Source: an uncultured Sphingomonadaceae bacterium (GTDB taxonomy: Bacteria; Pseudomonadota; Alphaproteobacteria; Sphingomonadales; Sphingomonadaceae). From it: a stretch of DNA of 64,000 nt. The notes beneath the pieces were generated by a model that saw only the letters and a list, made by a program, of their open reading frames with translations, did no database searches and was not told the origin of the DNA. The stretch spans positions 310,001 to 374,000 of the forward strand of contig CANLQI010000002.1 of the NCBI GenBank assembly GCA_947493325.1. Direction: 5' to 3'. Below, piece after piece: positions 1-64,000 of the stretch (within the stretch, counting starts at the first letter, position 1; the number at the start of each line of letters is the position of its first letter). The position numbers and the translations under genes were made by a program.

Positions 1-1134
1 CATCCCGATCGATTCTATCTTGCGGCCCTGCTGGCCAACCAAAAGCGCGGCCCGCATCCGGCGGATAGCTTTCCCTTTCCGCCCACCTATGGCTATCATT
101 TCGATGCCTATAAAGTGGGCGCGTTCCTGAAAGACAAGGCCGAAGCGCTGGGTGTCATGCATCTGCAGCACAAAATTGCCGAAGTAAAACGCGATACACA
201 GGGCGACGTGTCGCACCTGCTGGCTGAGGATGGCGCGCAGATTGATGCCGATTTCTTTGTCGATTGCAGCGGTTTTCGCAGCATGATCGCCGGGCAGGCA
301 CTGGGCGGCGAGTTTATCTCTTTTGAAAACAATCTGTTCAATGACAGCGCCGTCGTCATGCCGGGCGAGGTCGAGGCAGATGGCAGTGTGCCGATCGCCA
401 CCACCGCCACCGCAATGCAGAACGGCTGGCTCTGGCACATCCCGCTCACCAGCCGCAGCGGCAATGGCTATGTCTATGCGAGCAGATATACAGACGCCGA
501 CGACGCCGAGACCGAAATGCGTGCCAAACTGGGGCGGCTGGAGGATGAAACACCTGCGCGCCATCTGAAAATGCGGGTCGGGCGGGTGCGTGACAGCTGG
601 CATCGCAACTGCCTCGCCATGGGTCTGGCGCAGGGTTTTGTCGAACCGCTGGAGGCCACTGCACTGCATATAGTCATCGCCACCGCAGACGAATTTATCG
701 CCGCATTTGAAGCGGGCAATTTCACACCGCAACACCGCGAGCATTGCAATGCCAAGATTGGCCGCCGCTATGACGGTATCCGCGACTATATCGTCGCGCA
801 TTACCGGATGAACCAACGTAGCGACACCGAATATTGGCGCGACAATGCGAGCCATGACAATCTGTCGGACAGCCTGAAGGCGCTGATGACATGCTGGTTC
901 ACCGGCGGCGATATGAACGGCGAAATCGCGCAGCAGGATATTGCCCGCTATTATGCGAGCATCAGCTGGCACTGCCTGTTTGCGGGCTATGGCACATTCC
1001 CGGCAGATGAAAAGCTACACGCGGCCGACCCCAGGGTGCAGCCAGCCGATACAGATGCTGTCACGGACATATTGTCACGTGCGGCGCAGAATTTCGCGCC
1101 GCACCATGACATGCTAGCCAAGCTGAAAGGCTGA
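1..1134 (+). CDS. Tryptophan-halogenase-family flavoprotein (C-terminal part; starts before the window)
   Basis: The reading frame is open from the first base, so the gene is cut by the window edge and about 377 C-terminal residues remain. It matches FAD-dependent tryptophan halogenases: a YHFDAYK segment, the FVDCSGFRS segment following the nucleotide-binding fold, the family signature GWLWHIPL, and a late FVEPLEATALH segment. Family members use reduced flavin and halide to chlorinate or brominate substrates. In sphingomonads and Caulobacter relatives such genes often sit in TonB-receptor sugar loci, where the substrate is unknown. It converges on the sugar porter with only two bases between the stop codons. 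The family is certain; true halogenase activity is not, because the N-terminal flavin motif and the region of the catalytic Lys are outside the window. Confidence 0.85.
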   Translation, partial: HPDRFYLAALLANQKRGPHPADSFPFPPTYGYHFDAYKVGAFLKDKAEALGVMHLQHKIAEVKRDTQGDVSHLLAEDGAQIDADFFVDCSGFRSMIAGQALGGEFISFENNLFNDSAVVMPGEVEADGSVPIATTATAMQNGWLWHIPLTSRSGNGYVYASRYTDADDAETEMRAKLGRLEDETPARHLKMRVGRVRDSWHRNCLAMGLAQGFVEPLEATALHIVIATADEFIAAFEAGNFTPQHREHCNAKIGRRYDGIRDYIVAHYRMNQRSDTEYWRDNASHDNLSDSLKALMTCWFTGGDMNGEIAQQDIARYYASISWHCLFAGYGTFPADEKLHAADPRVQPADTDAVTDILSRAAQNFAPHHDMLAKLKG

Positions 1135-1136
1135 AT

Positions 1137-2546
1137 TCAGCCTTCCATTTCCTCCAGCTCCTTGCCGCGCGTTTCTTTTACCATTTTATAGACAAAGAAC
1201 ACGGAGATCAGCGCGCAGATGGCATAAAAGCCATAAGCCCCGGCAAGACCGATGCTGACCAGCATGACCGGGAAAGCCATGGTGATGGCAAAGTTGGACA
1301 GCCACTGCGCCAGGCCGCTCACCGCGAGACCCGATCCGCGAATCTGGTTCGGGAACATTTCACCCAGCATCACCCACATCACCGGACCCCAGCTAAAATT
1401 GAACAGCGCGGCATAGGCATTCGCACTGATCAGCGCGATCATCCCGGCCTGGTCGGACAGTTCCAGCCTGCCATCGACAATGGAGCCGCTCGAAAAAGCG
1501 ATGGCGATAATGCCCAGCGTTATGGCCATGCCGATGGAGCCGATCATCAAAAGCGGTTTACGGCCAATTTTGTCGATCAACGCTATCGCCGCCAGACAGG
1601 CTGCGATTGACAAAGTGCCGCTCAAAATATTGATCAGCAGCGCGTCACTTTCGCTAAAGCCCACCGCCTGCCATAGCACCGCGCCGTAATAGAAAACAAT
1701 GTTGATGCCAACGAGCTGCTGGAATGTCGCAAGGCCGATGCCAACCCAGACGATAGTCCGCACTTTGCCGGTGCTCTTATCCAGAAGATCGGAAAATTTC
1801 GGGGCATGGTCATCCGCCAGCGAAGCCCGGATTTCCTGCACCTTTTGTGTGGCCGCGTCAGCCCCGAACAAGCGTGTAAGGACGTTCTGCGCTTTGGCAT
1901 CATCGCCTTTCACGACCAGATAGCGGGGGCTTTCGGGAATTGCGAGCAGGGCAAAAAAGAAAATGCCCGCCGGAATAATTTCCATCCAGAACATCCAGCG
2001 CCACGCCTCATAGCCCATCCAGAATTCGTTGGTTGAAGCACCTGCCGTTTTGGCGAGCAGATAGTTGGAAAGGAACGCGGCGGTCAGCCCGACGATAATC
2101 ATGATCTGCTGCACACTCGACAACCGGCCGCGCATGGATGCCGGCGTCACTTCGCTGACATAGGCCGGCGCTGTCACACTGGCCGCACCCACCGCAAACC
2201 CCCCCAATATGCGGTAGATAATGAATTCAAGCGAACCGGTCGCTACGCCGGAACCAAACGCGCTGATGAGAAAGAACACCGCCGCAACCAACAGCAGACC
2301 CCGCCGCCCGAACATGTCGGACAGCTTGCCTGCGGCAAATGCGCCAATCGCACAGCCCAGCAGCATCGAGGCGACGTTGAAGCCCGTACCCACACTGTCC
2401 GAATTAAACGCGGTCTGCAGGCCATCGACCGTGCCGTTAATCACACCGCTGTCATAGCCGAACAAAAATCCGCCTATCGTTGCGATGGACACAATCAGGG
2501 CAATAAAACCCATATTATTCTGCTCTTGTGCAGCTTCGTTCATCAA
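1137..2546 (-). CDS. MFS sugar porter (sugar:proton symporter family)
   Basis: A 469-residue inner-membrane transporter with the usual twelve hydrophobic segments. Sugar-porter signatures are clear: GFLFGYDSGVI near residues 26-36, DMFGRRG at 77-83, PESPRYL at 204-210, DKIGRKPLL in the second half and a C-terminal KETRGKELEEME. Length is typical. It lies just downstream of a LacI regulator on the same strand and converges with a halogenase-like gene, an arrangement common in glucan/maltose or other oligosaccharide loci of sphingomonads. It probably imports a mono- or disaccharide with protons; the exact sugar cannot be read from sequence. No strong Shine-Dalgarno precedes the chosen ATG. Confidence 0.9.
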   Translation of the reverse strand: MMNEAAQEQNNMGFIALIVSIATIGGFLFGYDSGVINGTVDGLQTAFNSDSVGTGFNVASMLLGCAIGAFAAGKLSDMFGRRGLLLVAAVFFLISAFGSGVATGSLEFIIYRILGGFAVGAASVTAPAYVSEVTPASMRGRLSSVQQIMIIVGLTAAFLSNYLLAKTAGASTNEFWMGYEAWRWMFWMEIIPAGIFFFALLAIPESPRYLVVKGDDAKAQNVLTRLFGADAATQKVQEIRASLADDHAPKFSDLLDKSTGKVRTIVWVGIGLATFQQLVGINIVFYYGAVLWQAVGFSESDALLINILSGTLSIAACLAAIALIDKIGRKPLLMIGSIGMAITLGIIAIAFSSGSIVDGRLELSDQAGMIALISANAYAALFNFSWGPVMWVMLGEMFPNQIRGSGLAVSGLAQWLSNFAITMAFPVMLVSIGLAGAYGFYAICALISVFFVYKMVKETRGKELEEMEG

Positions 2547-2607
2547 ATAAACCCTCTCATATAGCCCGCTTTATTTACTTAAATCAGCGGGTTTTGGTGT
2601 AATCTGC

Positions 2608-3669
2608 TTAATGTGTTTTTGCTTTGCCCGTGGATTCGCGTTCAATAATATGGTGCTGGAGAAAAACCGGTTCGATGCGGGTGCCCGATCGGAACATTTG
2701 GTTTGTAAGCAATGCCACTGCTTCCGATACCAGCTCCGCGATCGGCTGATTCACGGTCGTGAGTGACGGGCTGATAACCGCTGCCACCTGTGTGTTATCA
2801 AAGCCCGCAACGGACATATCGCCCGGAATATGGATGCCCCGCCGATACGCCGCGGCAATAACCGCCGCCGCCATATCGTCATTGCTGGCAAACACCGCGC
2901 TGGGGCGATCAGGCAAATCCAGCAGCTTTTCAGCAGCTTCAAGACCCGACTCCCAAGAAAATTGGCCCTGTTCGACAAACGCATCCACAATATCAATCCC
3001 GGCGTCCTGCATGGCCTTTACGTAACCCTGATACCGCTTGTCCGAGACACAATGGCCAGGGTGCCCCTTGATAAAAGCGATCTTTTGGTGGCCCAGCCCT
3101 ATCAGCAACTCTGTCATTTCCCGGGCGGCGGCAATATCATCCATATTGATCGATGCATGTGCGGAATGCGGGTTTTCAGGCGCTATCAAAACATAGTGAA
3201 TTTTCCTGTCTTCCAGCATTTTTATAACAGCTGGATCATCGGTAAGCGGCGGGGTCACAACGACACCCACAGGCGATGTATTGTCAATCATCGATGCAAT
3301 GCCGGATATATCATCACCGCATTCTTCCATGATCAGGTGCATGCCGGTTTCATGGCAACTTTGCAGTGCGCCCAGATGCGCGCTTTCGATGTAGCTGCGG
3401 CTGGGGTTGGATACGAGCAAAGCAATAATCTGCGGGCCGCCCGCACGCAGGCTGCGGGCAGCACGATTGATAGTATAGTTAAGCCGCTCCGCCGCGTCGA
3501 GGACAAGCCGCCGCGTTTCATCACGCACGTTACTCTCGCCGTTGAAGACGCGTGACACCGTTTTGAACGACACCCCCGCATCTTTGGCAACATCAATCAT
3601 GGTCGCGCGCGCTCTGCGCGGCCCGGATTTCAGTTCATCCTCAACATTTTTCAAATCAGCGCCTTTCAT
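2608..3669 (-). CDS. LacI-family transcriptional regulator
   Basis: A 353-residue regulator. An N-terminal helix-turn-helix (about residues 24-45: MIDVAKDAGVSFKTVSRVF) is followed by the hinge helix region and a periplasmic-binding-protein-like effector domain (IIALLVSNPS, SVAGFDNTQVA). The reading frame stays open upstream to 3846, which would give 412 residues, but the extra N-terminus is not LacI-like and runs towards the tRNA. The ATG at 3669 gives the normal family length and is preferred. It presumably represses the adjacent sugar transporter and a TonB-receptor operon outside the window until sugar binds. No clear palindromic operator was found in the 61 bases before the porter gene, so its target may lie beyond the window. 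Confidence 0.88.
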   Translation of the reverse strand: MKGADLKNVEDELKSGPRRARATMIDVAKDAGVSFKTVSRVFNGESNVRDETRRLVLDAAERLNYTINRAARSLRAGGPQIIALLVSNPSRSYIESAHLGALQSCHETGMHLIMEECGDDISGIASMIDNTSPVGVVVTPPLTDDPAVIKMLEDRKIHYVLIAPENPHSAHASINMDDIAAAREMTELLIGLGHQKIAFIKGHPGHCVSDKRYQGYVKAMQDAGIDIVDAFVEQGQFSWESGLEAAEKLLDLPDRPSAVFASNDDMAAAVIAAAYRRGIHIPGDMSVAGFDNTQVAAVISPSLTTVNQPIAELVSEAVALLTNQMFRSGTRIEPVFLQHHIIERESTGKAKTH

Positions 3670-3887
3670 AAGATCAATCCGGCAGCCCCGACAATATTGT
3701 GGCAGACTGCCATAACCATAGTATTTAGACAAGGTTGTCATTACGGGTGCTGCAAATATTATATTTAGCCGAAAAAGCCACGCCGCTGACTGTGTTGCCT
3801 CTGCATCTATTGCACAGCAGAATAGGCCAGTGCGCAGACTGGACAAGGCGCATAGCAGTGCCTGTCACATATCAAATGGAGTGAGAT

Positions 3888-3961
3888 TGGAGGCCCGAGC
3901 CGGAATCGAACCGGCGTACACGGATTTGCAATCCGCTGCGTCACCACTCCGCCATCGGGCC
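3888..3961 (-). tRNA. tRNA-Cys (anticodon GCA)
   Basis: The minus strand folds as a standard cloverleaf: acceptor stem GGCCCGA pairing with TCGGGCC, anticodon loop TTGCAAA containing GCA, T arm CCGGTTCGATTCCGG, and an encoded 3' CCA. The 74-nt length includes the CCA. It stands between the lacI-type gene and the PIMT-like gene, with no other tRNA nearby. Confidence 0.97.
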
Positions 3962-4241
3962 GCCGCCCGCGCAACTGCGTGGATTTGAGCAAATTGTCAA
4001 GTGTATCTTTGATTTGGCCCATTTAATTTCTCCTGCCCGCATACCCAAAAGCACCGACAAAATGACCTATCTTCACATATTTGCCGTCGCCTGCACGGAA
4101 TTGACAGCATTTGGTCGATATTTGCGCATAGTATCTTGGCGGCAGGGGGCCGTTACGTTAAGGATAACCCAAATGGCTTGACTGTGTTGTGTTTATAATA
4201 CAGTATGGCTGCAAGTATTTATCAAGCGAGATATAAATTCA

Positions 4242-4934
4242 ATGGCCACCCAGTCTTCCAACAGCCCGCAAACGCCCGCTGCCGATAATGATTATACCAT
4301 GATGCGCCGCGTTATGGTGGAGAGCCAGTTGCGGCCCAGCGATGTAAATGATCCGGTGGTAGTGAGTACGATGGCGATAACGCCGCGCGAAAATTTCGTT
4401 CCGGAAAGCCGCAAGGCCACCGCCTATATGGACCGCGCTGTACCGCTGGACGTGGGCGGACGCGTTCTGAATCCGCCGCTGGCCGCCGGATTGATGCTGG
4501 ACCGTGCCGAGGTTCGCCATGATGACAATGCGCTGGTTATAGGATCTGGCACAGGTTATCTTGCCGCCCTGCTTGCCCCCCTGATAGCGTCCGTAGTGGC
4601 CTTGGAAGAAAATGAGGTGTTATCGGAACATGCGGTATCCGGGTTTGAAACTGTTGCCAATATCACACCTATTACCGGTGAACTGATCAAGGGATACAGC
4701 GCAGGAAAGCCATATTCACTGATTATTATTGATGGCGCAATAGAACATCTGCCCGAGGCCATAATCCGTCAATTGAAAGATAACGGCCGCCTTTTGACAG
4801 GGATTATGGAGGACAATGTGACGCGCCTTGCCATTGGCCACAGGAAAAATGATACGTTCGGGCTTAAGCCATTTATTGATTCAGACATTATGCCGCTGCC
4901 GCAATTTGCCGCGTCCAAAAGCTATAGCTTTTAA
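4242..4934 (+). CDS. Protein-L-isoaspartate O-methyltransferase-like protein
   Basis: A 230-residue class I SAM-dependent methyltransferase of the PIMT family. It begins with MMRRVMVESQLRP and PRENFVP, shared with family members, and has the SAM-binding motif VIGSGTGY at residues 99-106. PIMT repairs isoaspartyl residues in aged proteins. The segment that in canonical enzymes reads T-I-S-Q-P, holding the active-site Ser, reads RVLNPPLAAGLM here, so repair activity is doubtful. It sits 44 bp upstream of tolC, the usual position for this divergent PIMT in alphaproteobacteria. A weak purine stretch precedes the start; an internal ATG at 4299 is an alternative. Confidence 0.82.
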   Translation: MATQSSNSPQTPAADNDYTMMRRVMVESQLRPSDVNDPVVVSTMAITPRENFVPESRKATAYMDRAVPLDVGGRVLNPPLAAGLMLDRAEVRHDDNALVIGSGTGYLAALLAPLIASVVALEENEVLSEHAVSGFETVANITPITGELIKGYSAGKPYSLIIIDGAIEHLPEAIIRQLKDNGRLLTGIMEDNVTRLAIGHRKNDTFGLKPFIDSDIMPLPQFAASKSYSF

Positions 4935-4978
4935 GGGCCGGATGCGCAGCGTTTATAAACAGCCGAGGGAAATGCAAC

Positions 4979-6445
4979 ATGGCGACACGTGAGTTACGGT
5001 TCCGCAAATGGCTGGCCGGTGCGGCAGTCGCAACACTTGCTGTGTCCACACCTGTGCACGCCGATACGCTGCGCGAGGCGTTGGTCAATGCATATCTCAC
5101 CAACCCGACACTGGCCACCGCGCGCGCGCAGCAGCGCGCCACCGATGAAACGGTGCCCATAGCCAAGGCAGACGGCAGGCCAAATCTTGGCGGACAGGCC
5201 ACGCATACCGAATTCGTCAAAAACAGCCCGAACAGCTTTACGGCCCCCGACCGCGCCCTGAACGCCGGTGTGCAGCTGACTGTGCCTGTCTATTCCGGCG
5301 GCGCCGTGCGCAATTCAATACGTGCAGCGCAAAACCGGGTCGAAGCGGGACAGGCCAATTTGCGCGCCACCGAATCATCGCTGTTCAGCAATGTTGTTGC
5401 CGCCTATATGGATGTCATCCGCGACCAGGCTGTTGTCGGCCTGAATGCGAATAATGTGGAAGTGCTGGAAACCAACCTGCAGGCGACGAGCGACCGGTTC
5501 GAGATAGGCGATCTGACCCGCACGGATATTGCGCAATCGGACTCGCGCCTTGCCATTGCACGCAGTGATCTGCAGACGGCCGCAGCAAATCTCATCCGCA
5601 GCAAGGAAGTTTATATCCAGCTTGTCGGCAATCCCCCGGGCAATCTGGAGGCACCGCCGCCGCTGCCAAACTTGCCGGATTCACCCGAAGCCGCTGTATC
5701 GATCGCACTCGAATCCAATCCTGACCTTATTGCCGCAAAAGAACAGATTGAAGCGTCCCGCTATGACATCCGTACTGCCAATGGCGGCAAGTTGCCCAGC
5801 GTCAACATCTTTGCAAATGGCAATTATTCAAATTTTTACGGAACACTGGGTGGCAACTTACCGAACAGCAATCTTGTGCAGTCGCAGACAACCGCCGATG
5901 CAGGGGTGCGCGTAACAGTGCCCTTATACCAAGGCGGCCGTCCCGGTGCGCTCACGCGTCAGGCCCAGGCCCGCTACAGCGCTGCATTGGAGCAGGCCAT
6001 TGCAACGGAACGCAACATAATCGCCCAGACCCGCGCTGCCTATTCCAGCTGGCGTGCCTCCATGCAGGTGATTGAATCATCGCAGCAGGCGGTAGAAGCC
6101 AGTGCGCTTTCTCTGGAAGGTGTGCGCGCAGAGAACAGCGTGGGCAACCGCACTGTTTTGGACATTCTGAATGCCGAGCAGGAATTGCTGCGCGCACAGG
6201 TTCAACTCGTAACCGCCCGCCGCAACGCCTATGTCGCCGGTTTTACGCTGCTCGCCGCCATGGGCCGCGCCGAAGCGCGTGATCTGGGGCTGGAAGGCGG
6301 CGTCCTTTATGATCCGCAAGTCAATTATGACCGCGTTGATGGCAAATGGAATGACTGGGACCGCGACCCCCTGCCAGAGCCAGTTTCCACACGCACCGTT
6401 GACACGCCGCCCCAAACCGCGACAATGGGCCCTGTTGACGAGTAA
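4979..6445 (+). CDS. tolC: TolC-family outer-membrane efflux/secretion channel
   Basis: A 488-residue protein with a signal peptide ending around PVHA (residues 26-29), then two homologous halves rich in Ala/Gln/Leu helices. Each half carries the family pattern of a beta-strand turn: VPVYSGGAVRNSIRAAQNR in the first half and VPLYQGGRPGALTRQAQAR in the second. TolC trimers form the outer-membrane duct for type I secretion and RND/MFP efflux. No inner-membrane partner is adjacent, so it probably serves several pumps. The Pro-rich tail is ordinary for the family. The start is supported by GAGGGAAA upstream of the ATG. Confidence 0.93.
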   Translation: MATRELRFRKWLAGAAVATLAVSTPVHADTLREALVNAYLTNPTLATARAQQRATDETVPIAKADGRPNLGGQATHTEFVKNSPNSFTAPDRALNAGVQLTVPVYSGGAVRNSIRAAQNRVEAGQANLRATESSLFSNVVAAYMDVIRDQAVVGLNANNVEVLETNLQATSDRFEIGDLTRTDIAQSDSRLAIARSDLQTAAANLIRSKEVYIQLVGNPPGNLEAPPPLPNLPDSPEAAVSIALESNPDLIAAKEQIEASRYDIRTANGGKLPSVNIFANGNYSNFYGTLGGNLPNSNLVQSQTTADAGVRVTVPLYQGGRPGALTRQAQARYSAALEQAIATERNIIAQTRAAYSSWRASMQVIESSQQAVEASALSLEGVRAENSVGNRTVLDILNAEQELLRAQVQLVTARRNAYVAGFTLLAAMGRAEARDLGLEGGVLYDPQVNYDRVDGKWNDWDRDPLPEPVSTRTVDTPPQTATMGPVDE

Positions 6446-6485
6446 TCTGATCAACGGAAATCCATTGCCGAAAGTGAAATAGCCC

Positions 6486-6899
6486 ATGGCGGAGCGCAAA
6501 ACAGAGCCCGGGATTGAGGATATTCTAGCCTCTATCAAAAAAGTGATTGCCGAGGATACCCGTGAGGCGCTGGCGGCGAATGCGGGCGATGATACGCCCG
6601 ATAAAGATGATGCCGAAGACGATATTCTAGAGCTGACAGGCGAGCTGGAATCCACCGCCGAAGAACCGTTGATAGGTCAGCCCGGGCGCGGATCAATGCG
6701 CGAATCACTGGAGGCATTGTCCGCCGTGTCCGCGCCGCGCACCGAGCCTGAAACCGCACGGCCGGGCGAAACTTCGCTGGATGCCATGGTCCGTGAGATG
6801 CTGCGCCCCATGCTGGCCAAATGGCTGGATGACAATCTGCCCCGACTGGTTGAAGAAATGGTGGCGAAGGAGATCACCCGGATCACCCGCGAAGAGTGA
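6486..6899 (+). CDS. popZ: PopZ-like cell-pole organizing protein (DUF2497)
   Basis: A 137-residue acidic protein with the two conserved PopZ blocks. The N-terminal helix reads EPGIEDILASIKKVIAED (residues 7-24); the C-terminal region reads MVREMLRPMLAKWLDDNLPR, then LVEEMVAKEITRI. The middle (about residues 30-95) is acidic, Pro-containing and poorly conserved, as expected for the disordered linker. In Caulobacter, PopZ forms the polar microdomain that anchors ParB/centromere and signalling proteins. Position supports the call: PopZ is commonly found between tolC and valS in alphaproteobacteria. It is shorter than the roughly 177-residue Caulobacter protein, mainly in the linker. Confidence 0.85.
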   Translation: MAERKTEPGIEDILASIKKVIAEDTREALAANAGDDTPDKDDAEDDILELTGELESTAEEPLIGQPGRGSMRESLEALSAVSAPRTEPETARPGETSLDAMVREMLRPMLAKWLDDNLPRLVEEMVAKEITRITREE

Positions 6900-7277
6900 T
6901 CGCCGGGACAATCGGAATAGCTCAGGGGCATAGCGCAGGAAAGATATCACAGAAGAAAATTTCCTACACACGCAATATCATGGCAAAGTTCACGAAGTTC
7001 GCACTCATGCGGCCTTAAGCACCCTCCTTTCGTCAGGAAATCCGCATGCTGGATGAACGGACCGGTATGGCGTGCACCCGCCCGCTGCATGCGGACCCGC
7101 TATACAGGCAAGCAGACACCACTAAAAGCCGCGAAAAGGACAAAGATCAAAAGCATGGCCCACGGCTAGCACAGCGCCGTGCCTGTAGGACAGCGGTTTA
7201 TGCGGGAAACGAAGTGGAAAAATCGCTGTGCAATTACGCTTGTCTCCCCCTCTCCTTATGCTGTAGCTTTCATTCCC
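6900..7277 (+). other. Intergenic region between popZ and the S9 peptidase gene; nothing recognised
   Basis: These 378 bases hold no ORF with family character. The open frame at 7046-7489 is a shadow of the peptidase gene. No hairpin with a T-run and no convincing promoter hexamers were seen. The peptidase ATG at 7278 lacks a visible Shine-Dalgarno. Confidence 0.5.
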
Positions 7278-9392
7278 ATGACACACATCACCAAAGCGCA
7301 AAACCTGAAAGCTGCATTGGCCGCGCTCGCCATTGCCAGCATGCCATTCACCCTGTCCGCCGAAGCCGCCGGCCGGCCGATGACCGAAATGGACCTTGCC
7401 ACCATGAAACGCCTCGGCGCGCCGACGGTTTCGGCAGATGGCAAATGGGCGGCCTATCAGGTCACATCGACCGATACGGAAAGCTATGATCGCTCGACAC
7501 AGATCTACCTACTTCGGCTGGACGTACAGGACGCTGCGCCTGTGCTGGTCGCGGATCAGGCAGGTGCCAGCGAGCACAGCCCGGCCTTTGCGCCCGATGG
7601 CAGCGCGCTTTATTACCTGTCCGGGATCAGCGGTTCACAGCAGCTGTGGCACGTCCTGCTTGGCGCTGATGGCGCGGCGGGCACGCCCGTACAGGCCAGC
7701 AACCTGAAAACCGATATAGCCGGCTATCATATCGCGCCCAGTGGCACACGTGTTGCCGTGTGGGGCGATATTGCCAAAAACTGCGCCACATTTGGCTGCG
7801 ATGACGATGGCAATACTGCGGACGATGGCCTGGGCACGGGCCGCGAATATGACGAACTGTTCGTGCGCCACTGGTCCAGCTGGGAAACGCCGGGCAATTA
7901 CAGCCGGATTTTCATGTTCGACATGGCCGATGGCAAAATCACCGGCAACGACAAGGCGGCGGACGGTGAATTTGTGGGTGACAGCCCGTCCAAACCGTTT
8001 GGCGGCGGGGAAGAAATCGCCTGGGCCGCTGATAGCACGGGCATAGGCTATGCCATGCGGATCGCCGATGGCGATGAACCCAAATCCACCAATCTCGACA
8101 TATATGGTGCATCGTTCAATTCGGATCAGGTTGTTAACCTGACCCCGGGCAACAAGGCGACTGACACGCTTCCCGCCATTTCGCCCGATGGCAAATATCT
8201 GGCATGGGCAGCGATGGAGCGCCCCGGATATGAAAGCGACCGACTGGTCGTGATGCTGCGCGAGCTGAAAACGCCCGCGCAGAAAGAACGCGCCCTCACC
8301 AAAGACTGGGACCGCTCGGTCGGCTCAATCGCATGGGCACCCGATAGCAAAAGCCTGATCGTCACCGCGCAGGACGTGCTCGACCACCCGGCTTTCCGCG
8401 TTGATGTGGCCAGCGGCAAAGTCACCCGGCTGACCGGCGCAGGCAATGTGCACAGCGTGACACCGCTCGCCGACGGCTCGATTATCTATGCGAAGAACAG
8501 CCTGCAGGCACCCAATGATCTCTACCGCCGTGCAGCGGACGGCACGGTAACACAGCTGACGAACGTGAATGGCGCAGTGCTTGCCGAGATTGATCCGATT
8601 GAAGTCGAACGCTTCTCTTTCGCTGGCGCCGAGGGCACGACAGTCTGGGGACAGATCATCAAGCCCACCGGAAGCGCCCGCGGTGATGCAGATCGCCTGC
8701 CGGTTGCGTTCCTGGTCCATGGCGGGCCGCAGGGATCGTTCGGCAATAGCTGGTCATTCCGCTGGAACCCCAAGGTCATGGCATCGCAGGGCTATGCCGC
8801 CGTCACCGTCGATTTCCACGGGAGCGTCGGATACGGGCAGGCATTCACTGATAGCATCAACAAGGACTGGGGCGGCAAACCGCTCACTGACCTAAAGCTC
8901 GGCCTTGCTGCGGCGGGCAAAGAAGACAGCTCGCTCGATACTGCCAATGCCTGCGCGCTCGGCGCATCCTATGGCGGCTATATGATGAACTGGATCGCCG
9001 GCAACTGGAACGATGGTTTCAAATGCATCGTCAACCATGCCGGGATATTCGACCTGCGCTCCTTTGCCTATTCGACCGAAGAGCTGTGGTTTGACCAATG
9101 GGACCACGGCGGTCCGTGGTGGAGCCGCGCCGACGCGGAAAAATGGAACCCCGCCAATCACGTGGAAAACTGGCAGACACCGATGCTGGTCATCCATGGC
9201 GAAAAGGACTTCCGCATTCCCTACACGCAATCGCTGATGCCGTTCACAGTGCTGCAGGAAAAGGGCATCGATTCGCGGCTGCTCATCTATCCCGATGAAA
9301 ATCACTGGATCAACAAGCCGAAAAACTCTATCCAGTGGCACAGGAATGTGTTTCGCTGGCTGGATAAATATATCGGGGACGGGGAAGAATGA
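7278..9392 (+). CDS. Secreted S9-family serine peptidase (prolyl oligopeptidase/acylaminoacyl peptidase type)
   Basis: A 704-residue protein. The ATG at 7278 is chosen because it starts a normal signal peptide (cleavage around AEAAG, residues 27-31); the frame is open upstream to 7179. Residues about 40-440 form a WD40-like beta-propeller with repeats such as SADGKWAAY, APDGSALYY and SPDGKYLAWA. The C-terminal alpha/beta-hydrolase domain has the S9 triad: Ser564 in GASYGGYM, Asp644 in HGEKDFRIP and His676 in DENHW. Such enzymes cleave short peptides or acylated N-termini in the periplasm. It stands between popZ and valS, which are often adjacent in relatives, suggesting a later insertion. A 9-bp hairpin repeat follows the stop. 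Confidence 0.92.
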   Translation: MTHITKAQNLKAALAALAIASMPFTLSAEAAGRPMTEMDLATMKRLGAPTVSADGKWAAYQVTSTDTESYDRSTQIYLLRLDVQDAAPVLVADQAGASEHSPAFAPDGSALYYLSGISGSQQLWHVLLGADGAAGTPVQASNLKTDIAGYHIAPSGTRVAVWGDIAKNCATFGCDDDGNTADDGLGTGREYDELFVRHWSSWETPGNYSRIFMFDMADGKITGNDKAADGEFVGDSPSKPFGGGEEIAWAADSTGIGYAMRIADGDEPKSTNLDIYGASFNSDQVVNLTPGNKATDTLPAISPDGKYLAWAAMERPGYESDRLVVMLRELKTPAQKERALTKDWDRSVGSIAWAPDSKSLIVTAQDVLDHPAFRVDVASGKVTRLTGAGNVHSVTPLADGSIIYAKNSLQAPNDLYRRAADGTVTQLTNVNGAVLAEIDPIEVERFSFAGAEGTTVWGQIIKPTGSARGDADRLPVAFLVHGGPQGSFGNSWSFRWNPKVMASQGYAAVTVDFHGSVGYGQAFTDSINKDWGGKPLTDLKLGLAAAGKEDSSLDTANACALGASYGGYMMNWIAGNWNDGFKCIVNHAGIFDLRSFAYSTEELWFDQWDHGGPWWSRADAEKWNPANHVENWQTPMLVIHGEKDFRIPYTQSLMPFTVLQEKGIDSRLLIYPDENHWINKPKNSIQWHRNVFRWLDKYIGDGEE

Positions 9393-9404
9393 TACCGCCT
9401 TACC

Positions 9405-9427
9405 CCTTCCCCCATCAAGGGGGAAGG
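9405..9427 (+). repeat. Short CT/AG-rich hairpin repeat
   Basis: A perfect 9-bp inverted repeat (CCTTCCCCC / GGGGGAAGG) with a 5-nt loop lies 12 bases after the S9 peptidase stop. Its CCCCC/GGGGG arms resemble the hairpins of the translated elements in valS and metH, so it may be a fragment of that family. There is no T-run, so a terminator role is unsupported. Confidence 0.6.
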
Positions 9428-9473
9428 ATTAGAACGGCTTGAATAACGCTTCCCATGCGTTAAAGCGGGAAGC

Positions 9474-12458
9474 ATGACACTCGAAAAGACATTCAGCCCC
9501 GCCGCAATTGAAGCCCGCTGGTACAGCCATTGGGAAGACAAGGGCCTGTTCCGCCCGGAGCGGGACGAGGCAGAGCCGTTCACCATCGTCAACCCGCCGC
9601 CCAATGTGACGGGCAGCCTGCATATCGGCCATGCGCTTGATAACACCTTGCAGGACATCATCATCCGGCACGAACGGCTGAAGGGCAAGGACGCGCTGTG
9701 GGTGGTTGGCACCGACCATGCGGGTATCGCCACGCAGATGGTGGTCGAGCGGCAGATGATGGAGCTGCAACAGAAGCGCACCGATTTCACCCGCGACGAA
9801 TTTGTCGAGAAAGTCTGGGCGTGGAAAGAAGAGAGCGGCGGGACGATCACCGGCCAGCTACGCCGTTTGGGCTGTTCGATGGATTGGTCAAACGAACGCT
9901 TCACCATGGATAAAGGCTTTACCCGCGCCGTGACCAAAGTGTTTGTCGATCTCTATAATAAAGGCCTGCTCTACCGCGACAAACGGCTCGTCAACTGGGA
10001 CCCGGGCCTGAAAACCGCGATTTCCGATCTGGAAGTGGAAACGGTCGAAAAGAACGGCAAATTCTGGCACTTCAAATATCCGCTGGAGGACGGAAGCGGT
10101 TCCATTTCGGTCGCCACGACGCGCCCCGAAACGATGCTGGCTGATATGGCAGTGGCGGTGCATCCGTCAGACGAACGCTATGCCGATATGGTCGGCAAGA
10201 TGGTCAAGCTGCCGATCACGGGCCGGCTGGTACCGATTGTCACCGACGAACATGCCGATCCCGAACTTGGATCAGGCGCGGTGAAGATCACGCCGGGCCA
10301 TGATTTCAACGATTTCGAGGTGGGCAAGCGTGCAGGCTTTGCTCCTGCAGATATGCTAAACATGCTCGATGCCGAGGCGAAAGTGTGCCAGACATCGGAC
10401 GGCCTGATCCCCGAAGAGTATCTGAGCATGGACCGTTTCGACGCGCGCAAAAAGGTTGTGGCGGCGATTGAAGCGGAAGGGCTGCTCGAAAATATAGAGG
10501 ACCGCGTGATCCAAACGCCCTATGGCGACCGCTCGAACGAGATTATCGAGCCCTGGCTGACCGACCAATGGTATGTCGATGCGGAAACACTCGCCCAGCC
10601 CGCAATTGAGGCGGTGAAATCAGGCGAGATCGAGATTGTCCCCAAAAGCTGGGAGAAGACATATTTTAACTGGATGGAAAATATCCAGCCCTGGTGTGTT
10701 TCAAGGCAATTATGGTGGGGGCACCGGATTCCTGTTTGGTATGGGCCATATAAGGACAACAAAGACGAGTGGGCATACCCTGCTGATCATTATCGCAATG
10801 GCGAAATGTTTATATGCCAAACTGAAGAAGATGCTCTACAAAGGGCTGCGGAATTTTATGGCAAAGAAGTTGTAATCGCTGACTACTCAGATGCGATAGC
10901 AAGTTGCTTGCCGGGTACCGAACAATATAGGAAATATCTTGGAAAGTTCGTCATCTGGCAAGACTTGGACGTTCTCGACACATGGTTCTCCTCTGCGCTG
11001 TGGCCGTTTGCCACGATCGGCTGGCCCGATGATATGGAAACCCTCCCCCTTGAGGGGGAGGGCAGGGTGGGGGTGTCCGACTCTATCGAAGGCGCGACCC
11101 CCTCACCCCAACCCTCTCCCCGCCGGGGAGAGGGAGTTAGGGCGAAACCCGGTTCAGATCTCGCCCGCCACTACCCGAACGACCTGCTGATTTCCGGCTT
11201 TGACATCCTGTTTTTCTGGGACGCACGCATGGCGATGCAGGGCATTGAGTTTATGGGTGAGGTGCCGTGGAAACGGCTCTATCTGCACGGTCTGGTGCGC
11301 GCCGATGATGGCAGCAAAATGTCGAAATCGAAAGGCAATGTGGTCGATCCGCTGGGCCTGATCGACGAATATGGCGCCGATGCGTTGCGCTTTTTCATGG
11401 CGGCGATGGAAAGCCAGGGCCGCGATATCAAGATGGATAAAAAGCGTGTGGAAGGCTATCGCAATTTCGCCACCAAACTGTGGAATGCCGCGCGTTTCTG
11501 CGAAGTGAACGGCATTGGCGCGAGCGACACGCTGAAAGCGCCCGAGGCAACCCTGCCGGTCAACCGCTGGATTATTTCCGAAGTGGTGGAAACGCTGGAA
11601 ACGCTCGACAAAGCGCTGGCCGACCTGCGTTTCGATGCGGCGGCGAACACGATCTACCATTTCACATGGGACCGTTTCTGCGACTGGTATCTGGAGCTTA
11701 TCAAGCCTGTTCTATCTCCCCTCCCGCCCGCGGGAGGGGCCGGGGGTGGGCCTGAAACAGGTAATGAAGCGCATGACATTCCCACCCCTAACCCCTCGCG
11801 CGAGCGGGAGGGGGATGAAACGCGCAGGGTGGCAGGCTGGGTGCTCGACCAGATCATCGTCATGCTGCACCCCTTTATGCCGTTTATCACCGAGGAGCTG
11901 TGGCACTCCATGGCGGCGGACAAAGGCGGGCGGGCCTATGACCTGATCGTCGCCAAATGGCCCGACCCGCGCGCGGCTATCGATGCGGATGCCAAGGCGG
12001 AGATTGACTGGATCATCAAGCTGGTGAGCGAAGTGCGCACCGCCAAGGTTGAGCTCAACATCCCGCCGGGCGCAAAAATGGCCGCGCATGTGCGTGATGG
12101 CGATGCGGACTTGATGGCGCGTATCGCGCGCCAGACGGCGGCGCTGGACCGTGTCGGCAGGTTGGAAAAAGTGACTGCCGATGCCGCACCAGATGGCGCG
12201 GCGGCACAGATTGTCGTGGATGGCGCCACCTATGTTCTTCCACTCGAAGGCGTGATCGATATTGCCGCCGAAAAGGCGCGTCTGAACAAAGCGTTGGAAG
12301 GCGTCATGAAGGAAGCCAAATCTCTGGAAGGTCGCCTCAGCAACGCCAATTTTGTCGAGCGCGCCAAACCCGAAGCGGTCGAAAAGGCGCGCGCCGACCA
12401 TGCCGACAAAACTGCCGAGGCCGAGCGGCTGCAGGCCGCATTGGCGCGGCTGGGGTGA
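9474..12458 (+). CDS. valS: Valine--tRNA ligase with two in-frame repeat insertions
   Basis: A 994-residue class I aminoacyl-tRNA synthetase that charges tRNA-Val. It has [15 protein letters not shown] with the HIGH motif at residues 50-53, the editing domain (about 190-350), KMSKS at 615-619, an anticodon-binding domain and a C-terminal coiled coil (about 920-990). It is longer than most ValS because two Pro/Gly-rich segments interrupt conserved sequence. One spans residues about 524-560, between GWPDDMET and [10 protein letters not shown]; the other spans about 748-783, between YLELIKPVL and VAGWVLDQI. Both correspond to palindromic DNA elements and keep the frame open. All other landmarks are intact, so the enzyme is expected to be functional. 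Confidence 0.97.
11041..11144 (+). repeat. Palindromic repeat element inserted in frame in valS (subtype 1)
   Basis: About 104 bases made of two perfect hairpins: CCCTCCCCC/GGGGGAGGG with loop TTGA (11041-11062) and CCCTCTCCCC/GGGGAGAGGG with loop GCC (11112-11134). A less perfect GGGTGGGGGT / ACCCCCTCACCC pairing lies between them. It is translated as a segment containing [11 protein letters not shown] and [13 protein letters not shown]. No such segment occurs at this point in ValS proteins I know, where the GWP region runs directly into the YYP-type segment. Confidence 0.85.
11718..11815 (+). repeat. Palindromic repeat element inserted in frame in valS (subtype 2)
   Basis: It starts with a perfect 10-bp hairpin CCCCTCCCGC/GCGGGAGGGG (11718-11739), followed by a G-rich tract, CCTGAAACA, then ACCCCTAACCCCTCG and a GCGGGAGGGGGAT end. 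The translation includes [15 protein letters not shown] and [12 protein letters not shown]. The metH element at 45251-45350 has the same layout, the same ends and the same reading frame, with variable sequence only in the middle. Confidence 0.88.
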
Positions 12459-12475
12459 TGGAGATCGCCAGTCCG

Positions 12476-12558
12476 TACTCCTGCGAAAGCAGGAATCCAG
12501 AGCGGCAAAATGCCAGCCATTGTGCCAGATTGCCCTGGGCTCCTGCTTTCGCAGGAGC
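12476..12558. repeat. Two-hairpin palindromic repeat, family A copy 1
   Basis: Two GNRA-like hairpins, TCCTGC-GAAA-GCAGGA (12479-12494) and TCCTGC-TTTC-GCAGGA (12541-12556), are arranged as an imperfect inverted repeat about 83 bp long overall. The element fills most of the valS-queE gap, and the open frame upstream of queE runs through it. Other copies are at 24261-24343 and 46014-46085. Confidence 0.88.
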
Positions 12559-12584
12559 GCTTTATGCGCGCCGGAATACAATGC

Positions 12585-13325
12585 ATGCCTAAACTCCGCC
12601 TGGCCACTACCACTCCCGGAAAACCGGAAATATTCCATTCGCTGCAGGGCGAGGGATATAGCGCGGGCCAGCCGTCGGTATTTGTGCGGCTGTCGGGGTG
12701 CAACCTGCACTGCACGTGGTGCGACACCGCCTATACATGGAATTTTGACGGCACCGATTTTGACCACCGCGACGGACAGAAGTTCGATCGCAGCGGCAAC
12801 AGCCTGGCCATCGAAATCGCCGATGTCGCGGATGCCATCCGCGCTTTTAACTGCCCGCGCATTATCTTCACCGGCGGAGAGCCGTTGCTGCAACAGGGCG
12901 TGCTGGCACAGCTATGCGGCCTGCTGGGTGATGCCTATCATATCGAGATTGAAACCAATGGCAGCGTGGAACTGCTCGCCGGTTTTGACAGGCATGTGGA
13001 CCAGATCAATATCTCGCCCAAGCTCACCCACTCAGGCAATAGTGAAGGCGAGCGCATCAACGCGCCGGCGCTGACCGTTTATGCCCGCGACCCGCGCAGT
13101 TGGTTCAAATTCGTGATTGCAGAGCCGGATGATGCGGCTGAAGTGCACGCGCTGCAGCAGCAGTTCGATATTCCCGGATCGCGTATCTTCCTGATGCCGG
13201 AAGGCGTTACCTCGCAAGAATTGCGTACAAAGGAAAAATGGCTCGCCCCGCTTGCCCTGCGGAACGGTTATGCGATGACCGACCGGCTGCATATCCATCT
13301 ATACGGTGATACGCGGGGGACGTGA
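12585..13325 (+). CDS. queE: 7-carboxy-7-deazaguanine synthase (radical SAM)
   Basis: A 246-residue radical-SAM enzyme that converts 6-carboxytetrahydropterin to 7-carboxy-7-deazaguanine in queuosine/preQ0 synthesis. The [4Fe-4S] motif CxxxCxxC is present as CNLHCTWC, preceded by the diagnostic FHSLQGEGYSAGQPSVFVRLSG pattern; TGGEPLLQ and ETNGSVEL follow. The frame is open back to 12510, but that extension is translated from repeat family A. The ATG at 12585, directly before KLRLATTTPGKPEIFHS, fits the family. No other queuosine gene is adjacent. Start choice is moderately sure, function very sure. Confidence 0.94.
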   Translation: MPKLRLATTTPGKPEIFHSLQGEGYSAGQPSVFVRLSGCNLHCTWCDTAYTWNFDGTDFDHRDGQKFDRSGNSLAIEIADVADAIRAFNCPRIIFTGGEPLLQQGVLAQLCGLLGDAYHIEIETNGSVELLAGFDRHVDQINISPKLTHSGNSEGERINAPALTVYARDPRSWFKFVIAEPDDAAEVHALQQQFDIPGSRIFLMPEGVTSQELRTKEKWLAPLALRNGYAMTDRLHIHLYGDTRGT

Positions 13326-13345
13326 GAGCAATACGCGGATACTTC

Positions 13346-13460
13346 CGTCATTCCTATTCATAGCCGCCATTCCGGCGAAAGCCGGAATCTCCCTCTTCTT
13401 CCCGCAATACCGGTGTTTGACAAAAGGAAGAAGGAGACCCCAGCCTTCGCCGGGGTGACG
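13346..13460. repeat. Composite intergenic palindromic repeat (GTCATTCC / CCCCGG type)
   Basis: Between queE and the TIGR02186 gene lies a perfect hairpin ATTCCGGC-GAAA-GCCGGAAT (13369-13388), followed by ACCCCAGCC-TTCG-CCGGGGT (within 13436-13460). The outer ends CGTCATTCC and GGTGACG are inversely related. The same end motif recurs at 30400-30425 and 61967-62057. The rest of the gap to 13517 shows nothing else. Confidence 0.75.
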
Positions 13461-13517
13461 GTTAGATAGGAGACAGCAGGTTTTTCCCTAGCCCCCAAAG
13501 CCAGCAACCGGGCACAC

Positions 13518-14291
13518 TTAATCCTTGCGGAAAATCGCGCCTGCGCCCCAGCCGAACAGAAGCGAAATCAGCACGGCACACAGGCCGTAGATAAACGACA
13601 GGTCCTCCGCCATCCAGGCCAGGAATCCCTCGAAACCGAATTTGCGGATTTCCACTTCGCGCACGGCGGCGGCCAGCACCTTGCCGTTTTGGATCACGAA
13701 TGTCTCCGCCGTATAGGTGCCGACCGGCACGCTGGAGGGTATCTGGATGCGGGCCTGATAGAGCACAGATTCGCTGATTTCGACGCTGTTCCCGCTTTCC
13801 GCATATAATCCGCCGCGCCGGTTCAGATCGACTAGGCCCGCCGCAAAACGGCGCTGTTCCTCGGGATCAATTGAGCCGGTGGGTGACAGCTGAAGATAAT
13901 CGAGGCCAAGCTCGTAAATCGCGGCGGTCTTGTCATCGACAATATCGGCGATCGGGCGCGATGCGGCGACCGCGAAATAGCCGGGTGCAGAGCGGAATTC
14001 GGTGCTGTCCGCATTGACCCAGATACCGACAATCCGCTTTTTTTCGCGCACCACTATCGGCTGCGCAGGCCCTTTCAGCACGACGACAATGTCTGTCTGT
14101 TGCCCCGGCCCGGCGTCGGGCGTGACAATCGCGCCGAATAGCAACAGCTCTGCGCCAGTAAAGCCATACTGAATATTGATTTCGCGCTGCGACACTTCGG
14201 GCACCAGTGTCGGTTCCTGCGCAGTGGCCGGATATGCCATGCCCGCCAGCGCCAGCATTAATGGCAGGAAAAGGCAACGCGGCCATGTCAT
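13518..14291 (-). CDS. TIGR02186-family membrane-anchored protein partnered with a TauE/SafE exporter
   Basis: A 257-residue protein with an N-terminal signal peptide ending near ATAQ (residues 22-25), a periplasmic beta-rich region, and one C-terminal membrane helix (about 225-250, FIYGLCAVLISLLFGWGAGA) followed by FRKD. This matches the alphaproteobacterial transmembrane family TIGR02186 (Alph_Pro_TM). Its biochemical role is unknown. Its start overlaps the stop of the TauE/SafE gene by four bases (ATGA), so the two are translationally coupled and probably act together in export of an oxidised sulfur compound. The functional link is inferred from recurring pairing, not demonstrated. Confidence 0.82.
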   Translation of the reverse strand: MTWPRCLFLPLMLALAGMAYPATAQEPTLVPEVSQREINIQYGFTGAELLLFGAIVTPDAGPGQQTDIVVVLKGPAQPIVVREKKRIVGIWVNADSTEFRSAPGYFAVAASRPIADIVDDKTAAIYELGLDYLQLSPTGSIDPEEQRRFAAGLVDLNRRGGLYAESGNSVEISESVLYQARIQIPSSVPVGTYTAETFVIQNGKVLAAAVREVEIRKFGFEGFLAWMAEDLSFIYGLCAVLISLLFGWGAGAIFRKD

Positions 14292-15205
14292 GACAGCAGC
14301 GACACCGTAAAGATTTCATCGGGTTGCCAGCCGAGACCAATCGCCAGACGGAAGGCGACGATCAGCACCAGCGCCGCGAGCAGCAGGCGCAGATATTCGG
14401 GCGGCAGTTTCTGTGCAAAACGCGCGCCCAGCTGCGCGCCGACCACACTGCCTATTAGCAGCAGGACCGCAAGCACGATATCGACGGCCTTGGTCGTCAT
14501 CGAATGCACCATGGTGGAGGCGATGGTGACGAACAATATCTGGAATAGCGATGTGCCCACCACCACCTGCGCGCCCATGCCAAGCAGGTAGAGCATCGCC
14601 GGGACCATCACAAAACCGCCGCCCACACCCAGCAGGATGGTCAATATCCCGGTGACAAAGCCCAGGATCAGCGGCGCGAGCGGAGAAATATAGAGGCCGG
14701 AGCGATAAAACCGCCAGCGCAGCGGCAGGTTGGCAACCAGTGGATGGTGGCGGCGCTTTTTCGCCTTAAGCGACTTGCCGGAGCGCATGGCGAGTACGCT
14801 GCGGATACTTTCATTGGCCATCATACCACCAATGCTGCCGAGCATCAGCACGTATAATATGTTGATGGCCGTATCAATCTGTCCCAGCCTTTGCAGCAGG
14901 CTGAACAGCATGGCCCCGAACACTGTACCCAGCAGCCCGCCGACCACCAGCACCGCGCCCATATGGTAATCCACGCCCTTGCGCCGCGTATAGGCGAGAA
15001 CGCCCGACACACTGGCCCCCGTCACCTGCGTGGACGCGGACGCCGCGGCGACCGTCGGCGGAATGCCATAGAAAATCAGCAGCGGCGTAGTAAGGAACCC
15101 GCCCCCCACACCGAACATGCCCGACAGGAAACCCACCAGCCCGCCCAGCCCGATGATGATCAGGATGTTGACCGACATATTCGCAATGGGAAGATAGATG
15201 TCCAT
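14288..15205 (-). CDS. TauE/SafE-family sulfite/anion exporter
   Basis: A 305-residue polytopic membrane protein of the TauE/SafE family (PF01925), with eight or so hydrophobic segments. The duplicated signature appears as GFLSGMFGVGGGFLTTPLL (about residues 23-41) and GFVTGILTILLGVGGGFVM in the second half. Family members export sulfite, sulfoacetate or related anions. It is the first gene of a two-gene unit with the TIGR02186 protein. Upstream, 106 bp separate it from the NfrA-like gene on the same strand. The substrate cannot be set from sequence. Confidence 0.9.
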   Translation of the reverse strand: MDIYLPIANMSVNILIIIGLGGLVGFLSGMFGVGGGFLTTPLLIFYGIPPTVAAASASTQVTGASVSGVLAYTRRKGVDYHMGAVLVVGGLLGTVFGAMLFSLLQRLGQIDTAINILYVLMLGSIGGMMANESIRSVLAMRSGKSLKAKKRRHHPLVANLPLRWRFYRSGLYISPLAPLILGFVTGILTILLGVGGGFVMVPAMLYLLGMGAQVVVGTSLFQILFVTIASTMVHSMTTKAVDIVLAVLLLIGSVVGAQLGARFAQKLPPEYLRLLLAALVLIVAFRLAIGLGWQPDEIFTVSLLS

Positions 15206-15311
15206 ATGTCCGCTCTATCGCGTTTTATGTGTCAGCAAAAGGACGAGAGCGCGATTATCGATAATAATTCTGCGCAGCAGCAGCGATATGACGGCAGCGA
15301 CCTGCCGCGAA

Positions 15312-16523
15312 TTAAAAATCGCTGGCCAGCGTTACGGCCACGCCTGACCCCGGTTCGGCATTGCCGGCGATACGCTGCCGCCAGTCCAGCGACAGCCGCG
15401 CATTGCCGCCCGCGACCGGAAAACGCAGCGATATACGCGGCCCGATATCGAGCCGCGCAATGGTATCGCCGCGCTGCCCGCCCGTTTTTTCGCCCGTCTG
15501 TCCGCCAGACCACAGACCTGCACCCGCAGAGACAATGGCCTTGCCGCGCTTTACCACCGTCCGCTCTGCTGTCGCCTGCAGATCATAAAAAGCCTGTGTG
15601 TCCTTGAGCCCCACTGCGCCCACCTGCGCATATATATCGCCTGTAAATCTGGCGGGCAGTGTGATGGGCGGGATTTGCGTAACCGCAAAAGCCGTCGGCC
15701 GCGTGCGCGCATTGCGGCCCAATGCGATTCTCTGCTCCGCCGCCAGCGCGACGGGAATATCCCTGACGGGGCGGCCTATGATGCCCGCCGCCAGCTCCGC
15801 ATCTTCAAAAACGCGCCTGCCCTGCTGCGGCAGCGCGCTTGCAAACCGCGCATAGAGTTGGACCTGCCTCTTATCGCGCGGAGTGAGTGTATAACGACCA
15901 ACCAGCCCGATCTGACTGCCACCATATTGGCCGCGGCCGATGTTCACCGCGCGACTGCTGCCAGACCGTATAAATCCCCATGCCTGCAACGACCAGCGAT
16001 CAGCTGAGGAGTCCGTATTTACGGGGGCAACAGGAAAAGCAGCAGGCTGAACCTGGGTGGCGAAAGATTGCGCGGTGGACGTCTCTGTTTCAAACGCAGG
16101 CGGCAATATGCCGCGCGGCAGGGCCTGTGTGCCGCTGGCTTGGTCCGGTGTGGAAGCCTTTTGCAAGTCGCCGTGATAGGCGATAGATGCCGCCACATTG
16201 CCATATCCAACAGCGCCATGCGGCTTCAGCGCAGATGACCACATCTGGAATGTCGCATGCCGGTGTGCTGCTTGCGGTTTTATTGGTGCATCGGTTGGGG
16301 ATGGTGCAGGCAAAGCGATATTTGATGCGGGGGCCATGCCAGCTCGCTTTTGCGCAGGAACCGCTTCCGCATATATCGGCGCACCGTCATAAGCGTCACC
16401 CGATATATGCGCCGCCACTCTATACGCTACCCAGACGAGAGCCACCACAGCGAGGAAAATAATGGGCTGGCCGCGCATTTCCGACAGGCGGTGACCTGCA
16501 GAGCGCATCGCAGATTCGCTCAT
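15312..16523 (-). CDS. NfrA C-terminal-domain-like outer-membrane protein
   Basis: A 403-residue protein. An N-terminal hydrophobic segment (about residues 19-38, PIIFLAVVALVWVAYRVA) is followed by a low-complexity stretch. The C-terminal half (about 190-403) resembles the C-terminal domain of the phage N4 receptor NfrA: a YTLTPRDKRQVQLYARF-type segment, RPVRDIPVALAAEQRIALG, alternating beta pattern and a terminal Phe as in outer-membrane barrels. The long TPR-like part of E. coli NfrA is absent. Its start overlaps the stop of the glycosyltransferase gene by four bases, so the pair is coupled. A role as outer-membrane exporter of a glycan made by the partner is inferred from the NfrA/NfrB pairing. 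Confidence 0.7.
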   Translation of the reverse strand: MSESAMRSAGHRLSEMRGQPIIFLAVVALVWVAYRVAAHISGDAYDGAPIYAEAVPAQKRAGMAPASNIALPAPSPTDAPIKPQAAHRHATFQMWSSALKPHGAVGYGNVAASIAYHGDLQKASTPDQASGTQALPRGILPPAFETETSTAQSFATQVQPAAFPVAPVNTDSSADRWSLQAWGFIRSGSSRAVNIGRGQYGGSQIGLVGRYTLTPRDKRQVQLYARFASALPQQGRRVFEDAELAAGIIGRPVRDIPVALAAEQRIALGRNARTRPTAFAVTQIPPITLPARFTGDIYAQVGAVGLKDTQAFYDLQATAERTVVKRGKAIVSAGAGLWSGGQTGEKTGGQRGDTIARLDIGPRISLRFPVAGGNARLSLDWRQRIAGNAEPGSGVAVTLASDF

Positions 16524-17884
16524 TCCTCACCGCCATGTTTAATGATGTGGTTCGTTTTTTCCCAGCGCAGCCGCGTACCTTTCAGGTCACGAATATACCC
16601 TGCGAGTGCGCGCCGCGCGGCCATAATGCTGATGATATTCGCCACAACCACGCGCGGGACCGACAATATACCTTCACGCCAACCGTATTGTGCTGTCGTA
16701 AAGCCGAGCCGGAAACACAGCCGCCAGAGCAGCAGAACGGCATTGCATATCAGGATCAGCGCCAGCACAGGCTCCAGCGGTGTCGGTTCATATAATCCCG
16801 TCCATTGGCCGATGGTAATTATGGTAACAAAGACAAGCCCCAGATAGCCCGCACACAGCACCAGCGCCGCAAGCACCGCACGGCGATCACGCAGACGCAT
16901 CCATTTTTCCGCCCAGTTGCCGCGCCAGCCCATGCGTTCCCAGCCCAGCAAGGCAATGCCCGCCATCCACCGGCTTTTCTGCCGCGCCGCCTCCCTGATG
17001 TCGCTGGGGAAAAATTCCGCCGTAGCTACCAGTTTTCCGTCTGCATCACGCTCCCGCACGAAAATGCCGGATCCGCCCATATCCTTGATTTTGAGACCCA
17101 GTTCATAATCTTCAGTCAAGCTATCAGCATCAAACGGCAGCGGAGCTCCCCCCTTGCTTCGATTCTGCTCAATCACCTGCAGCATCGCATCGCGCGAAAA
17201 TGCGCAGCCGACACCCGCTGCCGGCAAGCCCGCGGCAACTGCACCGCGCACCACCATCGCCTTGCCATGTGCTTCGGCAAATTCATCGCAGTAATGGCCG
17301 GAAACCCAGCGCGAATGCGGATTGACAAACGGAATGACCGGTATTTGCACAAAGTCATGCGTTTCGAGATAATGCGCAAACACGCGCAGTGCATCCGTGT
17401 GCACCACGTCTTCGGCATCTTGCAGAATGATGGCCCGCATTTCTATTTCATCGGCCGCTTCATCCGCGCGCAATCTTTCCCACAGGCGGTTCAGGCAATC
17501 GGCTTTCGATGTCGGGCCAGGTGCATGATTGATGACCAGCCGAATCCGCACGTCCTTATCCATGGCCGCCTGTACAGCCTGGATGGTAGGTTTATCATTC
17601 GGATAGCAACCGGCATAGATACGGATATCATCATTGGGCCAGGCGGCACGGCAATGATGCAACATATGACCGATAACATCGACTTCCTGCCACGCGGGCA
17701 CAAATACAGCGAGCCTACTTGTATCAATGTCAGCAGGCAGTGGTACGGTTTTATGTGATCGGCCCAGCAGCTCGCGCCAGTATAGCCTGGCCTTATGCCC
17801 AATCCATACCAGATCAACGGCAAGGTCATCCAGCGCGCCGATCAGTAGCCAGATCGCCGCGAAGAGCAAAAGCTCTTGCCCCAT
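16520..17884 (-). CDS. NfrB-like family 2 glycosyltransferase (inner membrane)
   Basis: A 454-residue membrane glycosyltransferase. One N-terminal helix is followed by a GT2 catalytic domain with VFVPAWQE, an acidic DAED motif in LQDAEDVVH, TEDYELGLK and the QxxRW-type motif RQKSRWMAG. Two or three C-terminal helices and an IRDLKGTRLRWEKTNH tail follow. These match the N-terminal half of NfrB, the inner-membrane part of the N4 receptor system that makes a secreted polysaccharide. The E. coli protein continues with a c-di-GMP-binding MshEN-like domain of roughly 300 residues, which is missing here. It is the first gene of a two-gene operon with the NfrA-like protein. Confidence 0.85.
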   Translation of the reverse strand: MGQELLLFAAIWLLIGALDDLAVDLVWIGHKARLYWRELLGRSHKTVPLPADIDTSRLAVFVPAWQEVDVIGHMLHHCRAAWPNDDIRIYAGCYPNDKPTIQAVQAAMDKDVRIRLVINHAPGPTSKADCLNRLWERLRADEAADEIEMRAIILQDAEDVVHTDALRVFAHYLETHDFVQIPVIPFVNPHSRWVSGHYCDEFAEAHGKAMVVRGAVAAGLPAAGVGCAFSRDAMLQVIEQNRSKGGAPLPFDADSLTEDYELGLKIKDMGGSGIFVRERDADGKLVATAEFFPSDIREAARQKSRWMAGIALLGWERMGWRGNWAEKWMRLRDRRAVLAALVLCAGYLGLVFVTIITIGQWTGLYEPTPLEPVLALILICNAVLLLWRLCFRLGFTTAQYGWREGILSVPRVVVANIISIMAARRALAGYIRDLKGTRLRWEKTNHIIKHGGEE

Positions 17885-18123
17885 AAAATCAGTCCAGCTG
17901 AAAAAAGCTTCTATGACTTAATTTCCCCCGCCTGTACAAGCCTGATTTTGCTATATTAAATCCGTTTCATGCGCCAGCGGAAAATCATCCAATCTCGACC
18001 AATGTCAGGTCGGCGGACCTGAATCGATAAATTCACAAGAAACCTCGTATTTTTGCGATGCAACACTGGACTTGAAGGCCAATCACTATAAATATGCATG
18101 GATTGTAAAAACCGGGAGGGTTC

Positions 18124-19389
18124 ATGGGCGACGGCGTACCACAGCGGACAGGCACAGATTCAGTATTACGCGATTTCCTGAGAAGTGAAGCCGCGGGCGG
18201 TGTTCTGTTGATGTTGGCGGCGGCGCTGGCCATGATTGTGGCCAACAGCCCGCTATACGACGCCTATCACCATTTCCTGCATGAAATTGAAGGACCCACG
18301 CTTACCAAGAAATTGGGCCCCATGACGCCGCACCTGTGGATCAACGATGGCCTGATGGCGATATTTTTCATGCTGGTCGGGCTGGAAATCAAGCGCGAGT
18401 TTATTGATGGGCGGCTTTCAACATGGGAACGGCGGCGGCTGCCCTTTATTGCAGCGGCAGCGGGCATGCTCGTGCCTGCGCTTGTCTATCTTTTCATAAC
18501 CCGCAACAATCCGGAGCTTGAAAACGGCTGGGCGATACCGGCGGCCACCGACATTGCCTTTGCCATCGGCGTGCTCGCCCTGCTCGGCAAGCGTGCGCCC
18601 GCGTCGCTCAAACTGTTTCTGGTCACTGTGGCAATCGTCGATGATATGGGCGCGGTGGCGATTATCGCGCTGGTCTACACCGAACAGCTCGCCACGATCT
18701 GGCTGTTTATGTCCGCGTTTGTGCTGGGCGTCATGTATATTTTCAACAAGAGCGGCGTTCGGTCGCTGCCGATATATCTGATGATGTCGCTCGTCCTTTG
18801 GTATTGTGTGCTGATGTCCGGTGTTCATGCCACCATTGCAGGCGTACTGGCGGCGATGACCATTCCGCTCGACCGCACACCCGGCGCGCCCGATGCGAAG
18901 CACAGTCCGCTGCACATATTGGAACATGCCATCCATCCATGGAGTGCCTATCTGATCATTCCGGTATTCGGTTTTGCCAATGCCGGGGTATCGCTGGGCG
19001 GCATGGGGCTGGAACAGGTGCTGGCGCCCCTGCCGCTTGGCATCGCGCTGGGGCTTTTTGTGGGCAAGCAAATCGGCATATTCGGCAGCGTATGGATCGC
19101 CGTGAAATCGGGTTTCGCCGACAAGATGGGCGGTGCGAGCTGGACCCAGATCTACGGCGTGTCGATGCTGTGCGGCATCGGTTTTACCATGAGCCTGTTT
19201 ATCGGTGCGCTCGCATTTCCGGGCAATGCACTGCTGATTGACGAGGCCAAAATTGGTGTGCTTTTGGGATCGGTTCTCTCGGCCATTGTGGGCTTTCTCG
19301 TGATCCGCTTCGCGCCCAATGCGGACAAGACAATTGAGCGTGAGATCAAGAAAGAAATGAAAGAAAAAACCGCAGAGGCCGTAGAATGA
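18124..19389 (+). CDS. nhaA: Na+/H+ antiporter NhaA
   Basis: A 421-residue inner-membrane antiporter that expels sodium in exchange for protons at alkaline pH. Key residues are visible: Asp143 in ATDIAFAIGVLALLG and the ion-binding pair Asp173-Asp174 in AIVDDMGAVAI, plus MLVGLEIKREF near residues 83-93. Length and helix pattern are typical, with a Lys/Glu-rich C-terminal tail. A good GGGAGG precedes the ATG by four bases. The downstream lipoprotein gene overlaps it by four bases, so the two are cotranslated. The 239 bp upstream hold no recognisable regulator site. Confidence 0.96.
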   Translation: MGDGVPQRTGTDSVLRDFLRSEAAGGVLLMLAAALAMIVANSPLYDAYHHFLHEIEGPTLTKKLGPMTPHLWINDGLMAIFFMLVGLEIKREFIDGRLSTWERRRLPFIAAAAGMLVPALVYLFITRNNPELENGWAIPAATDIAFAIGVLALLGKRAPASLKLFLVTVAIVDDMGAVAIIALVYTEQLATIWLFMSAFVLGVMYIFNKSGVRSLPIYLMMSLVLWYCVLMSGVHATIAGVLAAMTIPLDRTPGAPDAKHSPLHILEHAIHPWSAYLIIPVFGFANAGVSLGGMGLEQVLAPLPLGIALGLFVGKQIGIFGSVWIAVKSGFADKMGGASWTQIYGVSMLCGIGFTMSLFIGALAFPGNALLIDEAKIGVLLGSVLSAIVGFLVIRFAPNADKTIEREIKKEMKEKTAEAVE

Positions 19390-20726
19390 TGCGCCGCCTC
19401 ATACTTGCCATGATAGCAGCCTGCGCCCTTACAGGCTGTGAAACGACCGAAAAACAGGCACAGCCTGCGCCGCAAGCAGAAACAGTGCAAAAGCTTACTG
19501 CGCCGCAAATGCTGGATGATATTGCAAACCGCTATATCAAACTAAACCTCACCATCGGCGAACGCGAACCGGGATATATTGACGCCTATTACGGCCCGCC
19601 GGAATGGAAGAGGGAAGCAGAAGGCGCGCAGTCCACTATTGCGGATCTCCGCAATGCAGTTGGCGCCCTGACACGGGAACTGGAAAGGCTGCCCGCACAG
19701 GCGCTGGATCAAGACGAGCAGCGCCGCCTGACATTCCTGCGTGCGCAACTGGGGGCGGCCAATACTCGCCTTCGCATGGCACAGGGCGAAACACTGAGCT
19801 TTCGTGAAGAGTCACTGGGTCTGTTCGGGGCGACGCCGGATCTGAAACCGCTTGCCAGCTATGATGCGGTATTGGCCAGAATTGACAGGCTTGTGCCGGG
19901 TGCTGGGCCACTGGATGTCCGCGTTACCAATTTCCTTGACCGCTATATTATCCCTGCAGAGCGGCTGAAACCCGTTTTCGACGCCGCCATTGCCGAATGC
20001 CGCGCCCGCACGGCGCGCTATATCAAGCTGCCCGAAGGCGAGAAATTCACCATGGAATTTGTCACCGACAAACCATGGAGCGGCTATAATTACTATCAGG
20101 GCGGCTATGAAAGCCTGATCCAGATTAACACCGACCTGCCGATCCGTATCAGCCGCGCCGTTGATCTGGGCTGTCACGAGGGCTATCCGGGTCACCACGC
20201 GCTCAATATGCTGTTGGAAGAGCGTCAGACCAATGCCAAGGGGTGGCAGGAATTCAGCCTGTATCCGCTTTACAGCCCGCAGAGCCTGATCGCCGAGGGA
20301 TCCGCCAATTACGGCATCGACCTTGCCTTTCCGGGGCAACAGCGGCTGGAGTTTGAACGTGACGTGCTGTATCCACTGGCGGGTCTCGACCCTGCGACAG
20401 CACGCGCTTATTTTGATCTGAACAATGCGATATCCGCATTATCCGGCGCACGCTTTACGATCGCGCAGCAATATCTGGATGGCGAAATAGACCGCGAGCA
20501 AGCGGTGAAATTAATCCGTAAATATCAGCTGGTGAGCGAAAAACGCGCACGGCAATCGGTTGATTTCAATGATACCTACCGCAGCTATGTCATCAATTAT
20601 GGGCTCGGCAAAGATATGGTCCGCGACTATATTGAGGCCGCGGGCAATGACCCGCTATTTCGCTGGGCCGCGATGGAGCGCATTATCAGTGAGCCGACAT
20701 TGCCCGCCGATCTGGTTGTGAAATAA
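19386..20726 (+). CDS. DUF885-like metallopeptidase lipoprotein
   Basis: A 446-residue lipoprotein with lipobox LTGC (Cys18) after a short signal peptide, so it is anchored in the periplasm. The core contains HEGYPGHH (residues 264-271), the zinc-type HE..PGHH motif of the DUF885/M32-like group, with helical surroundings. A later segment, GARFTIAQQYLDGEIDREQA, is also typical. Substrate unknown. It starts inside the last codons of nhaA (ATGA overlap), so it is expressed with the antiporter, although no functional tie is evident. Peptidase activity is inferred from the motif only. Confidence 0.75.
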   Translation: MMRRLILAMIAACALTGCETTEKQAQPAPQAETVQKLTAPQMLDDIANRYIKLNLTIGEREPGYIDAYYGPPEWKREAEGAQSTIADLRNAVGALTRELERLPAQALDQDEQRRLTFLRAQLGAANTRLRMAQGETLSFREESLGLFGATPDLKPLASYDAVLARIDRLVPGAGPLDVRVTNFLDRYIIPAERLKPVFDAAIAECRARTARYIKLPEGEKFTMEFVTDKPWSGYNYYQGGYESLIQINTDLPIRISRAVDLGCHEGYPGHHALNMLLEERQTNAKGWQEFSLYPLYSPQSLIAEGSANYGIDLAFPGQQRLEFERDVLYPLAGLDPATARAYFDLNNAISALSGARFTIAQQYLDGEIDREQAVKLIRKYQLVSEKRARQSVDFNDTYRSYVINYGLGKDMVRDYIEAAGNDPLFRWAAMERIISEPTLPADLVVK

Positions 20727-20756
20727 TAACGTGTAAGCTGTCAGGGTTTCAATTCC

Positions 20757-21191
20757 TCAATCGGCAGCATCGCCCGTTTTGCGATAGGGTGTAAATTTGC
20801 CGAGTGCACAGCTGCCGACATTCATGCCTAGCTGCAGATCGGCGACATGCGCAATTTGTCCGCTGCATAGCCGGCTGGTGGTATTTCGCGTCACAAGCGC
20901 ATAATCCTCCGCCCCATTGCACCCACCATAGGGCTGATTCACATAGACCGTATTGCCGCGTTCATAGATCAGCACATCATCGCTGATTGCGGTGTAGTTC
21001 AGATTGCGGGCCTGCCAGATGCACGACACCGGTTCACCCGGCACGCGGCCCGCCAGTTTTTTATCCAGTTTTGCCTGTTGTTTTTCGGTCAGCTGCGGGG
21101 CCCGGTCCCCTGCGGAATAATCGGCGGGTGCACAGGCTGTAAGCGCCAGCGCGGACGTCAGTATCGAACCTGCGATGATTGCAAAGCGCAT
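20757..21191 (-). CDS. Small hypothetical lipoprotein
   Basis: A 144-residue protein whose signal peptide ends in the lipobox LTAC (Cys19). The start at 21191 is preferred over the longer frame from 21308 because GGAGAAAATT directly precedes it and it begins the signal peptide. The mature part has four cysteines (SCIW, GGCNG, RLCSG, GSCAL) that could form two disulfides, and a QLTEKQQAKLDKKLAGRVPGEP segment. Similar small lipoproteins occur in sphingomonads without a known role. It converges with the DUF885-like gene. Confidence 0.75.
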   Translation of the reverse strand: MRFAIIAGSILTSALALTACAPADYSAGDRAPQLTEKQQAKLDKKLAGRVPGEPVSCIWQARNLNYTAISDDVLIYERGNTVYVNQPYGGCNGAEDYALVTRNTTSRLCSGQIAHVADLQLGMNVGSCALGKFTPYRKTGDAAD

Positions 21192-21274
21192 AATTTTCTC
21201 CTTTGGGTTTTCTCCCTTGGCCCCGCTGCGTAAAATATATAGCACAAACCCGCGCTTCTGACAATTTAACCGCT

Positions 21275-21694
21275 CTACCAGCTGCCGCTGTTCTCCATTG
21301 AAGTCCATGGTTCCTGCGGCGGAAGATGTTCACCGCGCTGCAGCAACTCGATCGAGATATTGTCGGGCGTGCGGACAAAAGCCATATGCCCATCGCGCGG
21401 CGGGCGGTTAATGGTCACCCCTGCATCCATCAATTTCTGACACGTGTCATAGATATTATCGACACGGTAGGCGAGATGGCCAAAATTGCGCCCGCCATCA
21501 TATTCCTCCGCATCCCAGTTATACGTTAGTTCAACCTCCGCCTTTTGCCCCGGTGCGGCCAGAAACACGAGCGTGAAGCGTCCGCTTTCCACATCAAAAC
21601 GCCGCACTTCCTCCACACCAAAGAGTTTGAAAAAGGCAATTGTCGCGTCCAGATCACGGACACGGATCATGGTGTGCAGATATTCCGTAGCCAT
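21275..21694 (-). CDS. VOC/glyoxalase-family protein (lactoylglutathione lyase-like)
   Basis: A 139-residue single-domain vicinal-oxygen-chelate protein. It starts with YLHTMIRVRDLDATIAFF, the classic glyoxalase I opening, and has ELTYNWD, the FGHLAYRVDN metal-ligand region and a closing ISIELLQRG. Glyoxalase I converts the methylglyoxal-glutathione adduct to S-lactoylglutathione. The start at 21694 is chosen because GGAG lies eight bases before it; an in-frame ATG at 21709 overlaps that ribosome binding site. True glyoxalase I is likely from the TYNWD and metal-ligand pattern, but other VOC reactions cannot be excluded. Confidence 0.85.
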   Translation of the reverse strand: MATEYLHTMIRVRDLDATIAFFKLFGVEEVRRFDVESGRFTLVFLAAPGQKAEVELTYNWDAEEYDGGRNFGHLAYRVDNIYDTCQKLMDAGVTINRPPRDGHMAFVRTPDNISIELLQRGEHLPPQEPWTSMENSGSW

Positions 21695-21798
21695 ATTTAC
21701 TCCATTCATCGCAGTTCAGAAACGGTTCATCGCGCATGGCACACAGCCATACAGCGATAGCTCGTGCAGATATGGAGAGAATGAAAGGAAGTAACAAG

Positions 21799-22548
21799 AT
21801 GTCCGAAGGAATGGAAAACGAAGAGATGGCAACAGGAAAATGGACCGATAGCCTTGGCAAAGTCTATCTGGTCAGCGCGGGTATTTTGACTCTTGGACTT
21901 ATTATCGGCGGCTATCTATTGGGTGATGGACTGCTCCGTGCCCGCGAAGCGGACCGGTCTGTTACGGTACGCGGCCTGGCCGAACGCGATGTTACCGCCG
22001 ATCTTGCCACCTGGACAATAGCCTATAGCGCAAAAAGCGAAAATCTCACTCAAGCGCAGAGCAGTATTGACCGCGATACGGAGGCGATTCGCGGTTTTTT
22101 CACCGAGCTTGGCTTTGAGGCAGATGCCCTGCAGCCCACGGGCGCCAATGTGTCGCAGTACAGCAACTACGGCAAAACCACCTACACCATCCGCCAGCGG
22201 CTTGCGCTGCGCACCACCGATATTGAAAAGGCACAGGCCGCGGTGGCACGGCAGTTCGATCTGATCAAGCGCGGCGTGGTGCTAGAGGAAGGGTCGGGCA
22301 TGAGCTATACGTTCACCAAACTCAATGACATTAAGCCCGAAATGGTCGCCGAAGCCACCAAGGACGCGCGCGAGGCGGCACAGCAATTTGCCGAAGACAG
22401 CGGCACCGACGTGGGCGGCATTAAAAGCGCAACGCAAGGCTATTTCTCCGTCCAGTCACGCGACGGCGACGGCGGCGGATACGGTGTTAGCGACACGCCG
22501 TACAAAAAAGTGCGGGTGGTCACGACAGTCGATTTCTATCTGGAGTAA
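21799..22548 (+). CDS. SIMPL-domain (DUF541) membrane-anchored protein
   Basis: A 249-residue protein with a membrane segment (about residues 22-46, VYLVSAGILTLGLIIGGYLLG). The periplasmic SIMPL domain begins at SVTVRGLAERDV and ends at VRVVTTVDFYLE. SIMPL proteins form oligomeric periplasmic shells; their cellular role is uncertain, with oxidative-stress links reported for some. AGGAAG seven bases before the ATG at 21799 decides the start; the frame is open to 21736. It is followed by a 438-bp repeat-rich gap. Confidence 0.85.
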   Translation: MSEGMENEEMATGKWTDSLGKVYLVSAGILTLGLIIGGYLLGDGLLRAREADRSVTVRGLAERDVTADLATWTIAYSAKSENLTQAQSSIDRDTEAIRGFFTELGFEADALQPTGANVSQYSNYGKTTYTIRQRLALRTTDIEKAQAAVARQFDLIKRGVVLEEGSGMSYTFTKLNDIKPEMVAEATKDAREAAQQFAEDSGTDVGGIKSATQGYFSVQSRDGDGGGYGVSDTPYKKVRVVTTVDFYLE

Positions 22549-22986
22549 TTGTATCTCCCGAGGCAAAGGCTGGGGACGGGAGGCGCTGAGTCTGTTTGAT
22601 TTCACGGCTGTTTTTCGCCGACGCGAAACGGTGATGATACATCCAGATCCTCCCTGAAACTTTAGTTTCGGGGAGGGGGACCGTTTTGCGAAAGCAAAAT
22701 GGTGGAGGGGTGAAAGCGGTAAAGTGCAAAGCCTTGTGTTTAATTGCACCCACCCCTCCGCCGATCCCATGAAAGTAAGACTTTCATGGGTGCCCCTCCA
22801 CCACTTGGCTGCGCCAAACGGTCCCCCTCCCCATGCCTGCGGCACAGGGAGGATTTGAAACCAGCCATCGTTTCGCGAAATACCGACCGGCCGCCGGCTG
22901 GTTAGGCCGAACCCATTTGGAGGCGGCGCGCAGCGCCTTGCCGTGAAATCAAAATACTCAGCGATTTACCGCGAGATCAAACAGAC
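22549..22986. other. Gene-free interval filled by nested inverted repeats
   Basis: The 438 bases between the SIMPL gene and the end of the htpX-like gene hold no gene. Nearly all of the interval belongs to the nested repeat listed at 22584-22963. The few bases on either side show nothing. Confidence 0.8.
22584..22963. repeat. 380-bp nested inverted-repeat island
   Basis: The outer ends form a roughly 24-bp imperfect terminal inverted repeat: CGCTGAGT...TTTGATTTCACGGC (22584-22608) against GCCGTGAAATCAAA..ACTCAGCG (22940-22963), with the inner 14 bp perfect. Next inward, GCGAAACGGTGATG faces CATCGTTTCGC. The core (about 22650-22855) pairs a CCTCCCTG..GGGGAGGGGGACCG arm with CGGTCCCCCTCCCC..AGGGAGGAT and contains smaller hairpins such as CATGAAAGT/ACTTTCATG. 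No coding capacity is seen. It could be a non-autonomous MITE-like element or several repeats inserted into one another. Confidence 0.75.
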
Positions 22987-23892
22987 TCACCCCCGCCGGT
23001 TGGGATTGAGCGCACTGCCACGCGGCGCGCGTTCGATCTCCACACTACCGCCGTCTATGGCCTCGCCGGATTCATCGCCCATCTGGTTCGCAATATCCTG
23101 CAATGCCGCGATCCTCTCGCCGGTATCGGGGTGCGTTGAAAACATCGCTTTGATGCCCGCAGGAACAATGTAGAGCTGTGCCGCCGCAGGGTTGCGTTCA
23201 ACCACCGGGTTGCGCACCTGCTGTGCCTTATCGGTGATTTTGGCCAGGGCAGAAGCCAGCGCCAATGGCTTGCCGCTGATTTCCGCGCCGCCGCGGTCCG
23301 CGCCGAATTCGCGGGTGCGGCTGATCGCCATCTGCACGATCATCACGGCAAATGGCGCGACCACCACAGCGAGTATCCCGGCCATGCCTGCATTGCGGTT
23401 CCGGAAAAACATGCCGAAATTGGCGAGCATCGAAATAGCGCCTGCAATGGTCGCCACCATCGTCATAATCAGAGTGTCACGGTTTTTCACATGTGCAAGT
23501 TCATGCGCCATCACACCTTCCACCTCGTCCCGGCTGAGCATCGACAGCAGGCCGGTCGTCGCCGCCACCGCCGCGTTTTCGGGATCGCGGCCCGTGGCAA
23601 AGGCATTGGGCTGCGGCATATCGATCAGATATACTTTGGGCATCGGCAATCCGCCGCGCTGGGCCAGATTTTGCACCAGACCATAAAAGTCAGGGTGCGA
23701 GCGCGCATCCACCTCGACCGCGTTATGCATTTTCAGGACGATTTTATCGGCATTCCAGAATGTGAACAGGTTCATACCCGCCGCGACAACCAGTGCGATT
23801 ATCGCGCCGCGTGGGCCGCCCAATGTGAAACCCAGTGCCATAAACAACGCCGTCAGCGCCGCCAGCAACATGGTGGTTTTCATAAAGTTCAT
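22987..23892 (-). CDS. htpX: HtpX-family membrane zinc metalloprotease (M48)
   Basis: A 301-residue inner-membrane protease involved in quality control of membrane proteins. There are two N-terminal helices (about 6-48). The zinc motif HELAH is at residues 130-134, within the family context [15 protein letters not shown], and the third ligand Glu is in [11 protein letters not shown]. Further helices lie between. AGGAA nine bases before the ATG at 23892 supports the start. The C-terminus beyond [14 protein letters not shown] is short, Pro/Arg-rich and variable. It stands alone, divergent from the DUF1674 gene. Confidence 0.93.
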
Positions 23893-24019
23893 CTGTCTTT
23901 CCTTCGTATCTCCATTGGCTGTAATGCTTTATTTCCGCTGGAAATTGCGGCATTGCTGCCCATATATCATGATATGGGTCCGGTTTTGCGGATTTTCAAT
24001 CGTGTCAGGAGCAATCATC

Positions 24020-24208
24020 ATGACGGATAATACCGGCAACACCCCGCGCGCCACCGAGCGCCCGTCGCATGTAAAGCCGCCCGCCCATTGGAAAAGCGAA
24101 CCCGTGCCTGCGCCGCGGCCTGCGGACCCGAAAGCAGAAGACATCGCCGAAAAAAGTCCGGTGCGTTACGGCGACTGGGAAATCAACGGCATCGCAATAG
24201 ATTTCTGA
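24020..24208 (+). CDS. DUF1674 protein, SDHAF4-like succinate dehydrogenase assembly factor
   Basis: A 62-residue protein ending in the family hallmark PVRYGDWEINGIAIDF. Members (human SDHAF4, yeast Sdh8 and bacterial homologues) bind the flavinylated SdhA subunit and help assemble complex II. The N-terminal half is Pro-rich and probably disordered. AGGAG about nine bases before the ATG at 24020 sets the start; a longer open frame from 23762 runs antisense through htpX and is not real. No sdh genes are adjacent. The call rests on the C-terminal motif, which is very characteristic. Confidence 0.88.
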   Translation: MTDNTGNTPRATERPSHVKPPAHWKSEPVPAPRPADPKAEDIAEKSPVRYGDWEINGIAIDF

Positions 24209-24260
24209 TGCGCCACGTTGAAGCGTCTGTTTGATCCGCGCCATTGGTATCACTCAAGAC

Positions 24261-24343
24261 GTACTCCTGCGAAAGCAGGAGTCTAGGGCGATAAGTCAAA
24301 CGGCGGCATACAACACTCTGGATTCCTGCTTTCGCAGGAATAC
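24261..24343. repeat. Two-hairpin palindromic repeat, family A copy 2
   Basis: Same architecture and length as the copy after valS. GTACTCCTGCGAAAGCAGGA begins the left arm and TTCCTGCTTTCGCAGGAATAC ends the right arm within 24318-24343. The arms pair over about 26 bp with few mismatches, each contains its own TCCTGC/GCAGGA hairpin, and the middle (GGCGATAAGTCAAACGGCGG) is unrelated to the other copies. It lies between the DUF1674 gene and the end of rpoN. Confidence 0.85.
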
Positions 24344-24398
24344 AAAAATTTGCCAGCTGCTTCTTTCAGGCAGGGAATTCGGCATCCGCAGCGCTGTG

Positions 24399-25934
24399 CT
24401 ACGCCCCCTCCAGTTTCCTCTGCCGCCGCCGTTGCACCGATGACCCCAGCCCCATGGCCTCGCGGTATTTGACAACCGTACGCCGCGCAATATCAAACCC
24501 TTCGGTTTTCAGCAGGGTCACGAGCTTGGCGTCTGACAGGATTTTTCCGGGGTCCTCATTATCGATCAGATTCCTGATTGCCGCCTTCACCGCTTCCGCG
24601 GATACCGCTTCACCGCCATCCGATGACTGGATCCCGCTGGTGAAGAAAAATTTGAGCTCAAACATGCCGCGCGCGCAGCTTAGGTATTTGCGCGATGTCA
24701 CCCGGCTGACTGTCGATTCATGCATTTCGATCGCATCGGCCACGTTTTTGAGCGTGAGCGGTTTGAGTTCGGACACGCCTTTGCGGAAAAACCCCTCCTG
24801 CTGCTTCACGATTTCGCTCGCGACCTTGATGATCGTGCGCTGCCGCTGGTCGAGCGCTTTCACCAGCCAGCTCGCCTCGTTCAGACATTCGTTGAGCCAG
24901 GCTTTCGATGCCTTGTCGTGCGCACCATCCGACATTTCGACATAATATTGCCGGTTGACCAGCACACGCGGCAAAGTGGCCGTGTTCAACTCGATCGCCC
25001 AGCCTTTGCCGCGCGGCACCACGAACAGGTCGGGTACCACGGCCTGTGCCTGCGCCCCGCCGAATTTCAGCCCCGGCTTGGGATCATAGCTGCGCAGTTC
25101 GGCAATCATGTCCATCAAATCTTCATCATCGACCCGGCACATACGTTTCAGCCTGGACCAGTCGCCCCGTGCCACCAGATCCAGATTATTGATCATCCGC
25201 GACATGCACGGATCATAGCGGTCGGCATCGCGCGCCTGTATGGCGAGGCATTCGCTGAGGTCGCGCGCGCCGACACCGCACGGCTCCATGCCCTGGATCG
25301 CCTCGAGTGCCGCTTCGGTCGCGGCAGGTGACGCGCCAAGCTGCTGGGCAATGTCTGTCAGGTCGCCGCGCAGATAGCCGCTGTCATCGATATGGCCGAT
25401 CAAATGCCGCGCGATGAAATAGGCATCACCCGACAGCATCTCCCCCGCCTGTGCCTGCAAATGATCCTGCAGCGACACATCATCGGACAGCATATTTTCA
25501 AACGCCGCGCCATCTGCACCAATGCCGCCGGAGCTTACCAGTTCACCGCTTACGCCCAGCGAACCGTCCAGCCCGGATCCTGCCTCTGCGCCGTCGCTCG
25601 CCTTGCTGTCGACCATATCGCTGGGGCAATCATGGTGGTAAACATCGGCTTCGGTATTCATGTCGAGCGCCGTATCGCCATCGGCCGCGCCATTTGCCAG
25701 CAATTCGTCGGAACCTTTGGGTTCAGGCGCGGCGCCATCATTTTCCGGCTCGGCTTCCCGTGTTTCACGCGCGCCGCCCGCCACATCAAGCAGCGGATTT
25801 TTCTCCAGTTCCTCTGCGATATAAGATTCGATTTCCAGATTGGAGAGCGCAAGTAGCTTGATTGCCTGCTGCAATTGCGGCGTCATCACAAGCGACTGGC
25901 TCTGCCGAAGGTCGAGGCGGGGGGTGAGCGCCAT
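24399..25934 (-). CDS. rpoN: RNA polymerase sigma-54 factor
   Basis: A 511-residue sigma factor that recognises -24/-12 promoters and needs an AAA+ activator. Region I is Gln/Leu-rich (LDLRQSQSLVMTPQLQQAIK, then LLALSNLEIESYIAEELEKNPLL). An acidic region II follows (about 55-125). The core-binding and HTH domains come next, and the RpoN box ARRTVVKYREAMGLGSS lies near residue 483 before a basic tail. The ATG at 25934 is chosen because it starts the conserved N-terminus; the frame is open to 25958. It is last in the rnd-lptC-lptA-lptB-rpoN series, separated from lptB by a 303-bp palindromic region. A sigma-54 promoter is visible before glnK in this window. Confidence 0.96.
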   Translation of the reverse strand: MALTPRLDLRQSQSLVMTPQLQQAIKLLALSNLEIESYIAEELEKNPLLDVAGGARETREAEPENDGAAPEPKGSDELLANGAADGDTALDMNTEADVYHHDCPSDMVDSKASDGAEAGSGLDGSLGVSGELVSSGGIGADGAAFENMLSDDVSLQDHLQAQAGEMLSGDAYFIARHLIGHIDDSGYLRGDLTDIAQQLGASPAATEAALEAIQGMEPCGVGARDLSECLAIQARDADRYDPCMSRMINNLDLVARGDWSRLKRMCRVDDEDLMDMIAELRSYDPKPGLKFGGAQAQAVVPDLFVVPRGKGWAIELNTATLPRVLVNRQYYVEMSDGAHDKASKAWLNECLNEASWLVKALDQRQRTIIKVASEIVKQQEGFFRKGVSELKPLTLKNVADAIEMHESTVSRVTSRKYLSCARGMFELKFFFTSGIQSSDGGEAVSAEAVKAAIRNLIDNEDPGKILSDAKLVTLLKTEGFDIARRTVVKYREAMGLGSSVQRRRQRKLEGA

Positions 25935-26053
25935 TATATTTGATGCTCCCACAAGCATGAGTTGGCATCAGTCCGCTCGGAGTCTTTTGTTTGGGTCGGC
26001 TTCGCCTCCTGTTCGCTCTCGCTCAGAGTCTTTATCGGCTCACTCTCGTTCGC

Positions 26054-26144
26054 AAGCCTGTTCCATCCCGCTCCCCCGCCCAACCTCCCGATAACATTAT
26101 ACCATGTCGGGAGGTTGGGCGGGGGAGCGGGATGGAACAGGCTT
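26054..26144. repeat. Perfect 38-bp inverted repeat with 15-nt loop
   Basis: The arm at 26054-26091 (beginning AAGCCTGTTCCATCCCG) is the exact reverse complement of 26107-26144 (ending GGGATGGAACAGGCTT). The loop is TAACATTATACCATG. Transcribed from either strand it would give a very stable 38-bp hairpin. It lies between lptB and rpoN, upstream of rpoN. Confidence 0.95.
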
Positions 26145-26160
26145 ATCGCCGTGAGGCGAT
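26145..26160 (-). repeat. Short hairpin repeat ATCGCC-TCAC-GGCGAT
   Basis: Directly next to the 38-bp palindrome. Read on the minus strand, a 6-bp stem with loop TCAC is preceded by TTTTTGTTTG. A related hairpin, ATTGCC-TCAC-GGCAAT, lies at 45962-45977 after a matching TTTTTGGTTTG, with one stem pair changed in a compensatory way. Confidence 0.7.
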
Positions 26161-26237
26161 CAAACAAAAAGATTCTAAATAAGCCGGAGCCGTGAGCCGA
26201 CCCAGACAAAGATTCCATACGCCGCATATCTACGCCC

Positions 26238-27017
26238 CTAAAGCGCAAAGCCTTCGCCCAGATACAGCCGCCGCACATTTTCATCCGCGACCAGGTCTTC
26301 CGGGCTGCCCGCAAACAGCACATGGCCGTCATAGATAATGCAGGCGCGGTCGACGATGTCGAGCGTTTCGCGTACATTATGGTCGGTAATCAGCACGCCG
26401 ATATCCCGGTCCTTAAGCTGGATTACCAGATCGCGGATGTCGGAAATGGAGATCGGGTCAATGCCCGCAAACGGTTCATCCAGCAGAATGATCGACGGAT
26501 TGGCCGCCAGCGCCCGCGCGATTTCGCAGCGCCGCCGCTCGCCGCCGGACAGCGCCATAGCGGGTGCATCACGCAGCCGCGTCAGGCCGAATTCGCCAAG
26601 CAGCTCCTCAAGCCGTTCCTGCCGTGCATCGCGGTCGGGCTCCGCCATTTCCAGCACGGCCATGATGTTTTTTTCAACGCTCATACCGCGAAAAATAGAG
26701 GTTTCCTGCGGCAGGTATCCCAGCCCCAGCACCGAACGGCGGTACATGGGCAACGCCGTGATATTCACGCCATCAAGCATGATCCGCCCTGCATCGGGTT
26801 TGACGAGACCCATGATCGAATAAAAACAGGTGGTCTTGCCCGCACCGTTGGGGCCGAGCAGGCCGACAACTTCACCATTCGCCACTGACAGCGAAACATC
26901 GGACAGTACCGCGCGCTTGTCATAGCTTTTGGCGATGGAAACCACCGCCAGCCCGTGGTCGAGCGCTTCTTCGGTAATCGCATTTTCAGCCGGGTCGATG
27001 GCGGCAACGTCGTTCAT
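26238..27017 (-). CDS. lptB: LPS export ABC transporter ATP-binding protein LptB
   Basis: A 259-residue ATPase that powers LPS extraction from the inner membrane with LptFG. Walker A is GPNGAGKT (55-62), the signature LSGGE is at 156-160, and Walker B IILLDE precedes the LptB-specific PFAGIDPISISDI. Gene order after lptC and lptA confirms identity. AGGATGG lies upstream of the ATG. It is separated by 206 bp from lptA; that interval shows no gene. LptF and LptG are not in the window. Confidence 0.97.
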   Translation of the reverse strand: MNDVAAIDPAENAITEEALDHGLAVVSIAKSYDKRAVLSDVSLSVANGEVVGLLGPNGAGKTTCFYSIMGLVKPDAGRIMLDGVNITALPMYRRSVLGLGYLPQETSIFRGMSVEKNIMAVLEMAEPDRDARQERLEELLGEFGLTRLRDAPAMALSGGERRRCEIARALAANPSIILLDEPFAGIDPISISDIRDLVIQLKDRDIGVLITDHNVRETLDIVDRACIIYDGHVLFAGSPEDLVADENVRRLYLGEGFAL

Positions 27018-27223
27018 ATATCCATCCTGTTCACATGCATGGAGCCTCCCCTACGCCGATGCCTTATCATCACTGCTATATAAGCTATAGCACGGAGAAA
27101 ATAATAGGAAACCGGCCAAAAACCGATTTTGGCAGGATTTATGCACGATTGTGAGAACAAGCGGGATGTATTTCATGAAAATACCTCCCGTTAAACCTCT
27201 TGCATCAAGAGAGGGAAATCAGC

Positions 27224-27760
27224 TCAATCGTTGCTTTGCGGTACGGAGAAGCTGCCCGAAACACGCCCGTTGCCATTTGTCGTGCTGCCGGGTCCCGTGC
27301 TGCCTGAACTGCGTCCATCAATTGTTGAACGCCCCGTGCGCAGGTCAATGACCAGGCGTCCGCCATTCAATGTATCGGTCCCGCGGCGCAGGGCCACATT
27401 GCCGACAACCGTAATGATCCGGCGATTAAAATCATAGACCGCAACATTGCCGCTGGCACGTTCATTGCCTTTGGTAACCGTCACTCCGCCCGTGGCGTCG
27501 ATACGGTCGATTTGCAGACCGCCCGCATTTCGGTACGCCACCGTGGTCCGCGCCGCACGCATATTCAGCCCGCCCTGTTCGATGCTGACATTACCGCTCA
27601 GCACGACGCGGTTCTGCCGGTCCTGAAGCTCAATACGATCAGCTGCGTAGTTGACCGGCGCATTGCTGTTATGGCTGGTGATGGACTGCGCCTGCAATGC
27701 AGCCGCACCCGCAAATGTCAGCGCACAGACAATAGATGCTGTCAAAATCGTCTTTTTCAT
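27224..27760 (-). CDS. lptA: Periplasmic LPS transport protein LptA
   Basis: A 178-residue protein with a signal peptide (cleavage around LQAQS, residues 21-25) and an OstA/LptA beta-jellyroll. It carries the family phrases YAADRIELQDRQNRVVLSGN, VAVYDFNRRIITVVGNV and LNGGRLVIDLRTGRSTI. LptA oligomers bridge LptC to the outer-membrane LptD. AAGGA seven bases before the ATG at 27760 decides the start over an in-frame GTG two codons upstream. The C-terminal 25 residues are Gly/Ser/Thr-rich, probably flexible. It follows lptC by 43 bp. Confidence 0.93.
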   Translation of the reverse strand: MKKTILTASIVCALTFAGAAALQAQSITSHNSNAPVNYAADRIELQDRQNRVVLSGNVSIEQGGLNMRAARTTVAYRNAGGLQIDRIDATGGVTVTKGNERASGNVAVYDFNRRIITVVGNVALRRGTDTLNGGRLVIDLRTGRSTIDGRSSGSTGPGSTTNGNGRVSGSFSVPQSND

Positions 27761-27803
27761 CGCCACGTCCTTAGCGGATTCTCAAGTGAAATAAAACAAA
27801 CCA

Positions 27804-28451
27804 TTAAAAGCCCGGCCCTTTCGAACCTGGCTGCATGCGCAAACGGGCCTGTCCATCCAGCACCACGCGGCGTTCATCCAGATCGGCGATCAGTTTATTG
27901 GCGCTGAATGTACCTGTCGGCACGCGGCCCGTCACCGCACCACGGCTTTCCATGCGCTGGTCATTCAAATCGACATCCACATCGCGCGTGACAAGGCCAT
28001 AGCCGTCGGCAGATTCAAATTCGATCGGGCCGATGACTTTCACAGTCTCCGCATCCATATCATAGGCACCTTCATCTGCACGGATTTCAGCAAGTCCGTT
28101 TTGCAGCATGATGCTGGCCATTAAATCATTCATTTCAACCACCGGCACATCCGAACTGCGCTGCACCGCCGATCCGGCTTTCAGGGAAAACGCACGGCCC
28201 TTATTATCCGCGCCGCGATATTGCGCTTCATTGACGCGCATACGCTCCTTGGCGATTTCCACCTTGTTTTTGTCGAGCAGGAAACTGACTTCACCCTTGT
28301 TTGTAAGCGGCGCCAGGATCAGAAATGCAGCAAGCGCGCCGATCGCCGATGGCAACACCACGCGCCATATTTTGACCCAGGCGTCACGCGCACTGCCCGG
28401 GGCAGCGGCGGCGTGGCGGCGGGTGCGCATACGTTCGGCTTTGGCGCTCAT
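27804..28451 (-). CDS. lptC: LPS export protein LptC
   Basis: A 215-residue bitopic protein. A basic N-terminus is followed by a membrane helix (about 29-47, VVLPSAIGALAAFLILAPL) and a periplasmic LptC-type beta-jellyroll. It docks LPS from the LptB2FG extractor onto LptA. Similarity to E. coli LptC is weak, as usual in alphaproteobacteria; position between rnd and lptA and the fold pattern decide the call. Its end is 43 bp before lptA, so they form an operon. Confidence 0.9.
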   Translation of the reverse strand: MSAKAERMRTRRHAAAAPGSARDAWVKIWRVVLPSAIGALAAFLILAPLTNKGEVSFLLDKNKVEIAKERMRVNEAQYRGADNKGRAFSLKAGSAVQRSSDVPVVEMNDLMASIMLQNGLAEIRADEGAYDMDAETVKVIGPIEFESADGYGLVTRDVDVDLNDQRMESRGAVTGRVPTGTFSANKLIADLDERRVVLDGQARLRMQPGSKGPGF

Positions 28452-28510
28452 AATCCGTCATCCTGATAATAGCGCCCTGTGCGCTGGCGGTCTGTATGGA
28501 CCTTTATATA

Positions 28511-29128
28511 TTAACTGTGCGCGAAAATATCAATTTCCGGCCAGCCCATCAGGTCGAGTTCGGCGCGGCGGGGCAGGAAATCGAAACAGGCCTGCGCCAT
28601 TTCCATGCGGCCTTCGCGTTTCAGCCGTGTTGTTAGTTCCTCGCGCAATTCATGCAGGAAGCGCACATCGCTCGCCGCATAGTCGCGCTGCGCATCGCTC
28701 AGGTGCGGCCCGCCCCAATCGCTCGACTGCTGCTGCTTGGAAATATCCTTGCCCAGCAATTCCTTGACCAGCTCTTTCAGACCGTGGCGGTCCGTGTACG
28801 TGCGGATCAGGCGCGAGGCGATTTTTGTGCAGAAAACCGGCGCCGCCGTGACATTCAGATAGTGATCAATCGCGGCAAGATCGAAACGCCCGAAATGATA
28901 GAGCTTCACCCGGTTCGGGTCGGCCAGCACAGCGCGTAAATTGGGCGCGGCATAGTCACTGTCCGGACCAAAACGCACCAGATGCTCATCACCGCCGCCA
29001 TCGCTGATCTGTACCACGCACAGCCGGTCGCGCGGGGTGATAAGCCCCATGGTTTCGGTGTCGACCGCAACATCGCCGGGGCCAAGGGCGCCTTCGGGCA
29101 GATCTTCTTCGTGGAAATGGACTGTCAT
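28511..29128 (-). CDS. rnd: Ribonuclease D (short form)
   Basis: A 205-residue DEDD-family 3'-5' exonuclease that trims tRNA and other RNAs. The ExoI motif VAVDTETMGL is at about residues 20-29. ExoII is in LYHFGRFDLAAIDHYL, and ExoIII is QRDYAASDVRFLHEL, with the Tyr of the DEDDy group. The HRDC domains of E. coli RNase D are absent, which is normal for the short alphaproteobacterial form found upstream of lptC. The ribosome binding site is weak. Confidence 0.93.
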   Translation of the reverse strand: MTVHFHEEDLPEGALGPGDVAVDTETMGLITPRDRLCVVQISDGGGDEHLVRFGPDSDYAAPNLRAVLADPNRVKLYHFGRFDLAAIDHYLNVTAAPVFCTKIASRLIRTYTDRHGLKELVKELLGKDISKQQQSSDWGGPHLSDAQRDYAASDVRFLHELREELTTRLKREGRMEMAQACFDFLPRRAELDLMGWPEIDIFAHS

Positions 29129-29556
29129 ATCTGGCTTTCTGAATTATTGTGGATGCCGCCGTTTTGGCCAGCGTTTCTTGCATATTTCATGGCGCACGCA
29201 GTTCTATCTTGCAAGCATCATCGCCTATTGTGTCCGATCAGCCCGCAAAAGCTTATGTCATAACCGAGTCATAAAATTGCGCTAGCGAACCTTTATTTTA
29301 AAAATATTCGCGCCGGAACGGTACATTTTTGCCACATATCGGCGCATATGGCAGCGGAATCTATTCGCAAAGGCAGGTTTTTTACGTTATAGAGTCGCAC
29401 ATCCAGCGGATTGGCAACCACTGGGCCCAAAGAATTCTCCACTGCCCACTTTGAAGCGGACATGGTTATTCTTTGATTGTTACGGAGACCGGGAACTCGT
29501 CCATTCCGCGATCCGAACCTAAATGTACCGGACGAAGCGAAAGTGAATTTTAAGGC
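29129..29556 (+). other. Gene-free region between rnd and the cold-shock gene
   Basis: The 428 bases carry divergent promoters but no supported gene. Open frames here are shadows. The long leader before the cold-shock gene (AT-rich around 29290-29310) is the kind of 5' UTR that often regulates cold-shock mRNAs, but I see no specific conserved structure. Confidence 0.5.
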
Positions 29557-30261
29557 ATGGGTTTTGATAGAGGCCGGCGTGGTAAGGGCCGGGACAAGCG
29601 CGATCAGTTTGGTGATGAAAATTTCGACGGGTATCAGGGCAGCGGCGGCCGTTTTGATGGCGGCGGTTACAATAACAACAATAATGATCGCTTTGGCGGT
29701 GGTGCAGGCGGCGGCTATAACAGCGGCGGCGGTGCCCCGCGCGGTGGCGGTAATTTTGGCGGCGGAATGCCGGCACAGGTTGTCGGCGAAGGCAAAGGCG
29801 TTGTAAAATTCTTCAATGGCCAGAAAGGCTTTGGCTTTATCCAGCGTGAAGATGGCGGCGAAGATGTATTTGTACATATCAGCGCCGTTGAAAAAGCGGG
29901 CCTGAGCGGCCTGGCAGAAGGACAGGGCCTGGAATTCACACTGGTGGACCGCGGCGGCAAGGTATCGGCCAGCGATTTGCAGATCAGCGGCGAAGTGATC
30001 GAGGTGCAGCAGCGCAGCGAACCGCCCAAACGCGAACTGACCGGTGAACGCGCAAGCGGCACAGTCAAGTTTTTCAACAGCATGAAAGGCTTTGGCTTTA
30101 TCACCCGCGACGATGGACAGGCAGACGCGTTTGTCCATATCAGCGCGGTCGAGCGTTCCGGCATGTCCGGCCTAGAAGAAGGCGACCAGTTGGAATTCGA
30201 CGTCGAGGTGGATCGCCGCGGCAAATATTCTGCGGTCAATCTGCAGCCAAAAGCGCAGTAA
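29557..30261 (+). CDS. Double cold-shock-domain protein with Gly/Asn-rich N-terminus
   Basis: A 234-residue RNA/DNA-binding protein with two cold-shock domains. CSD1 covers about residues 80-145 ([29 protein letters not shown]) and CSD2 about 167-231 ([28 protein letters not shown]). Both keep the RNP-1 (KGFGFI) and RNP-2 (FVHIS) motifs. The first 75 residues are a low-complexity [12 protein letters not shown] tract, probably disordered. Two-CSD proteins are typical of alphaproteobacteria; such a Gly-rich head is less usual. A strong terminator follows at 30282. Confidence 0.9.
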
Positions 30262-30281
30262 GTTTTATTTCTGATAAATTG

Positions 30282-30315
30282 AGGGCGGCGTATCTGATGA
30301 TATGCCGCCCTTTTT
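30282..30315 (+). terminator. Rho-independent terminator of the cold-shock gene
   Basis: A 12-bp stem AGGGCGGCGTAT / ATATGCCGCCCT (one G-T pair) with loop CTGATG is followed by TTTTT, 21 bases after the stop codon. Confidence 0.9.
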
Positions 30316-30399
30316 GATTTTCAATTCGTTCCGAATAGTGCAGGTCTGTTTGAGAGTCCCAGTCTTATCTGGTATTTATATCGTTCAGGTAAGTAATCC

Positions 30400-30425
30400 G
30401 TCATTCCCGCGCAGGTGGGAATGAC
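30400..30425. repeat. GTCATTCCC hairpin repeat
   Basis: GTCATTCCC (30400-30408) pairs perfectly with GGGAATGAC (30417-30425) around GCGCAGGT. It is a short copy of the GTCATTCC repeat family, placed between two convergent genes. Confidence 0.75.
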
Positions 30426-30458
30426 AGAGAGTTTACCTAGAATAAGGGGATCAGTCCC

Positions 30459-30923
30459 TTACTTCAGCGTTTCACGCAGAAACCATGCGCGCTGTTCAGC
30501 CTGATCGGTCCAATCATCCAGCAAGCCGTCTGTCGCATTGTCGCACGCTGCTTCGGCGAGTTCCTTGGTTTCTTTCAGCGCCTTTACAAAGGCCGCATTG
30601 TCATCATGCAATTGCTGCAACATACCGCGCGCATCCAGATTTTCGTCATCGCTGTCGGCAATGCTCTGCTTCGCGGCGACCGAGCCTATTGATGTCAGCG
30701 TGCGGTGACCAATCTTGCGCACCCGCTCGGCAATATCATCGGTAATGCCCAGAATTTCGGCCGCATGCTCATCCAACAGCAGATGATAATCGCGAAAATT
30801 CGGACCCGCGACATGCCAGTGAAAGTTTTTCGTCTTAAAATAGATCGCATAGCTGTCAGCCAGCAGGCCGTTAAGCGATTCAGCCAAGGCCTTGGTGGCA
30901 TTATTTCTATTTTCGTTTGACAT
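30459..30923 (-). CDS. dps: Dps-type ferritin-like DNA-protection protein
   Basis: A 154-residue member of the Dps family, which forms dodecamers that oxidise and store iron and protect DNA under starvation or oxidative stress. The interface ferroxidase ligands are visible in KTKNFHWHVAGPNFRDYHLL and LDEHAAEI. The start at 30923 is decided by AGGAGG six bases upstream; the frame is open to 30965. No OxyR-like site was recognised in the upstream region. Family certain; DNA binding not tested by sequence. Confidence 0.93.
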   Translation of the reverse strand: MSNENRNNATKALAESLNGLLADSYAIYFKTKNFHWHVAGPNFRDYHLLLDEHAAEILGITDDIAERVRKIGHRTLTSIGSVAAKQSIADSDDENLDARGMLQQLHDDNAAFVKALKETKELAEAACDNATDGLLDDWTDQAEQRAWFLRETLK

Positions 30924-31057
30924 AAATATCCTCCTGTTTATCAAAATCAGTCTATGCTGCACCAACGCATCGCCCGTAAGATTGTGCCTTGATTGCCGAT
31001 GGAGTTTTCCGGTCAGAGCAATTGATAAAGTCGATTATGCCGTATGATGCTTGACAT

Positions 31058-31085
31058 TGACGCGCATTTCTCGCATTGCGCGTCA
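31058..31085 (+). promoter_or_regulatory. Perfect 9-bp inverted repeat upstream of rpmG
   Basis: TGACGCGCA (31058-31066) and TGCGCGTCA (31077-31085) are exact reverse complements with a 10-nt spacer, just after TTGACA (31051). It lies about 130 bases before rpmG. It may be an operator or part of a leader; no family assignment is possible. Confidence 0.45.
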
Positions 31086-31093
31086 CGTGTTTT

Positions 31094-31135
31094 AGCGGCC
31101 CCGAATCGTAACGATCACCAGGCCGCTTTATTTTT
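31094..31135 (+). terminator. Terminator-like hairpin in the rpmG leader
   Basis: AGCGGCC (31094-31100) pairs with GGCCGCT (31121-31127), with an inner ATCG-TAA-CGAT hairpin, followed by TTATTTTTT. No plus-strand gene ends just upstream, so it is either an attenuator before rpmG or the end of an unannotated small RNA. Confidence 0.5.
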
Positions 31136-31214
31136 TGGATTTTTGGCCGTTTCCTGCCGGGCTTGCCCCCAGCATAGGCGTGCCATGCAAATAGATTAAA
31201 CGAAGGATCGGGAC

Positions 31215-31382
31215 ATGGCGAAACCAGCCAATGTAAAAATCAAACTGGTCAGCACTGCAGACACAGGCTTTTTCTATGTAACGAAAAAGAACCCCCGCAA
31301 CCTGACCGAGAAACTTGTGTTCCGCAAATATGACCCTGTGGCGCGCAAGCATGTCGAGTTCAAGGAAGCCAAAATCAAGTAA
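31215..31382 (+). CDS. rpmG: 50S ribosomal protein L33
   Basis: A 55-residue protein, [18 protein letters not shown] at the start and [11 protein letters not shown] at the end, with the L33 core [10 protein letters not shown] and KLVFRKYDP. It is a small component of the large ribosomal subunit near the E site. It lacks the zinc-binding cysteines, so it is the Cys-minus form usual in proteobacteria. GAAGGATCGGGAC precedes the ATG. It is monocistronic here, with a hairpin-rich leader upstream. Confidence 0.95.
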
Positions 31383-31538
31383 TTGGTTTCTGGACCGATC
31401 AGGGCCCTGCCACCCGCGGGAAGCTGAATATCCGTACATCGTTATCAGATGATTTCCGTGGACACTTGCTGACGCTATAGTTCAGCAGGTGTTCAACCGA
31501 TTCTGCTTACTGCATTAAGCCAAAGAATGGAGAATTAC

Positions 31539-32189
31539 ATGCTGATAAAGCGCACGACTTTTCTGGCGGCCATCGCCGCAATGGCACTATCGCCTGTCTT
31601 ATTGTCCCTGCCTGCGGCTCCTGTCGCTGCGCAATCCGGACAATCCGACCTTGACCGCATCAGCCGCCACCTGAAATCCGTGAGCACATTGACGGCCAAT
31701 TTCACGCAGACCGACCGTACGAACCAGACCGTGAGCGGGAAGCTCACGCTCAAACAGCCTGGCAAAATCCGGTTTCAGTATCAAAAAGACGTGCCGCTGC
31801 TGATTGTCAGCGATGGCAAGGCATTGACTCTGATCGATTACGAAGTGAACCAGGTACAGCGCTGGCCCATTAAAAACAGCCCTCTTGGCGCATTGCTCGA
31901 TCCGAATCGTGACCTCACCAAATATGGCAAAGTGGTCGATACCGGAAATCCTAATGTTTTAAGCGTGCGGGTGAAAGATCCCAAGCGCCCGGAATATGGC
32001 GTCATCACGCTTATCTTTACCCGCAAGTCTTCTGCGCCTGCCGGTATTGAGCTGTCCGGGTGGGTCGCACTCGACTCGCAGAACAAACGCACCACAATTC
32101 GCCTGTCGAATCACAAATATGGTGCCGCCGTATCCAATAGCGCGTTCAAATGGAAAGACCCGCGCCGTAAAGGCGGGCCGCGCCGCTAG
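31539..32189 (+). CDS. lolA: LolA-like outer-membrane lipoprotein carrier protein
   Basis: A 216-residue periplasmic protein with a signal peptide (cleavage near VAAQS, about residues 27-31). The LolA fold is visible: SVSTLTANFTQTDRTNQTVSG, GKLTLKQPGKIRFQYQKD, then LLIVSDGKALTLIDYEVNQV. LolA shuttles lipoproteins from LolCDE to the outer membrane. Basic C-terminal KDPRRKGGPRR is unusual but not disqualifying. GGAG six bases before the ATG at 31539 fixes the start. LolB and LolCDE are not nearby. Confidence 0.87.
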   Translation: MLIKRTTFLAAIAAMALSPVLLSLPAAPVAAQSGQSDLDRISRHLKSVSTLTANFTQTDRTNQTVSGKLTLKQPGKIRFQYQKDVPLLIVSDGKALTLIDYEVNQVQRWPIKNSPLGALLDPNRDLTKYGKVVDTGNPNVLSVRVKDPKRPEYGVITLIFTRKSSAPAGIELSGWVALDSQNKRTTIRLSNHKYGAAVSNSAFKWKDPRRKGGPRR

Positions 32190-32504
32190 GAAATTGATTC
32201 TGTCATTTTGCATGTGATTTTCGTGACATGGGCGCGGTTTTGCCGACCAACTGCCCTCACCAATCGACAAGATGTTTCATTTTGTAAAATACGTTCAGTT
32301 AAATGACAGGAAAACGCACGTATAACCATAATGTAAGGAAAGAAGATCGGGTTTCCCCCCTGTTGTCCGATCATTAAACTCTCTCCTTGCAAAGCGTGAC
32401 GAACGCAACAGAACCCTCGTTCCAAATGCCCCCGGAGCGAGGGTTTTTTGTTGCCTGCATTCTTGGGGCTTGGGTTTGCCGCAAAGCATCGCTAGACCGG
32501 TGCC
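32190..32504 (+). other. lolA-xth intergenic region ending in a terminator
   Basis: The 315 bases hold no ORF of family character. The only clear structure is the terminator at 32412-32449, which lies 220 bases after the lolA stop. The AT-richer stretch 32270-32350 could carry a promoter, but no clear hexamer pair was found. Confidence 0.5.
32412..32449 (+). terminator. Rho-independent terminator upstream of xth
   Basis: A 12-bp stem, AACCCTCGTTCC against GGAGCGAGGGTT (one G-T pair), with a 10-nt loop, followed by TTTTTT. Confidence 0.88.
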
Positions 32505-33311
32505 ATGACAACAAACATTAAAATCGTAACCTGGAATATCAATAGCGTGCGCTTTCGTATCGAAACCGTGCAACGCTTTTTAAAAGAAGAAAACCCGGAC
32601 ATTTTATGTTTGCAGGAAACAAAGGTCGCGGACGACAAATTTCCTGAAGGCGCATTTCGCCAGCTCGGCTATAATCATCAGGCGCTGAATGGGCAGCCAA
32701 TGCACCACGGCGTTGCGACGCTCAGCCGTATTCCGCTGCATAATATCACCCGCAATGACTGGCAGGCGAATGGCGAGGCACGGCATGTCGGCGTTGAAAT
32801 CAAGGGCGCAAGCGGCAAGTCGGTGCGACTTGAGAATGTCTATATCCCGGCGGGCGGCGAATTTCCTGACCGTGAAATCAATCCCAAATTCGGGCAGAAA
32901 ATGGATTTTTACGGGCGCATGATTGATTGGGCCAAAGAGCTTTCGCAGCCCACCATTCTGCTCGGCGATTTCAATATCGCACCTCTCGAATCCGATGTCT
33001 GGAGCCACAAAAAGCTTATCAACACGGTCAGCCACACACAGATTGAGATCGACCGGCTGTACGAATTGCGCGACGCGCACGGCTGGATTGATGTAGGCCG
33101 CAAATTCATCCCCGCGCCAGAGCGGCTCTATAGCTGGTGGAGCTACCGCGCCCGCGACTGGGCCAAATCCGATAAAGGCCGCCGCCTTGACCATATCTGG
33201 ATCTCGCCAGAGCTGGAAGACAATGTGCTGAGCCATAAAGTGCTCGAACCCGTGCGCGGCTGGGCCAAGCCATCGGACCATGCCCCGCTGATGAGCGAGT
33301 TCGCGCTCTAA
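32505..33311 (+). CDS. xth: Exodeoxyribonuclease III
   Basis: A 268-residue AP endonuclease/3'-exonuclease of base-excision repair. Catalytic motifs are present: VTWNINSVRFR with the metal-binding Asn, LQETKV with the catalytic Glu, LLGDFNIAPLESD with the Asp/Asn pair, RRLDHIWIS and the closing SDHAPLMSEF with the Asp-His dyad. Length is normal. Its stop overlaps the ribA start by one base (TAATG), so the genes are coupled. A terminator lies just upstream, so it begins a new transcription unit with ribA and the L,D-transpeptidase gene. Confidence 0.96.
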   Translation: MTTNIKIVTWNINSVRFRIETVQRFLKEENPDILCLQETKVADDKFPEGAFRQLGYNHQALNGQPMHHGVATLSRIPLHNITRNDWQANGEARHVGVEIKGASGKSVRLENVYIPAGGEFPDREINPKFGQKMDFYGRMIDWAKELSQPTILLGDFNIAPLESDVWSHKKLINTVSHTQIEIDRLYELRDAHGWIDVGRKFIPAPERLYSWWSYRARDWAKSDKGRRLDHIWISPELEDNVLSHKVLEPVRGWAKPSDHAPLMSEFAL

Positions 33312-34357
33312 TGCCGGCAGCGCGGCGCACGGCGCAGGCGATTGACGCGCTGCGGCATGGCTGGGCCATTGCGGTGACTGGCGATACGGATACGCTGTAT
33401 CTGCTGCCGGTTGAGACAGCGGTTTCAGGGCCTGACGGGCCGCGCATGCTGATTTCAGCGGCGCGCGCCGACACATTAAAGCTCACCAATCAGGCAGCGG
33501 CCGCCGAAGGCCCGGATGCGCCCGTATGCATGTCCGTTACGGGTAAGCTCACCGCCGATCTTGCCCGCGCGATTGCCGATCCGGTGATGGATCTGCGTCA
33601 TCCAATGAAGGGCCCGTTTGTGGCGGAAGTGCCCTGCGACAAAAGCGCCGCAGTGGTCGCACTCGACCTTGCAAGGCGTGCGGGGATATTGCCCGCCTTT
33701 TATGTGCTGGATGCAGCGGACAAAGAAGCTGTGACGCTCGGCGTCGCAGATATTGACGATTATGCTGACCCGCTGCACCTGCAAATCGCCAGCCGGGCAC
33801 GCCTGCCAGTCGAAGCACACGAAAATGCGCAGATAGTCGCCTTTCGCAGTATCAATGACCTGCGCGAACATATCGCGCTGGTCATCGGCGCGCGCGATGA
33901 CAGCGTGCCGCTGGTCCGGCTGCACAGCGAATGCCTGACCGGCGATATCCTGGGCTCGCTCAAATGCGATTGCGGGCCGCAGCTGCACGAAGCGATGGCG
34001 CGCATGGCCGATACCGGCTGGGGCATATTGCTCTATCTGCGTCAGGAAGGGCGCGGCATTGGCCTGATCAACAAATTGCGCGCCTATGCACTGCAGGATC
34101 AGGGGTTTGACACCGTCGATGCCAATAACCGGCTCGGCCTGCCCACCGAAGCGCGGGATTTTGAGATTGCCGCACAAATGCTGAAGCTACTCCATGTGGA
34201 ACAGGTGAAGCTGCTCACCAACAATCCGCAAAAAGTCGAGGCGCTTGGCGCGCACGGTATTGATGTGACCGAGCGCCGCCCGCTCAAAATCGACGCCAAC
34301 CGGCATAATGCGCGTTATCTGGATACCAAGAAAACCCGCACAGGACACCAGCTGTGA
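33311..34357 (+). CDS. ribA: GTP cyclohydrolase II with an extra N-terminal domain
   Basis: A 348-residue protein. Residues about 165-348 are a complete GTP cyclohydrolase II: HSECLTGD, zinc ligands Cys208, Cys219 and Cys221 (LKCDCGPQ), LRQEGRGIGL and LLTNNPQKVEAL. This enzyme opens GTP at the first step of riboflavin synthesis. The first 160 residues (AIDALRHGWAIAV, DPVMDLRHPMKGP) have no close match in short RibA proteins and look like a degenerate DHBP-synthase-like or related domain. No catalytic DHBP synthase motif was recognised. It sits between xth and an L,D-transpeptidase gene, overlapping both. Confidence 0.93.
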   Translation: MPAARRTAQAIDALRHGWAIAVTGDTDTLYLLPVETAVSGPDGPRMLISAARADTLKLTNQAAAAEGPDAPVCMSVTGKLTADLARAIADPVMDLRHPMKGPFVAEVPCDKSAAVVALDLARRAGILPAFYVLDAADKEAVTLGVADIDDYADPLHLQIASRARLPVEAHENAQIVAFRSINDLREHIALVIGARDDSVPLVRLHSECLTGDILGSLKCDCGPQLHEAMARMADTGWGILLYLRQEGRGIGLINKLRAYALQDQGFDTVDANNRLGLPTEARDFEIAAQMLKLLHVEQVKLLTNNPQKVEALGAHGIDVTERRPLKIDANRHNARYLDTKKTRTGHQL

Positions 34358-34887
34358 GTGGATCGGCGATGGCGGTGCGGGTCGACACGGCGGCCGGCAC
34401 GCTGACACTGGGCGATTTTACGGCGCCCTGCACTATCGGACGGTCCGGCGCGTGCGCCGCAGATGCCAAGTCCGAAGGCGATGGCTGCACACCGCGCGGC
34501 AACTGGCCGATCAAGGCGGTATTGTTTCGCCCCGAGCGCAGCGCGCCGCCGCATGGCCTGCAGCTGCCCTGGCGCTGGACACTGGCGAGCGATGGCTGGT
34601 CTGACAGCACCGATGATCCCGCCTATAACCGCCCGGTGCGCCTGCCGCACGGCTTCAGCGCCGAATCGCTGCATCGCGGCGATATGCTGTATGACATTAT
34701 CGTCGTGCTGGACCATAATATGTCACCGCCCGTGCCCGGCATGGGCAGCGCGATATTTTTCCACTTGTGGAATGAAGCAAAACCGCTGAATAAACGCACC
34801 ACCGAAGGCTGTGTCGCCATATCCCGCGAAGCGATGCTGGAGATATTGCCCATGCTCAAGCTGGACTTGGTGATGGAGATTTTTTAG
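34354..34887 (+). CDS. L,D-transpeptidase family (YkuD-fold) protein
   Basis: A 177-residue protein with the C-terminal catalytic pattern of YkuD-type enzymes: GSAIFFHLW followed by TTEGCVAIS, where Cys153 would be the nucleophile. Such enzymes crosslink peptidoglycan or attach proteins to it. No signal peptide is visible at the start used here (GTG at 34354, overlapping the ribA stop as GTGA; an ATG at 34369 is an alternative), so export is unexplained. Many similar cytosolic-looking members (DUF-type LDTs) exist. Function as a transpeptidase is inferred from the motif only. Confidence 0.8.
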   Translation: MSGSAMAVRVDTAAGTLTLGDFTAPCTIGRSGACAADAKSEGDGCTPRGNWPIKAVLFRPERSAPPHGLQLPWRWTLASDGWSDSTDDPAYNRPVRLPHGFSAESLHRGDMLYDIIVVLDHNMSPPVPGMGSAIFFHLWNEAKPLNKRTTEGCVAISREAMLEILPMLKLDLVMEIF

Positions 34888-34904
34888 GCCTTTACGCGCA
34901 CGTT

Positions 34905-34937
34905 CCCCATTCAGTAATATCGGCCCCATTCAGTAAT
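34905..34937. repeat. Short tandem direct repeat CCCCATTCAGTAAT
   Basis: Two identical 14-bp copies (34905-34918 and 34924-34937) lie between the convergent L,D-transpeptidase and tldD genes. Confidence 0.7.
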
Positions 34938-34954
34938 TATCGATACAACCTGCT

Positions 34955-36385
34955 TTATGCGGCCGTGCCGCCCACCGTCAGTCCATCGAGCAACAGCGTC
35001 GGCTGGCCTACACCGGCAGGGACGCTTTGCCCGCCCTTACCGCACATGCCGATGCCTTCGTCCAGCGCCATGTCATTGCCGATGCCGGTCACTTGTGTGA
35101 GGGCTGTCGGGCCGTCGCCGATCAAGGTCGCGCCTTTGATCGGCGCACCAAGTTTGCCGTTCTCAACCTTATAGGCTTCGGTGCAGGAAAACACGAATTT
35201 GCCGGACACGATATCGACCTGCCCGCCGCCGAAGCTTTTGGCGAAAATACCGTTTTTTACGCGGCCCATCAATTCTTGCGGGTCATCATTGCCCGCGCAC
35301 ATAAACGTATTGGTCATGCGCGGCATCGGCGCATGGGCATAGGATTGGCGGCGGCCATTGCCGGTGGCGGGTACGCCCATCAAGCGGGCGTTGAGCCGGT
35401 CCTGCATGTAATTTTTCAGAATGCCGTCCTCGATCAGCACATTTTCCTGAGTCGGTGTGCCTTCATCATCAATGCTGAGCGATCCGCGCCGGTCGGCAAT
35501 GCTGCCATCATCGACCACGGTCACGCCTTTGGCGGCGACACGCTCGCCAATACGGCCCGAAAAGGCGCTGGTGCCCTTGCGGTTGAAATCGCCTTCCAAG
35601 CCGTGCCCAATGGCTTCGTGGAGCAGGATGCCGGGCCAGCCAGGGCCGAGCAATACCGTCATTTCACCGGCCGGCGCATCCACGCTTTCCAGATTGACGA
35701 GCGCCTGCGCCAGTGCTTTGTCAATAGCGCGGTTCCAGTTCGATTCCTCAAACAGCCGGTCATAGAGATAACGTCCACCCATGCCGAAACTGCCGGTTTC
35801 ACGGCGGCCATTTTGTTCGGCCACAATTGACACGTTGAGCCGCACAAGCGGGCGGATATCGGTGGCGATAAAACCGTCTGCGCGTACAATTTCCACCACC
35901 GACCACACGCCCGAAAGCGCCGCTGTCACCTGTTTGACGCGCGGATCACGCGCGCGGGCGGCGGCATCGATTTTTTCCAGCAATTCGGTCTTTGCGGGAA
36001 AGTCGATTTCCTCCAGCGGATTGCCATCGGTATAAAGATGCCGGTTGTTATGCTGCGGCGGCGCGCTGGGCGCGCCTTTCGCGGGATCAAGCAGGCGCAG
36101 CGTCTCGGCGGCGCGCTGGATTGCACCTTCGCTGATATCGTTGGCATGAGCAAAGCCGGTCATCTCACCCGATACACCGCGCAGGCCAAAGCCCGAATCG
36201 CTGCTGTAATCGGCGGTTTTGAGGCGGCCATCGTCAAAGGCAAAGCTCTCTGACGCGCGGTATTGCATATAAAGCTCGCCATCGTCGCAGCGCGCAAGTG
36301 CATCGCGGGTCAGCTGTGTGGCGCGTTCGGGGTCAAGTGCTCCAGCGCGGTAGATGAATGAGCGGGGGTCGATATTGTCTGTCAT
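34955..36385 (-). CDS. tldD: Metalloprotease TldD
   Basis: A 476-residue subunit of the TldD/TldE (PmbA) protease, which degrades unfolded short peptides and matures some peptide antibiotics. The zinc motif HEAIGHGLEGD is in the middle of the protein, and the C-terminal half has GKFVFSCTEAYKVENGK and GNDMALDEGIGMCGKGGQ. The ATG at 36385 gives the usual family length, although the frame is open to 36412. The partner pmbA/tldE is not in the window. It converges with the L,D-transpeptidase gene. Confidence 0.95.
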   Translation of the reverse strand: MTDNIDPRSFIYRAGALDPERATQLTRDALARCDDGELYMQYRASESFAFDDGRLKTADYSSDSGFGLRGVSGEMTGFAHANDISEGAIQRAAETLRLLDPAKGAPSAPPQHNNRHLYTDGNPLEEIDFPAKTELLEKIDAAARARDPRVKQVTAALSGVWSVVEIVRADGFIATDIRPLVRLNVSIVAEQNGRRETGSFGMGGRYLYDRLFEESNWNRAIDKALAQALVNLESVDAPAGEMTVLLGPGWPGILLHEAIGHGLEGDFNRKGTSAFSGRIGERVAAKGVTVVDDGSIADRRGSLSIDDEGTPTQENVLIEDGILKNYMQDRLNARLMGVPATGNGRRQSYAHAPMPRMTNTFMCAGNDDPQELMGRVKNGIFAKSFGGGQVDIVSGKFVFSCTEAYKVENGKLGAPIKGATLIGDGPTALTQVTGIGNDMALDEGIGMCGKGGQSVPAGVGQPTLLLDGLTVGGTAA

Positions 36386-36447
36386 GCGCATAGATATAAG
36401 CGCTTGGCGCATATGTACCAGTCAAATATGGCTGCTGCCTTGCGGAA

Positions 36448-36645
36448 TCACGCTTCGGCCACGTCCGCCGGGCCGCCTGCCAGCACGAAACGCCGGTCGC
36501 AATAGCCGCATTCGACATAGCCTTTTTCATCGATTTCGAGCCAGACACGCGGATGGCCGAGCGCAGCGCCGCCGCGAATATCATTGCTGCCATCACAGGA
36601 AACGCGGGGTGTGTCGGTGCGTACGGTTTCAGGTGCTTCGTTCAT
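36448..36645 (-). CDS. zf-CHCC zinc-finger protein (NDUFS6-like)
   Basis: A 65-residue protein with the zf-CHCC pattern: an early Cys in RVSCDG, His in [10 protein letters not shown], and the CxxC pair in [12 protein letters not shown]. The domain is shared with the mitochondrial complex I subunit NDUFS6. Bacterial copies are small, stand alone, and probably bind zinc; their role is unproven. The start at 36645 is chosen for family length. It lies 62 bp upstream of tldD on the same strand. Confidence 0.85.
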
Positions 36646-36770
36646 TGTTCCGCATGTAACGCCAGTGGCGGCTCCATGCAAGAATGATAGTGATGGCCAT
36701 CAATCATTTTCGCGCGGCGCTGCACGATTTATTTGCGCCGCCGCAGCTTAGTGGTTATCGCTGGCCTTCT

Positions 36771-37706
36771 ATGACTGACGCCGCCATCTCTATCCGCAAC
36801 ATCAGCAAGACCTATGCAGGCACAAAAAACAGCGCGCCCAAACTGGCGCTGGACGATGTATCGCTAGATGTGCCGCGCGGGATGATTTTCGGGTTGCTAG
36901 GTCCCAATGGCGCGGGCAAGTCCACGCTGATTAACATTCTGTCGGGTCTGGTCAACAAAAGCGCGGGCAGCGCCTCCATCTGGGGCTTTGATATCGATCA
37001 GGATCCCCGCAATGCAAAAGCGTCGATCGGTATTGTGCCGCAGGAAATCATGTTCGATCCGTTTTTCACGCCATTTGAAACGCTGGAATTGCAGGGCGGT
37101 CTGTTTGGCGTCCCGAAAAGCGAACGCAGGTCGATGGAGCTGCTGAAAGCCGTGCATCTGGAGGATAAGGCCGATGCCTATGCCCGCACATTGTCGGGCG
37201 GCATGAAACGGCGGTTGCTGGTGGCCAAGGCGATGGTGCATTCCCCGCCGATACTGGTATTGGACGAACCGACGGCGGGCGTTGATATAGATCTGCGCCA
37301 GCAGCTATGGCGCTATGTGCGAGAGCTCAACGATGCGGGCGTGACGATTGTGCTCACCACCCATTATCTGGAGGAGGCCGAGGAACTGTGCGACCGCATC
37401 GCCATTATCAACCATGGCAGGGTAATTGCGGACAAGACCACGGCCGAGCTGGTCAGCATGGCCACGGAAAAGCTGATAGTGCTGACACTGGACCGCGATG
37501 CAGATGCGGTGCCGCAACATGCGCTGTTCACAAAAGTTGCGCGGATCACACCGCGCGTTGTGGAAATCACTTATGACAAGGATAAAGCCAATGCAGGCCA
37601 GATCATGTCCGCCGTGCGCGAAGCCGGATTCGATATCGAGGATGTCAGCACCCGCGAAGCTGATCTGGAAGACGTTTTCCTGGGCCTCACACGCAATGCG
37701 GCCTGA
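36771..37706 (+). CDS. ABC-2-type transporter ATP-binding protein
   Basis: A 311-residue ATPase with Walker A GPNGAGKST, signature LSGGM(K/R) in ARTLSGGMKRRLL, Walker B ILVLDEP and the H-loop TTHYLEEAEELCDR. A C-terminal regulatory tail of about 80 residues ends in DLEDVFLGLT, typical of the DrrA/NodI/YadG group. No permease gene of the ABC-2 type is next to it; nadB follows after three bases, so it is either an orphan or its permease is elsewhere. Starts at 36684 or 36693 would add about 26-29 residues without family character. Confidence 0.88.
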   Translation: MTDAAISIRNISKTYAGTKNSAPKLALDDVSLDVPRGMIFGLLGPNGAGKSTLINILSGLVNKSAGSASIWGFDIDQDPRNAKASIGIVPQEIMFDPFFTPFETLELQGGLFGVPKSERRSMELLKAVHLEDKADAYARTLSGGMKRRLLVAKAMVHSPPILVLDEPTAGVDIDLRQQLWRYVRELNDAGVTIVLTTHYLEEAEELCDRIAIINHGRVIADKTTAELVSMATEKLIVLTLDRDADAVPQHALFTKVARITPRVVEITYDKDKANAGQIMSAVREAGFDIEDVSTREADLEDVFLGLTRNAA

Positions 37707-37709
37707 GTT

Positions 37710-39326
37710 ATGATTGTTTTAACTGATCACGACGTTCTGATTATCGGTTCGGGCGCGGCAGGATTGACGGCTGCGATTCGGCTCGCGGAAAGCAAGAGGG
37801 TGCTGGTGCTGGCCAAGGGCGAAATCTCCGGCGGGTCCACCAGCTGGGCACAGGGCGGAATCGCCGCGGTGCTGGAGCCCGGTGATACGTTTGACAGCCA
37901 TATCAATGATACAATGGTCGCAGGGGCGGGTCTGAACCGGCGGGAAACCGTGGAGTTTGTTGTTGAAAACGCGCCCGCCGAAATCGACGCGCTGATCAAA
38001 ATGGGTGTGCCGTTCAACCGGGAGGCGGATGATGACCTGCATCTGACGCGCGAAGGCGGGCACAGCCACCGGCGCATCGTGCATGTTGACGATGCCACCG
38101 GCTGGGCAGTGCAGGAGGCATTGCAGCGCACGGCGGCGGCCAATCCGAATATTACCATGCTGCCCGATATGGTGGCGATAGACCTGATCGCAGACCGTCA
38201 TGTTGAAGGTAGCGGCGGTCAGAAAGACCGCATCTGGGGCGCTTACGCACTCAACCGCGCAACCGGCGAAGTGGAAACGGTGACGGCGCGGGCGACGATA
38301 CTGGCGACCGGCGGTGCGGGGCGCACCTATCTGTTTTCGACCAGCCCGCGCGGCGCGACCGGCGATGGTATCGCTATGGCCTGGCGTGCAGGCGCGCGTA
38401 TTTCCAATATGGAATTCATGCAGTTCCACCCGACCTGCCTGTATAATCTGGAGGTCAAAAACTTCCTGATTACCGAGGCGGTGCGCGGTGAAGGCGGCCA
38501 TCTGCTGATCCCCGCGAAAGAAGGCGAGGAACGCGGCTACCGCTTTATGGGCGATTTTGACGAACGCATGGAGCTCGCACCGCGCGATGTCGTGGCGCGG
38601 GCGATCGATCATGAGATCAAGCGGCTTGGTCTCGATTATGTGCATCTGGATATCAGTCACCAAGATCCGGCATTTGTGAAAGAGCATTTCCCGACCATTT
38701 ATGCAAAGCTGATGGGGCTTGGCATTGATATCACCAAAGAGCCCATTCCGGTGGTTCCGGCGCAGCATTATACATGCGGCGGGGTGTTGATCGACCTGAA
38801 AGGCCGCACCGAGCTCAAGGGTCTGTACGCCGCCGGGGAAGTCAGCGAATCCGGCCTGCACGGCGCAAATCGCCTGGCCTCGAACAGCCTGCTCGAATGT
38901 TTCGTATTTGGCGGCGCGGCGGCGCAGGATATATTGGACAGTTGGGACGAGTTGGATGCGCCGCCCGCAATCAAGCCATGGGATGAAAGCCGTGTCACCG
39001 ATTCGGACGAAGAAGTGGTGGTGCAGCATAACTGGCGCGAAATCCGCCGGTTCATGTGGGACTATGTCGGCATTGTGCGGACGACAAAGCGGCTGGAGCG
39101 CGCGCAGAACCGCGTTGAGCTGCTGCGACAGGAAGTCGATGAATATTACGGCAATTTCCGCGTCACGGCGGACCTGATCGAGCTGCGCAATTTGATCGAG
39201 GTGGCGTCGCTGATTGTGCGCTCTGCATTATCACGCGAGGAAAGCCGCGGGCTGCACTATACTACGGACTATCCCGAAAAAACGGATGATGCGCGCGACA
39301 CCATATTGGTGCCGCCCGAACGCTGA
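37710..39326 (+). CDS. nadB: L-aspartate oxidase
   Basis: A 538-residue flavoprotein that oxidises L-aspartate to iminoaspartate, the first step of de novo NAD synthesis. FAD-binding motif VLIIGSGAAGLTAAIRLAE is at the N-terminus. Active-site and family segments follow: STSWAQGGIAAVL, HTREGGHSHRR-like LTREGGHSHRR, MEFMQFHPT, and AQHYTCGGVL. The C-terminal helical domain ends in SREESRGLHYTTDYP. It begins three bases after the ABC ATPase stop, suggesting cotranscription. NadA and NadC are not in the window. Confidence 0.96.
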   Translation: MIVLTDHDVLIIGSGAAGLTAAIRLAESKRVLVLAKGEISGGSTSWAQGGIAAVLEPGDTFDSHINDTMVAGAGLNRRETVEFVVENAPAEIDALIKMGVPFNREADDDLHLTREGGHSHRRIVHVDDATGWAVQEALQRTAAANPNITMLPDMVAIDLIADRHVEGSGGQKDRIWGAYALNRATGEVETVTARATILATGGAGRTYLFSTSPRGATGDGIAMAWRAGARISNMEFMQFHPTCLYNLEVKNFLITEAVRGEGGHLLIPAKEGEERGYRFMGDFDERMELAPRDVVARAIDHEIKRLGLDYVHLDISHQDPAFVKEHFPTIYAKLMGLGIDITKEPIPVVPAQHYTCGGVLIDLKGRTELKGLYAAGEVSESGLHGANRLASNSLLECFVFGGAAAQDILDSWDELDAPPAIKPWDESRVTDSDEEVVVQHNWREIRRFMWDYVGIVRTTKRLERAQNRVELLRQEVDEYYGNFRVTADLIELRNLIEVASLIVRSALSREESRGLHYTTDYPEKTDDARDTILVPPER

Positions 39327-39330
39327 TCGG

Positions 39331-39537
39331 TTATTCGGCGGTGTTGGGTGTTGGCGCTTCTGTGCCTGTGTCGCTTTCAGAACGCGGCACTTCCAGCATT
39401 TCTTCGGCCTGCTGCAATTCGCGGGCCTCATCGGGGGTCACGGCTTCGGGCGCGGCGGCTTCATTGCCGCTGCTGCACGCTGTGGCTGCGAGCGCCATGA
39501 ACATAGTTCCGAGAATTTTGGGATTTTTTACCGGCAT
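39331..39537 (-). CDS. Small acidic lipoprotein
   Basis: A 68-residue protein with a lipoprotein signal ending ALAATAC (Cys21), then an acidic, Glu/Ala/Pro-rich and probably disordered mature region (EARELQQAEEMLEVPRSES). No family recognised. It converges with nadB, leaving only four bases between the stop codons. The signal peptide supports a real gene; nothing supports a function. Confidence 0.65.
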   Translation of the reverse strand: MPVKNPKILGTMFMALAATACSSGNEAAAPEAVTPDEARELQQAEEMLEVPRSESDTGTEAPTPNTAE

Positions 39538-39592
39538 GGCCCGACTATGCGGGCGCAGCCCAAAATATCAATAAAAATGATATCAACAAGAA

Positions 39593-39626
39593 ATGGGCCG
39601 CAGCTATCTATATAGCCACGGCCCAT
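39593..39626 (-). terminator. Terminator-like hairpin after the Ala/Glu-rich lipoprotein gene
   Basis: ATGGGCCG and CGGCCCAT pair over 8 bp, with an inner GCTAT/ATAGC stem. On the minus strand the hairpin is followed by TTCTTGTTG, 30 bases after the stop at 39656. Confidence 0.6.
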
Positions 39627-39655
39627 CAATTTTGGTCAAAAACCAAGCCCGTAAA

Positions 39656-40033
39656 TTACTGGCCGAGTTCTTTCTTCGCACGGTCAGCGGCAGCGTCGAT
39701 CACGTCGTTACCAGCCTGTTTCGCTTTGTCTTTCATGGAGTTTGCTGTTTCTTCAGCAGCTTTTTCGCCTTCTGCAACTGCGTTGTCGACAGCAGCTTCT
39801 ACAGAATTGCCAGCTTCAGCAGCAGCTTCTTCCGTTGCAGCAGCGCCTTCTACAGCAGCTTCTTCGGTTGCTGCAGCGCCGTCAGTGGCAACGCCTTCGG
39901 CAGCTTCCATGGTTTCTTCTGCTGTTGCTTCAACAGAATCACCTTCAACTTCGGTTGTGGCTTCTTCGTTTGCACATGCAGCAACGCCAAGAGCGGCAAC
40001 AGCAGCAAGTGTAAGACCAACAAATTTAGACAT
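39656..40033 (-). CDS. Ala/Glu-rich repeat-containing lipoprotein
   Basis: A 125-residue protein: a signal peptide with lipobox GVAAC (Cys20), then a strongly biased region of Ala, Glu, Thr and Val. The nine-residue unit GAAATEEAA occurs twice (around residues 52-73), and a more charged helical C-terminus follows (AEETANSMKDKAKQAGNDV). Heptad-like spacing suggests a helix or coiled coil at the surface of the outer or inner membrane. AGGG precedes the ATG. No family function known. It is divergent from the methionine operon. Confidence 0.75.
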   Translation of the reverse strand: MSKFVGLTLAAVAALGVAACANEEATTEVEGDSVEATAEETMEAAEGVATDGAAATEEAAVEGAAATEEAAAEAGNSVEAAVDNAVAEGEKAAEETANSMKDKAKQAGNDVIDAAADRAKKELGQ

Positions 40034-40220
40034 AATAATCCCTCGTAATATTCAAAAAACTCAATAATCGACACGTTACGGCCACATGCCTGTTCCGTTC
40101 GATCGGCGCTCAATACAGTGCAAATGGCGGTTTGGCAAATTTCATGACAAATGATGTGTTGCACGTAATAATATTGCGCATCGAAATTATTTAAAAACAT
40201 TGAGAATCTGCGGATTGACG

Positions 40221-40244
40221 ACATATAAAGGTTTCTTTATATGT
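40221..40244 (+). promoter_or_regulatory. Perfect inverted-repeat operator of the methionine operon (SahR/ArsR type)
   Basis: ACATATAAAG (40221-40230) and CTTTATATGT (40235-40244) are exact reverse complements with spacer GTTT. The repeat ends seven bases before the ATG of the ArsR-methyltransferase gene, so a bound repressor would cover the ribosome binding site region and downstream promoter. It resembles operators assigned to the S-adenosylhomocysteine-responsive regulator SahR; that identity is inferred. Confidence 0.8.
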
Positions 40245-40251
40245 TTCCGCC

Positions 40252-41277
40252 ATGACGATGCTCTCCCTCTTTCGCGCGCTCGCAGATCCTTCGCGGCTTC
40301 GTATCATGCTGCTCTTGCAACGGATGGAGTTATCCGTAAGTGAAATTGCGCTGGTGCTGGACCAGAGCCAACCGCGTGTTTCGCGGCACGTGCGTATCTT
40401 GAATGAGGCAGGCCTTGCTGAACGGCGCAAAGAAGGTAGCTGGGTTTTCCTGCGCCCCAGTTTATATGCATTTGGATCACAGACAGCCGATGCTTTGGCC
40501 CAGCTTTTGAAATCGCAGGACTTTGCCGAAGATGCGTTGATCGCACAGAGCCACGCAGATGCCAATCGCCTGCATGATGTGCGTGCGCAGCGGGAAACGC
40601 AAGCGGCAGAATATTTTGCGGCCCATGCCAGGAATTGGGATGCCATTCGCTCGCTTTATGTTTCCGAGGCGCGTGTCGAAACCGCACTTAAAAGCATGCT
40701 CGGCCCCGAAAATCTGGGCCATCTGCTGGACATCGGTACGGGCACGGGCCGCATGGTTGAATTACTTACGCCGCAAATCACACAGGCAACAGCAGTGGAC
40801 AATAGCCCAGAAATGCTGCGTTGTGCCCGCGCCAAGCTACAACATCTGGGGCCATCGCGTCTTAATCTGGTTCAGGGTGATTTTAACGCGCTGCCTCTGG
40901 AAGCCGCTGCATATGATACGGTAATGCTGCACCAGGTGCTGCATTATGCCCAAAACCCGGAACGGGTCATTGCCGAAGCAGGACGCGTCACGGCATCCGA
41001 AGGGTGTATTGCGATAGTCGATTTTGCGCCGCATGACATGGAAGAACTCAGGACACGTGATGCCCATGCCCGGCTCGGTTTTTCGGACAGCCAGATTGAA
41101 AAGCTCCTGGTGGACGGCGGGTTTTCCCTGGAACAGTCAAATGAGCTGACAGGCGGCAAGCTGACGGTGAAAATCTGGCTGGGACGGCGCAGCCGTTTCA
41201 AACTCACGCCGCATCTGAAAGCACGTAAAAAACTTTCAAAAGATACCACCCCTCCTTCGAAAAAGGCTGCTGCATGA
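40252..41277 (+). CDS. ArsR-family regulator fused to a SAM-dependent methyltransferase domain
   Basis: A 341-residue protein. Residues 1-90 are a winged helix of the ArsR type (FRALADPSRLRIMLLLQRM, SQPRVSRHVRILNEAGL). Residues about 130-290 are a class I methyltransferase with the SAM motif LLDIGTGTGRMVELL and VMLHQVLHYAQNPERV. A Lys-rich tail follows. In alphaproteobacteria this fused form stands before metF-metH and is assigned to SahR, a repressor that senses S-adenosylhomocysteine; the methyltransferase-like domain could be the sensor. The gene overlaps metF by four bases, and a perfect operator covers its start, implying autoregulation. Confidence 0.88.
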   Translation: MTMLSLFRALADPSRLRIMLLLQRMELSVSEIALVLDQSQPRVSRHVRILNEAGLAERRKEGSWVFLRPSLYAFGSQTADALAQLLKSQDFAEDALIAQSHADANRLHDVRAQRETQAAEYFAAHARNWDAIRSLYVSEARVETALKSMLGPENLGHLLDIGTGTGRMVELLTPQITQATAVDNSPEMLRCARAKLQHLGPSRLNLVQGDFNALPLEAAAYDTVMLHQVLHYAQNPERVIAEAGRVTASEGCIAIVDFAPHDMEELRTRDAHARLGFSDSQIEKLLVDGGFSLEQSNELTGGKLTVKIWLGRRSRFKLTPHLKARKKLSKDTTPPSKKAAA

Positions 41278-42206
41278 CTCCTTCTCTTCGCCAGTTGAAA
41301 GAAGCCAAGACCGCGCTTGAGGAACCGTTATTCGCGGGCCTTTCGGGTGATGCCGAGGTGTCGTTCGAATTTTTCCCGCCCAAGTCGGAAAAAATGGCGG
41401 GGACGTTGTGGGACAGTATTCTGACACTGGCTCCGCTGGCCCCGCGCTTTGTGTCCGTTACCTATGGGGCGGGCGGATCGACGCGAGAACGCACGCATGC
41501 GACAGTTGCGCGTATTGTACAGGAAACAGACATTCCGGCAGCGGCGCATTTGACATGTGTCGATGCGTCCCGGGACGAAATCCGCCAAGTTGCGGAGGCT
41601 TACTGGAATATTGGCGTGCGGCATATTGTTGCCCTGCGCGGAGATCCACCAGAAATCGGGCAGGCTTTTCAGCCGCACCCCGACGGATATGCGAGCGCTG
41701 CTGAACTGGTCGTGGGGCTGAAGGATATTGCGCCGTTTGAAATATCGGTGGCGGCTTACCCGGAAACGCATCCCGAAGCCGGCTGTGCTCAGGATGACCT
41801 CGATAATCTGAAAAGAAAACTTGATGCCGGTGCAACGCGCGCGATTACCCAGTTTTTCTTTCGGCCCGACGCCTATTTTCGTTTCCGGGATGCGGCGGCC
41901 GCGAACAATATAGATGCAGAGCTGGTACCCGGCATATTGCCTGTGTCCAACGTGGCACAAACGCGTAAATTTGCCGGGCTTTGTGGCGCAAAAATTCCAG
42001 GCTGGATGGATGATCTGTTCGAGGGTCTGGATGATCGTCCGTCCGCACGGCAGCTGGTGGCGGCCACCATATCGTCGGAAATGTGCCGCCGCCTCTATGC
42101 AGGCGGTGTCCGTCAATTCCACTTCTACACACTGAACCGTGCCGAGCTCAGTTACGCAATTTGTCACCTGCTGGGCCGTCGTCCGCAGGCGGGGTCAATG
42201 ATATGA
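41274..42206 (+). CDS. metF: 5,10-methylenetetrahydrofolate reductase
   Basis: A 310-residue flavoenzyme that makes 5-methyltetrahydrofolate for methionine synthase. Family segments: SFEFFPPKSEKM at the N-terminus with the catalytic Glu, FVSVTYGAGGSTRERTHA, HLTCVDASRDE, HIVALRGDPPE and GATRAITQFFFRPDAY. Its start overlaps the regulator gene (ATGA) and its stop overlaps the metH N-terminal gene (ATGA), so the three are translationally coupled. Regulation by the operator at 40221 is likely. Confidence 0.96.
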   Translation: MTPSLRQLKEAKTALEEPLFAGLSGDAEVSFEFFPPKSEKMAGTLWDSILTLAPLAPRFVSVTYGAGGSTRERTHATVARIVQETDIPAAAHLTCVDASRDEIRQVAEAYWNIGVRHIVALRGDPPEIGQAFQPHPDGYASAAELVVGLKDIAPFEISVAAYPETHPEAGCAQDDLDNLKRKLDAGATRAITQFFFRPDAYFRFRDAAAANNIDAELVPGILPVSNVAQTRKFAGLCGAKIPGWMDDLFEGLDDRPSARQLVAATISSEMCRRLYAGGVRQFHFYTLNRAELSYAICHLLGRRPQAGSMI

Positions 42207-43249
42207 GCGTCCGTCAGGCCATTATGTCCGAATCGCAAAAGCGCATCATGTTGATCGACGGTGCCTATGGTACAGCGATCCAGAAGCACGGGTTGCAGGA
42301 ATCCGATTACCGCGGCGCACTTGACCTGCAGGCGGACCAGAAGGGCAATAATGACCTCTTGTCACTGACCCGGCCTGATATTGTGCAAGATATAACATCT
42401 GCCTATCTTACGGCCGGTGCTGATATTGCCTCAACCAATACATTTAGCGCAACGCGTATCAGCCAAGGCGATTATAAGGCAGAAAAACTGGTATCTGATA
42501 TCAATACCGCCTCGGTCGAAATCGCGCGCCGCGCCTGCGATAGTGCGGAGGCGCAGGACGGACGGCGCCGTTATGTGGCGGGCGCTATCGGTCCAACCAA
42601 TAAAACGCTTTCACTGTCGCCTGATGTCGAAGACCCCGGGTTTCGCGAAGTCGATTTCGATACGATGAAGTCAGTGTACCGGCAGCAATGCGACGCATTG
42701 GTGGGGGCGGGCACGGACCTGATCCTGATCGAGACGATTTTCGACACGCTGAATGCCAAGGCAGCGGCCATGGCGGCACAGGAAGCCGCAGATGCGGCGG
42801 GCCGTGACGTGCCGCTGATGATTTCCATGACCATTACCGACATGGCGGGGCGCAATCTTTCCGGCCATACGGTGGAGGCATTCTGGCATGCGATCCGCCA
42901 TGTGAAACCGCTTACTGTCGGGCTAAACTGTTCATTCGGCGCAGACCTGCTGCGCCCGCACCTGAAAGCATTGTCACCGATCGCGGATACGCTGATCATG
43001 GCCTATCCCAATGCTGGCCTGCCCAACGATCTGGGCGAATATGACGAAATGCCCGAAGATACGGCGGCGCAGGTTGCGGCCTGGCTGGATGATGGTCTGG
43101 TGAATATAGTCGGCGGCTGTTGCGGCTCAACGCCCGATCATATTGCCGCGCTGGCCAAATCGGTCGCCGGTAAACCGCCGCGCACCATTCCGCAGGTGGA
43201 AACGCAGACACGGCTCGCCGGTCTTGAACCTTTCACCATGGCGGCCTGA
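42203..43249 (+). CDS. metH: Methionine synthase, homocysteine-binding subunit (MetH N-terminal domain)
   Basis: A 348-residue protein equal to the first domain of E. coli MetH, which activates homocysteine on zinc. [10 protein letters not shown] opens it. Zinc ligands appear in VGLNCSFG and [11 protein letters not shown]. It ends in [13 protein letters not shown], where E. coli MetH continues into the pterin domain. The downstream gene supplies the rest. Both lie in the same frame, separated by one TGA and four more codons, so this is a split at a domain boundary. Two-gene MetH occurs in other alphaproteobacteria, so this is probably normal rather than a mutation. Confidence 0.93.
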
Positions 43250-43261
43250 GAAAAGACAAAA

Positions 43262-45949
43262 ATGACCACCAACAGCACAGCCCAATTCGTCAATATTGGC
43301 GAGCGCACCAATGTGACCGGCAGCGCGCGGTTCAAAAAGCTCATCATGAATGATGACTATGAAGCCGCGATTGAAGTCGCACGTCAGCAGGTCGAAAACG
43401 GCGCGCAGATTATCGACGTCAATATGGACGAAGGCCTGCTCGATGCGGAAGCGGCGATGACGCGTTTCCTCAAACTGATTGCGGCGGAGCCCGATATTGC
43501 CCGCGTGCCGGTAATGATCGATTCGTCGAAATGGTCGGTGATCGAGGCGGGTCTGAAATGCGTGAGCGGCAAGCCTGTCGTAAACTCGATTTCCATGAAG
43601 GAGGGCGAGGCAGAATTCCTGAAACATGCGCGGCTGTGCATGGCCTATGGCGCAGCGGTTGTTGTCATGGCGTTTGACGAAACCGGCCAGGCAGACACGA
43701 AACAGCGTAAGGTCGAGATTTGCGAGCGCGCCTATAAGTTGCTCACCGGCATCGGTTTTCCGCCCGAGGATATTATTTTCGACCCGAATGTCTTTGCCGT
43801 GGCCACGGGCATTGACGCGCATAATAATTACGGCGTCGACTTTATCGAAGCGGTGCGCGAGATCAAAAAACGCTGCCCGCATGTCCATTTTTCGGGCGGG
43901 CTGTCCAACCTTTCATTCAGCTTCCGCGGCAATGAGCCTGTGCGCCGCGCCATGCACTCGGTATTTCTCTATCACGCCATTCCCGCCGGACTCGACATGG
44001 CGATCGTCAATGCGGGGCAGCTGGATATTTATGACGAGATTGATCCCGCGCTGCGCAAAGCGTGCGAGGATGTCATTCTCAACCGGCATTCGGGCGCGAC
44101 CGAGAAGCTGATCGAGCTTGCCGAGAGCTTTCGCGGCAAGAGCAAGGCAGACGAAAAAGCAGCCGCCGAATGGCGCGGCTGGGACGTGGTGAAGCGGCTC
44201 GAACATGCACTGGTCAAGGGCATTGACGCGCATATCGTCGCCGATACCGAGGAAGCGCGGCTGCTGAAAGACCGTCCGATCGAAGTCATCGAAGGCCCGC
44301 TGATGGATGGCATGAATGTGGTGGGTGACCTGTTCGGGTCGGGCAAGATGTTCCTGCCGCAGGTGGTTAAATCGGCGCGTGTCATGAAAAAAGCCGTCGC
44401 GCATCTCCTGCCCTTTATCGAGGAAGAGAAGGACGAGAACGCCAAGGGCAAGGGCCGCATCATTATGGCCACGGTCAAGGGCGACGTGCATGATATCGGC
44501 AAGAACATTGTCGGCGTTGTGCTGCAGTGCAATGGCTATGAAGTCATCGACATGGGCGTGATGGTGCCGTGGCAGGATATATTGACGCGGGCGAAAGAAG
44601 AGCAGGCGGATATTATCGGGCTTTCGGGCCTGATTACGCCGTCGCTCGATGAAATGGTGACCGTGGCCGAGGAAATGCAGAGGGCGGATATGGATATGCC
44701 GCTTCTGATCGGCGGCGCGACGACATCGAAAGTGCACACCGCGCTGCGTATTGCGCCTGCCTATAAGGGTCCTGTCATCCATGTGCTCGACGCAAGTCGC
44801 GCCGTAGGCGTGGCCTCCACGCTGGTCAGTGGCACGCTGAAAGACGATTATGTCGCCAAAATCGCGGATGAATATGAAGAGGTCCGCATCAAGCGTGCGA
44901 ATAAAGGCCAAAGTAAGCTGATTTCGATTGAAGATGCCCGCGCCAACGCGTTTGCAGCAGATATGTCGCTGAAAGCGCCTGCACCGAAACAGCCCGGACT
45001 GCATGTCTATGACGACTGGGATCTTGCGGATCTGCGCGCATATATCGACTGGACACCATTTTTCCGCAGCTGGGAACTGGCGGGGAATTTCCCGGCGATT
45101 CTGGACGATGAAGTGGTCGGCGAAAGCGCGACCAGCCTCTATAATGATGCGCAGGCCATGCTCGATAAAATCATTGGCGAAAAATGGCTGACCGCCAAGG
45201 GCGTGGCTGGGCTCTGGCGGTGCCGGCGCGATGGCGATGATGTGCTCATCTCCCCCCTCCCGCCTGCGGGAGGGACCGGGGGTGGGCCTGAAACACGCAG
45301 CAACAGTGATGGCACACCCCCCCCTAACCCGTCCCGCACGCGGGAGGGGGATATTAGAATGCCGTTCCTGCGCCAGCAGATCGCCAAGCGTGAGGGCCGC
45401 GCCAATATGTGTCTGGCTGACTTTATTGACGGAGTGGATGACTGGATTGGCGGTTTTGCGGTCACTGCAGGGCACGGGATTGAAGAGCATCTGGCGCGGT
45501 TCAAGGCTGACCATGATGACTATTCGGATATCCTGCTGAAAGCGCTGGCCGACCGGCTGGCGGAGGCGTTTGCCGAGCGGATGCACCAGCATGTCCGCGC
45601 AGAGCTGTGGGGCTATGCCGCCGGTGAGCTGCTTACCAATGAGGCGCTGATAAAGGAAAAATATCGCGGCATTCGTCCGGCGCCTGGCTATCCGGCCTGT
45701 CCCGACCATAGCCAGAAGCCGCTTCTGTTCGATATGCTGGATGCGACCGCCAATACCGGCATTACCCTCACCGAAAGTTTTGCGATGGTGCCGACGGCGG
45801 CGGTGAGCGGATTTTACTTCGGTCACCCACAATCCGAATATTTCGGCGTGGCACGCGTGGGCGAAGACCAGCTCACCGAATATGCGGACCGACGCGGTGT
45901 GGATCTGGATACCGCGCGGCGGTGGCTGCGCCCGAATCTGGATGGGTGA
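43262..45949 (+). CDS. metH: Methionine synthase, folate/cobalamin/activation subunit, with in-frame repeat insertion
   Basis: An 895-residue protein with the pterin-binding domain ([18 protein letters not shown], residues about 9-26), the cobalamin domain (DVHDIG, Asp408-His410-Gly413), and the C-terminal reactivation domain ([31 protein letters not shown]). It transfers methyl from methyltetrahydrofolate via cobalamin to homocysteine held by the upstream subunit. Residues about 664-698 (SPLPPAGG...NPSRTREGD) are a palindromic repeat translated in frame, at the place where E. coli MetH has the short loop after VGDDIEIY in the activation domain. All catalytic motifs are intact. Confidence 0.95.
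45251..45350 (+). repeat. Palindromic repeat element inserted in frame in metH (subtype 2)
   Basis: It has the same plan as the second valS element. The 5' hairpin is CCCTCCCGC/GCGGGAGGG (45255-45274), then ACCGGGGGTGGGCCTGAAACA, a variable middle, CCCCTAACCC, and a 3' hairpin TCCCGC-AC-GCGGGA (45332-45345) ending GGGGGAT. It is translated in the same frame as in valS. Confidence 0.9.
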
Positions 45950-45961
45950 TTTTTTGGTTTG

Positions 45962-45977
45962 ATTGCCTCACGGCAAT
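45962..45977 (+). repeat. Short hairpin repeat ATTGCC-TCAC-GGCAAT
   Basis: It lies 12 bases after the metH stop and is preceded by TTTTTGGTTTG. It is related to the hairpin at 26145-26160 with a compensating change in the third stem pair. Confidence 0.65.
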
Positions 45978-46013
45978 AATCGGTACCGAGCCAAAAAGAA
46001 TCCATCCAGCCAT

Positions 46014-46085
46014 TACTCCTGCGAAAGCAGGAGTCCAAGGCAGCCCTGTGCATCACCACCTTGGATTCCTGCTTTCGCAGGAATG
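46014..46085. repeat. Two-hairpin palindromic repeat, family A copy 3
   Basis: TACTCCTGCGAAAGCAGGAG begins the left arm (46014 on) and CCTTGGATTCCTGCTTTCGC begins the right arm (46059 on). The arms pair over about 25 bp and each holds a TCCTGC/GCAGGA hairpin. It lies between metH and the PNPOx-like gene, and is about 11 bp shorter in the middle than copies 1 and 2. Confidence 0.85.
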
Positions 46086-46107
46086 CGAATGACGCTATGC
46101 TCCCCCC

Positions 46108-46668
46108 ATGGCCGAATTTTTCGACACGCTCACTGATAAACACCGTGATTTTATTGCGCAGCAGCCGGTGTTTTTTGTTGCAACCGCCGCTGAAAGTGCG
46201 CGGATCAACCTTAGCCCGAAAGGCTATGATGCGTTTCGCGTTATCGCGCCGGACCGGGTCGGTTATATCGATCTGGGCGGTTCGGGCAATGAGACGCATG
46301 CACATGCTGTGGCGGACGGGCGTATCACCATTATGTTCTGTAACTTTGCGAACCCCGCACTAATCCTGCGGATATACGGCAAAGCTATGCCTGTGTTGCC
46401 ACAGGATGATGGCTGGGACGAGATTGCACAGCATTTCGACATTTTCACGGGCACGCGGCAGATATTCGATATTGCGGTCGAAAGCGTGCAGACCAGTTGC
46501 GGCTGGGGCGTGCCGCATATGACTCTGGAGCGCGAGCGGCCCACATTGCTGAAAGCCCATGCCAATTCCGACCCGCGCGGCTGGATTGAAAAAATGCAGG
46601 GCCGCACCGAGAGCATCGACGGCCTGCCGACGCGTCCCACCAACAGCTATTTCGGTCCTGAAGAATGA
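46108..46668 (+). CDS. Pyridoxamine 5'-phosphate oxidase-family (FMN-binding split-barrel) protein
   Basis: A 186-residue protein with the split-barrel pattern of the PNPOx-like superfamily: QQPVFFVATAAESARINLSP, RVGYIDLGGSGNETHAHAV, and ITIMFCNFANPALILRIYG. These proteins bind FMN, F420 or heme. This group is distinct from PdxH, so vitamin B6 oxidation is unlikely. It is followed after 13 bp by a DUF2007 gene and then by a patatin gene, probably one transcript. Substrate unknown. Confidence 0.85.
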   Translation: MAEFFDTLTDKHRDFIAQQPVFFVATAAESARINLSPKGYDAFRVIAPDRVGYIDLGGSGNETHAHAVADGRITIMFCNFANPALILRIYGKAMPVLPQDDGWDEIAQHFDIFTGTRQIFDIAVESVQTSCGWGVPHMTLERERPTLLKAHANSDPRGWIEKMQGRTESIDGLPTRPTNSYFGPEE

Positions 46669-46681
46669 TGGTGCACGGATA

Positions 46682-46894
46682 ATGGCACTGGTCGAACTCG
46701 CCCGCTATATGCATGTGGCCGAAGCCAATATCGTGAAAGGGCGTCTGGAGGCGGGCGGCATCATGTCGGTCGTGTTCGACAGCGGGGTGAATATAGCCGA
46801 GGGTATCGGCATCGCCTTTCCCGCGCGCGTCATGGTGCTGGATGAAGACGCGGATGAAGCCCGCGCAATATTGGCAGAGGACGTGTCGCTATGA
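46682..46894 (+). CDS. DUF2007 small protein
   Basis: A 70-residue protein of the DUF2007 (putative signal-transducing) type: ELARYMHVAEANIVKGRLEAGGI at the start, then a hydrophobic strand ending VMVLDEDADEARAIL. The fold is ACT/ferredoxin-like; role unknown. The ATG at 46682 gives the standard length; the longer frame from 46559 overlaps the preceding gene and has no family character. Its stop overlaps the patatin start by four bases. Confidence 0.82.
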   Translation: MALVELARYMHVAEANIVKGRLEAGGIMSVVFDSGVNIAEGIGIAFPARVMVLDEDADEARAILAEDVSL

Positions 46895-47706
46895 AAATCA
46901 CATTGGCGCTGGGCGGCGGGGCCGGACTTGGCTGGGCGCATATCGGTGTTATCAAAACGCTGGAAGCGGCGGGCATCGAAATCGCCGCCATGTCGGGTAC
47001 ATCCATCGGTGCAATCACGGCCAGCTGCGTGGCGGCGGGCAAGATGGAAGAGCTGGAAGAGGTCGCGCTATCCACGAATCTGCGCCAGATGATAAAATAT
47101 ATCGACCCCACGATCAGCCGCGGCGCGTTTTTCGGCGGTAGAGTGGTTGAGAATGAACTGACCCGGCATCTGGGTGACATGACATTTGCCGACCTTGCCA
47201 TTCCGGTTTCCGTGGTGGCGGCGGACCTGATTACCGGCGATACCGTCATATTGGACGAAGGCCCGCTGGTGCCCGCCGTGCGCGCGTCCATGTCGCTGCC
47301 GGGTATTTTCAAACCGGTGCAGATAGGCGATCAGTTGCTGGTCGATGGCGGCGCGGCGATACCCGTGCCGGTGACACCTGCCAAAAAACTCGCGCCCGGA
47401 TTGCCGTGTGTCGCGATCAGCCTGCAGAATGACTATCTCAATCGGGCGCGGGGCGCTGGAATAGAAAAAGCGGATGCGCCGCTGCCAGGCAGCATTGCGG
47501 TGGTCAAGGCATCGGTCGGGCTGTCGCTTGCCAATCTTGCCGCCTATTCGATTGCACTCGACCCGCCCGAAGTGCTGCTCAACCTGCCGGTCGGGCATAT
47601 CGACATACAGAATTTCACGCGCGCGGAAGAGCTGATCGAGATTGGCCGCGTGGAAACCGAAAAGGCGCTGGGCGATATCAAGGCAGCAATTGCTGCAGCG
47701 CAATAA
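46891..47706 (+). CDS. Patatin-like phospholipase (RssA family)
   Basis: A 271-residue patatin-domain protein. The oxyanion hole is LALGGGAGLGWAHIGV near the N-terminus, the nucleophile motif is SGTSIGA (GxSxG with the Ser around residue 33), and the catalytic Asp lies in LLVDGGAA. Length and the LGWAHIGVIKTLEAAG start are typical of the RssA/YchK group. It probably hydrolyses membrane phospholipid acyl chains. Translationally coupled to the DUF2007 gene. Confidence 0.9.
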   Translation: MKITLALGGGAGLGWAHIGVIKTLEAAGIEIAAMSGTSIGAITASCVAAGKMEELEEVALSTNLRQMIKYIDPTISRGAFFGGRVVENELTRHLGDMTFADLAIPVSVVAADLITGDTVILDEGPLVPAVRASMSLPGIFKPVQIGDQLLVDGGAAIPVPVTPAKKLAPGLPCVAISLQNDYLNRARGAGIEKADAPLPGSIAVVKASVGLSLANLAAYSIALDPPEVLLNLPVGHIDIQNFTRAEELIEIGRVETEKALGDIKAAIAAAQ

Positions 47707-47821
47707 AAACTGCCTTATTCTTGTGCAGTGCAGCAAATCTGCCCGTTTTTTAGGCGCATATGGTTTGGTCTAACGTAGCATAATTTCAAAAATCGCTGGT
47801 TTCCTGTTTGTTTTACCGTTT

Positions 47822-47837
47822 TGGCACGGCGTTTGCA
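47822..47837 (+). promoter_or_regulatory. Sigma-54 promoter of glnK-amtB
   Basis: TGGCACG, four bases, then TTGCA: an exact match to the -24/-12 consensus, with GG and GC at the required spacing. It lies 72 bases before the glnK ATG. Transcription should start about 12 bases after the GC. NtrC sites were not identified with confidence upstream. Confidence 0.92.
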
Positions 47838-47908
47838 GTGTGTTGTTTACCAATAATGCCGAATCCGCATTGCTGCGGGCAGATATTATGAACAGGCAAG
47901 GGGAAAAC

Positions 47909-48247
47909 ATGAAGTTTATTATCGCCATTATCAAACCATTCAAACTGGATGACGTGCGTGAGGCGCTCACCGGTCTGGGTGTCGCGGGCATGACTGTGTC
48001 CGAAGTGAAGGGCTTTGGCCGGCAGAAAGGCCAGACGGAAACCTATCGCGGTGCGGAATACAGCACCAACATGGTGCCGAAAGTGAAACTGGAAATCGCG
48101 GCCAGCGACGAGATGGCACCGCAAATTGCCGAGGCAATTGAGTCAACCGCACAGAGCGGCTCGATTGGTGATGGCAAGATTTTCATGCTCGATCTGGGCG
48201 CGGCAACCCGCATCCGCACCGGCGAAAATGGCGATACCGCGCTGTAG
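47909..48247 (+). CDS. glnK: Nitrogen regulatory protein P-II (GlnK)
   Basis: A 112-residue P-II protein that signals nitrogen status by 2-oxoglutarate/ATP binding and Tyr uridylylation. It starts MKFIIAIIKPFKLDDVREAL; the T-loop carries the uridylylation site Tyr51 in RGAEYSTN; GDGKIFMLDL and IRTGE are the P-II signatures. AAGGGGAA before the ATG at 47909 fixes the start. Pairing with amtB marks it as GlnK, which binds and blocks AmtB when nitrogen is ample. Expression is expected from the sigma-54 promoter. Confidence 0.97.
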   Translation: MKFIIAIIKPFKLDDVREALTGLGVAGMTVSEVKGFGRQKGQTETYRGAEYSTNMVPKVKLEIAASDEMAPQIAEAIESTAQSGSIGDGKIFMLDLGAATRIRTGENGDTAL

Positions 48248-48274
48248 GGCGCACGGAATTAGAAGGAAATGAAT

Positions 48275-49603
48275 ATGCGAAAGCAAATGGGAATTTTGGG
48301 GGCGGCCACAGTTGCCATGTTGAGCGCTGCGCCCGCATGGGCACAGGAAGCTGCGGAAACCGCGGCCCCTGTCGTCGACAAGGGCGATACCGCGTGGATG
48401 ATGATGGCGACCATATTAGTGATGGCCATGATCGTGCCCGGACTGGCGCTATTTTATGGCGGCCTGGTCCGCACGAAAAATATGCTCTCGGTCCTGACAC
48501 AGGTTCTGGCCGTGGCCTCGCTGGCGATGATTATCTGGGCGACATATGGTTATAGCCTGGCCTTTGGCGGCGGCGGCAACGCCTTTATCGATGGCTTTGA
48601 CAAGCTTTTCCTGAAAGGCGTGACGCAGGATTCGACCGTGGCGACTTTCAGCGCCGGTTTTGAAATTCCGGAATTCGTGTTTATCGCGTTCCAGATGACT
48701 TTTGCCGCAATCACGGTATCGCTGGTCGTCGGCGGGCTGGTCGAACGGTTCAAATTCTCGGCGTTGATGGTGTTTGCTGCGGTTTGGCTCACCATCGTCT
48801 ATTTCCCGATTGCGCATATGGTCTGGGCCGAAGGCGGCCTGATTTTCGATATGGGTGCGCTCGATTTTGCCGGCGGCACGGTGGTGCACATCAATGCCGG
48901 TATCGCGGCGCTGATCGGCTGTCTGTTGGTGGGCAAGCGTATGGGATATCAGAAAGACGTGATGGCTCCGCACTCGCTGACCATGACATTGATCGGCACA
49001 GGTCTGCTCTGGGTTGGCTGGTTCGGCTTTAATGCGGGCAGCGCGCTTGAAGCCAATGGCTCTGCGGGACTTGCGCTTATCAACACTTTCCTTGCCACCG
49101 CTTCAGGCGTGCTGTTCTGGATGCTGGCGGAGCGCGCGCTGGGCCATAAAGGTTCGCTGCTCGGCGCATGTTCGGGCGCGATTGCCGGTCTGGTCGCCGT
49201 TACTCCTGCGGCGGGCAACAGCGGGCCATTTGGCGCAATATTGCTGGGCGCGATTGCGGCGCCGATCGCCTGCTGGGTGGTGATGCGGCTGAAAGTCAAA
49301 CTGGGTTTTGATGACTCGCTCGATGTATTTGGCATTCACGGCGTGGCGGGTATCGTCGGCTCGGTCCTCACCGCGGTCACCATGCTGCCCGCGCTCGGCG
49401 GACCTGGCGGCGATGACTATGAGCTGGGCAGCCAGCTTGGCATTCAGATTGCCGCTGTCACCATCGCCGCGCTGTGGTGCGCGGTGGGCTCGCTAATTGC
49501 ATTTATGATCGCCAAACTGGTCACCGGTCTGCGTGTTGAAGAGGACGTTGAGCGTGAAGGCCTCGACCTCGGCGAACATGGCGAGCGTGCCTATAATTAT
49601 TAA
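48275..49603 (+). CDS. amtB: Ammonium transporter AmtB
   Basis: A 442-residue transporter with a signal peptide (cleavage near AWAQE, about residues 20-24) and eleven membrane helices. Family signatures: DTAWMMMATILVM, GLALFYGGLVRTKNMLSV, the DFAGGTVVHINAGIAAL stretch with the pore His, and DVFGIHGVAGIVGSVLT with the second pore His. The ATG at 48275 sits eight bases after AGGA and is preferred over the one at 48269. It follows glnK by 27 bp and is closed by a strong terminator. Confidence 0.96.
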   Translation: MRKQMGILGAATVAMLSAAPAWAQEAAETAAPVVDKGDTAWMMMATILVMAMIVPGLALFYGGLVRTKNMLSVLTQVLAVASLAMIIWATYGYSLAFGGGGNAFIDGFDKLFLKGVTQDSTVATFSAGFEIPEFVFIAFQMTFAAITVSLVVGGLVERFKFSALMVFAAVWLTIVYFPIAHMVWAEGGLIFDMGALDFAGGTVVHINAGIAALIGCLLVGKRMGYQKDVMAPHSLTMTLIGTGLLWVGWFGFNAGSALEANGSAGLALINTFLATASGVLFWMLAERALGHKGSLLGACSGAIAGLVAVTPAAGNSGPFGAILLGAIAAPIACWVVMRLKVKLGFDDSLDVFGIHGVAGIVGSVLTAVTMLPALGGPGGDDYELGSQLGIQIAAVTIAALWCAVGSLIAFMIAKLVTGLRVEEDVEREGLDLGEHGERAYNY

Positions 49604-49672
49604 CGAAATTGGGAAGCGGGCCTGCAGCGCCCGCACCCCTCACCAGGTTCCTCCTGCGAACACACAACTTAT

Positions 49673-49705
49673 GGCCGGCGGTGCGAAAGTACCCCGGCCT
49701 TTTTT
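49673..49705 (+). terminator. Rho-independent terminator of glnK-amtB
   Basis: GGCCGG-C-GGTGC, tetraloop GAAA, GTACC-CCGGCC, then TTTTTT. The stem has 11 pairs, one G-T, with a single bulged C. It lies 70 bases after the amtB stop. Confidence 0.92.
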
Positions 49706-49728
49706 CAGGGCCTATCCAAAAATAACAG

Positions 49729-51324
49729 CTAAGTTTTCAAATCCGCCTGCACGAAATCGGCGCAGCGTTCGCCGATCATGATGCTGGGCGCATTGGTGTT
49801 GCCGCTGACGATTTTGGGCATGATGCTGGCATCGGCCACATACAGGCCGTCGATGCCGCGCAGGCGGAGCTCAGGATCAACCACGCTCGCATCATCGCCG
49901 CCCATGCGGCAGGTACCGACGGGGTGATAGACAGTGTCGGCGCGGCGGCGGATTATTTCGTCCAGTGCGGCGTCATCGTCCAAGTCGGCCGGATGGCGGT
50001 CGCGGCCCTGATAATCGGAAAGTGGCGGCGTATCGAATATGCGGTGCATCTGCCGTATGCCCGCGCGCAGCACGGCGATATCGCGGTCATCGCTCAGGAA
50101 ATTGGGGTCGATACGCGGCGGCGCGGCGGCATCGGCGCTGTTCAGGCTGACCGTGCCGCTGCTTTCCGGGCGCAGCACGCAGACATGGCAGCTAAAGCCA
50201 TGCCCCTTCACTTTTTCGCGGCCATGGTCTTCCAGCATGGCGGGCACGAAATGATATTGCACATCGGCGGCGGGAAGCGCCGGGTCTGTACGCCAGAATC
50301 CACCTGCCTCGGCATAGGGCGTTGTGAAAGGGCCGGTTTTTTTGAGCCGGTGCTCAATCGCCGCTTTCGCCATATGCGCGGTCCCGGCAAGTGAATCGCC
50401 GATAAAATCTTTCGAATCCGTTTCGAAACTCGACACATAGTCGAGATGATCCTGCAGATTTTGTCCCACCTGCGGGCTGTCATGCACGGCTGCAATGCCA
50501 TGTTCGCGCAGATGCGCCGCGGGGCCAATTCCCGACAGCATCAATATCTGCGGGCTGTTAAAGGCGCCGGCGGACAGGATCACCGCCCTGTTCGCGCGCA
50601 ATTCCTCGCGCCGACCAAAATTTTTCCTGAGCCGCACGCCGACCGCGCGCCTGCCCTCTACCAGTATCTTTTCGACCAGAGCGCTGGTGCGGATATCCAG
50701 ATTGGTGCGGATATTGCGGTGCGGCTCAATATAGGCGCGCGCGGCGCTCCAGCGCTCGCCGTCTTTCTGTGTGACCTGATACAGTCCGAAACCGTCTTGG
50801 CTCTCGCCGTTAAAATCCTCGTTCCGCGGCAGCTGCAACCGCGCCGCGGCCTCGACAAAGGCGGTGCTGCCCGGATTGGGCCATTGCTGGTCACTGACAT
50901 GCAGCGGGCCTTGATCGCCGTGCCACGCATTGCCGCCGCGGATATTATTTTCGCTGCGTTTGAAATAGGGCAGCACATCGTCATAGGACCATCCCGCCGC
51001 GCCCAAGGCGGCCCAATTGTCATAGTCCCACCGGCTGCCGCGAATATAGACCATCGCGTTGATCGCGGAGGAGCCGCCCAGACCGCGTCCGCGCGGCTGA
51101 TACCCGATACGCCCGTTCAGCCCCTTTTGCGGAACCGTGTCATATTTGTAATTGGCCGAATTGCGGATAAAGGGCATCATGCCCGGCGTGTTGATAATCC
51201 AGTTATCATTGCGCCCGCCCGCCTCCAGCAGGCAGACTTTCAGCTTCGGGTCCTCGCTCAGCCGTCCGGCCACCGCGCTGCCAGCGGACCCGCCGCCTAT
51301 CACGATAATATCATAGTCCGCCAT
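49729..51324 (-). CDS. GMC-family oxidoreductase (choline dehydrogenase-like)
   Basis: A 531-residue flavoprotein. It has the FAD motif DIIVIGGGSAGSAVAGRLSE at the N-terminus, the GMC signature GRGLGGSSAINAMVYIRG, SAGAFNSPQILMLSGIGP, and the catalytic-region His in VYHPVGTCRMG. GMC enzymes oxidise alcohols such as choline, long-chain alcohols or sugars. Absence of betB/betI genes nearby argues against a choline-specific role. It converges with amtB. Confidence 0.92.
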   Translation of the reverse strand: MADYDIIVIGGGSAGSAVAGRLSEDPKLKVCLLEAGGRNDNWIINTPGMMPFIRNSANYKYDTVPQKGLNGRIGYQPRGRGLGGSSAINAMVYIRGSRWDYDNWAALGAAGWSYDDVLPYFKRSENNIRGGNAWHGDQGPLHVSDQQWPNPGSTAFVEAAARLQLPRNEDFNGESQDGFGLYQVTQKDGERWSAARAYIEPHRNIRTNLDIRTSALVEKILVEGRRAVGVRLRKNFGRREELRANRAVILSAGAFNSPQILMLSGIGPAAHLREHGIAAVHDSPQVGQNLQDHLDYVSSFETDSKDFIGDSLAGTAHMAKAAIEHRLKKTGPFTTPYAEAGGFWRTDPALPAADVQYHFVPAMLEDHGREKVKGHGFSCHVCVLRPESSGTVSLNSADAAAPPRIDPNFLSDDRDIAVLRAGIRQMHRIFDTPPLSDYQGRDRHPADLDDDAALDEIIRRRADTVYHPVGTCRMGGDDASVVDPELRLRGIDGLYVADASIMPKIVSGNTNAPSIMIGERCADFVQADLKT

Positions 51325-51359
51325 CGCGCATCCTCTTTCGGAAAGGTTTAACCGAACGA

Positions 51360-51818
51360 TTAAACAAGCGCAATGCGCTGTATGACAATGGCGCAGCCTG
51401 CGCTATCGATTTCATGGCCGGTAATGGAAAACCCGCTTTTCAGGTTGCGGATAATCATGGCGTTATTGGCGGCGCGGGTGCGGGTTTCAATATGCGTGTA
51501 ATGATGCGCCCTGGCCCATGCATGTTGCGCCCGCATAAGCTCGCCTGCAATATCCTGCCGCCGCGCGCGGGGTATCACGCCGCCCAGCCATGAATACAAT
51601 AACGAAGGGCTGCGCTGGTATCCGAGCTTGAAACCTAAGGCATGTTCTTCCTCGCCTGTCATCAGGTGCAGAACGGGAGAGACCAGATTGGGCAATCGTT
51701 CGGAAAGATAAGCAGAGTCAAAATCATCAAAAACTGCCGCGCACAGCTCCGCGAGCATATCCGCTTTTGCGGTGACAGCATCACCCGTGAGTGCGGCGAT
51801 TTTCCGGGTCTGTGTCAT
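51360..51818 (-). CDS. GNAT-family N-acetyltransferase-like protein
   Basis: A 152-residue protein with a GNAT-like fold. The segment GGVIPRARRQDIAGELMRA, corresponding to the acetyl-CoA-binding motif A region, is followed by HAWARAHHYTHIETRTRAANN and AMIIRNLKSGFSITG. Overall similarity to named acyltransferases is weak and the substrate is unknown. It sits six bases downstream of the fatty-acid hydroxylase gene on the same strand, so the two are probably cotranscribed. Confidence 0.7.
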   Translation of the reverse strand: MTQTRKIAALTGDAVTAKADMLAELCAAVFDDFDSAYLSERLPNLVSPVLHLMTGEEEHALGFKLGYQRSPSLLYSWLGGVIPRARRQDIAGELMRAQHAWARAHHYTHIETRTRAANNAMIIRNLKSGFSITGHEIDSAGCAIVIQRIALV

Positions 51819-51823
51819 ATCGT

Positions 51824-52762
51824 CTATTCCGCCGGTTCGGCAAATCCGGTTTCGCGTGTCGGCCTGTTTTCCTGCATCATTTTATCGCGCCAACGGGCCT
51901 TGATGGTATCGCTGGTGTCGCGGCTGCCATCATGGCTCCATCCGGGAGGCTGGACAAGATAGTTCCATTTGTTTTTCAGGCCCGGCGCGTTCCACATATC
52001 GCGCGCTATGCCGACCCATTCATGAAATGCGGCCCACAGCAGATTAAAGCTGCCGAGCTGTTTGACAATGCCGTAGCGGATTTCCTCTTCATCGGTTTCG
52101 GGCACAAATGTCCCGAACATCTTGTCCCAGATGATGAAGACGCCCGCATAATTGCTGTCGAGATAGCGCGGATTTGTGGCGTGATGGACGCGGTGGTGGC
52201 TGGGCGTGTTCATCACCGCCTCAAACCAGCGCGGCATTTTGCCAATCGCTTCGGTATGGATCCAGAATTGATAGACCAGATTCAGGCCGCCGCAAAATGC
52301 CACCAGCAACGGGTGAAAGCCGAGCAGGAATAGCGGCAGGGCAATCACAAATCCGGGCGTCAGGATATTGGTCCATGTCTGCCGCAATGCTGTCGAGAGG
52401 TTATAATGCTGGCTGGAATGATGGATCACATGTGCCGCCCACATCCAGCGCATCCGGTGGCCGAGCCGGTGTTTGATATAATAGGCAAAATCGTCGAGCA
52501 CGAACGCCAGCGGCCACGCCCACCAGACGAAACCGAAATCGAATATCCGGTATTGATATACCCACATGGCGATCGCGAACATGATACCCGCCGTGAGTGC
52601 GCCCGCTACGGTAGAACCCAGCCCGAGCAGCAGCGATGTCAGCGTGTCGCGCGCTTCATAGGCGCGGCGGTTGCGCACGCGAAACAGCGCTATTTCCGCC
52701 AGAATCAGGACAATAAAAGCCGGGATAGCCCATTCGGTCGGGTTGGGAAGGTTGAGTTCCAT
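51824..52762 (-). CDS. Sterol desaturase/fatty acid hydroxylase-family protein
   Basis: A 312-residue membrane di-iron enzyme. It has three histidine clusters: HRLGHRMRWMWAAHVIHHSSQHYN (HxxxH and HxxHH) and HHRVHHATNP near residue 200, with four or more hydrophobic helices. Family members hydroxylate or desaturate lipids such as sterols, carotenoids or sphingolipids. No lipid-biosynthesis neighbour identifies the substrate. The gene lies between a GNAT gene and a small hypothetical gene on the same strand. Confidence 0.9.
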   Translation of the reverse strand: MELNLPNPTEWAIPAFIVLILAEIALFRVRNRRAYEARDTLTSLLLGLGSTVAGALTAGIMFAIAMWVYQYRIFDFGFVWWAWPLAFVLDDFAYYIKHRLGHRMRWMWAAHVIHHSSQHYNLSTALRQTWTNILTPGFVIALPLFLLGFHPLLVAFCGGLNLVYQFWIHTEAIGKMPRWFEAVMNTPSHHRVHHATNPRYLDSNYAGVFIIWDKMFGTFVPETDEEEIRYGIVKQLGSFNLLWAAFHEWVGIARDMWNAPGLKNKWNYLVQPPGWSHDGSRDTSDTIKARWRDKMMQENRPTRETGFAEPAE

Positions 52763-52771
52763 AGAGGCTGC

Positions 52772-53152
52772 TTACACCAATGTCAGCAACTTGTCAGCAT
52801 CCTCTTTTGAGAGGCTGAGCGATACGCGGCCAAAGCTGAGTTCACCGCTATCGACGATGCATGTTTCCCCGTCCTGTGTGAGGGTGAGCGGCAGGGGCAT
52901 TTCACGCATCGCAAATTGCGCGCCGTGACGTTTTATCAGCGCCGCCGTGCGGTTTTTGCCGCGCACTATCGCGGCCTCACGGTCGGTGGATATAATTGCG
53001 CTGTCGGCTTCAAAACCAGGCAGATTATCCTCCGCCAGCTTGATAGCATGGGCCGCATTTTCAATGGCGGTGTCGCCCAGGCGCAGGCAATGCACGAGCG
53101 CGGCCACCGCCACGATGGCGGTGAGTGATCCGGCCAGTATCAGCCAGTCCAT
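52772..53152 (-). CDS. Hypothetical protein with one N-terminal membrane helix
   Basis: A 126-residue protein. An N-terminal helix (MDWLILAGSLTAIVAVAALVH) is followed by a cytosolic or periplasmic domain rich in beta pattern (DSAIISTDREAAIVRGKNRTA, GELSFGRVSLSLSKEDAD). The ATG at 53152 is chosen because it starts the helix; the upstream frame to 53338 overlaps the next gene. No family recognised. It is eight bases downstream of the DUF442 gene and nine bases upstream of the hydroxylase gene, so all are likely on one transcript. Confidence 0.7.
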   Translation of the reverse strand: MDWLILAGSLTAIVAVAALVHCLRLGDTAIENAAHAIKLAEDNLPGFEADSAIISTDREAAIVRGKNRTAALIKRHGAQFAMREMPLPLTLTQDGETCIVDSGELSFGRVSLSLSKEDADKLLTLV

Positions 53153-53159
53153 GGGCGAA

Positions 53160-53591
53160 TCAGTTGCTGCCTGCCGCCAATGCATCGAGCATCGGGCGGA
53201 TCGGGGTAAGGTCATAGCCTGCCTTGGCCGCATCGGCGGAAAGCCGGGCCGGATTGGCCCCCTGTTTGGCCTGCGACAATGCCCATAACAGCGTCGAGCG
53301 CGTGCCGGAACGGCAATAGGCGAGCGTTTTGCCATCATTGCTTTCCAGCGCGGAAATCATGGCATCGACCTGCGGCATGGAAAATCCGCTGTGCGTGATC
53401 GGAATGGCGACATAGTCGATACCTGCGGCCTTTGCGGCGGCTTCTATCTCCACGCCCGATGTCTGGTCATCACTCTCGCCATCGGGGCGGTTGTTGATGA
53501 TAAGCGTCACGCCCTCATCCTTTGCCGCCGCAACTTGGTCCAGCGTGATTTGCGGCGAAACGCTCAGCGTATCGGTCAACGGTCGGAACAT
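53160..53591 (-). CDS. DUF442/TIGR01244 phosphatase-like protein
   Basis: A 143-residue protein of the beta-lactamase-hydrolase-like/DUF442 group with a dual-specificity-phosphatase fold. It begins with FRPLTDTLSVSPQIT, has TLIINNRPDGE, and contains the Cys loop AYCRSGTRSTLLW (CxxGxRS), where the Cys would be the nucleophile. In relatives the domain is linked to sulfide oxidation. A perfect AAGGAG six bases before the ATG at 53591 supports this start. However, the frame extends to a GTG at 53738 overlapping the recQ stop, and that extension encodes a plausible lipoprotein signal (LALAAC), so a longer, membrane-anchored form is possible. Confidence 0.82.
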   Translation of the reverse strand: MFRPLTDTLSVSPQITLDQVAAAKDEGVTLIINNRPDGESDDQTSGVEIEAAAKAAGIDYVAIPITHSGFSMPQVDAMISALESNDGKTLAYCRSGTRSTLLWALSQAKQGANPARLSADAAKAGYDLTPIRPMLDALAAGSN

Positions 53592-53597
53592 GGATGT

Positions 53598-53603
53598 CTC
53601 CTT
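53598..53603 (-). promoter_or_regulatory. Strong ribosome binding site inside the longer DUF442 frame
   Basis: AAGGAG, six bases before the ATG at 53591. It decides the internal start, or marks a second start within the lipoprotein-form frame. Confidence 0.75.
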
Positions 53604-53734
53604 TGGGGCTCTCTGTTTCTCTGTCTGTTTATCTGTTTTTGGGTATTGCGGCGCAGATACCTCGCCCTGACATGCCGCCAGTGCCAAACCTAATGACATA
53701 GCTAACGATATATAAGCGGTATTGCGCGCAATAT

Positions 53735-55504
53735 TCACGGGCTATGCTCCAATATGACGTCCAGAAACGCCATACCATAATTTTCCAGCTTGCGCGCGCC
53801 AATACCGGGCAGTTCGGCCAGAGCGGTCAGTGTCTGCGGTTTGAAACCGGTCATATCGCGCAGCACGCTGTCATGAAATATCACATAGGGCGGCACGCTC
53901 TGATCCTTGGCAAGCTGTGTTCTGAGCGCGCGTAACGCGTCAAACAGCGGATCACCGACCGGATTGAGCGAGGCATTGCCGCCGCGTTTCCTGCGTTTGC
54001 GTTTGGGCGGTTCGATAATCGCGACTTCGGCATCGCCTTTGAGTATTTCGCGCGCTTCGGGGCCGAACATCAGCCCGCCATGCTCGGTATTGCGCAGCGC
54101 ATCGCGCATCAGCAGCGAACGTGACACCGGCTTGATCAGCAGCGCTTCCTCCGCATCCACGATATCATAGACCGAAAGCCGGTCATGCCGCCGCGCCATG
54201 ATTTTTTCGTCCTGCTTCCCGGTCAGGATCGATTCGAGATAATTGACGCCGTAACTTTCACCCGTGCGGTAGACGGCGGAGAGGAATTTGCGCGAAAGCT
54301 CCGTCACATCGCGCGTTTTCGGAGCATGCAGGCAATTGTCGCAATTACCGCAGCTTGGCGGCGGGTCTTCCCCAAAATGTTTGAGCAGGACCGCGCGGCG
54401 GCAGCCCGCCGTTTCGACCAGCGCGCCCAGTGCGGAAAGCCGTGCGCGTTCGCTTTGCTGGCGCGTCTCACCGACTTCGCCAATCCGCATCCGGGCGCGG
54501 GCAAAGTCTTCTGCACCCCAGAACAGATGCGCTTCGGCCGGATCGCCGTCGCGCCCTGCACGGCCCGTTTCCTGGTAATAGGCCTCGATTGATTTGGGCA
54601 GGCCCGCATGCGCGACAAAACGTACGTCGGGCTTGTCGATGCCCATGCCGAACGCAATGGTGGCGCACATCACCATGTCTTCGGATGCCACAAAATCGGC
54701 TTGATTCTGCGCGCGCACATCGGGGGTGAGCCCCGCGTGATAGGCGCGCGCATTGCGGCCTGTCTTGGCAATCTGCGCGGCCATTTTTTCGGTGGCGGCG
54801 CGGGTCTGTGCGTAGATGATGCCGGGGCCAGGAATGCGGTCCACCAGGTCGCCGACCTGCCGCGTCAGTCCCTGACGCGGGCTGATGGCATAGCGGATAT
54901 TGGGCCGGTCGAACCCGGCGATAATCAGGCCGTCTTCCGCGATGCCCAGCTGTTTGAGAATATCCGCGCGCGTGTGCGCATCGGCCGTGGCGGTAAGCGC
55001 AATACGCGGAACATCGGCAAAATGATCGAGCAGCGGGCGTAGCAGGCGGTAATCGGGGCGAAAGTCATGGCCCCATTCGGATACGCAATGCGCTTCGTCG
55101 ATTGCGAAAAGCGAGATTTTGGTGTGCGAAAGAAGGTTCCTGAAGCCCTCCTGCGATGCGCGTTCGGGTGCGGCATAGAGCAGGTCCAACTCGCCTGCGC
55201 GCAGCCGTGCAATGGTCTCTTCGCGGTTGGTATCGGCGGATGTGAGCGTGGCGGCGCGGATACCCACGGCTTCGGCGCTGCGCAGCTGGTCATGCATCAG
55301 CGCGATCAGCGGAGATATGACCACCACCGTGCCGTCCATCGCTACCGCGGGCAGCTGATAGCACAGCGACTTGCCCGCACCGGTTGGCATCACGGTAAGT
55401 GTGTTCTGCCCCGCCATGACGCGGGCGAGCACATCGGCCTGACGCCCGCGAAAGCTGTCATAGCCGAATGTCGATTTAAGCAGGGGCAGGAGGTCGGAAG
55501 TCAC
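53735..55504 (-). CDS. recQ: ATP-dependent DNA helicase RecQ
   Basis: A 589-residue 3'-5' helicase in recombination and fork repair. Motifs: FRGRQADVLARVMAG, Walker A MPTGAGKSLCYQLP, DEAH box IDEAHCVSEWGHDFRPDY, motif VI GRAGRDG, zinc cysteines in CRRAVLLKHFGE..CGNCDNC, a winged helix and a C-terminal HRDC domain ending in LPGIGARKLENYG. The frame is open to 55684, but the first 60 residues are translated from a palindromic repeat (WILKQVQDDEL), so GTG at 55504, before TSDLLPLLKSTFGYDSFRG, is preferred. Its Shine-Dalgarno is weak, so the start is uncertain. Confidence 0.93.
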   Translation of the reverse strand: MTSDLLPLLKSTFGYDSFRGRQADVLARVMAGQNTLTVMPTGAGKSLCYQLPAVAMDGTVVVISPLIALMHDQLRSAEAVGIRAATLTSADTNREETIARLRAGELDLLYAAPERASQEGFRNLLSHTKISLFAIDEAHCVSEWGHDFRPDYRLLRPLLDHFADVPRIALTATADAHTRADILKQLGIAEDGLIIAGFDRPNIRYAISPRQGLTRQVGDLVDRIPGPGIIYAQTRAATEKMAAQIAKTGRNARAYHAGLTPDVRAQNQADFVASEDMVMCATIAFGMGIDKPDVRFVAHAGLPKSIEAYYQETGRAGRDGDPAEAHLFWGAEDFARARMRIGEVGETRQQSERARLSALGALVETAGCRRAVLLKHFGEDPPPSCGNCDNCLHAPKTRDVTELSRKFLSAVYRTGESYGVNYLESILTGKQDEKIMARRHDRLSVYDIVDAEEALLIKPVSRSLLMRDALRNTEHGGLMFGPEAREILKGDAEVAIIEPPKRKRRKRGGNASLNPVGDPLFDALRALRTQLAKDQSVPPYVIFHDSVLRDMTGFKPQTLTALAELPGIGARKLENYGMAFLDVILEHSP

Positions 55505-55576
55505 ATCAGCTTGGTAGCGGGGCGATGCTGGCGGGTGAAGGGGTAATTGCGGCTGTGCAAAAATAATCTGTAACTC

Positions 55577-55721
55577 GTCATCCTGAACTTGTTTCAGGAT
55601 CCATCGCGCAGTTGCAGAACCGCTGCGTATATTGGGTGGCGAACTTTGCCGCACACGCTCTGGTCTTCTCGAAAAACTGAACATAGTTTGAAAATGGATC
55701 CTGAAACAAGTTCAGGATGAC
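55577..55721. repeat. 27-bp perfect inverted repeat flanking the recQ upstream region
   Basis: The arm at 55577-55603 (GTCATCCTGAACTTG then TTTCAGGATCCA) is the exact reverse complement of 55695-55721. The 91 bases between have no gene. The arms themselves contain TCCTGAA/TTCAGGA palindromes. It lies between recQ and the ABC exporter gene. Confidence 0.92.
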
Positions 55722-55733
55722 GGGAGAATGAAA

Positions 55734-57542
55734 TTAAGCCTCCGCCGCTTCCTGTGCCTGGCGTTCCCACATCTTCGCATAAAGACCGGCTTTCGCCAGC
55801 AATTCGCGGTGCGTGCCGCGCTCGGCCACCGTGCCGTCTTTCAGCACCAGTATTTCATCGGCATGGGTGATGGTCGACAGGCGGTGCGCGATGGTGATGG
55901 TCGTGCGGCCTTCCGCCACGCCGCGCAGTGTCGAGAGGATTTCCGCTTCGGTGCGGCTGTCGAGCGCCGATGTCGCTTCATCAAGAATGAGCACGGGCGG
56001 GTCTTTAACCAGCGTGCGGGCAATCGCCACACGCTGTTTCTCACCGCCGGAAAGTTTCAGCCCGCGCTCGCCCACCTGCGTGTCATATCCCTGCGGCAGT
56101 TTTTCGATAAAGTCCGCAATCGCCGCGCCCTGTGCGCCGCGCTGCATATCTTCCGCGCTCGCATCGCTGCGGCCATAGGCGATATTATAGCCAATGGTGT
56201 CATTGAACAGCACCGTGTCCTGCGGCACGATGCCGATGGCGGCGCGCAGGCTGTCCTGCGTCACTTTGCGGATATCCTGCCCGTCAATCTCAATGCAACC
56301 GCTGGCGGGATCGTAAAACCGGTAGAGCAGCCGGGCGATCGTCGATTTGCCCGCGCCCGATGGCCCGACAATTGCGAGCGTCTGGCCCGCAGGCACTTCG
56401 AAGCTGAGGCCATTCAGGATTTTACGATCTTCATTATAGCCGAAATCGACATCAACAAAACGGATGGCAGGGCTGTTGATAACCAATGGCGGTGCACCGG
56501 GCATATCGACCACTTCGGTTTCGGTGTCGATCAGATCGAACATCGCCTGCATATCGACCACGCCCTGCCGGATCATGCGGTACACCATGCCGAGCAGGTC
56601 GAGCGGGCGGAACAGCTGCATCAGCAGTGTGTTTATGAGCACGAGGTCACCCACGGTGAACATGCCCTTGCTCCAGCCCCATACCGAATAGCCCATCGCG
56701 CCGAACATCATCAGATTGGTGATGAGTGACTGCCCGACATTGAGCAGGGCAAGCGAATTTTCCGATTTGACCGCGGCATCGGCATAATCGCGCGCGGCCT
56801 TGTTATAGCGGTCGGATTCGCGCTGCTCCGCGCCAAAATATTTGACCGTTTCGTAATTGAGCAGCGAGTCTACAGCGCGCCCCAGCGCCTGTCCGTCCAT
56901 ACTGTTCATTTCCATGCGCAGTTCGTTGCGCCAGTCGGTAATGCGCTGCGTAAAAATGATATAGGCCGCCACCATAACGAGCGTAGCGATGACGAGACCC
57001 GCGCCAAATTTTACACCGAAAATGATGAGCACTGCGGTCAGTTCAAGGGCTGTGGGCGCGATATTGAACAACAGGAAATAGAGCATCGTGTCGATGCTTT
57101 TCGTGCCGCGCTCAATAATCTTGGTGACTTCACCGGTTCGCCGCGACAGATGAAAGCGCAGCGACAGCCGGTGCAGGCGGCGGAAAACATGGCTGGCGAG
57201 ATTCTGTGTCGCGGTCTGCCCGACCTGTTCGAATGCAACATTGCGCATATTGTCAGACAGCACCGCGGCAAAACGCGCGCCCGCATAGGCCGCGACAAAC
57301 GCGAGTAGCAGCGCCAGCGCCGCTTCGGCGCCGTCCGTCATATTATCAACCACCGCCTTATAGGCGAACGGCATGGTGAGGATAATCGCTTTGCTCACCA
57401 GCACCAGCGACAATGCGATAATAATCCGCACGCGCAATGCTGGCGCGTCTTTTGGCCACAGATAGGGCAGAAACCGCTTCAGCGTCGGCCAGATATTATC
57501 GGGTAGCTTTTGGTCCCTGGGTTCGGATTCAAGTGGCGGCAT
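55734..57542 (-). CDS. Atm1/HMT1-type ABC exporter (fused permease-ATPase)
   Basis: A 602-residue half-transporter. Six membrane helices (about residues 35-330) include FHLSRRTGEVTKIIERGTKS, typical of the Atm1/ABCB7 group. The ATPase has Walker A GPSGAGKST, Q-loop IVPQDTVLFNDT, signature LSGGEKQRVAIART and Walker B ILDEATSALD. Alphaproteobacterial Atm1 homologues export glutathione-linked sulfur species or metal conjugates, feeding or protecting Fe-S metabolism. No glutathione gene is adjacent. The C-terminus is normal. Confidence 0.93.
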   Translation of the reverse strand: MPPLESEPRDQKLPDNIWPTLKRFLPYLWPKDAPALRVRIIIALSLVLVSKAIILTMPFAYKAVVDNMTDGAEAALALLLAFVAAYAGARFAAVLSDNMRNVAFEQVGQTATQNLASHVFRRLHRLSLRFHLSRRTGEVTKIIERGTKSIDTMLYFLLFNIAPTALELTAVLIIFGVKFGAGLVIATLVMVAAYIIFTQRITDWRNELRMEMNSMDGQALGRAVDSLLNYETVKYFGAEQRESDRYNKAARDYADAAVKSENSLALLNVGQSLITNLMMFGAMGYSVWGWSKGMFTVGDLVLINTLLMQLFRPLDLLGMVYRMIRQGVVDMQAMFDLIDTETEVVDMPGAPPLVINSPAIRFVDVDFGYNEDRKILNGLSFEVPAGQTLAIVGPSGAGKSTIARLLYRFYDPASGCIEIDGQDIRKVTQDSLRAAIGIVPQDTVLFNDTIGYNIAYGRSDASAEDMQRGAQGAAIADFIEKLPQGYDTQVGERGLKLSGGEKQRVAIARTLVKDPPVLILDEATSALDSRTEAEILSTLRGVAEGRTTITIAHRLSTITHADEILVLKDGTVAERGTHRELLAKAGLYAKMWERQAQEAAEA

Positions 57543-57593
57543 CAGGTTTTAATGGGGCTTTTGCGCCGCGCTTCCAAGGGCCGGGGGAGATTA

Positions 57594-58262
57594 TCATTGC
57601 CAGTCATAGATCGGCCAGCCGCGTTTTTGTGCTTCGGCGCGCAGAGCTGCGGAGGGATTGGTGGCAAAGGCGTGACCCGCATATTCGAGCATCGGCACAT
57701 CGGAAATATGATCGCTATAGGCGCGGATATCGCAATTCTCACGCGCCAGCCCTTCGCGTTCCATCCACGCCTTTATCTTGCGCAGCTTGGCATCATCATA
57801 GCAGTTTTCGCCGTCTATACGGGCCAGTACAGCGCCGTTTTGCGTTTCCAGCCCCGTGGCAATTACATCGTCAAAGCCCAGCTGCGCTGCAATTGCATCG
57901 ACATAAAGGTGATAGGAGGCCGTCGCCAGCACCAGTCTGTATCCTGCTTTCCGGTCCGTTTCGACCTGCGCAATGGCTTCGCCATAGCTGTTACCGGCAA
58001 TTGTCTTGGCCGCATAATCATCAATCAGGCCCTGTATTTCGCTTTGGTCAAATCTGCCGCCGATAAGCAGCGCGAGATTCAGCTCCTTCAGCTTTGACCG
58101 CGAAATAAGTTTCACGCCATAGGCCGCCATAAATACGAGCGCGAAAGGCGCGAGCAGGAGCCGCCACGGTGCCCTGCGCCGCGCGATATGCAGCAGGAAA
58201 GGCGTATAGGTTCCCGACCGCGTAATGGTGCGGTCCATGTCATATATGGCGAGTTTGTCCAT
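57594..58262 (-). CDS. HAD-family (SerB-like, subclass IB) phosphatase
   Basis: A 222-residue HAD hydrolase. Motif I is YDMDRTITRSGTYTPF (Asp8 and Asp10), motif II lies in LATASYHLYV, motif III Lys in DAKLRKIKAW, and motif IV in AYSDHISDVPMLEYAG. A hydrophobic stretch (WRLLLAPFALVFMAAYGVK) follows motif I, as in the cap of the YfhB/PgpC-like group. It may dephosphorylate a lipid-linked or small substrate. The ATG at 58262 fits; the long upstream frame is antisense to mlaE and not real. Divergent from the Mla operon with 102 bp between. Confidence 0.87.
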   Translation of the reverse strand: MDKLAIYDMDRTITRSGTYTPFLLHIARRRAPWRLLLAPFALVFMAAYGVKLISRSKLKELNLALLIGGRFDQSEIQGLIDDYAAKTIAGNSYGEAIAQVETDRKAGYRLVLATASYHLYVDAIAAQLGFDDVIATGLETQNGAVLARIDGENCYDDAKLRKIKAWMEREGLARENCDIRAYSDHISDVPMLEYAGHAFATNPSAALRAEAQKRGWPIYDWQ

Positions 58263-58364
58263 GGCGGGTTTGTTGCACCGTGGTGCCGGGCTGACAATCT
58301 CTTTTTCATGGCCATATGCAGAAAGGCTTGTGATTGCACCGCTAATACCGCAAAGATATGCGTC

Positions 58365-59477
58365 ATGGGTAACGCGGCCGATTTCACCATTGATGCGCAG
58401 GATGATGGTGCACAGATTGTGCGGCTCTGGGGCGACCTTGATATTTCCGATATTGATGATTTGCCGCAACGGCTGGATGCGATTGACGGTCCGGTTGCCG
58501 AAATTGATGTGTCGGCGGTGGAAAAAATGGATACGGTGGGCGCATGGCTGTGCCACCGACTGGCGCGCGATCATGGCGCAGATATCACGGGCGGTGATGA
58601 GGATCAGAATCGCCTGATAGAAGCAGTGAGCAATGCGGACAATGGCGGCAAAATCCGCAAGAAACGTCCGATACCGCCGATTTACGCCATGCAAAAAACG
58701 GGCGAAGCTGTTTTGCTCGCGCTCACAAGTTTTGTCGGCATGATCAGCTTCTTTGGCGGTTTGGTCCGCTCTTTCTTTGCGGTGCTGCTGCATCCCGGCC
58801 GTTTCCGGTTCAAGGCGCTGGTGCGTCAGTTTGAACTGGTGGGAATCAGCTCGCTCGGGATCATCGGCCTGATGAGTTTCCTGATCGGCATTGTGATTGC
58901 CCAGCAGGGCTCGGTGCAGCTGCGCCAGTTTGGGGCGGAAGTTTATACCATCAACCTGATCGGACGGCTCACCTTGCGTGAGCTTGGCGTATTGATGACC
59001 GCGATTATGGTGGCGGGCCGCTCCGGCTCGGCCTTTGCGGCGCAGCTTGGCACGATGAAGCTGACCGAAGAAGTTGATGCCATGCGCACGATAGGTGTGT
59101 CACCGATGGAGGCGCTGGTTCTGCCGCGCGTACTGGCGGGCATATTCATGATGCCGCTGCTGGGCTTTTATGCCTGCGTATTGGCGATGATAGGCGGCGG
59201 GCTTTTATGCTGGGTCGCACTTGATATTCCGCCCGCAACCTATGTGCAGCGGATACGTGAAGTGGTGCCGATGTACGATGTCTGGGTCGGTCTTATCAAG
59301 GCACCGGTATTTGGTGCGATCATTGCGCTGTCGGGCTGTTATCAGGGGATGCAGGTCAGGGGCAATGCAGAGGAAGTCGGCCTGCGCACCACCGCCGCCG
59401 TGGTGCAGGCGATTTTCATGGTAATCGTACTCGACGCGTTTTTTGCAGTATTCTTTACCTGGGTGGGCTGGGCATGA
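58365..59477 (+). CDS. mlaE: MlaE-type lipid ABC permease with N-terminal STAS-like domain
   Basis: A 370-residue protein. Residues 1-95 resemble a STAS domain (RLWGDLDISDIDDL, IDVSAVEKMDTVGAWL), the role played by separate MlaB in E. coli. Residues about 105-370 are the MlaE permease with family segments GIVIAQQGSVQLRQFGAE and GRSGSAFAAQLGTMKLTEEVDAMRTIG. Mla complexes move phospholipid between the outer and inner membranes. It starts the operon and overlaps mlaF by four bases. Confidence 0.92.
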   Translation: MGNAADFTIDAQDDGAQIVRLWGDLDISDIDDLPQRLDAIDGPVAEIDVSAVEKMDTVGAWLCHRLARDHGADITGGDEDQNRLIEAVSNADNGGKIRKKRPIPPIYAMQKTGEAVLLALTSFVGMISFFGGLVRSFFAVLLHPGRFRFKALVRQFELVGISSLGIIGLMSFLIGIVIAQQGSVQLRQFGAEVYTINLIGRLTLRELGVLMTAIMVAGRSGSAFAAQLGTMKLTEEVDAMRTIGVSPMEALVLPRVLAGIFMMPLLGFYACVLAMIGGGLLCWVALDIPPATYVQRIREVVPMYDVWVGLIKAPVFGAIIALSGCYQGMQVRGNAEEVGLRTTAAVVQAIFMVIVLDAFFAVFFTWVGWA

Positions 59478-60307
59478 ACGACAAAACTGCAAAATTACAG
59501 GACGTGAAGGAGTTGGTCGAACACGCCGACTATGCGGTGCGCATTTCCGGGCTACGCAATGCGTTCGGTGATCAGGTGATTCACGACAATCTCTCGCTCG
59601 ATGTGCACAAAGGCGAGATACTGGGCGTCGTGGGCGGGTCCGGCACGGGTAAATCAGTCATGATGCGCTCGATCATCGGTCTGCAAAAACCCGAGGCCGG
59701 GACGATTGAAGTATTCGGCACACAGGTGCTGGACGAAGAGGACTCCGACGGCAGTGTCCGTTCGCGCTGGGGCATATTGTTTCAGGGCGGGGCGCTGTTT
59801 TCGACGCTGACCGTTGCGGAAAATGTGCAGGTACCGCTGAAAGAATTTTATCCGCGCATGGATCCACAGCTGCTGGACGAAATCGCGCTCTATAAAATTG
59901 CGCTGAGCGGGCTTCCGCCCGAAGCGGCGGCCAAATATCCGTCCGAACTGTCGGGCGGTATGCGCAAGCGCGCGGGGCTGGCGCGCGCATTGGCGCTCGA
60001 TCCGGACCTGTTGTTTCTGGACGAGCCGACCGCGGGACTTGATCCAATCGGCGCGGCGGCATTTGATGAGCTGACCAAGAAACTGCAGCAGACACTGGGA
60101 CTTACGGTGTTCCTCATCACGCATGACCTTGATACATTATATGAAATTTGCGACCGCGTGGCGGTGCTGGCCGATAAACAGGTGATTGCCGTGGGCACGA
60201 TTGAAGAGCTGCTCGCGACCGATCATCCGTGGATTCAGCAATATTTCAACGGGCCGCGTGGACGGGCCGCAATCGCATCACAAAAGGCCAGGGAAACACG
60301 CGGATGA
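59474..60307 (+). CDS. mlaF: MlaF-type ATP-binding protein
   Basis: A 277-residue ATPase: Walker A GGSGTGKS, signature LSGGMRKRAGLARAL, Walker B LLFLDEPTAGLDPIGA, and H-loop LITHDLDTLYEICDRV. The sequence VGGSGTGKSVMMRSIIGL and the C-terminal WIQQYFNGPRGRAA are typical of the MlaF group. It pairs with the MlaE-type permease, whose stop it overlaps. A 78-bp gap separates it from the mlaD-like gene. Confidence 0.94.
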   Translation: MNDKTAKLQDVKELVEHADYAVRISGLRNAFGDQVIHDNLSLDVHKGEILGVVGGSGTGKSVMMRSIIGLQKPEAGTIEVFGTQVLDEEDSDGSVRSRWGILFQGGALFSTLTVAENVQVPLKEFYPRMDPQLLDEIALYKIALSGLPPEAAAKYPSELSGGMRKRAGLARALALDPDLLFLDEPTAGLDPIGAAAFDELTKKLQQTLGLTVFLITHDLDTLYEICDRVAVLADKQVIAVGTIEELLATDHPWIQQYFNGPRGRAAIASQKARETRG

Positions 60308-60385
60308 GGCGGCTATATCGGGATATTGACGGGCGATATGCCAAAACCATGGACATATGCGGCGTGAAAAGGGCATAACGGTTTT

Positions 60386-61327
60386 ATGGAAACACGGGCA
60401 AATCATATCTGGGTGGGCGCGGTCACGCTGGCATTGCTGGCTGCGCTGGCGCTATTCATCGTCTGGATTGCCCAGTTCGGCAATACGAGCCAGAAAGAAT
60501 ATGACATATTCTTCAAACAATCGGTGAGCGGCCTCGCCAAGGGTTCGGGCGTGTCTTACTCAGGCGTGCCCGCCGGACAGGTGGAGGAAATTGCGCTGTG
60601 GCAGAAAGACCCGCAATTCGTGCGTGTGCGCATCAGCGTAAATGAAGGAATACCTGTATTGCAGGGCACGACGGCGACGATCCAGAATGTCAGCTTTACA
60701 GCCCCGCCTGTGATACAATTGGATGGCGCGGTACAGGGCGCACCGGAAATTGTCGACCTGGGCCCGGAAGGTGTGCCGGTTATCCCTACCAAACCCGGCG
60801 CGCTCGGCGAATTACTCAACAGTGCGCCTGTATTGCTGGAACGATTGGCGACTTTAACCGAACGGCTCACCAATGTGCTGGATGACGACAATCAGGAAAC
60901 AATTGCAGGGCTTTTGAAAAATACCGAACGCATGGCAGGCAGCTATGCCGATCAGGCGCCCGAAATCGGCCGGACGATGCAACAGCTGCGCGCCACATTG
61001 CAAAATGCGGATCAGACACTGGCTGAATTCAATAAAATGTCGGGCTCTGCGCAGAGCCTGCTGAATGATGAGGGCAAGCCGCTGGCTGCCGATCTGCGCA
61101 AAACATTGGCATCGGCGCAGAAGAGCGCCGATGAACTGAGCCAGACGCTCGCGGAAACGCGGCCGGTGATGCAGCAGGTGCGCACCACAACCCTGCCCGA
61201 AGTCGAGGCACTGATGCGCGAACTTCAGGAAATGAGCAATTCGCTCACCGCCATTACCGAACGGCTGGATCAGGAAGGGGCTGGTTCGCTGCTTGCCTCG
61301 CCCCAGTTGCCGGATTATGAACCATGA
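60386..61327 (+). CDS. mlaD: MlaD/MCE-domain periplasmic protein
   Basis: A 313-residue protein with one N-terminal membrane helix (about 12-29, ALLAALALFIVWIAQFG) and an MCE domain (about 38-115: YDIFFKQSVSGLAKGSGVSYSG and VRISVNEGIPVLQGTTATI). The following helical region (about 145-300) has Gln/Thr/Leu heptads, probably a coiled coil extending across the periplasm. MCE proteins form hexameric lipid channels. It is longer than E. coli MlaD because of the coil. Its stop overlaps the lipoprotein gene by four bases. Confidence 0.9.
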   Translation: METRANHIWVGAVTLALLAALALFIVWIAQFGNTSQKEYDIFFKQSVSGLAKGSGVSYSGVPAGQVEEIALWQKDPQFVRVRISVNEGIPVLQGTTATIQNVSFTAPPVIQLDGAVQGAPEIVDLGPEGVPVIPTKPGALGELLNSAPVLLERLATLTERLTNVLDDDNQETIAGLLKNTERMAGSYADQAPEIGRTMQQLRATLQNADQTLAEFNKMSGSAQSLLNDEGKPLAADLRKTLASAQKSADELSQTLAETRPVMQQVRTTTLPEVEALMRELQEMSNSLTAITERLDQEGAGSLLASPQLPDYEP

Positions 61328-61938
61328 GCGATTCAGGTGAAAAACGCATGAGACAGATGTTCAAACCCGTTATGGCACTGACATTATCAACTGCACTATT
61401 GGCAGGCTGTGTCAGCTTTGGCAGCGAACCGCCGCCATCATTGCTGACCCTCACGCCCGACAGCGCGATTGCTGCGGGCACATCGCGCAGCGGTGCGGTA
61501 GCGAGTGCGATTATTGTCGATATGCCCGCTACGCAGCGCAAGCTCGATAATCTGCGCGTACCGGTGCAGATTGATGACAGTTCGATAGCATATCTGAAAG
61601 AAGCGGTCTGGGTAGATCGGCCGAGCCGGCTATTCCGCACATTGCTTTCAGAAACCATCGCCGCGCGTTCAGGCCGTCTGGTGCTCGACAAGGTAGAGAT
61701 ATCGGGGCAAAGCTCTGCACGCATTTCCGGCACATTGGTCGATTTCGGTTATGATGCCCGCAGCGCAGAAGCTGTGGTCACATTTGACGCGATCCGCCGC
61801 TCGGGCGCGGGCGAAGTTGAAAAACGCCGCTTTCAAGTGCGTGAAAGCGTAGCTGCGCCCGAAGCCGCGCCTGTGGGAACTGCGCTCAATATAGCGGCGA
61901 ACAAGGTCGCGGTGGAAATTTCCGACTGGATCGGGTGA
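61324..61938 (+). CDS. ABC-type transport auxiliary lipoprotein
   Basis: A 204-residue lipoprotein with a signal peptide ending LLAGC. The mature part (LLTLTPDSAIAAGTS, AIIVDMPATQRKLDNLRVPVQ, YLKEAVWVDRPSRLFRTLL) matches the auxiliary component found with MCE/Mla-type and PqiC-like systems. It is thought to sit in the outer membrane and contact the MCE assembly. The first ATG (61324) overlaps mlaD; a second ATG at 61348 would give a more typical signal length. It is the last gene of the operon. Confidence 0.87.
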   Translation: MSDSGEKRMRQMFKPVMALTLSTALLAGCVSFGSEPPPSLLTLTPDSAIAAGTSRSGAVASAIIVDMPATQRKLDNLRVPVQIDDSSIAYLKEAVWVDRPSRLFRTLLSETIAARSGRLVLDKVEISGQSSARISGTLVDFGYDARSAEAVVTFDAIRRSGAGEVEKRRFQVRESVAAPEAAPVGTALNIAANKVAVEISDWIG

Positions 61939-61966
61939 ATTCAGGAAGCGCCTGCTTTCCCTATTT

Positions 61967-62057
61967 CGTCACTCCCGGCTTGGCCGGGAGCCCATTCCCT
62001 GATCCTTCCGCTTGATGCAAGCTCAGGGAATAGATTCCCGCCTGCGCGGGAATGACG
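61967..62057. repeat. Three-hairpin palindromic repeat (GTCATTCC family)
   Basis: Three perfect hairpins in a row: CTCCCGGC/GCCGGGAG, ATTCCCTGA/TCAGGGAAT, and ATTCCCGC/GCGGGAAT with loop CTGC. They are bounded by inversely related ends CGTCA and TGACG. It separates the convergent lipoprotein and MidA genes and may help end transcription from both sides. Confidence 0.85.
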
Positions 62058-62082
62058 GCTTTATTTAATCACTGAAACACAT

Positions 62083-63126
62083 TCATTCAAACCCGGTTGG
62101 CGTTGGCCAGTGCGCTGCACTATAGGCGAGCACCTTGAACAGCGCACCCATTTCCTCGGGCGCGGTGAGGCGGTGGTGCGCGGCTGTAATATCTTCCGCT
62201 CTGCCATGCTGTTTCAATACCTCTGCGCGCGCATCAATACCCATGGCTTTCAGCCAGTCGCCTTGTGACACTGGCCCTGAAACCCGCACGTCATGGGCTG
62301 CGCCGATTTGCGCCAACTCCGCGAAGTTCACATGTGCAGTCAGATCCATATTGCCGGGGGCCGCAAATGCATCGACCTTCTCGTGCGCCGCCACTGCCTG
62401 CAGGCTGCTTCCGCTCTGTGATTGGGTGTAACCATAATCGATACAGAGCGCCGCGCCACCTTGCGCCTTGACCCGCCGTGCCATCTCTGCGGCAATTGCA
62501 CTTGCGGCGGGGCAGCTTTCCAATATTGTGCCCGGACTGGCTGCGGCGAATTGTTCTGGCGCGGCTGCGTCCATCGGGCGATCACCTGGCAGCGGTATAA
62601 ACGCATGTCCGTCATGTGCCACTACACGCTCACGCCAACCCCCGGGCGTGGCGATCATCTGGCGAATCGGCAGCGCATCAAAAAACTCATTGGCCACCAC
62701 CAGCAGAGGCCTGTCATCCGGCAGAGTGTCCATATCATCATGGAATATGGCACCGGGATGAAGGGCGCTTTGTTTGGCGCGCAGCGCAGGGCTGGTTTCG
62801 ATAAAATGGATGCCGGGGGTCAGGCCGAACTTGGCCATTGCACGCAGCGCATCGCGCGCAAGCGTGCCGCGGCCGGGGCCGAATTCTACATAGAGGCAGT
62901 TCGCGGGTTTGCCGGCACGCAGCCACAGATCGGTTATCCATAGCCCGATCAGCTCGCCGAACATCTGGCTGATCTCCGGCGCGGTGATGAAATCGCCATC
63001 TGCGCCGAGCGGGTCACGCGAAGCATAATAATGCGCGTTCGATTCGGCCATATATTGCGCAATAGAAATCGGCCCCGCAATCTTTATTGCGCGGATCAGA
63101 CGTGCGGCAATGCCAGTGGCAGACAT
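62083..63126 (-). CDS. MidA/NDUFAF7-type SAM-dependent methyltransferase
   Basis: A 347-residue class I methyltransferase of the DUF185 family. Markers are IAQYMAESNAHYYASRDPLG, FITAPEISQMFGELIGLW, and the SAM motif CLYVEFGPGRGTLARDALRA, followed by VVANEFFDALPIRQ. NDUFAF7/MidA methylates an Arg of complex I subunit NDUFS2 in eukaryotes; the bacterial target is less certain. The ATG at 63126 overlaps the lgt stop (TAATG), so it is coupled to lgt, a common pairing in alphaproteobacteria. Confidence 0.92.
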   Translation of the reverse strand: MSATGIAARLIRAIKIAGPISIAQYMAESNAHYYASRDPLGADGDFITAPEISQMFGELIGLWITDLWLRAGKPANCLYVEFGPGRGTLARDALRAMAKFGLTPGIHFIETSPALRAKQSALHPGAIFHDDMDTLPDDRPLLVVANEFFDALPIRQMIATPGGWRERVVAHDGHAFIPLPGDRPMDAAAPEQFAAASPGTILESCPAASAIAAEMARRVKAQGGAALCIDYGYTQSQSGSSLQAVAAHEKVDAFAAPGNMDLTAHVNFAELAQIGAAHDVRVSGPVSQGDWLKAMGIDARAEVLKQHGRAEDITAAHHRLTAPEEMGALFKVLAYSAAHWPTPTGFE

Positions 63127-63980
63127 TACTCGGTGACCATTTCCTTGCCAGCCCTTGGGCGGCGCAGTGCGGTTATCACCAGGAACAGCCCGACAAGAAT
63201 CATCGGAACGGTGAGCCATTGCCCCATGGTCAGCCCGGTATTCTGGGCAAATTCGGTAAGGTGCGCGTCGGGCTGACGGAAAAATTCGACCACGAAGCGG
63301 CTCAGACCGTAATCAAGCGCCGCCGTGCCGACCAGCAGGCCGGGCTTGTAGCGCGCGTCGGTTTTCCAGAACAGAAACCAGAGGATTGCAAACATCAAAA
63401 GACCTTCAAGCCCCGCCTCATATAGCTGGCTGGGATGGCGCGGCTCGGGTCCACCGGTGGGAAATATGATGGCCCATGGCACGTCAGTGACGCGCCCCCA
63501 TAATTCCCCGTTCACGAAATTGGCGAGTCGTCCGAAAAGCAGCCCGAACGGTATGACACAGGCGACATAGTCACATACACGCAGGAAGCTGAGACTGTTG
63601 CGCCGGGTAAACCACCAGATGGCGATAATCACGCCCAGAGCACCGCCATGCAGCGACATGCCGCCTTCCCATAATTTCAAAACATCCAAAGGGTTCTGCA
63701 AAATTTCCGGCTGATAGAAAAACACATATCCCAAGCGCCCGCCCAGGATGATCCCGAGCGTGGCGTAAAGCACGAAATCATCGGCGTGCCGCCGCGACAT
63801 AGGCGCGCCGGGCTGGGCAATTAGTTTCAGCAGATACCAATAGCCGATCAGAATCCCGGCGAGATAGGCCATGGAATACCATTTCAGGCTGAATCCACCA
63901 ATTGTGAATATGTCTTTGGACAGGCCAAGGTCAGAAAATTGCGTAAAATCGCCCGCCGATGACAATAATGTTAGTATCAA
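63126..63980 (-). CDS. lgt: Prolipoprotein diacylglyceryl transferase
   Basis: A 284-residue inner-membrane enzyme that attaches diacylglycerol to the lipobox Cys of prolipoproteins. The window contains several likely clients. Family motifs: [28 protein letters not shown], the essential MSLHGGALG, and [15 protein letters not shown]. The start appears to be TTG at 63980: GGAG lies seven bases before it. An ATG just upstream is out of frame. The gene is complete at the window edge if TTG is used, and its length fits the family. Confidence 0.93.
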
Positions 63981-63987
63981 CTCTTTT

Positions 63988-63991
63988 CTCC
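63988..63991 (-). promoter_or_regulatory. Ribosome binding site supporting a TTG start for lgt
   Basis: GGAG (minus strand), in the context ATGGAGAAAAGAG before TTGATACTAAC. No in-frame ATG exists between here and well inside the conserved N-terminus. Confidence 0.7.
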
Positions 63992-64000
63992 ATAGGTTTT

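Follow-up and report, generated by a model that had tools for sequence, protein, structure and literature searches.

An in-frame palindromic repeat in metH and valS of a Sphingomonadaceae bacterium and the occupation of the same enzyme loops in its relatives

Palindromes of 100-150 bp that lie in frame within genes, belong to several families, and occupy solvent-exposed places are described for Rickettsia (RPE) and Wolbachia (PMC3767692, PMC10969869). One biotin ligase gene has a region common to the Wolbachia and Rickettsia elements, and in 18 ortholog sets of 5 Rickettsia genomes no ortholog lacks the element at the shared sites (PMC3767692). A single insertion predating the divergence of the family was preferred by the R. 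japonica authors, who nevertheless call hotspots "still not negligible" because all aligned orthologs were filled (PMC3767692). Intragenic REPs from many bacteria, and in-frame ones from sphingomonads, were published in 2013, with S. alaskensis and E. litoralis providing examples in tRNA synthetases (PMC3733652). In that article, no dedicated transposase was found for the CGTC REPs, recB of 2 Xanthomonas was hit by a REP at about the same site, and the sites differ between REPs in other genes that share a functional category (PMC3733652). In-frame palindromes in Rickettsia and Wolbachia, intragenic REPs in sphingomonads, and hints of site reuse (recB, biotin ligase) are hence already in print; a search conducted largely outside the subscription literature found no report from sphingomonads of unrelated palindromes occupying a single loop that is empty in sister species.

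The element shared by metH and valS

The stretch of DNA analysed here, called the window, comprises 64,000 nucleotides (contig CANLQI010000002.1, positions 310,001 to 374,000) from a source genome of 2.57 Mb, designated G000; G001 and G002 are congeners, and other G numbers denote further genomes and L numbers loci. On the plus strand, metH (43262..45949) encodes a cobalamin-dependent methionine synthase with folate, cobalamin, and activation domains, 895 aa long with its insert (TIGR02082, 1165.7 bits, above cut-off; PF02965, PF00809, PF02607, PF02310). The gene is preceded by one for a homocysteine S-methyltransferase (PF02574; 42083-43249) and is the sole MetH match in the source genome, the second match of the same query being the valS insert; MetH seems to be split into 2 genes, a homocysteine S-methyltransferase and a folate/cobalamin/activation part. 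The valS gene (9474..12458, plus strand) encodes a valine--tRNA ligase of 994 aa with 2 inserts (NF004349 and TIGR00422, both above cut-off). The enzymes that host the inserts are essential.

A palindromic element, termed type A, occupies 45251..45352 in metH and 11715..11816 in valS, where it forms the second insert. Both copies have the same orientation (plus strand), are read in frame 0 of the host gene, and are 82% identical over 102 bp (E 1.2e-20 in the genome search), confirming the preliminary description of one palindromic element lying in frame in both genes. The ends first proposed for it, 45251-45350 and 11718-11815, delimit the element but fall a few bases short of the best ones. 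The likeness comprises direct repeats in the left part (11715-11759 and 45251-45295, 93%) and the right part (11773-11816 and 45309-45352, 82%). With up to 3 mismatches, CCCCTCCCGCNNGCGGGAGGGG is present at 4 places in the window, all of them element ends (shuffle mean 0.01; 0 of 100 shuffles reached 4), as the motif of the left and right terminal hairpins in metH (45254..45275 and 45328..45349, plus strand) and in valS (11718..11739 and 11792..11813, plus strand). The metH copy encodes the insert peptide SPLPPAGG...REGD. An error of sequencing or assembly was ruled out by homologous copies in several genomes, in frame and with one common to G001, and an ordinary low-complexity linker by the inverted repeats with homologous copies elsewhere. 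Rfam gave one tRNA elsewhere in the window and no RNA family at the elements; the position inside coding sequence, together with this lack of an Rfam match, ruled out an attenuator or riboswitch.

Three further type A members, each of 105 bp, lie in frame in coaBC, glyS, and ileS of the source genome, and all read SPLSFRGG...PHPNPSPKGEG. The 5 in-gene copies thus measure 102-105 bp, are read in the same frame, and have similar interiors. They carry terminal inverted repeats, the 2 ends of the element reading TC(A/T/C)CCCC and GGGG(CTT/GAT), and the RNAalifold consensus of the 5 pairs 22 + 9 bases end to end. Four of the 6 frames are open in the metH and valS copies each and 3 of 6 in each 105-bp copy, so that stops alone cannot impose a common frame; the shared frame suggests, short of proof, a further preference beyond open frames.

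We used a covariance model of these 5 copies (R1) to search the genomes, scoring 150 of the 292, 264, and 183 first-look candidates in G000, G001, and G002, respectively, and counting rows on both strands. Such a model ranks in-gene copies first, and the ranking is not used as evidence. The source genome has at least 22 R1 places at E <= 1 (17 at E <= 0.02), the 5 in-gene copies included, although several of the others are weak or another palindrome; G001 has at least 19 rows (both strands), and G002 has none among the 150 of 183 candidates scored. Other genomic copies, whose absence would have told against a mobile element, therefore exist. Gene context was assigned by a codon-score classifier whose in-gene counts are lower bounds, corrected by hand; it missed the first valS insert, one ileS type C copy, and the S. 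vulcanisoli copies in metH and an oligopeptidase B-like gene. Six of the 21 R1 places classified (out of 22) lie in genes, namely the 5 type A copies and, by hand, the first valS insert. That insert (11038..11137, plus strand; R1 match C2:321038-321137) is a type B palindrome, related but distinct, which is read in frame and encodes ...PSPRRGEG. Among the 17 places listed, 11 lie outside genes or at gene edges; about half of these have the ends AAGCCCC...GGGGCTT, exactly or with slight deviations, and some of the 11 (C2:91617, C1:681143) represent different palindromes. The labels, types A-F and T1-T5, were assigned by eye and then checked by clustering.

A second group, type C, was searched with a model from 5 copies (R2; 150 candidates scored per genome, both strands counted). 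It has at least 57 places in the source genome, and 3 of the 55 examined are in genes, ileS twice and carA once (2 by score, one by hand). Three of the 5 sequences behind R2 are intergenic doublets of the window, at 12474..12562 after valS (R2 match C2:322474-322562), 24260..24345 (C2:334260-334345), and 46011..46088 after metH (C2:356011-356088). The ileS gene (L005) holds 3 palindromic inserts (1007-1093, 1484-1588, and 2732-2815) of 2 groups, amounting to about 90 extra residues. The window also contains a perfect inverted repeat (26054-26144; arms of 38 nt, loop of 15 nt), an inverted repeat with GGGGAGGGGGACCG ends (22670-22832) that by eye resembles the GGGGAGGGGGACCG palindromes which other genera carry in their GlyS and ValS loops, and a CGTC-tagged inverted repeat (CGTCATCCTGAACTTG...CAAGTTCAGGATGACG; 55576-55722) that spans the predicted start of a minus-strand gene for a RecQ-like helicase, as either a 5' leader or an N-terminal in-frame copy.

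Beyond the source genome, R1 rows at E <= 1e-4 were obtained in 29 of 59 genomes, comprising 24 of 35 from the same family and 5 of 24 others (67 candidates scored per genome, both strands). Only about 4 of 60 high-scoring copies from 10 other genomes lie in genes (2 by score, 2 by hand): metH and the oligopeptidase B-like gene of S. vulcanisoli (G030), ppdK (G018), and gcvPB (G023). Another copy, L300, was scored as in-gene but has a stop and is separate from these. The ppdK copy is read in the metH/valS frame, and the gcvPB and oligopeptidase B-like copies in other frames. With about 4 in 60 sampled copies in genes, type A elsewhere lies mainly outside genes; copies within genes have the look of survivors.

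States of the insertion sites in relatives

The metH site, where G000 reads VLISPLPP..., is empty in both G001 (L059) and G002, and 60 of the 80 best of 587 MetH matches have no insert of 14 aa or more there. Relatives without the insert, as the preliminary description anticipated, are thus at hand, and the segments are not common to all relatives. The type A insert in metH is derived, not ancestral. The coaBC site is likewise empty in both congeners. Insert 2 of valS is filled in G001, with 101 of 102 bases identical and flanks at 91.8%, and empty in G002; an identity above that of the flanks may reflect recent transfer or constraint. Insert 1 of valS persists in G001 as an in-frame remnant 72 bp shorter, and its site is empty in G002. 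At the glyS site, G002 is empty and G001 holds a different palindrome at the same place. Neither congener has a palindrome at the type A site of ileS, yet both carry non-palindromic loops there, of 41-47 residues compared to 57 in the source genome. The type C copy of carA is absent in G001. By eye, filled sites lack about 3-18 bp of the loop present in empty ones, a figure that depends on the alignment of diverged flanks, and no target duplication was seen by eye at metH, coaBC, or valS insert 2, where the loops have diverged.

Among 81 MetH sequences (the window plus the 80 best of 587 matches), 21 have an insert of at least 14 aa, all at one site. In 9 of the 21, folding is much stronger than in random windows from the same gene (z -2.6 to -6.3), and 12 are non-palindromic. 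On a quick IQ-TREE phylogeny of 68 rows, built with insert columns dropped and 13 distant relatives without palindrome left out, the palindromic state requires at least 4 changes. S. faeni (L031), which carries element T2, is nested inside the T1 group, and the branches that place it have SH-aLRT 93 and are unstarred; this suggests an exchange of one palindrome for another in MetH, a single T1 group being also possible. A non-palindromic insert type (RHSDDHR.PDG..VPE and kin) occupies the MetH loop of L034, L044, L068, L082, L083, and L086, with 4 changes on the tree, and perhaps consists of decayed palindromes.

In other genera, MetH, ValS, GlyS, and IleS hold palindromes that differ from those of the source genome at corresponding sites. 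ValS site 1 (31 sequences, 30 genomes) is filled in G000 (z -2.8), G003 (-4.1), G018 (-4.8), G019 (-1.8), and G023 (-1.5), the last 2 being called by sequence, and holds the remnant in G001. For GlyS, where 38 of 39 loci from 37 genomes were resolved (G014 was not), 10 of the 23 genomes from the same family have a palindromic insert, recognised by fold in 8 and by sequence in G003 and G023, and none of the 14 others has one; G045, from another family, has a 27-residue loop at z -1.7 and was not counted as filled. The IleS loop was resolved in 30 of 30 loci. Of the 24 same-family genomes, 6 hold a palindrome there, called from the fold in 4, from an inverted repeat of 38 bases (z -1.6) in G018, and from the sequence in G023; the frame-broken G009 was not counted as filled, and the 6 others hold none. 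All filled GlyS and IleS inserts listed have a length of 3n. We clustered 35 hand-chosen inserts against shuffles, with one standing for 4 T1 copies and the gcvPB and oligopeptidase copies left out. At z > 7, 22 of them fall into a G-rich group, 7 into a CGTC group, and 5 into a CCGTTTGT/GTCGAG group, and one remains a singleton; raising the threshold to z > 10 divides the G-rich inserts into sets of 16, 3, 2, and 1. At the lower threshold, GlyS holds all 3 groups, IleS 2 and the singleton, ValS site 1 two, and MetH the G-rich group only, its palindromes falling into 2 parts of that group at z > 10. Judged by sequence clustering at z > 7, GlyS, IleS, and ValS site 1, but not MetH, are each occupied by unrelated groups.

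The MetH insert lies within the activation domain (PF02965, residues 587-879), where residues 664-701 amount to 38 residues against 14 at the same place in methionine synthase chain 3bul of the PDB, which we take to be the E. coli enzyme; the placement of the element at a short loop of E. coli MetH in the earlier reading agrees with this. In an AlphaFold2 model of MetH, the only host modelled (29 relatives, mean pLDDT 78.2; pTM 0.53, at which the domain arrangement is uncertain), a strand at 660-664 is followed by residues 668-695 with pLDDT < 50 and a strand at 698-701. The insert is thus predicted to be a low-confidence turn between 2 strands, in agreement with the idea of a flexible insert.

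Proposed spread and persistence of the palindromes

The derived insertion, the frame, the reuse of loops by unrelated sequence groups, and the low-confidence MetH loop demonstrated above are the parts of our account read directly from the data. On the whole, the metH and valS segments are probably copies of a spreading, non-autonomous palindromic repeat that is kept in a few tolerant loops, with loops reused across lineages. Such an element would consist of 2 inverted hairpin units of 102-105 bp, resemble a REPIN or MITE, and spread within the genome, its copies presumably moving by transposition or templated copying. Within core single-copy genes, a copy would survive only if it has 3n bases and no stop and lands in a loop permissive for a long flexible insert, and the proteins are presumably made with the insert and working. 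Different elements would reach the same loops in different lineages because tolerant loops are few, and one palindrome may replace another in a loop.

A bolder extension, which we regard as tentative, is that a few core-enzyme loops (MetH activation domain, ValS catalytic domain, GlyS beta, and IleS) offer selfish palindromes a common refuge throughout Sphingomonadaceae, being recolonised by unrelated families and having their palindromes exchanged, perhaps with no need for a dedicated transposase. Copies in essential genes would then decay more slowly than intergenic ones because deletions other than benign 3n ones would be lethal.

How the copies move could be explained in 2 ways that are versions of the same account. 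The first, which we consider fairly unlikely, dispenses with a transposase and has single-stranded palindromes copied into gaps or nicks by template switching in replication or repair. No enzyme was found, loop bases are missing at filled sites with no target duplication seen, single hairpins exist besides doublets (GlyS of G003 and G007; ileS of G023), and palindromes were possibly exchanged in MetH, all of which would suit such copying; homologous 102-105-bp copies with similar interiors in 5 genes point instead to the copying of whole units. The second version, in which a RAYT (Y1 tyrosine) transposase mobilises a REPIN in trans, would accord with the 2 inverted hairpins of the element and appears unlikely. 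In a profile search of 59 genomes, the transposase profile PF01797 matched in 14, G002 among them, but neither in G000 nor in G001. It is present in 3 of the 4 genomes richest in R1 rows (G030, G033, and G029, not G023), and in G033 an R1 match (C12:73124) lies about 3.4 kb from a PF01797 match (C12:69387-69713). Against this, 10 RAYT loci, out of 20 PF01797 places and with those of G029 and G033 outside the 10, contain no R1 match, and 4 of 9 checked by eye carry other inverted repeats of their own beside the gene (e.g., GTGACAGTTTAC and GGGGACAGTATAC). Nor was PF01797 a clear predictor of R1 rows among the 35 family genomes (p = 0.09), 7 of which lack it and have at least 20 rows.

Selection of the inserts for a function, as peptide or mRNA hairpin, rather than mere tolerance, seems improbable to us. 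Its main support comes from the elements common to G000 and G001: in-gene copies are identical at 214 of 217 aligned bases, summed over 3 elements of different types with only 28 bases from valS insert 1, compared to 544 of 589 for 7 intergenic type C copies, 2 further pairs being unalignable and dropped (Fisher p = 0.0003), and to 1952 of 2168 in the flanks of the in-gene elements. In this small and mixed sample, the excess is compatible with slow decay in essential genes, with selection acting on the hairpin, or with recent transfer, which would give the same picture, and the same loops are occupied by unrelated peptides while empty relatives are common. That the segments are ancestral portions of MetH and ValS which some relatives have lost, as the sharing of valS insert 2 by G000 and G001 might hint, is very hard to reconcile with the empty metH sites of the congeners and most of the best matches and with other palindromes at the same MetH site in other lineages. 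A spreading repeat retained in a few tolerant loops remains the account we favour, and the loops concerned offer a natural list of places at which enzymes accommodate about 30-40 additional residues.

Comparison with known palindromic repeats

Type A resembles REPINs in having 2 inverted hairpin units around a variable middle and differs from them in that its ends lack a GTAG tag, the source genome has no PF01797 match, and the 10 RAYT loci have no R1 match. Like MITEs, it is short, with terminal inverted repeats and no gene of its own; a target duplication, expected of a MITE, was not seen by eye in loops that have diverged, and no parent insertion sequence was identified for it. The CGTC-tagged REPs have a closer likeness in type C, since the in-gene copies of ileS (2) and carA are in frame and start with CGTCAT, like the REPs of PMC3733652. 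Type A has neither a CGTC nor a GTAG tag, and the R2 copies of the window start with CGTACTCC (the doublet at 12474..12562 among them) or TTACTCC rather than CGTC.

The likeness to the RPE and Wolbachia elements is one of kind. Type A too is a palindrome of about 100-150 bp (102-105 bp) in several genes (metH, valS, coaBC, glyS, and ileS), in frame, with the gene intact, and absent from some orthologs; several families are involved, and for MetH a low pLDDT between strands suggests an exposed, flexible site. The proposal of a sphingomonad counterpart of RPE holds to this extent, and needs amending in that several families rather than one occupy the same loops and that copies elsewhere are mostly outside genes (about 4 of 60 within). 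Whereas the aligned Rickettsia orthologs are all filled (PMC3767692), a given site in close relatives of the sphingomonad may be vacant, hold the element or a shortened form of it, or hold another palindrome. This variety of states makes the question of insertion hotspots testable, and close relatives that differ in this way at one site are what the present loci add to the systems already described.
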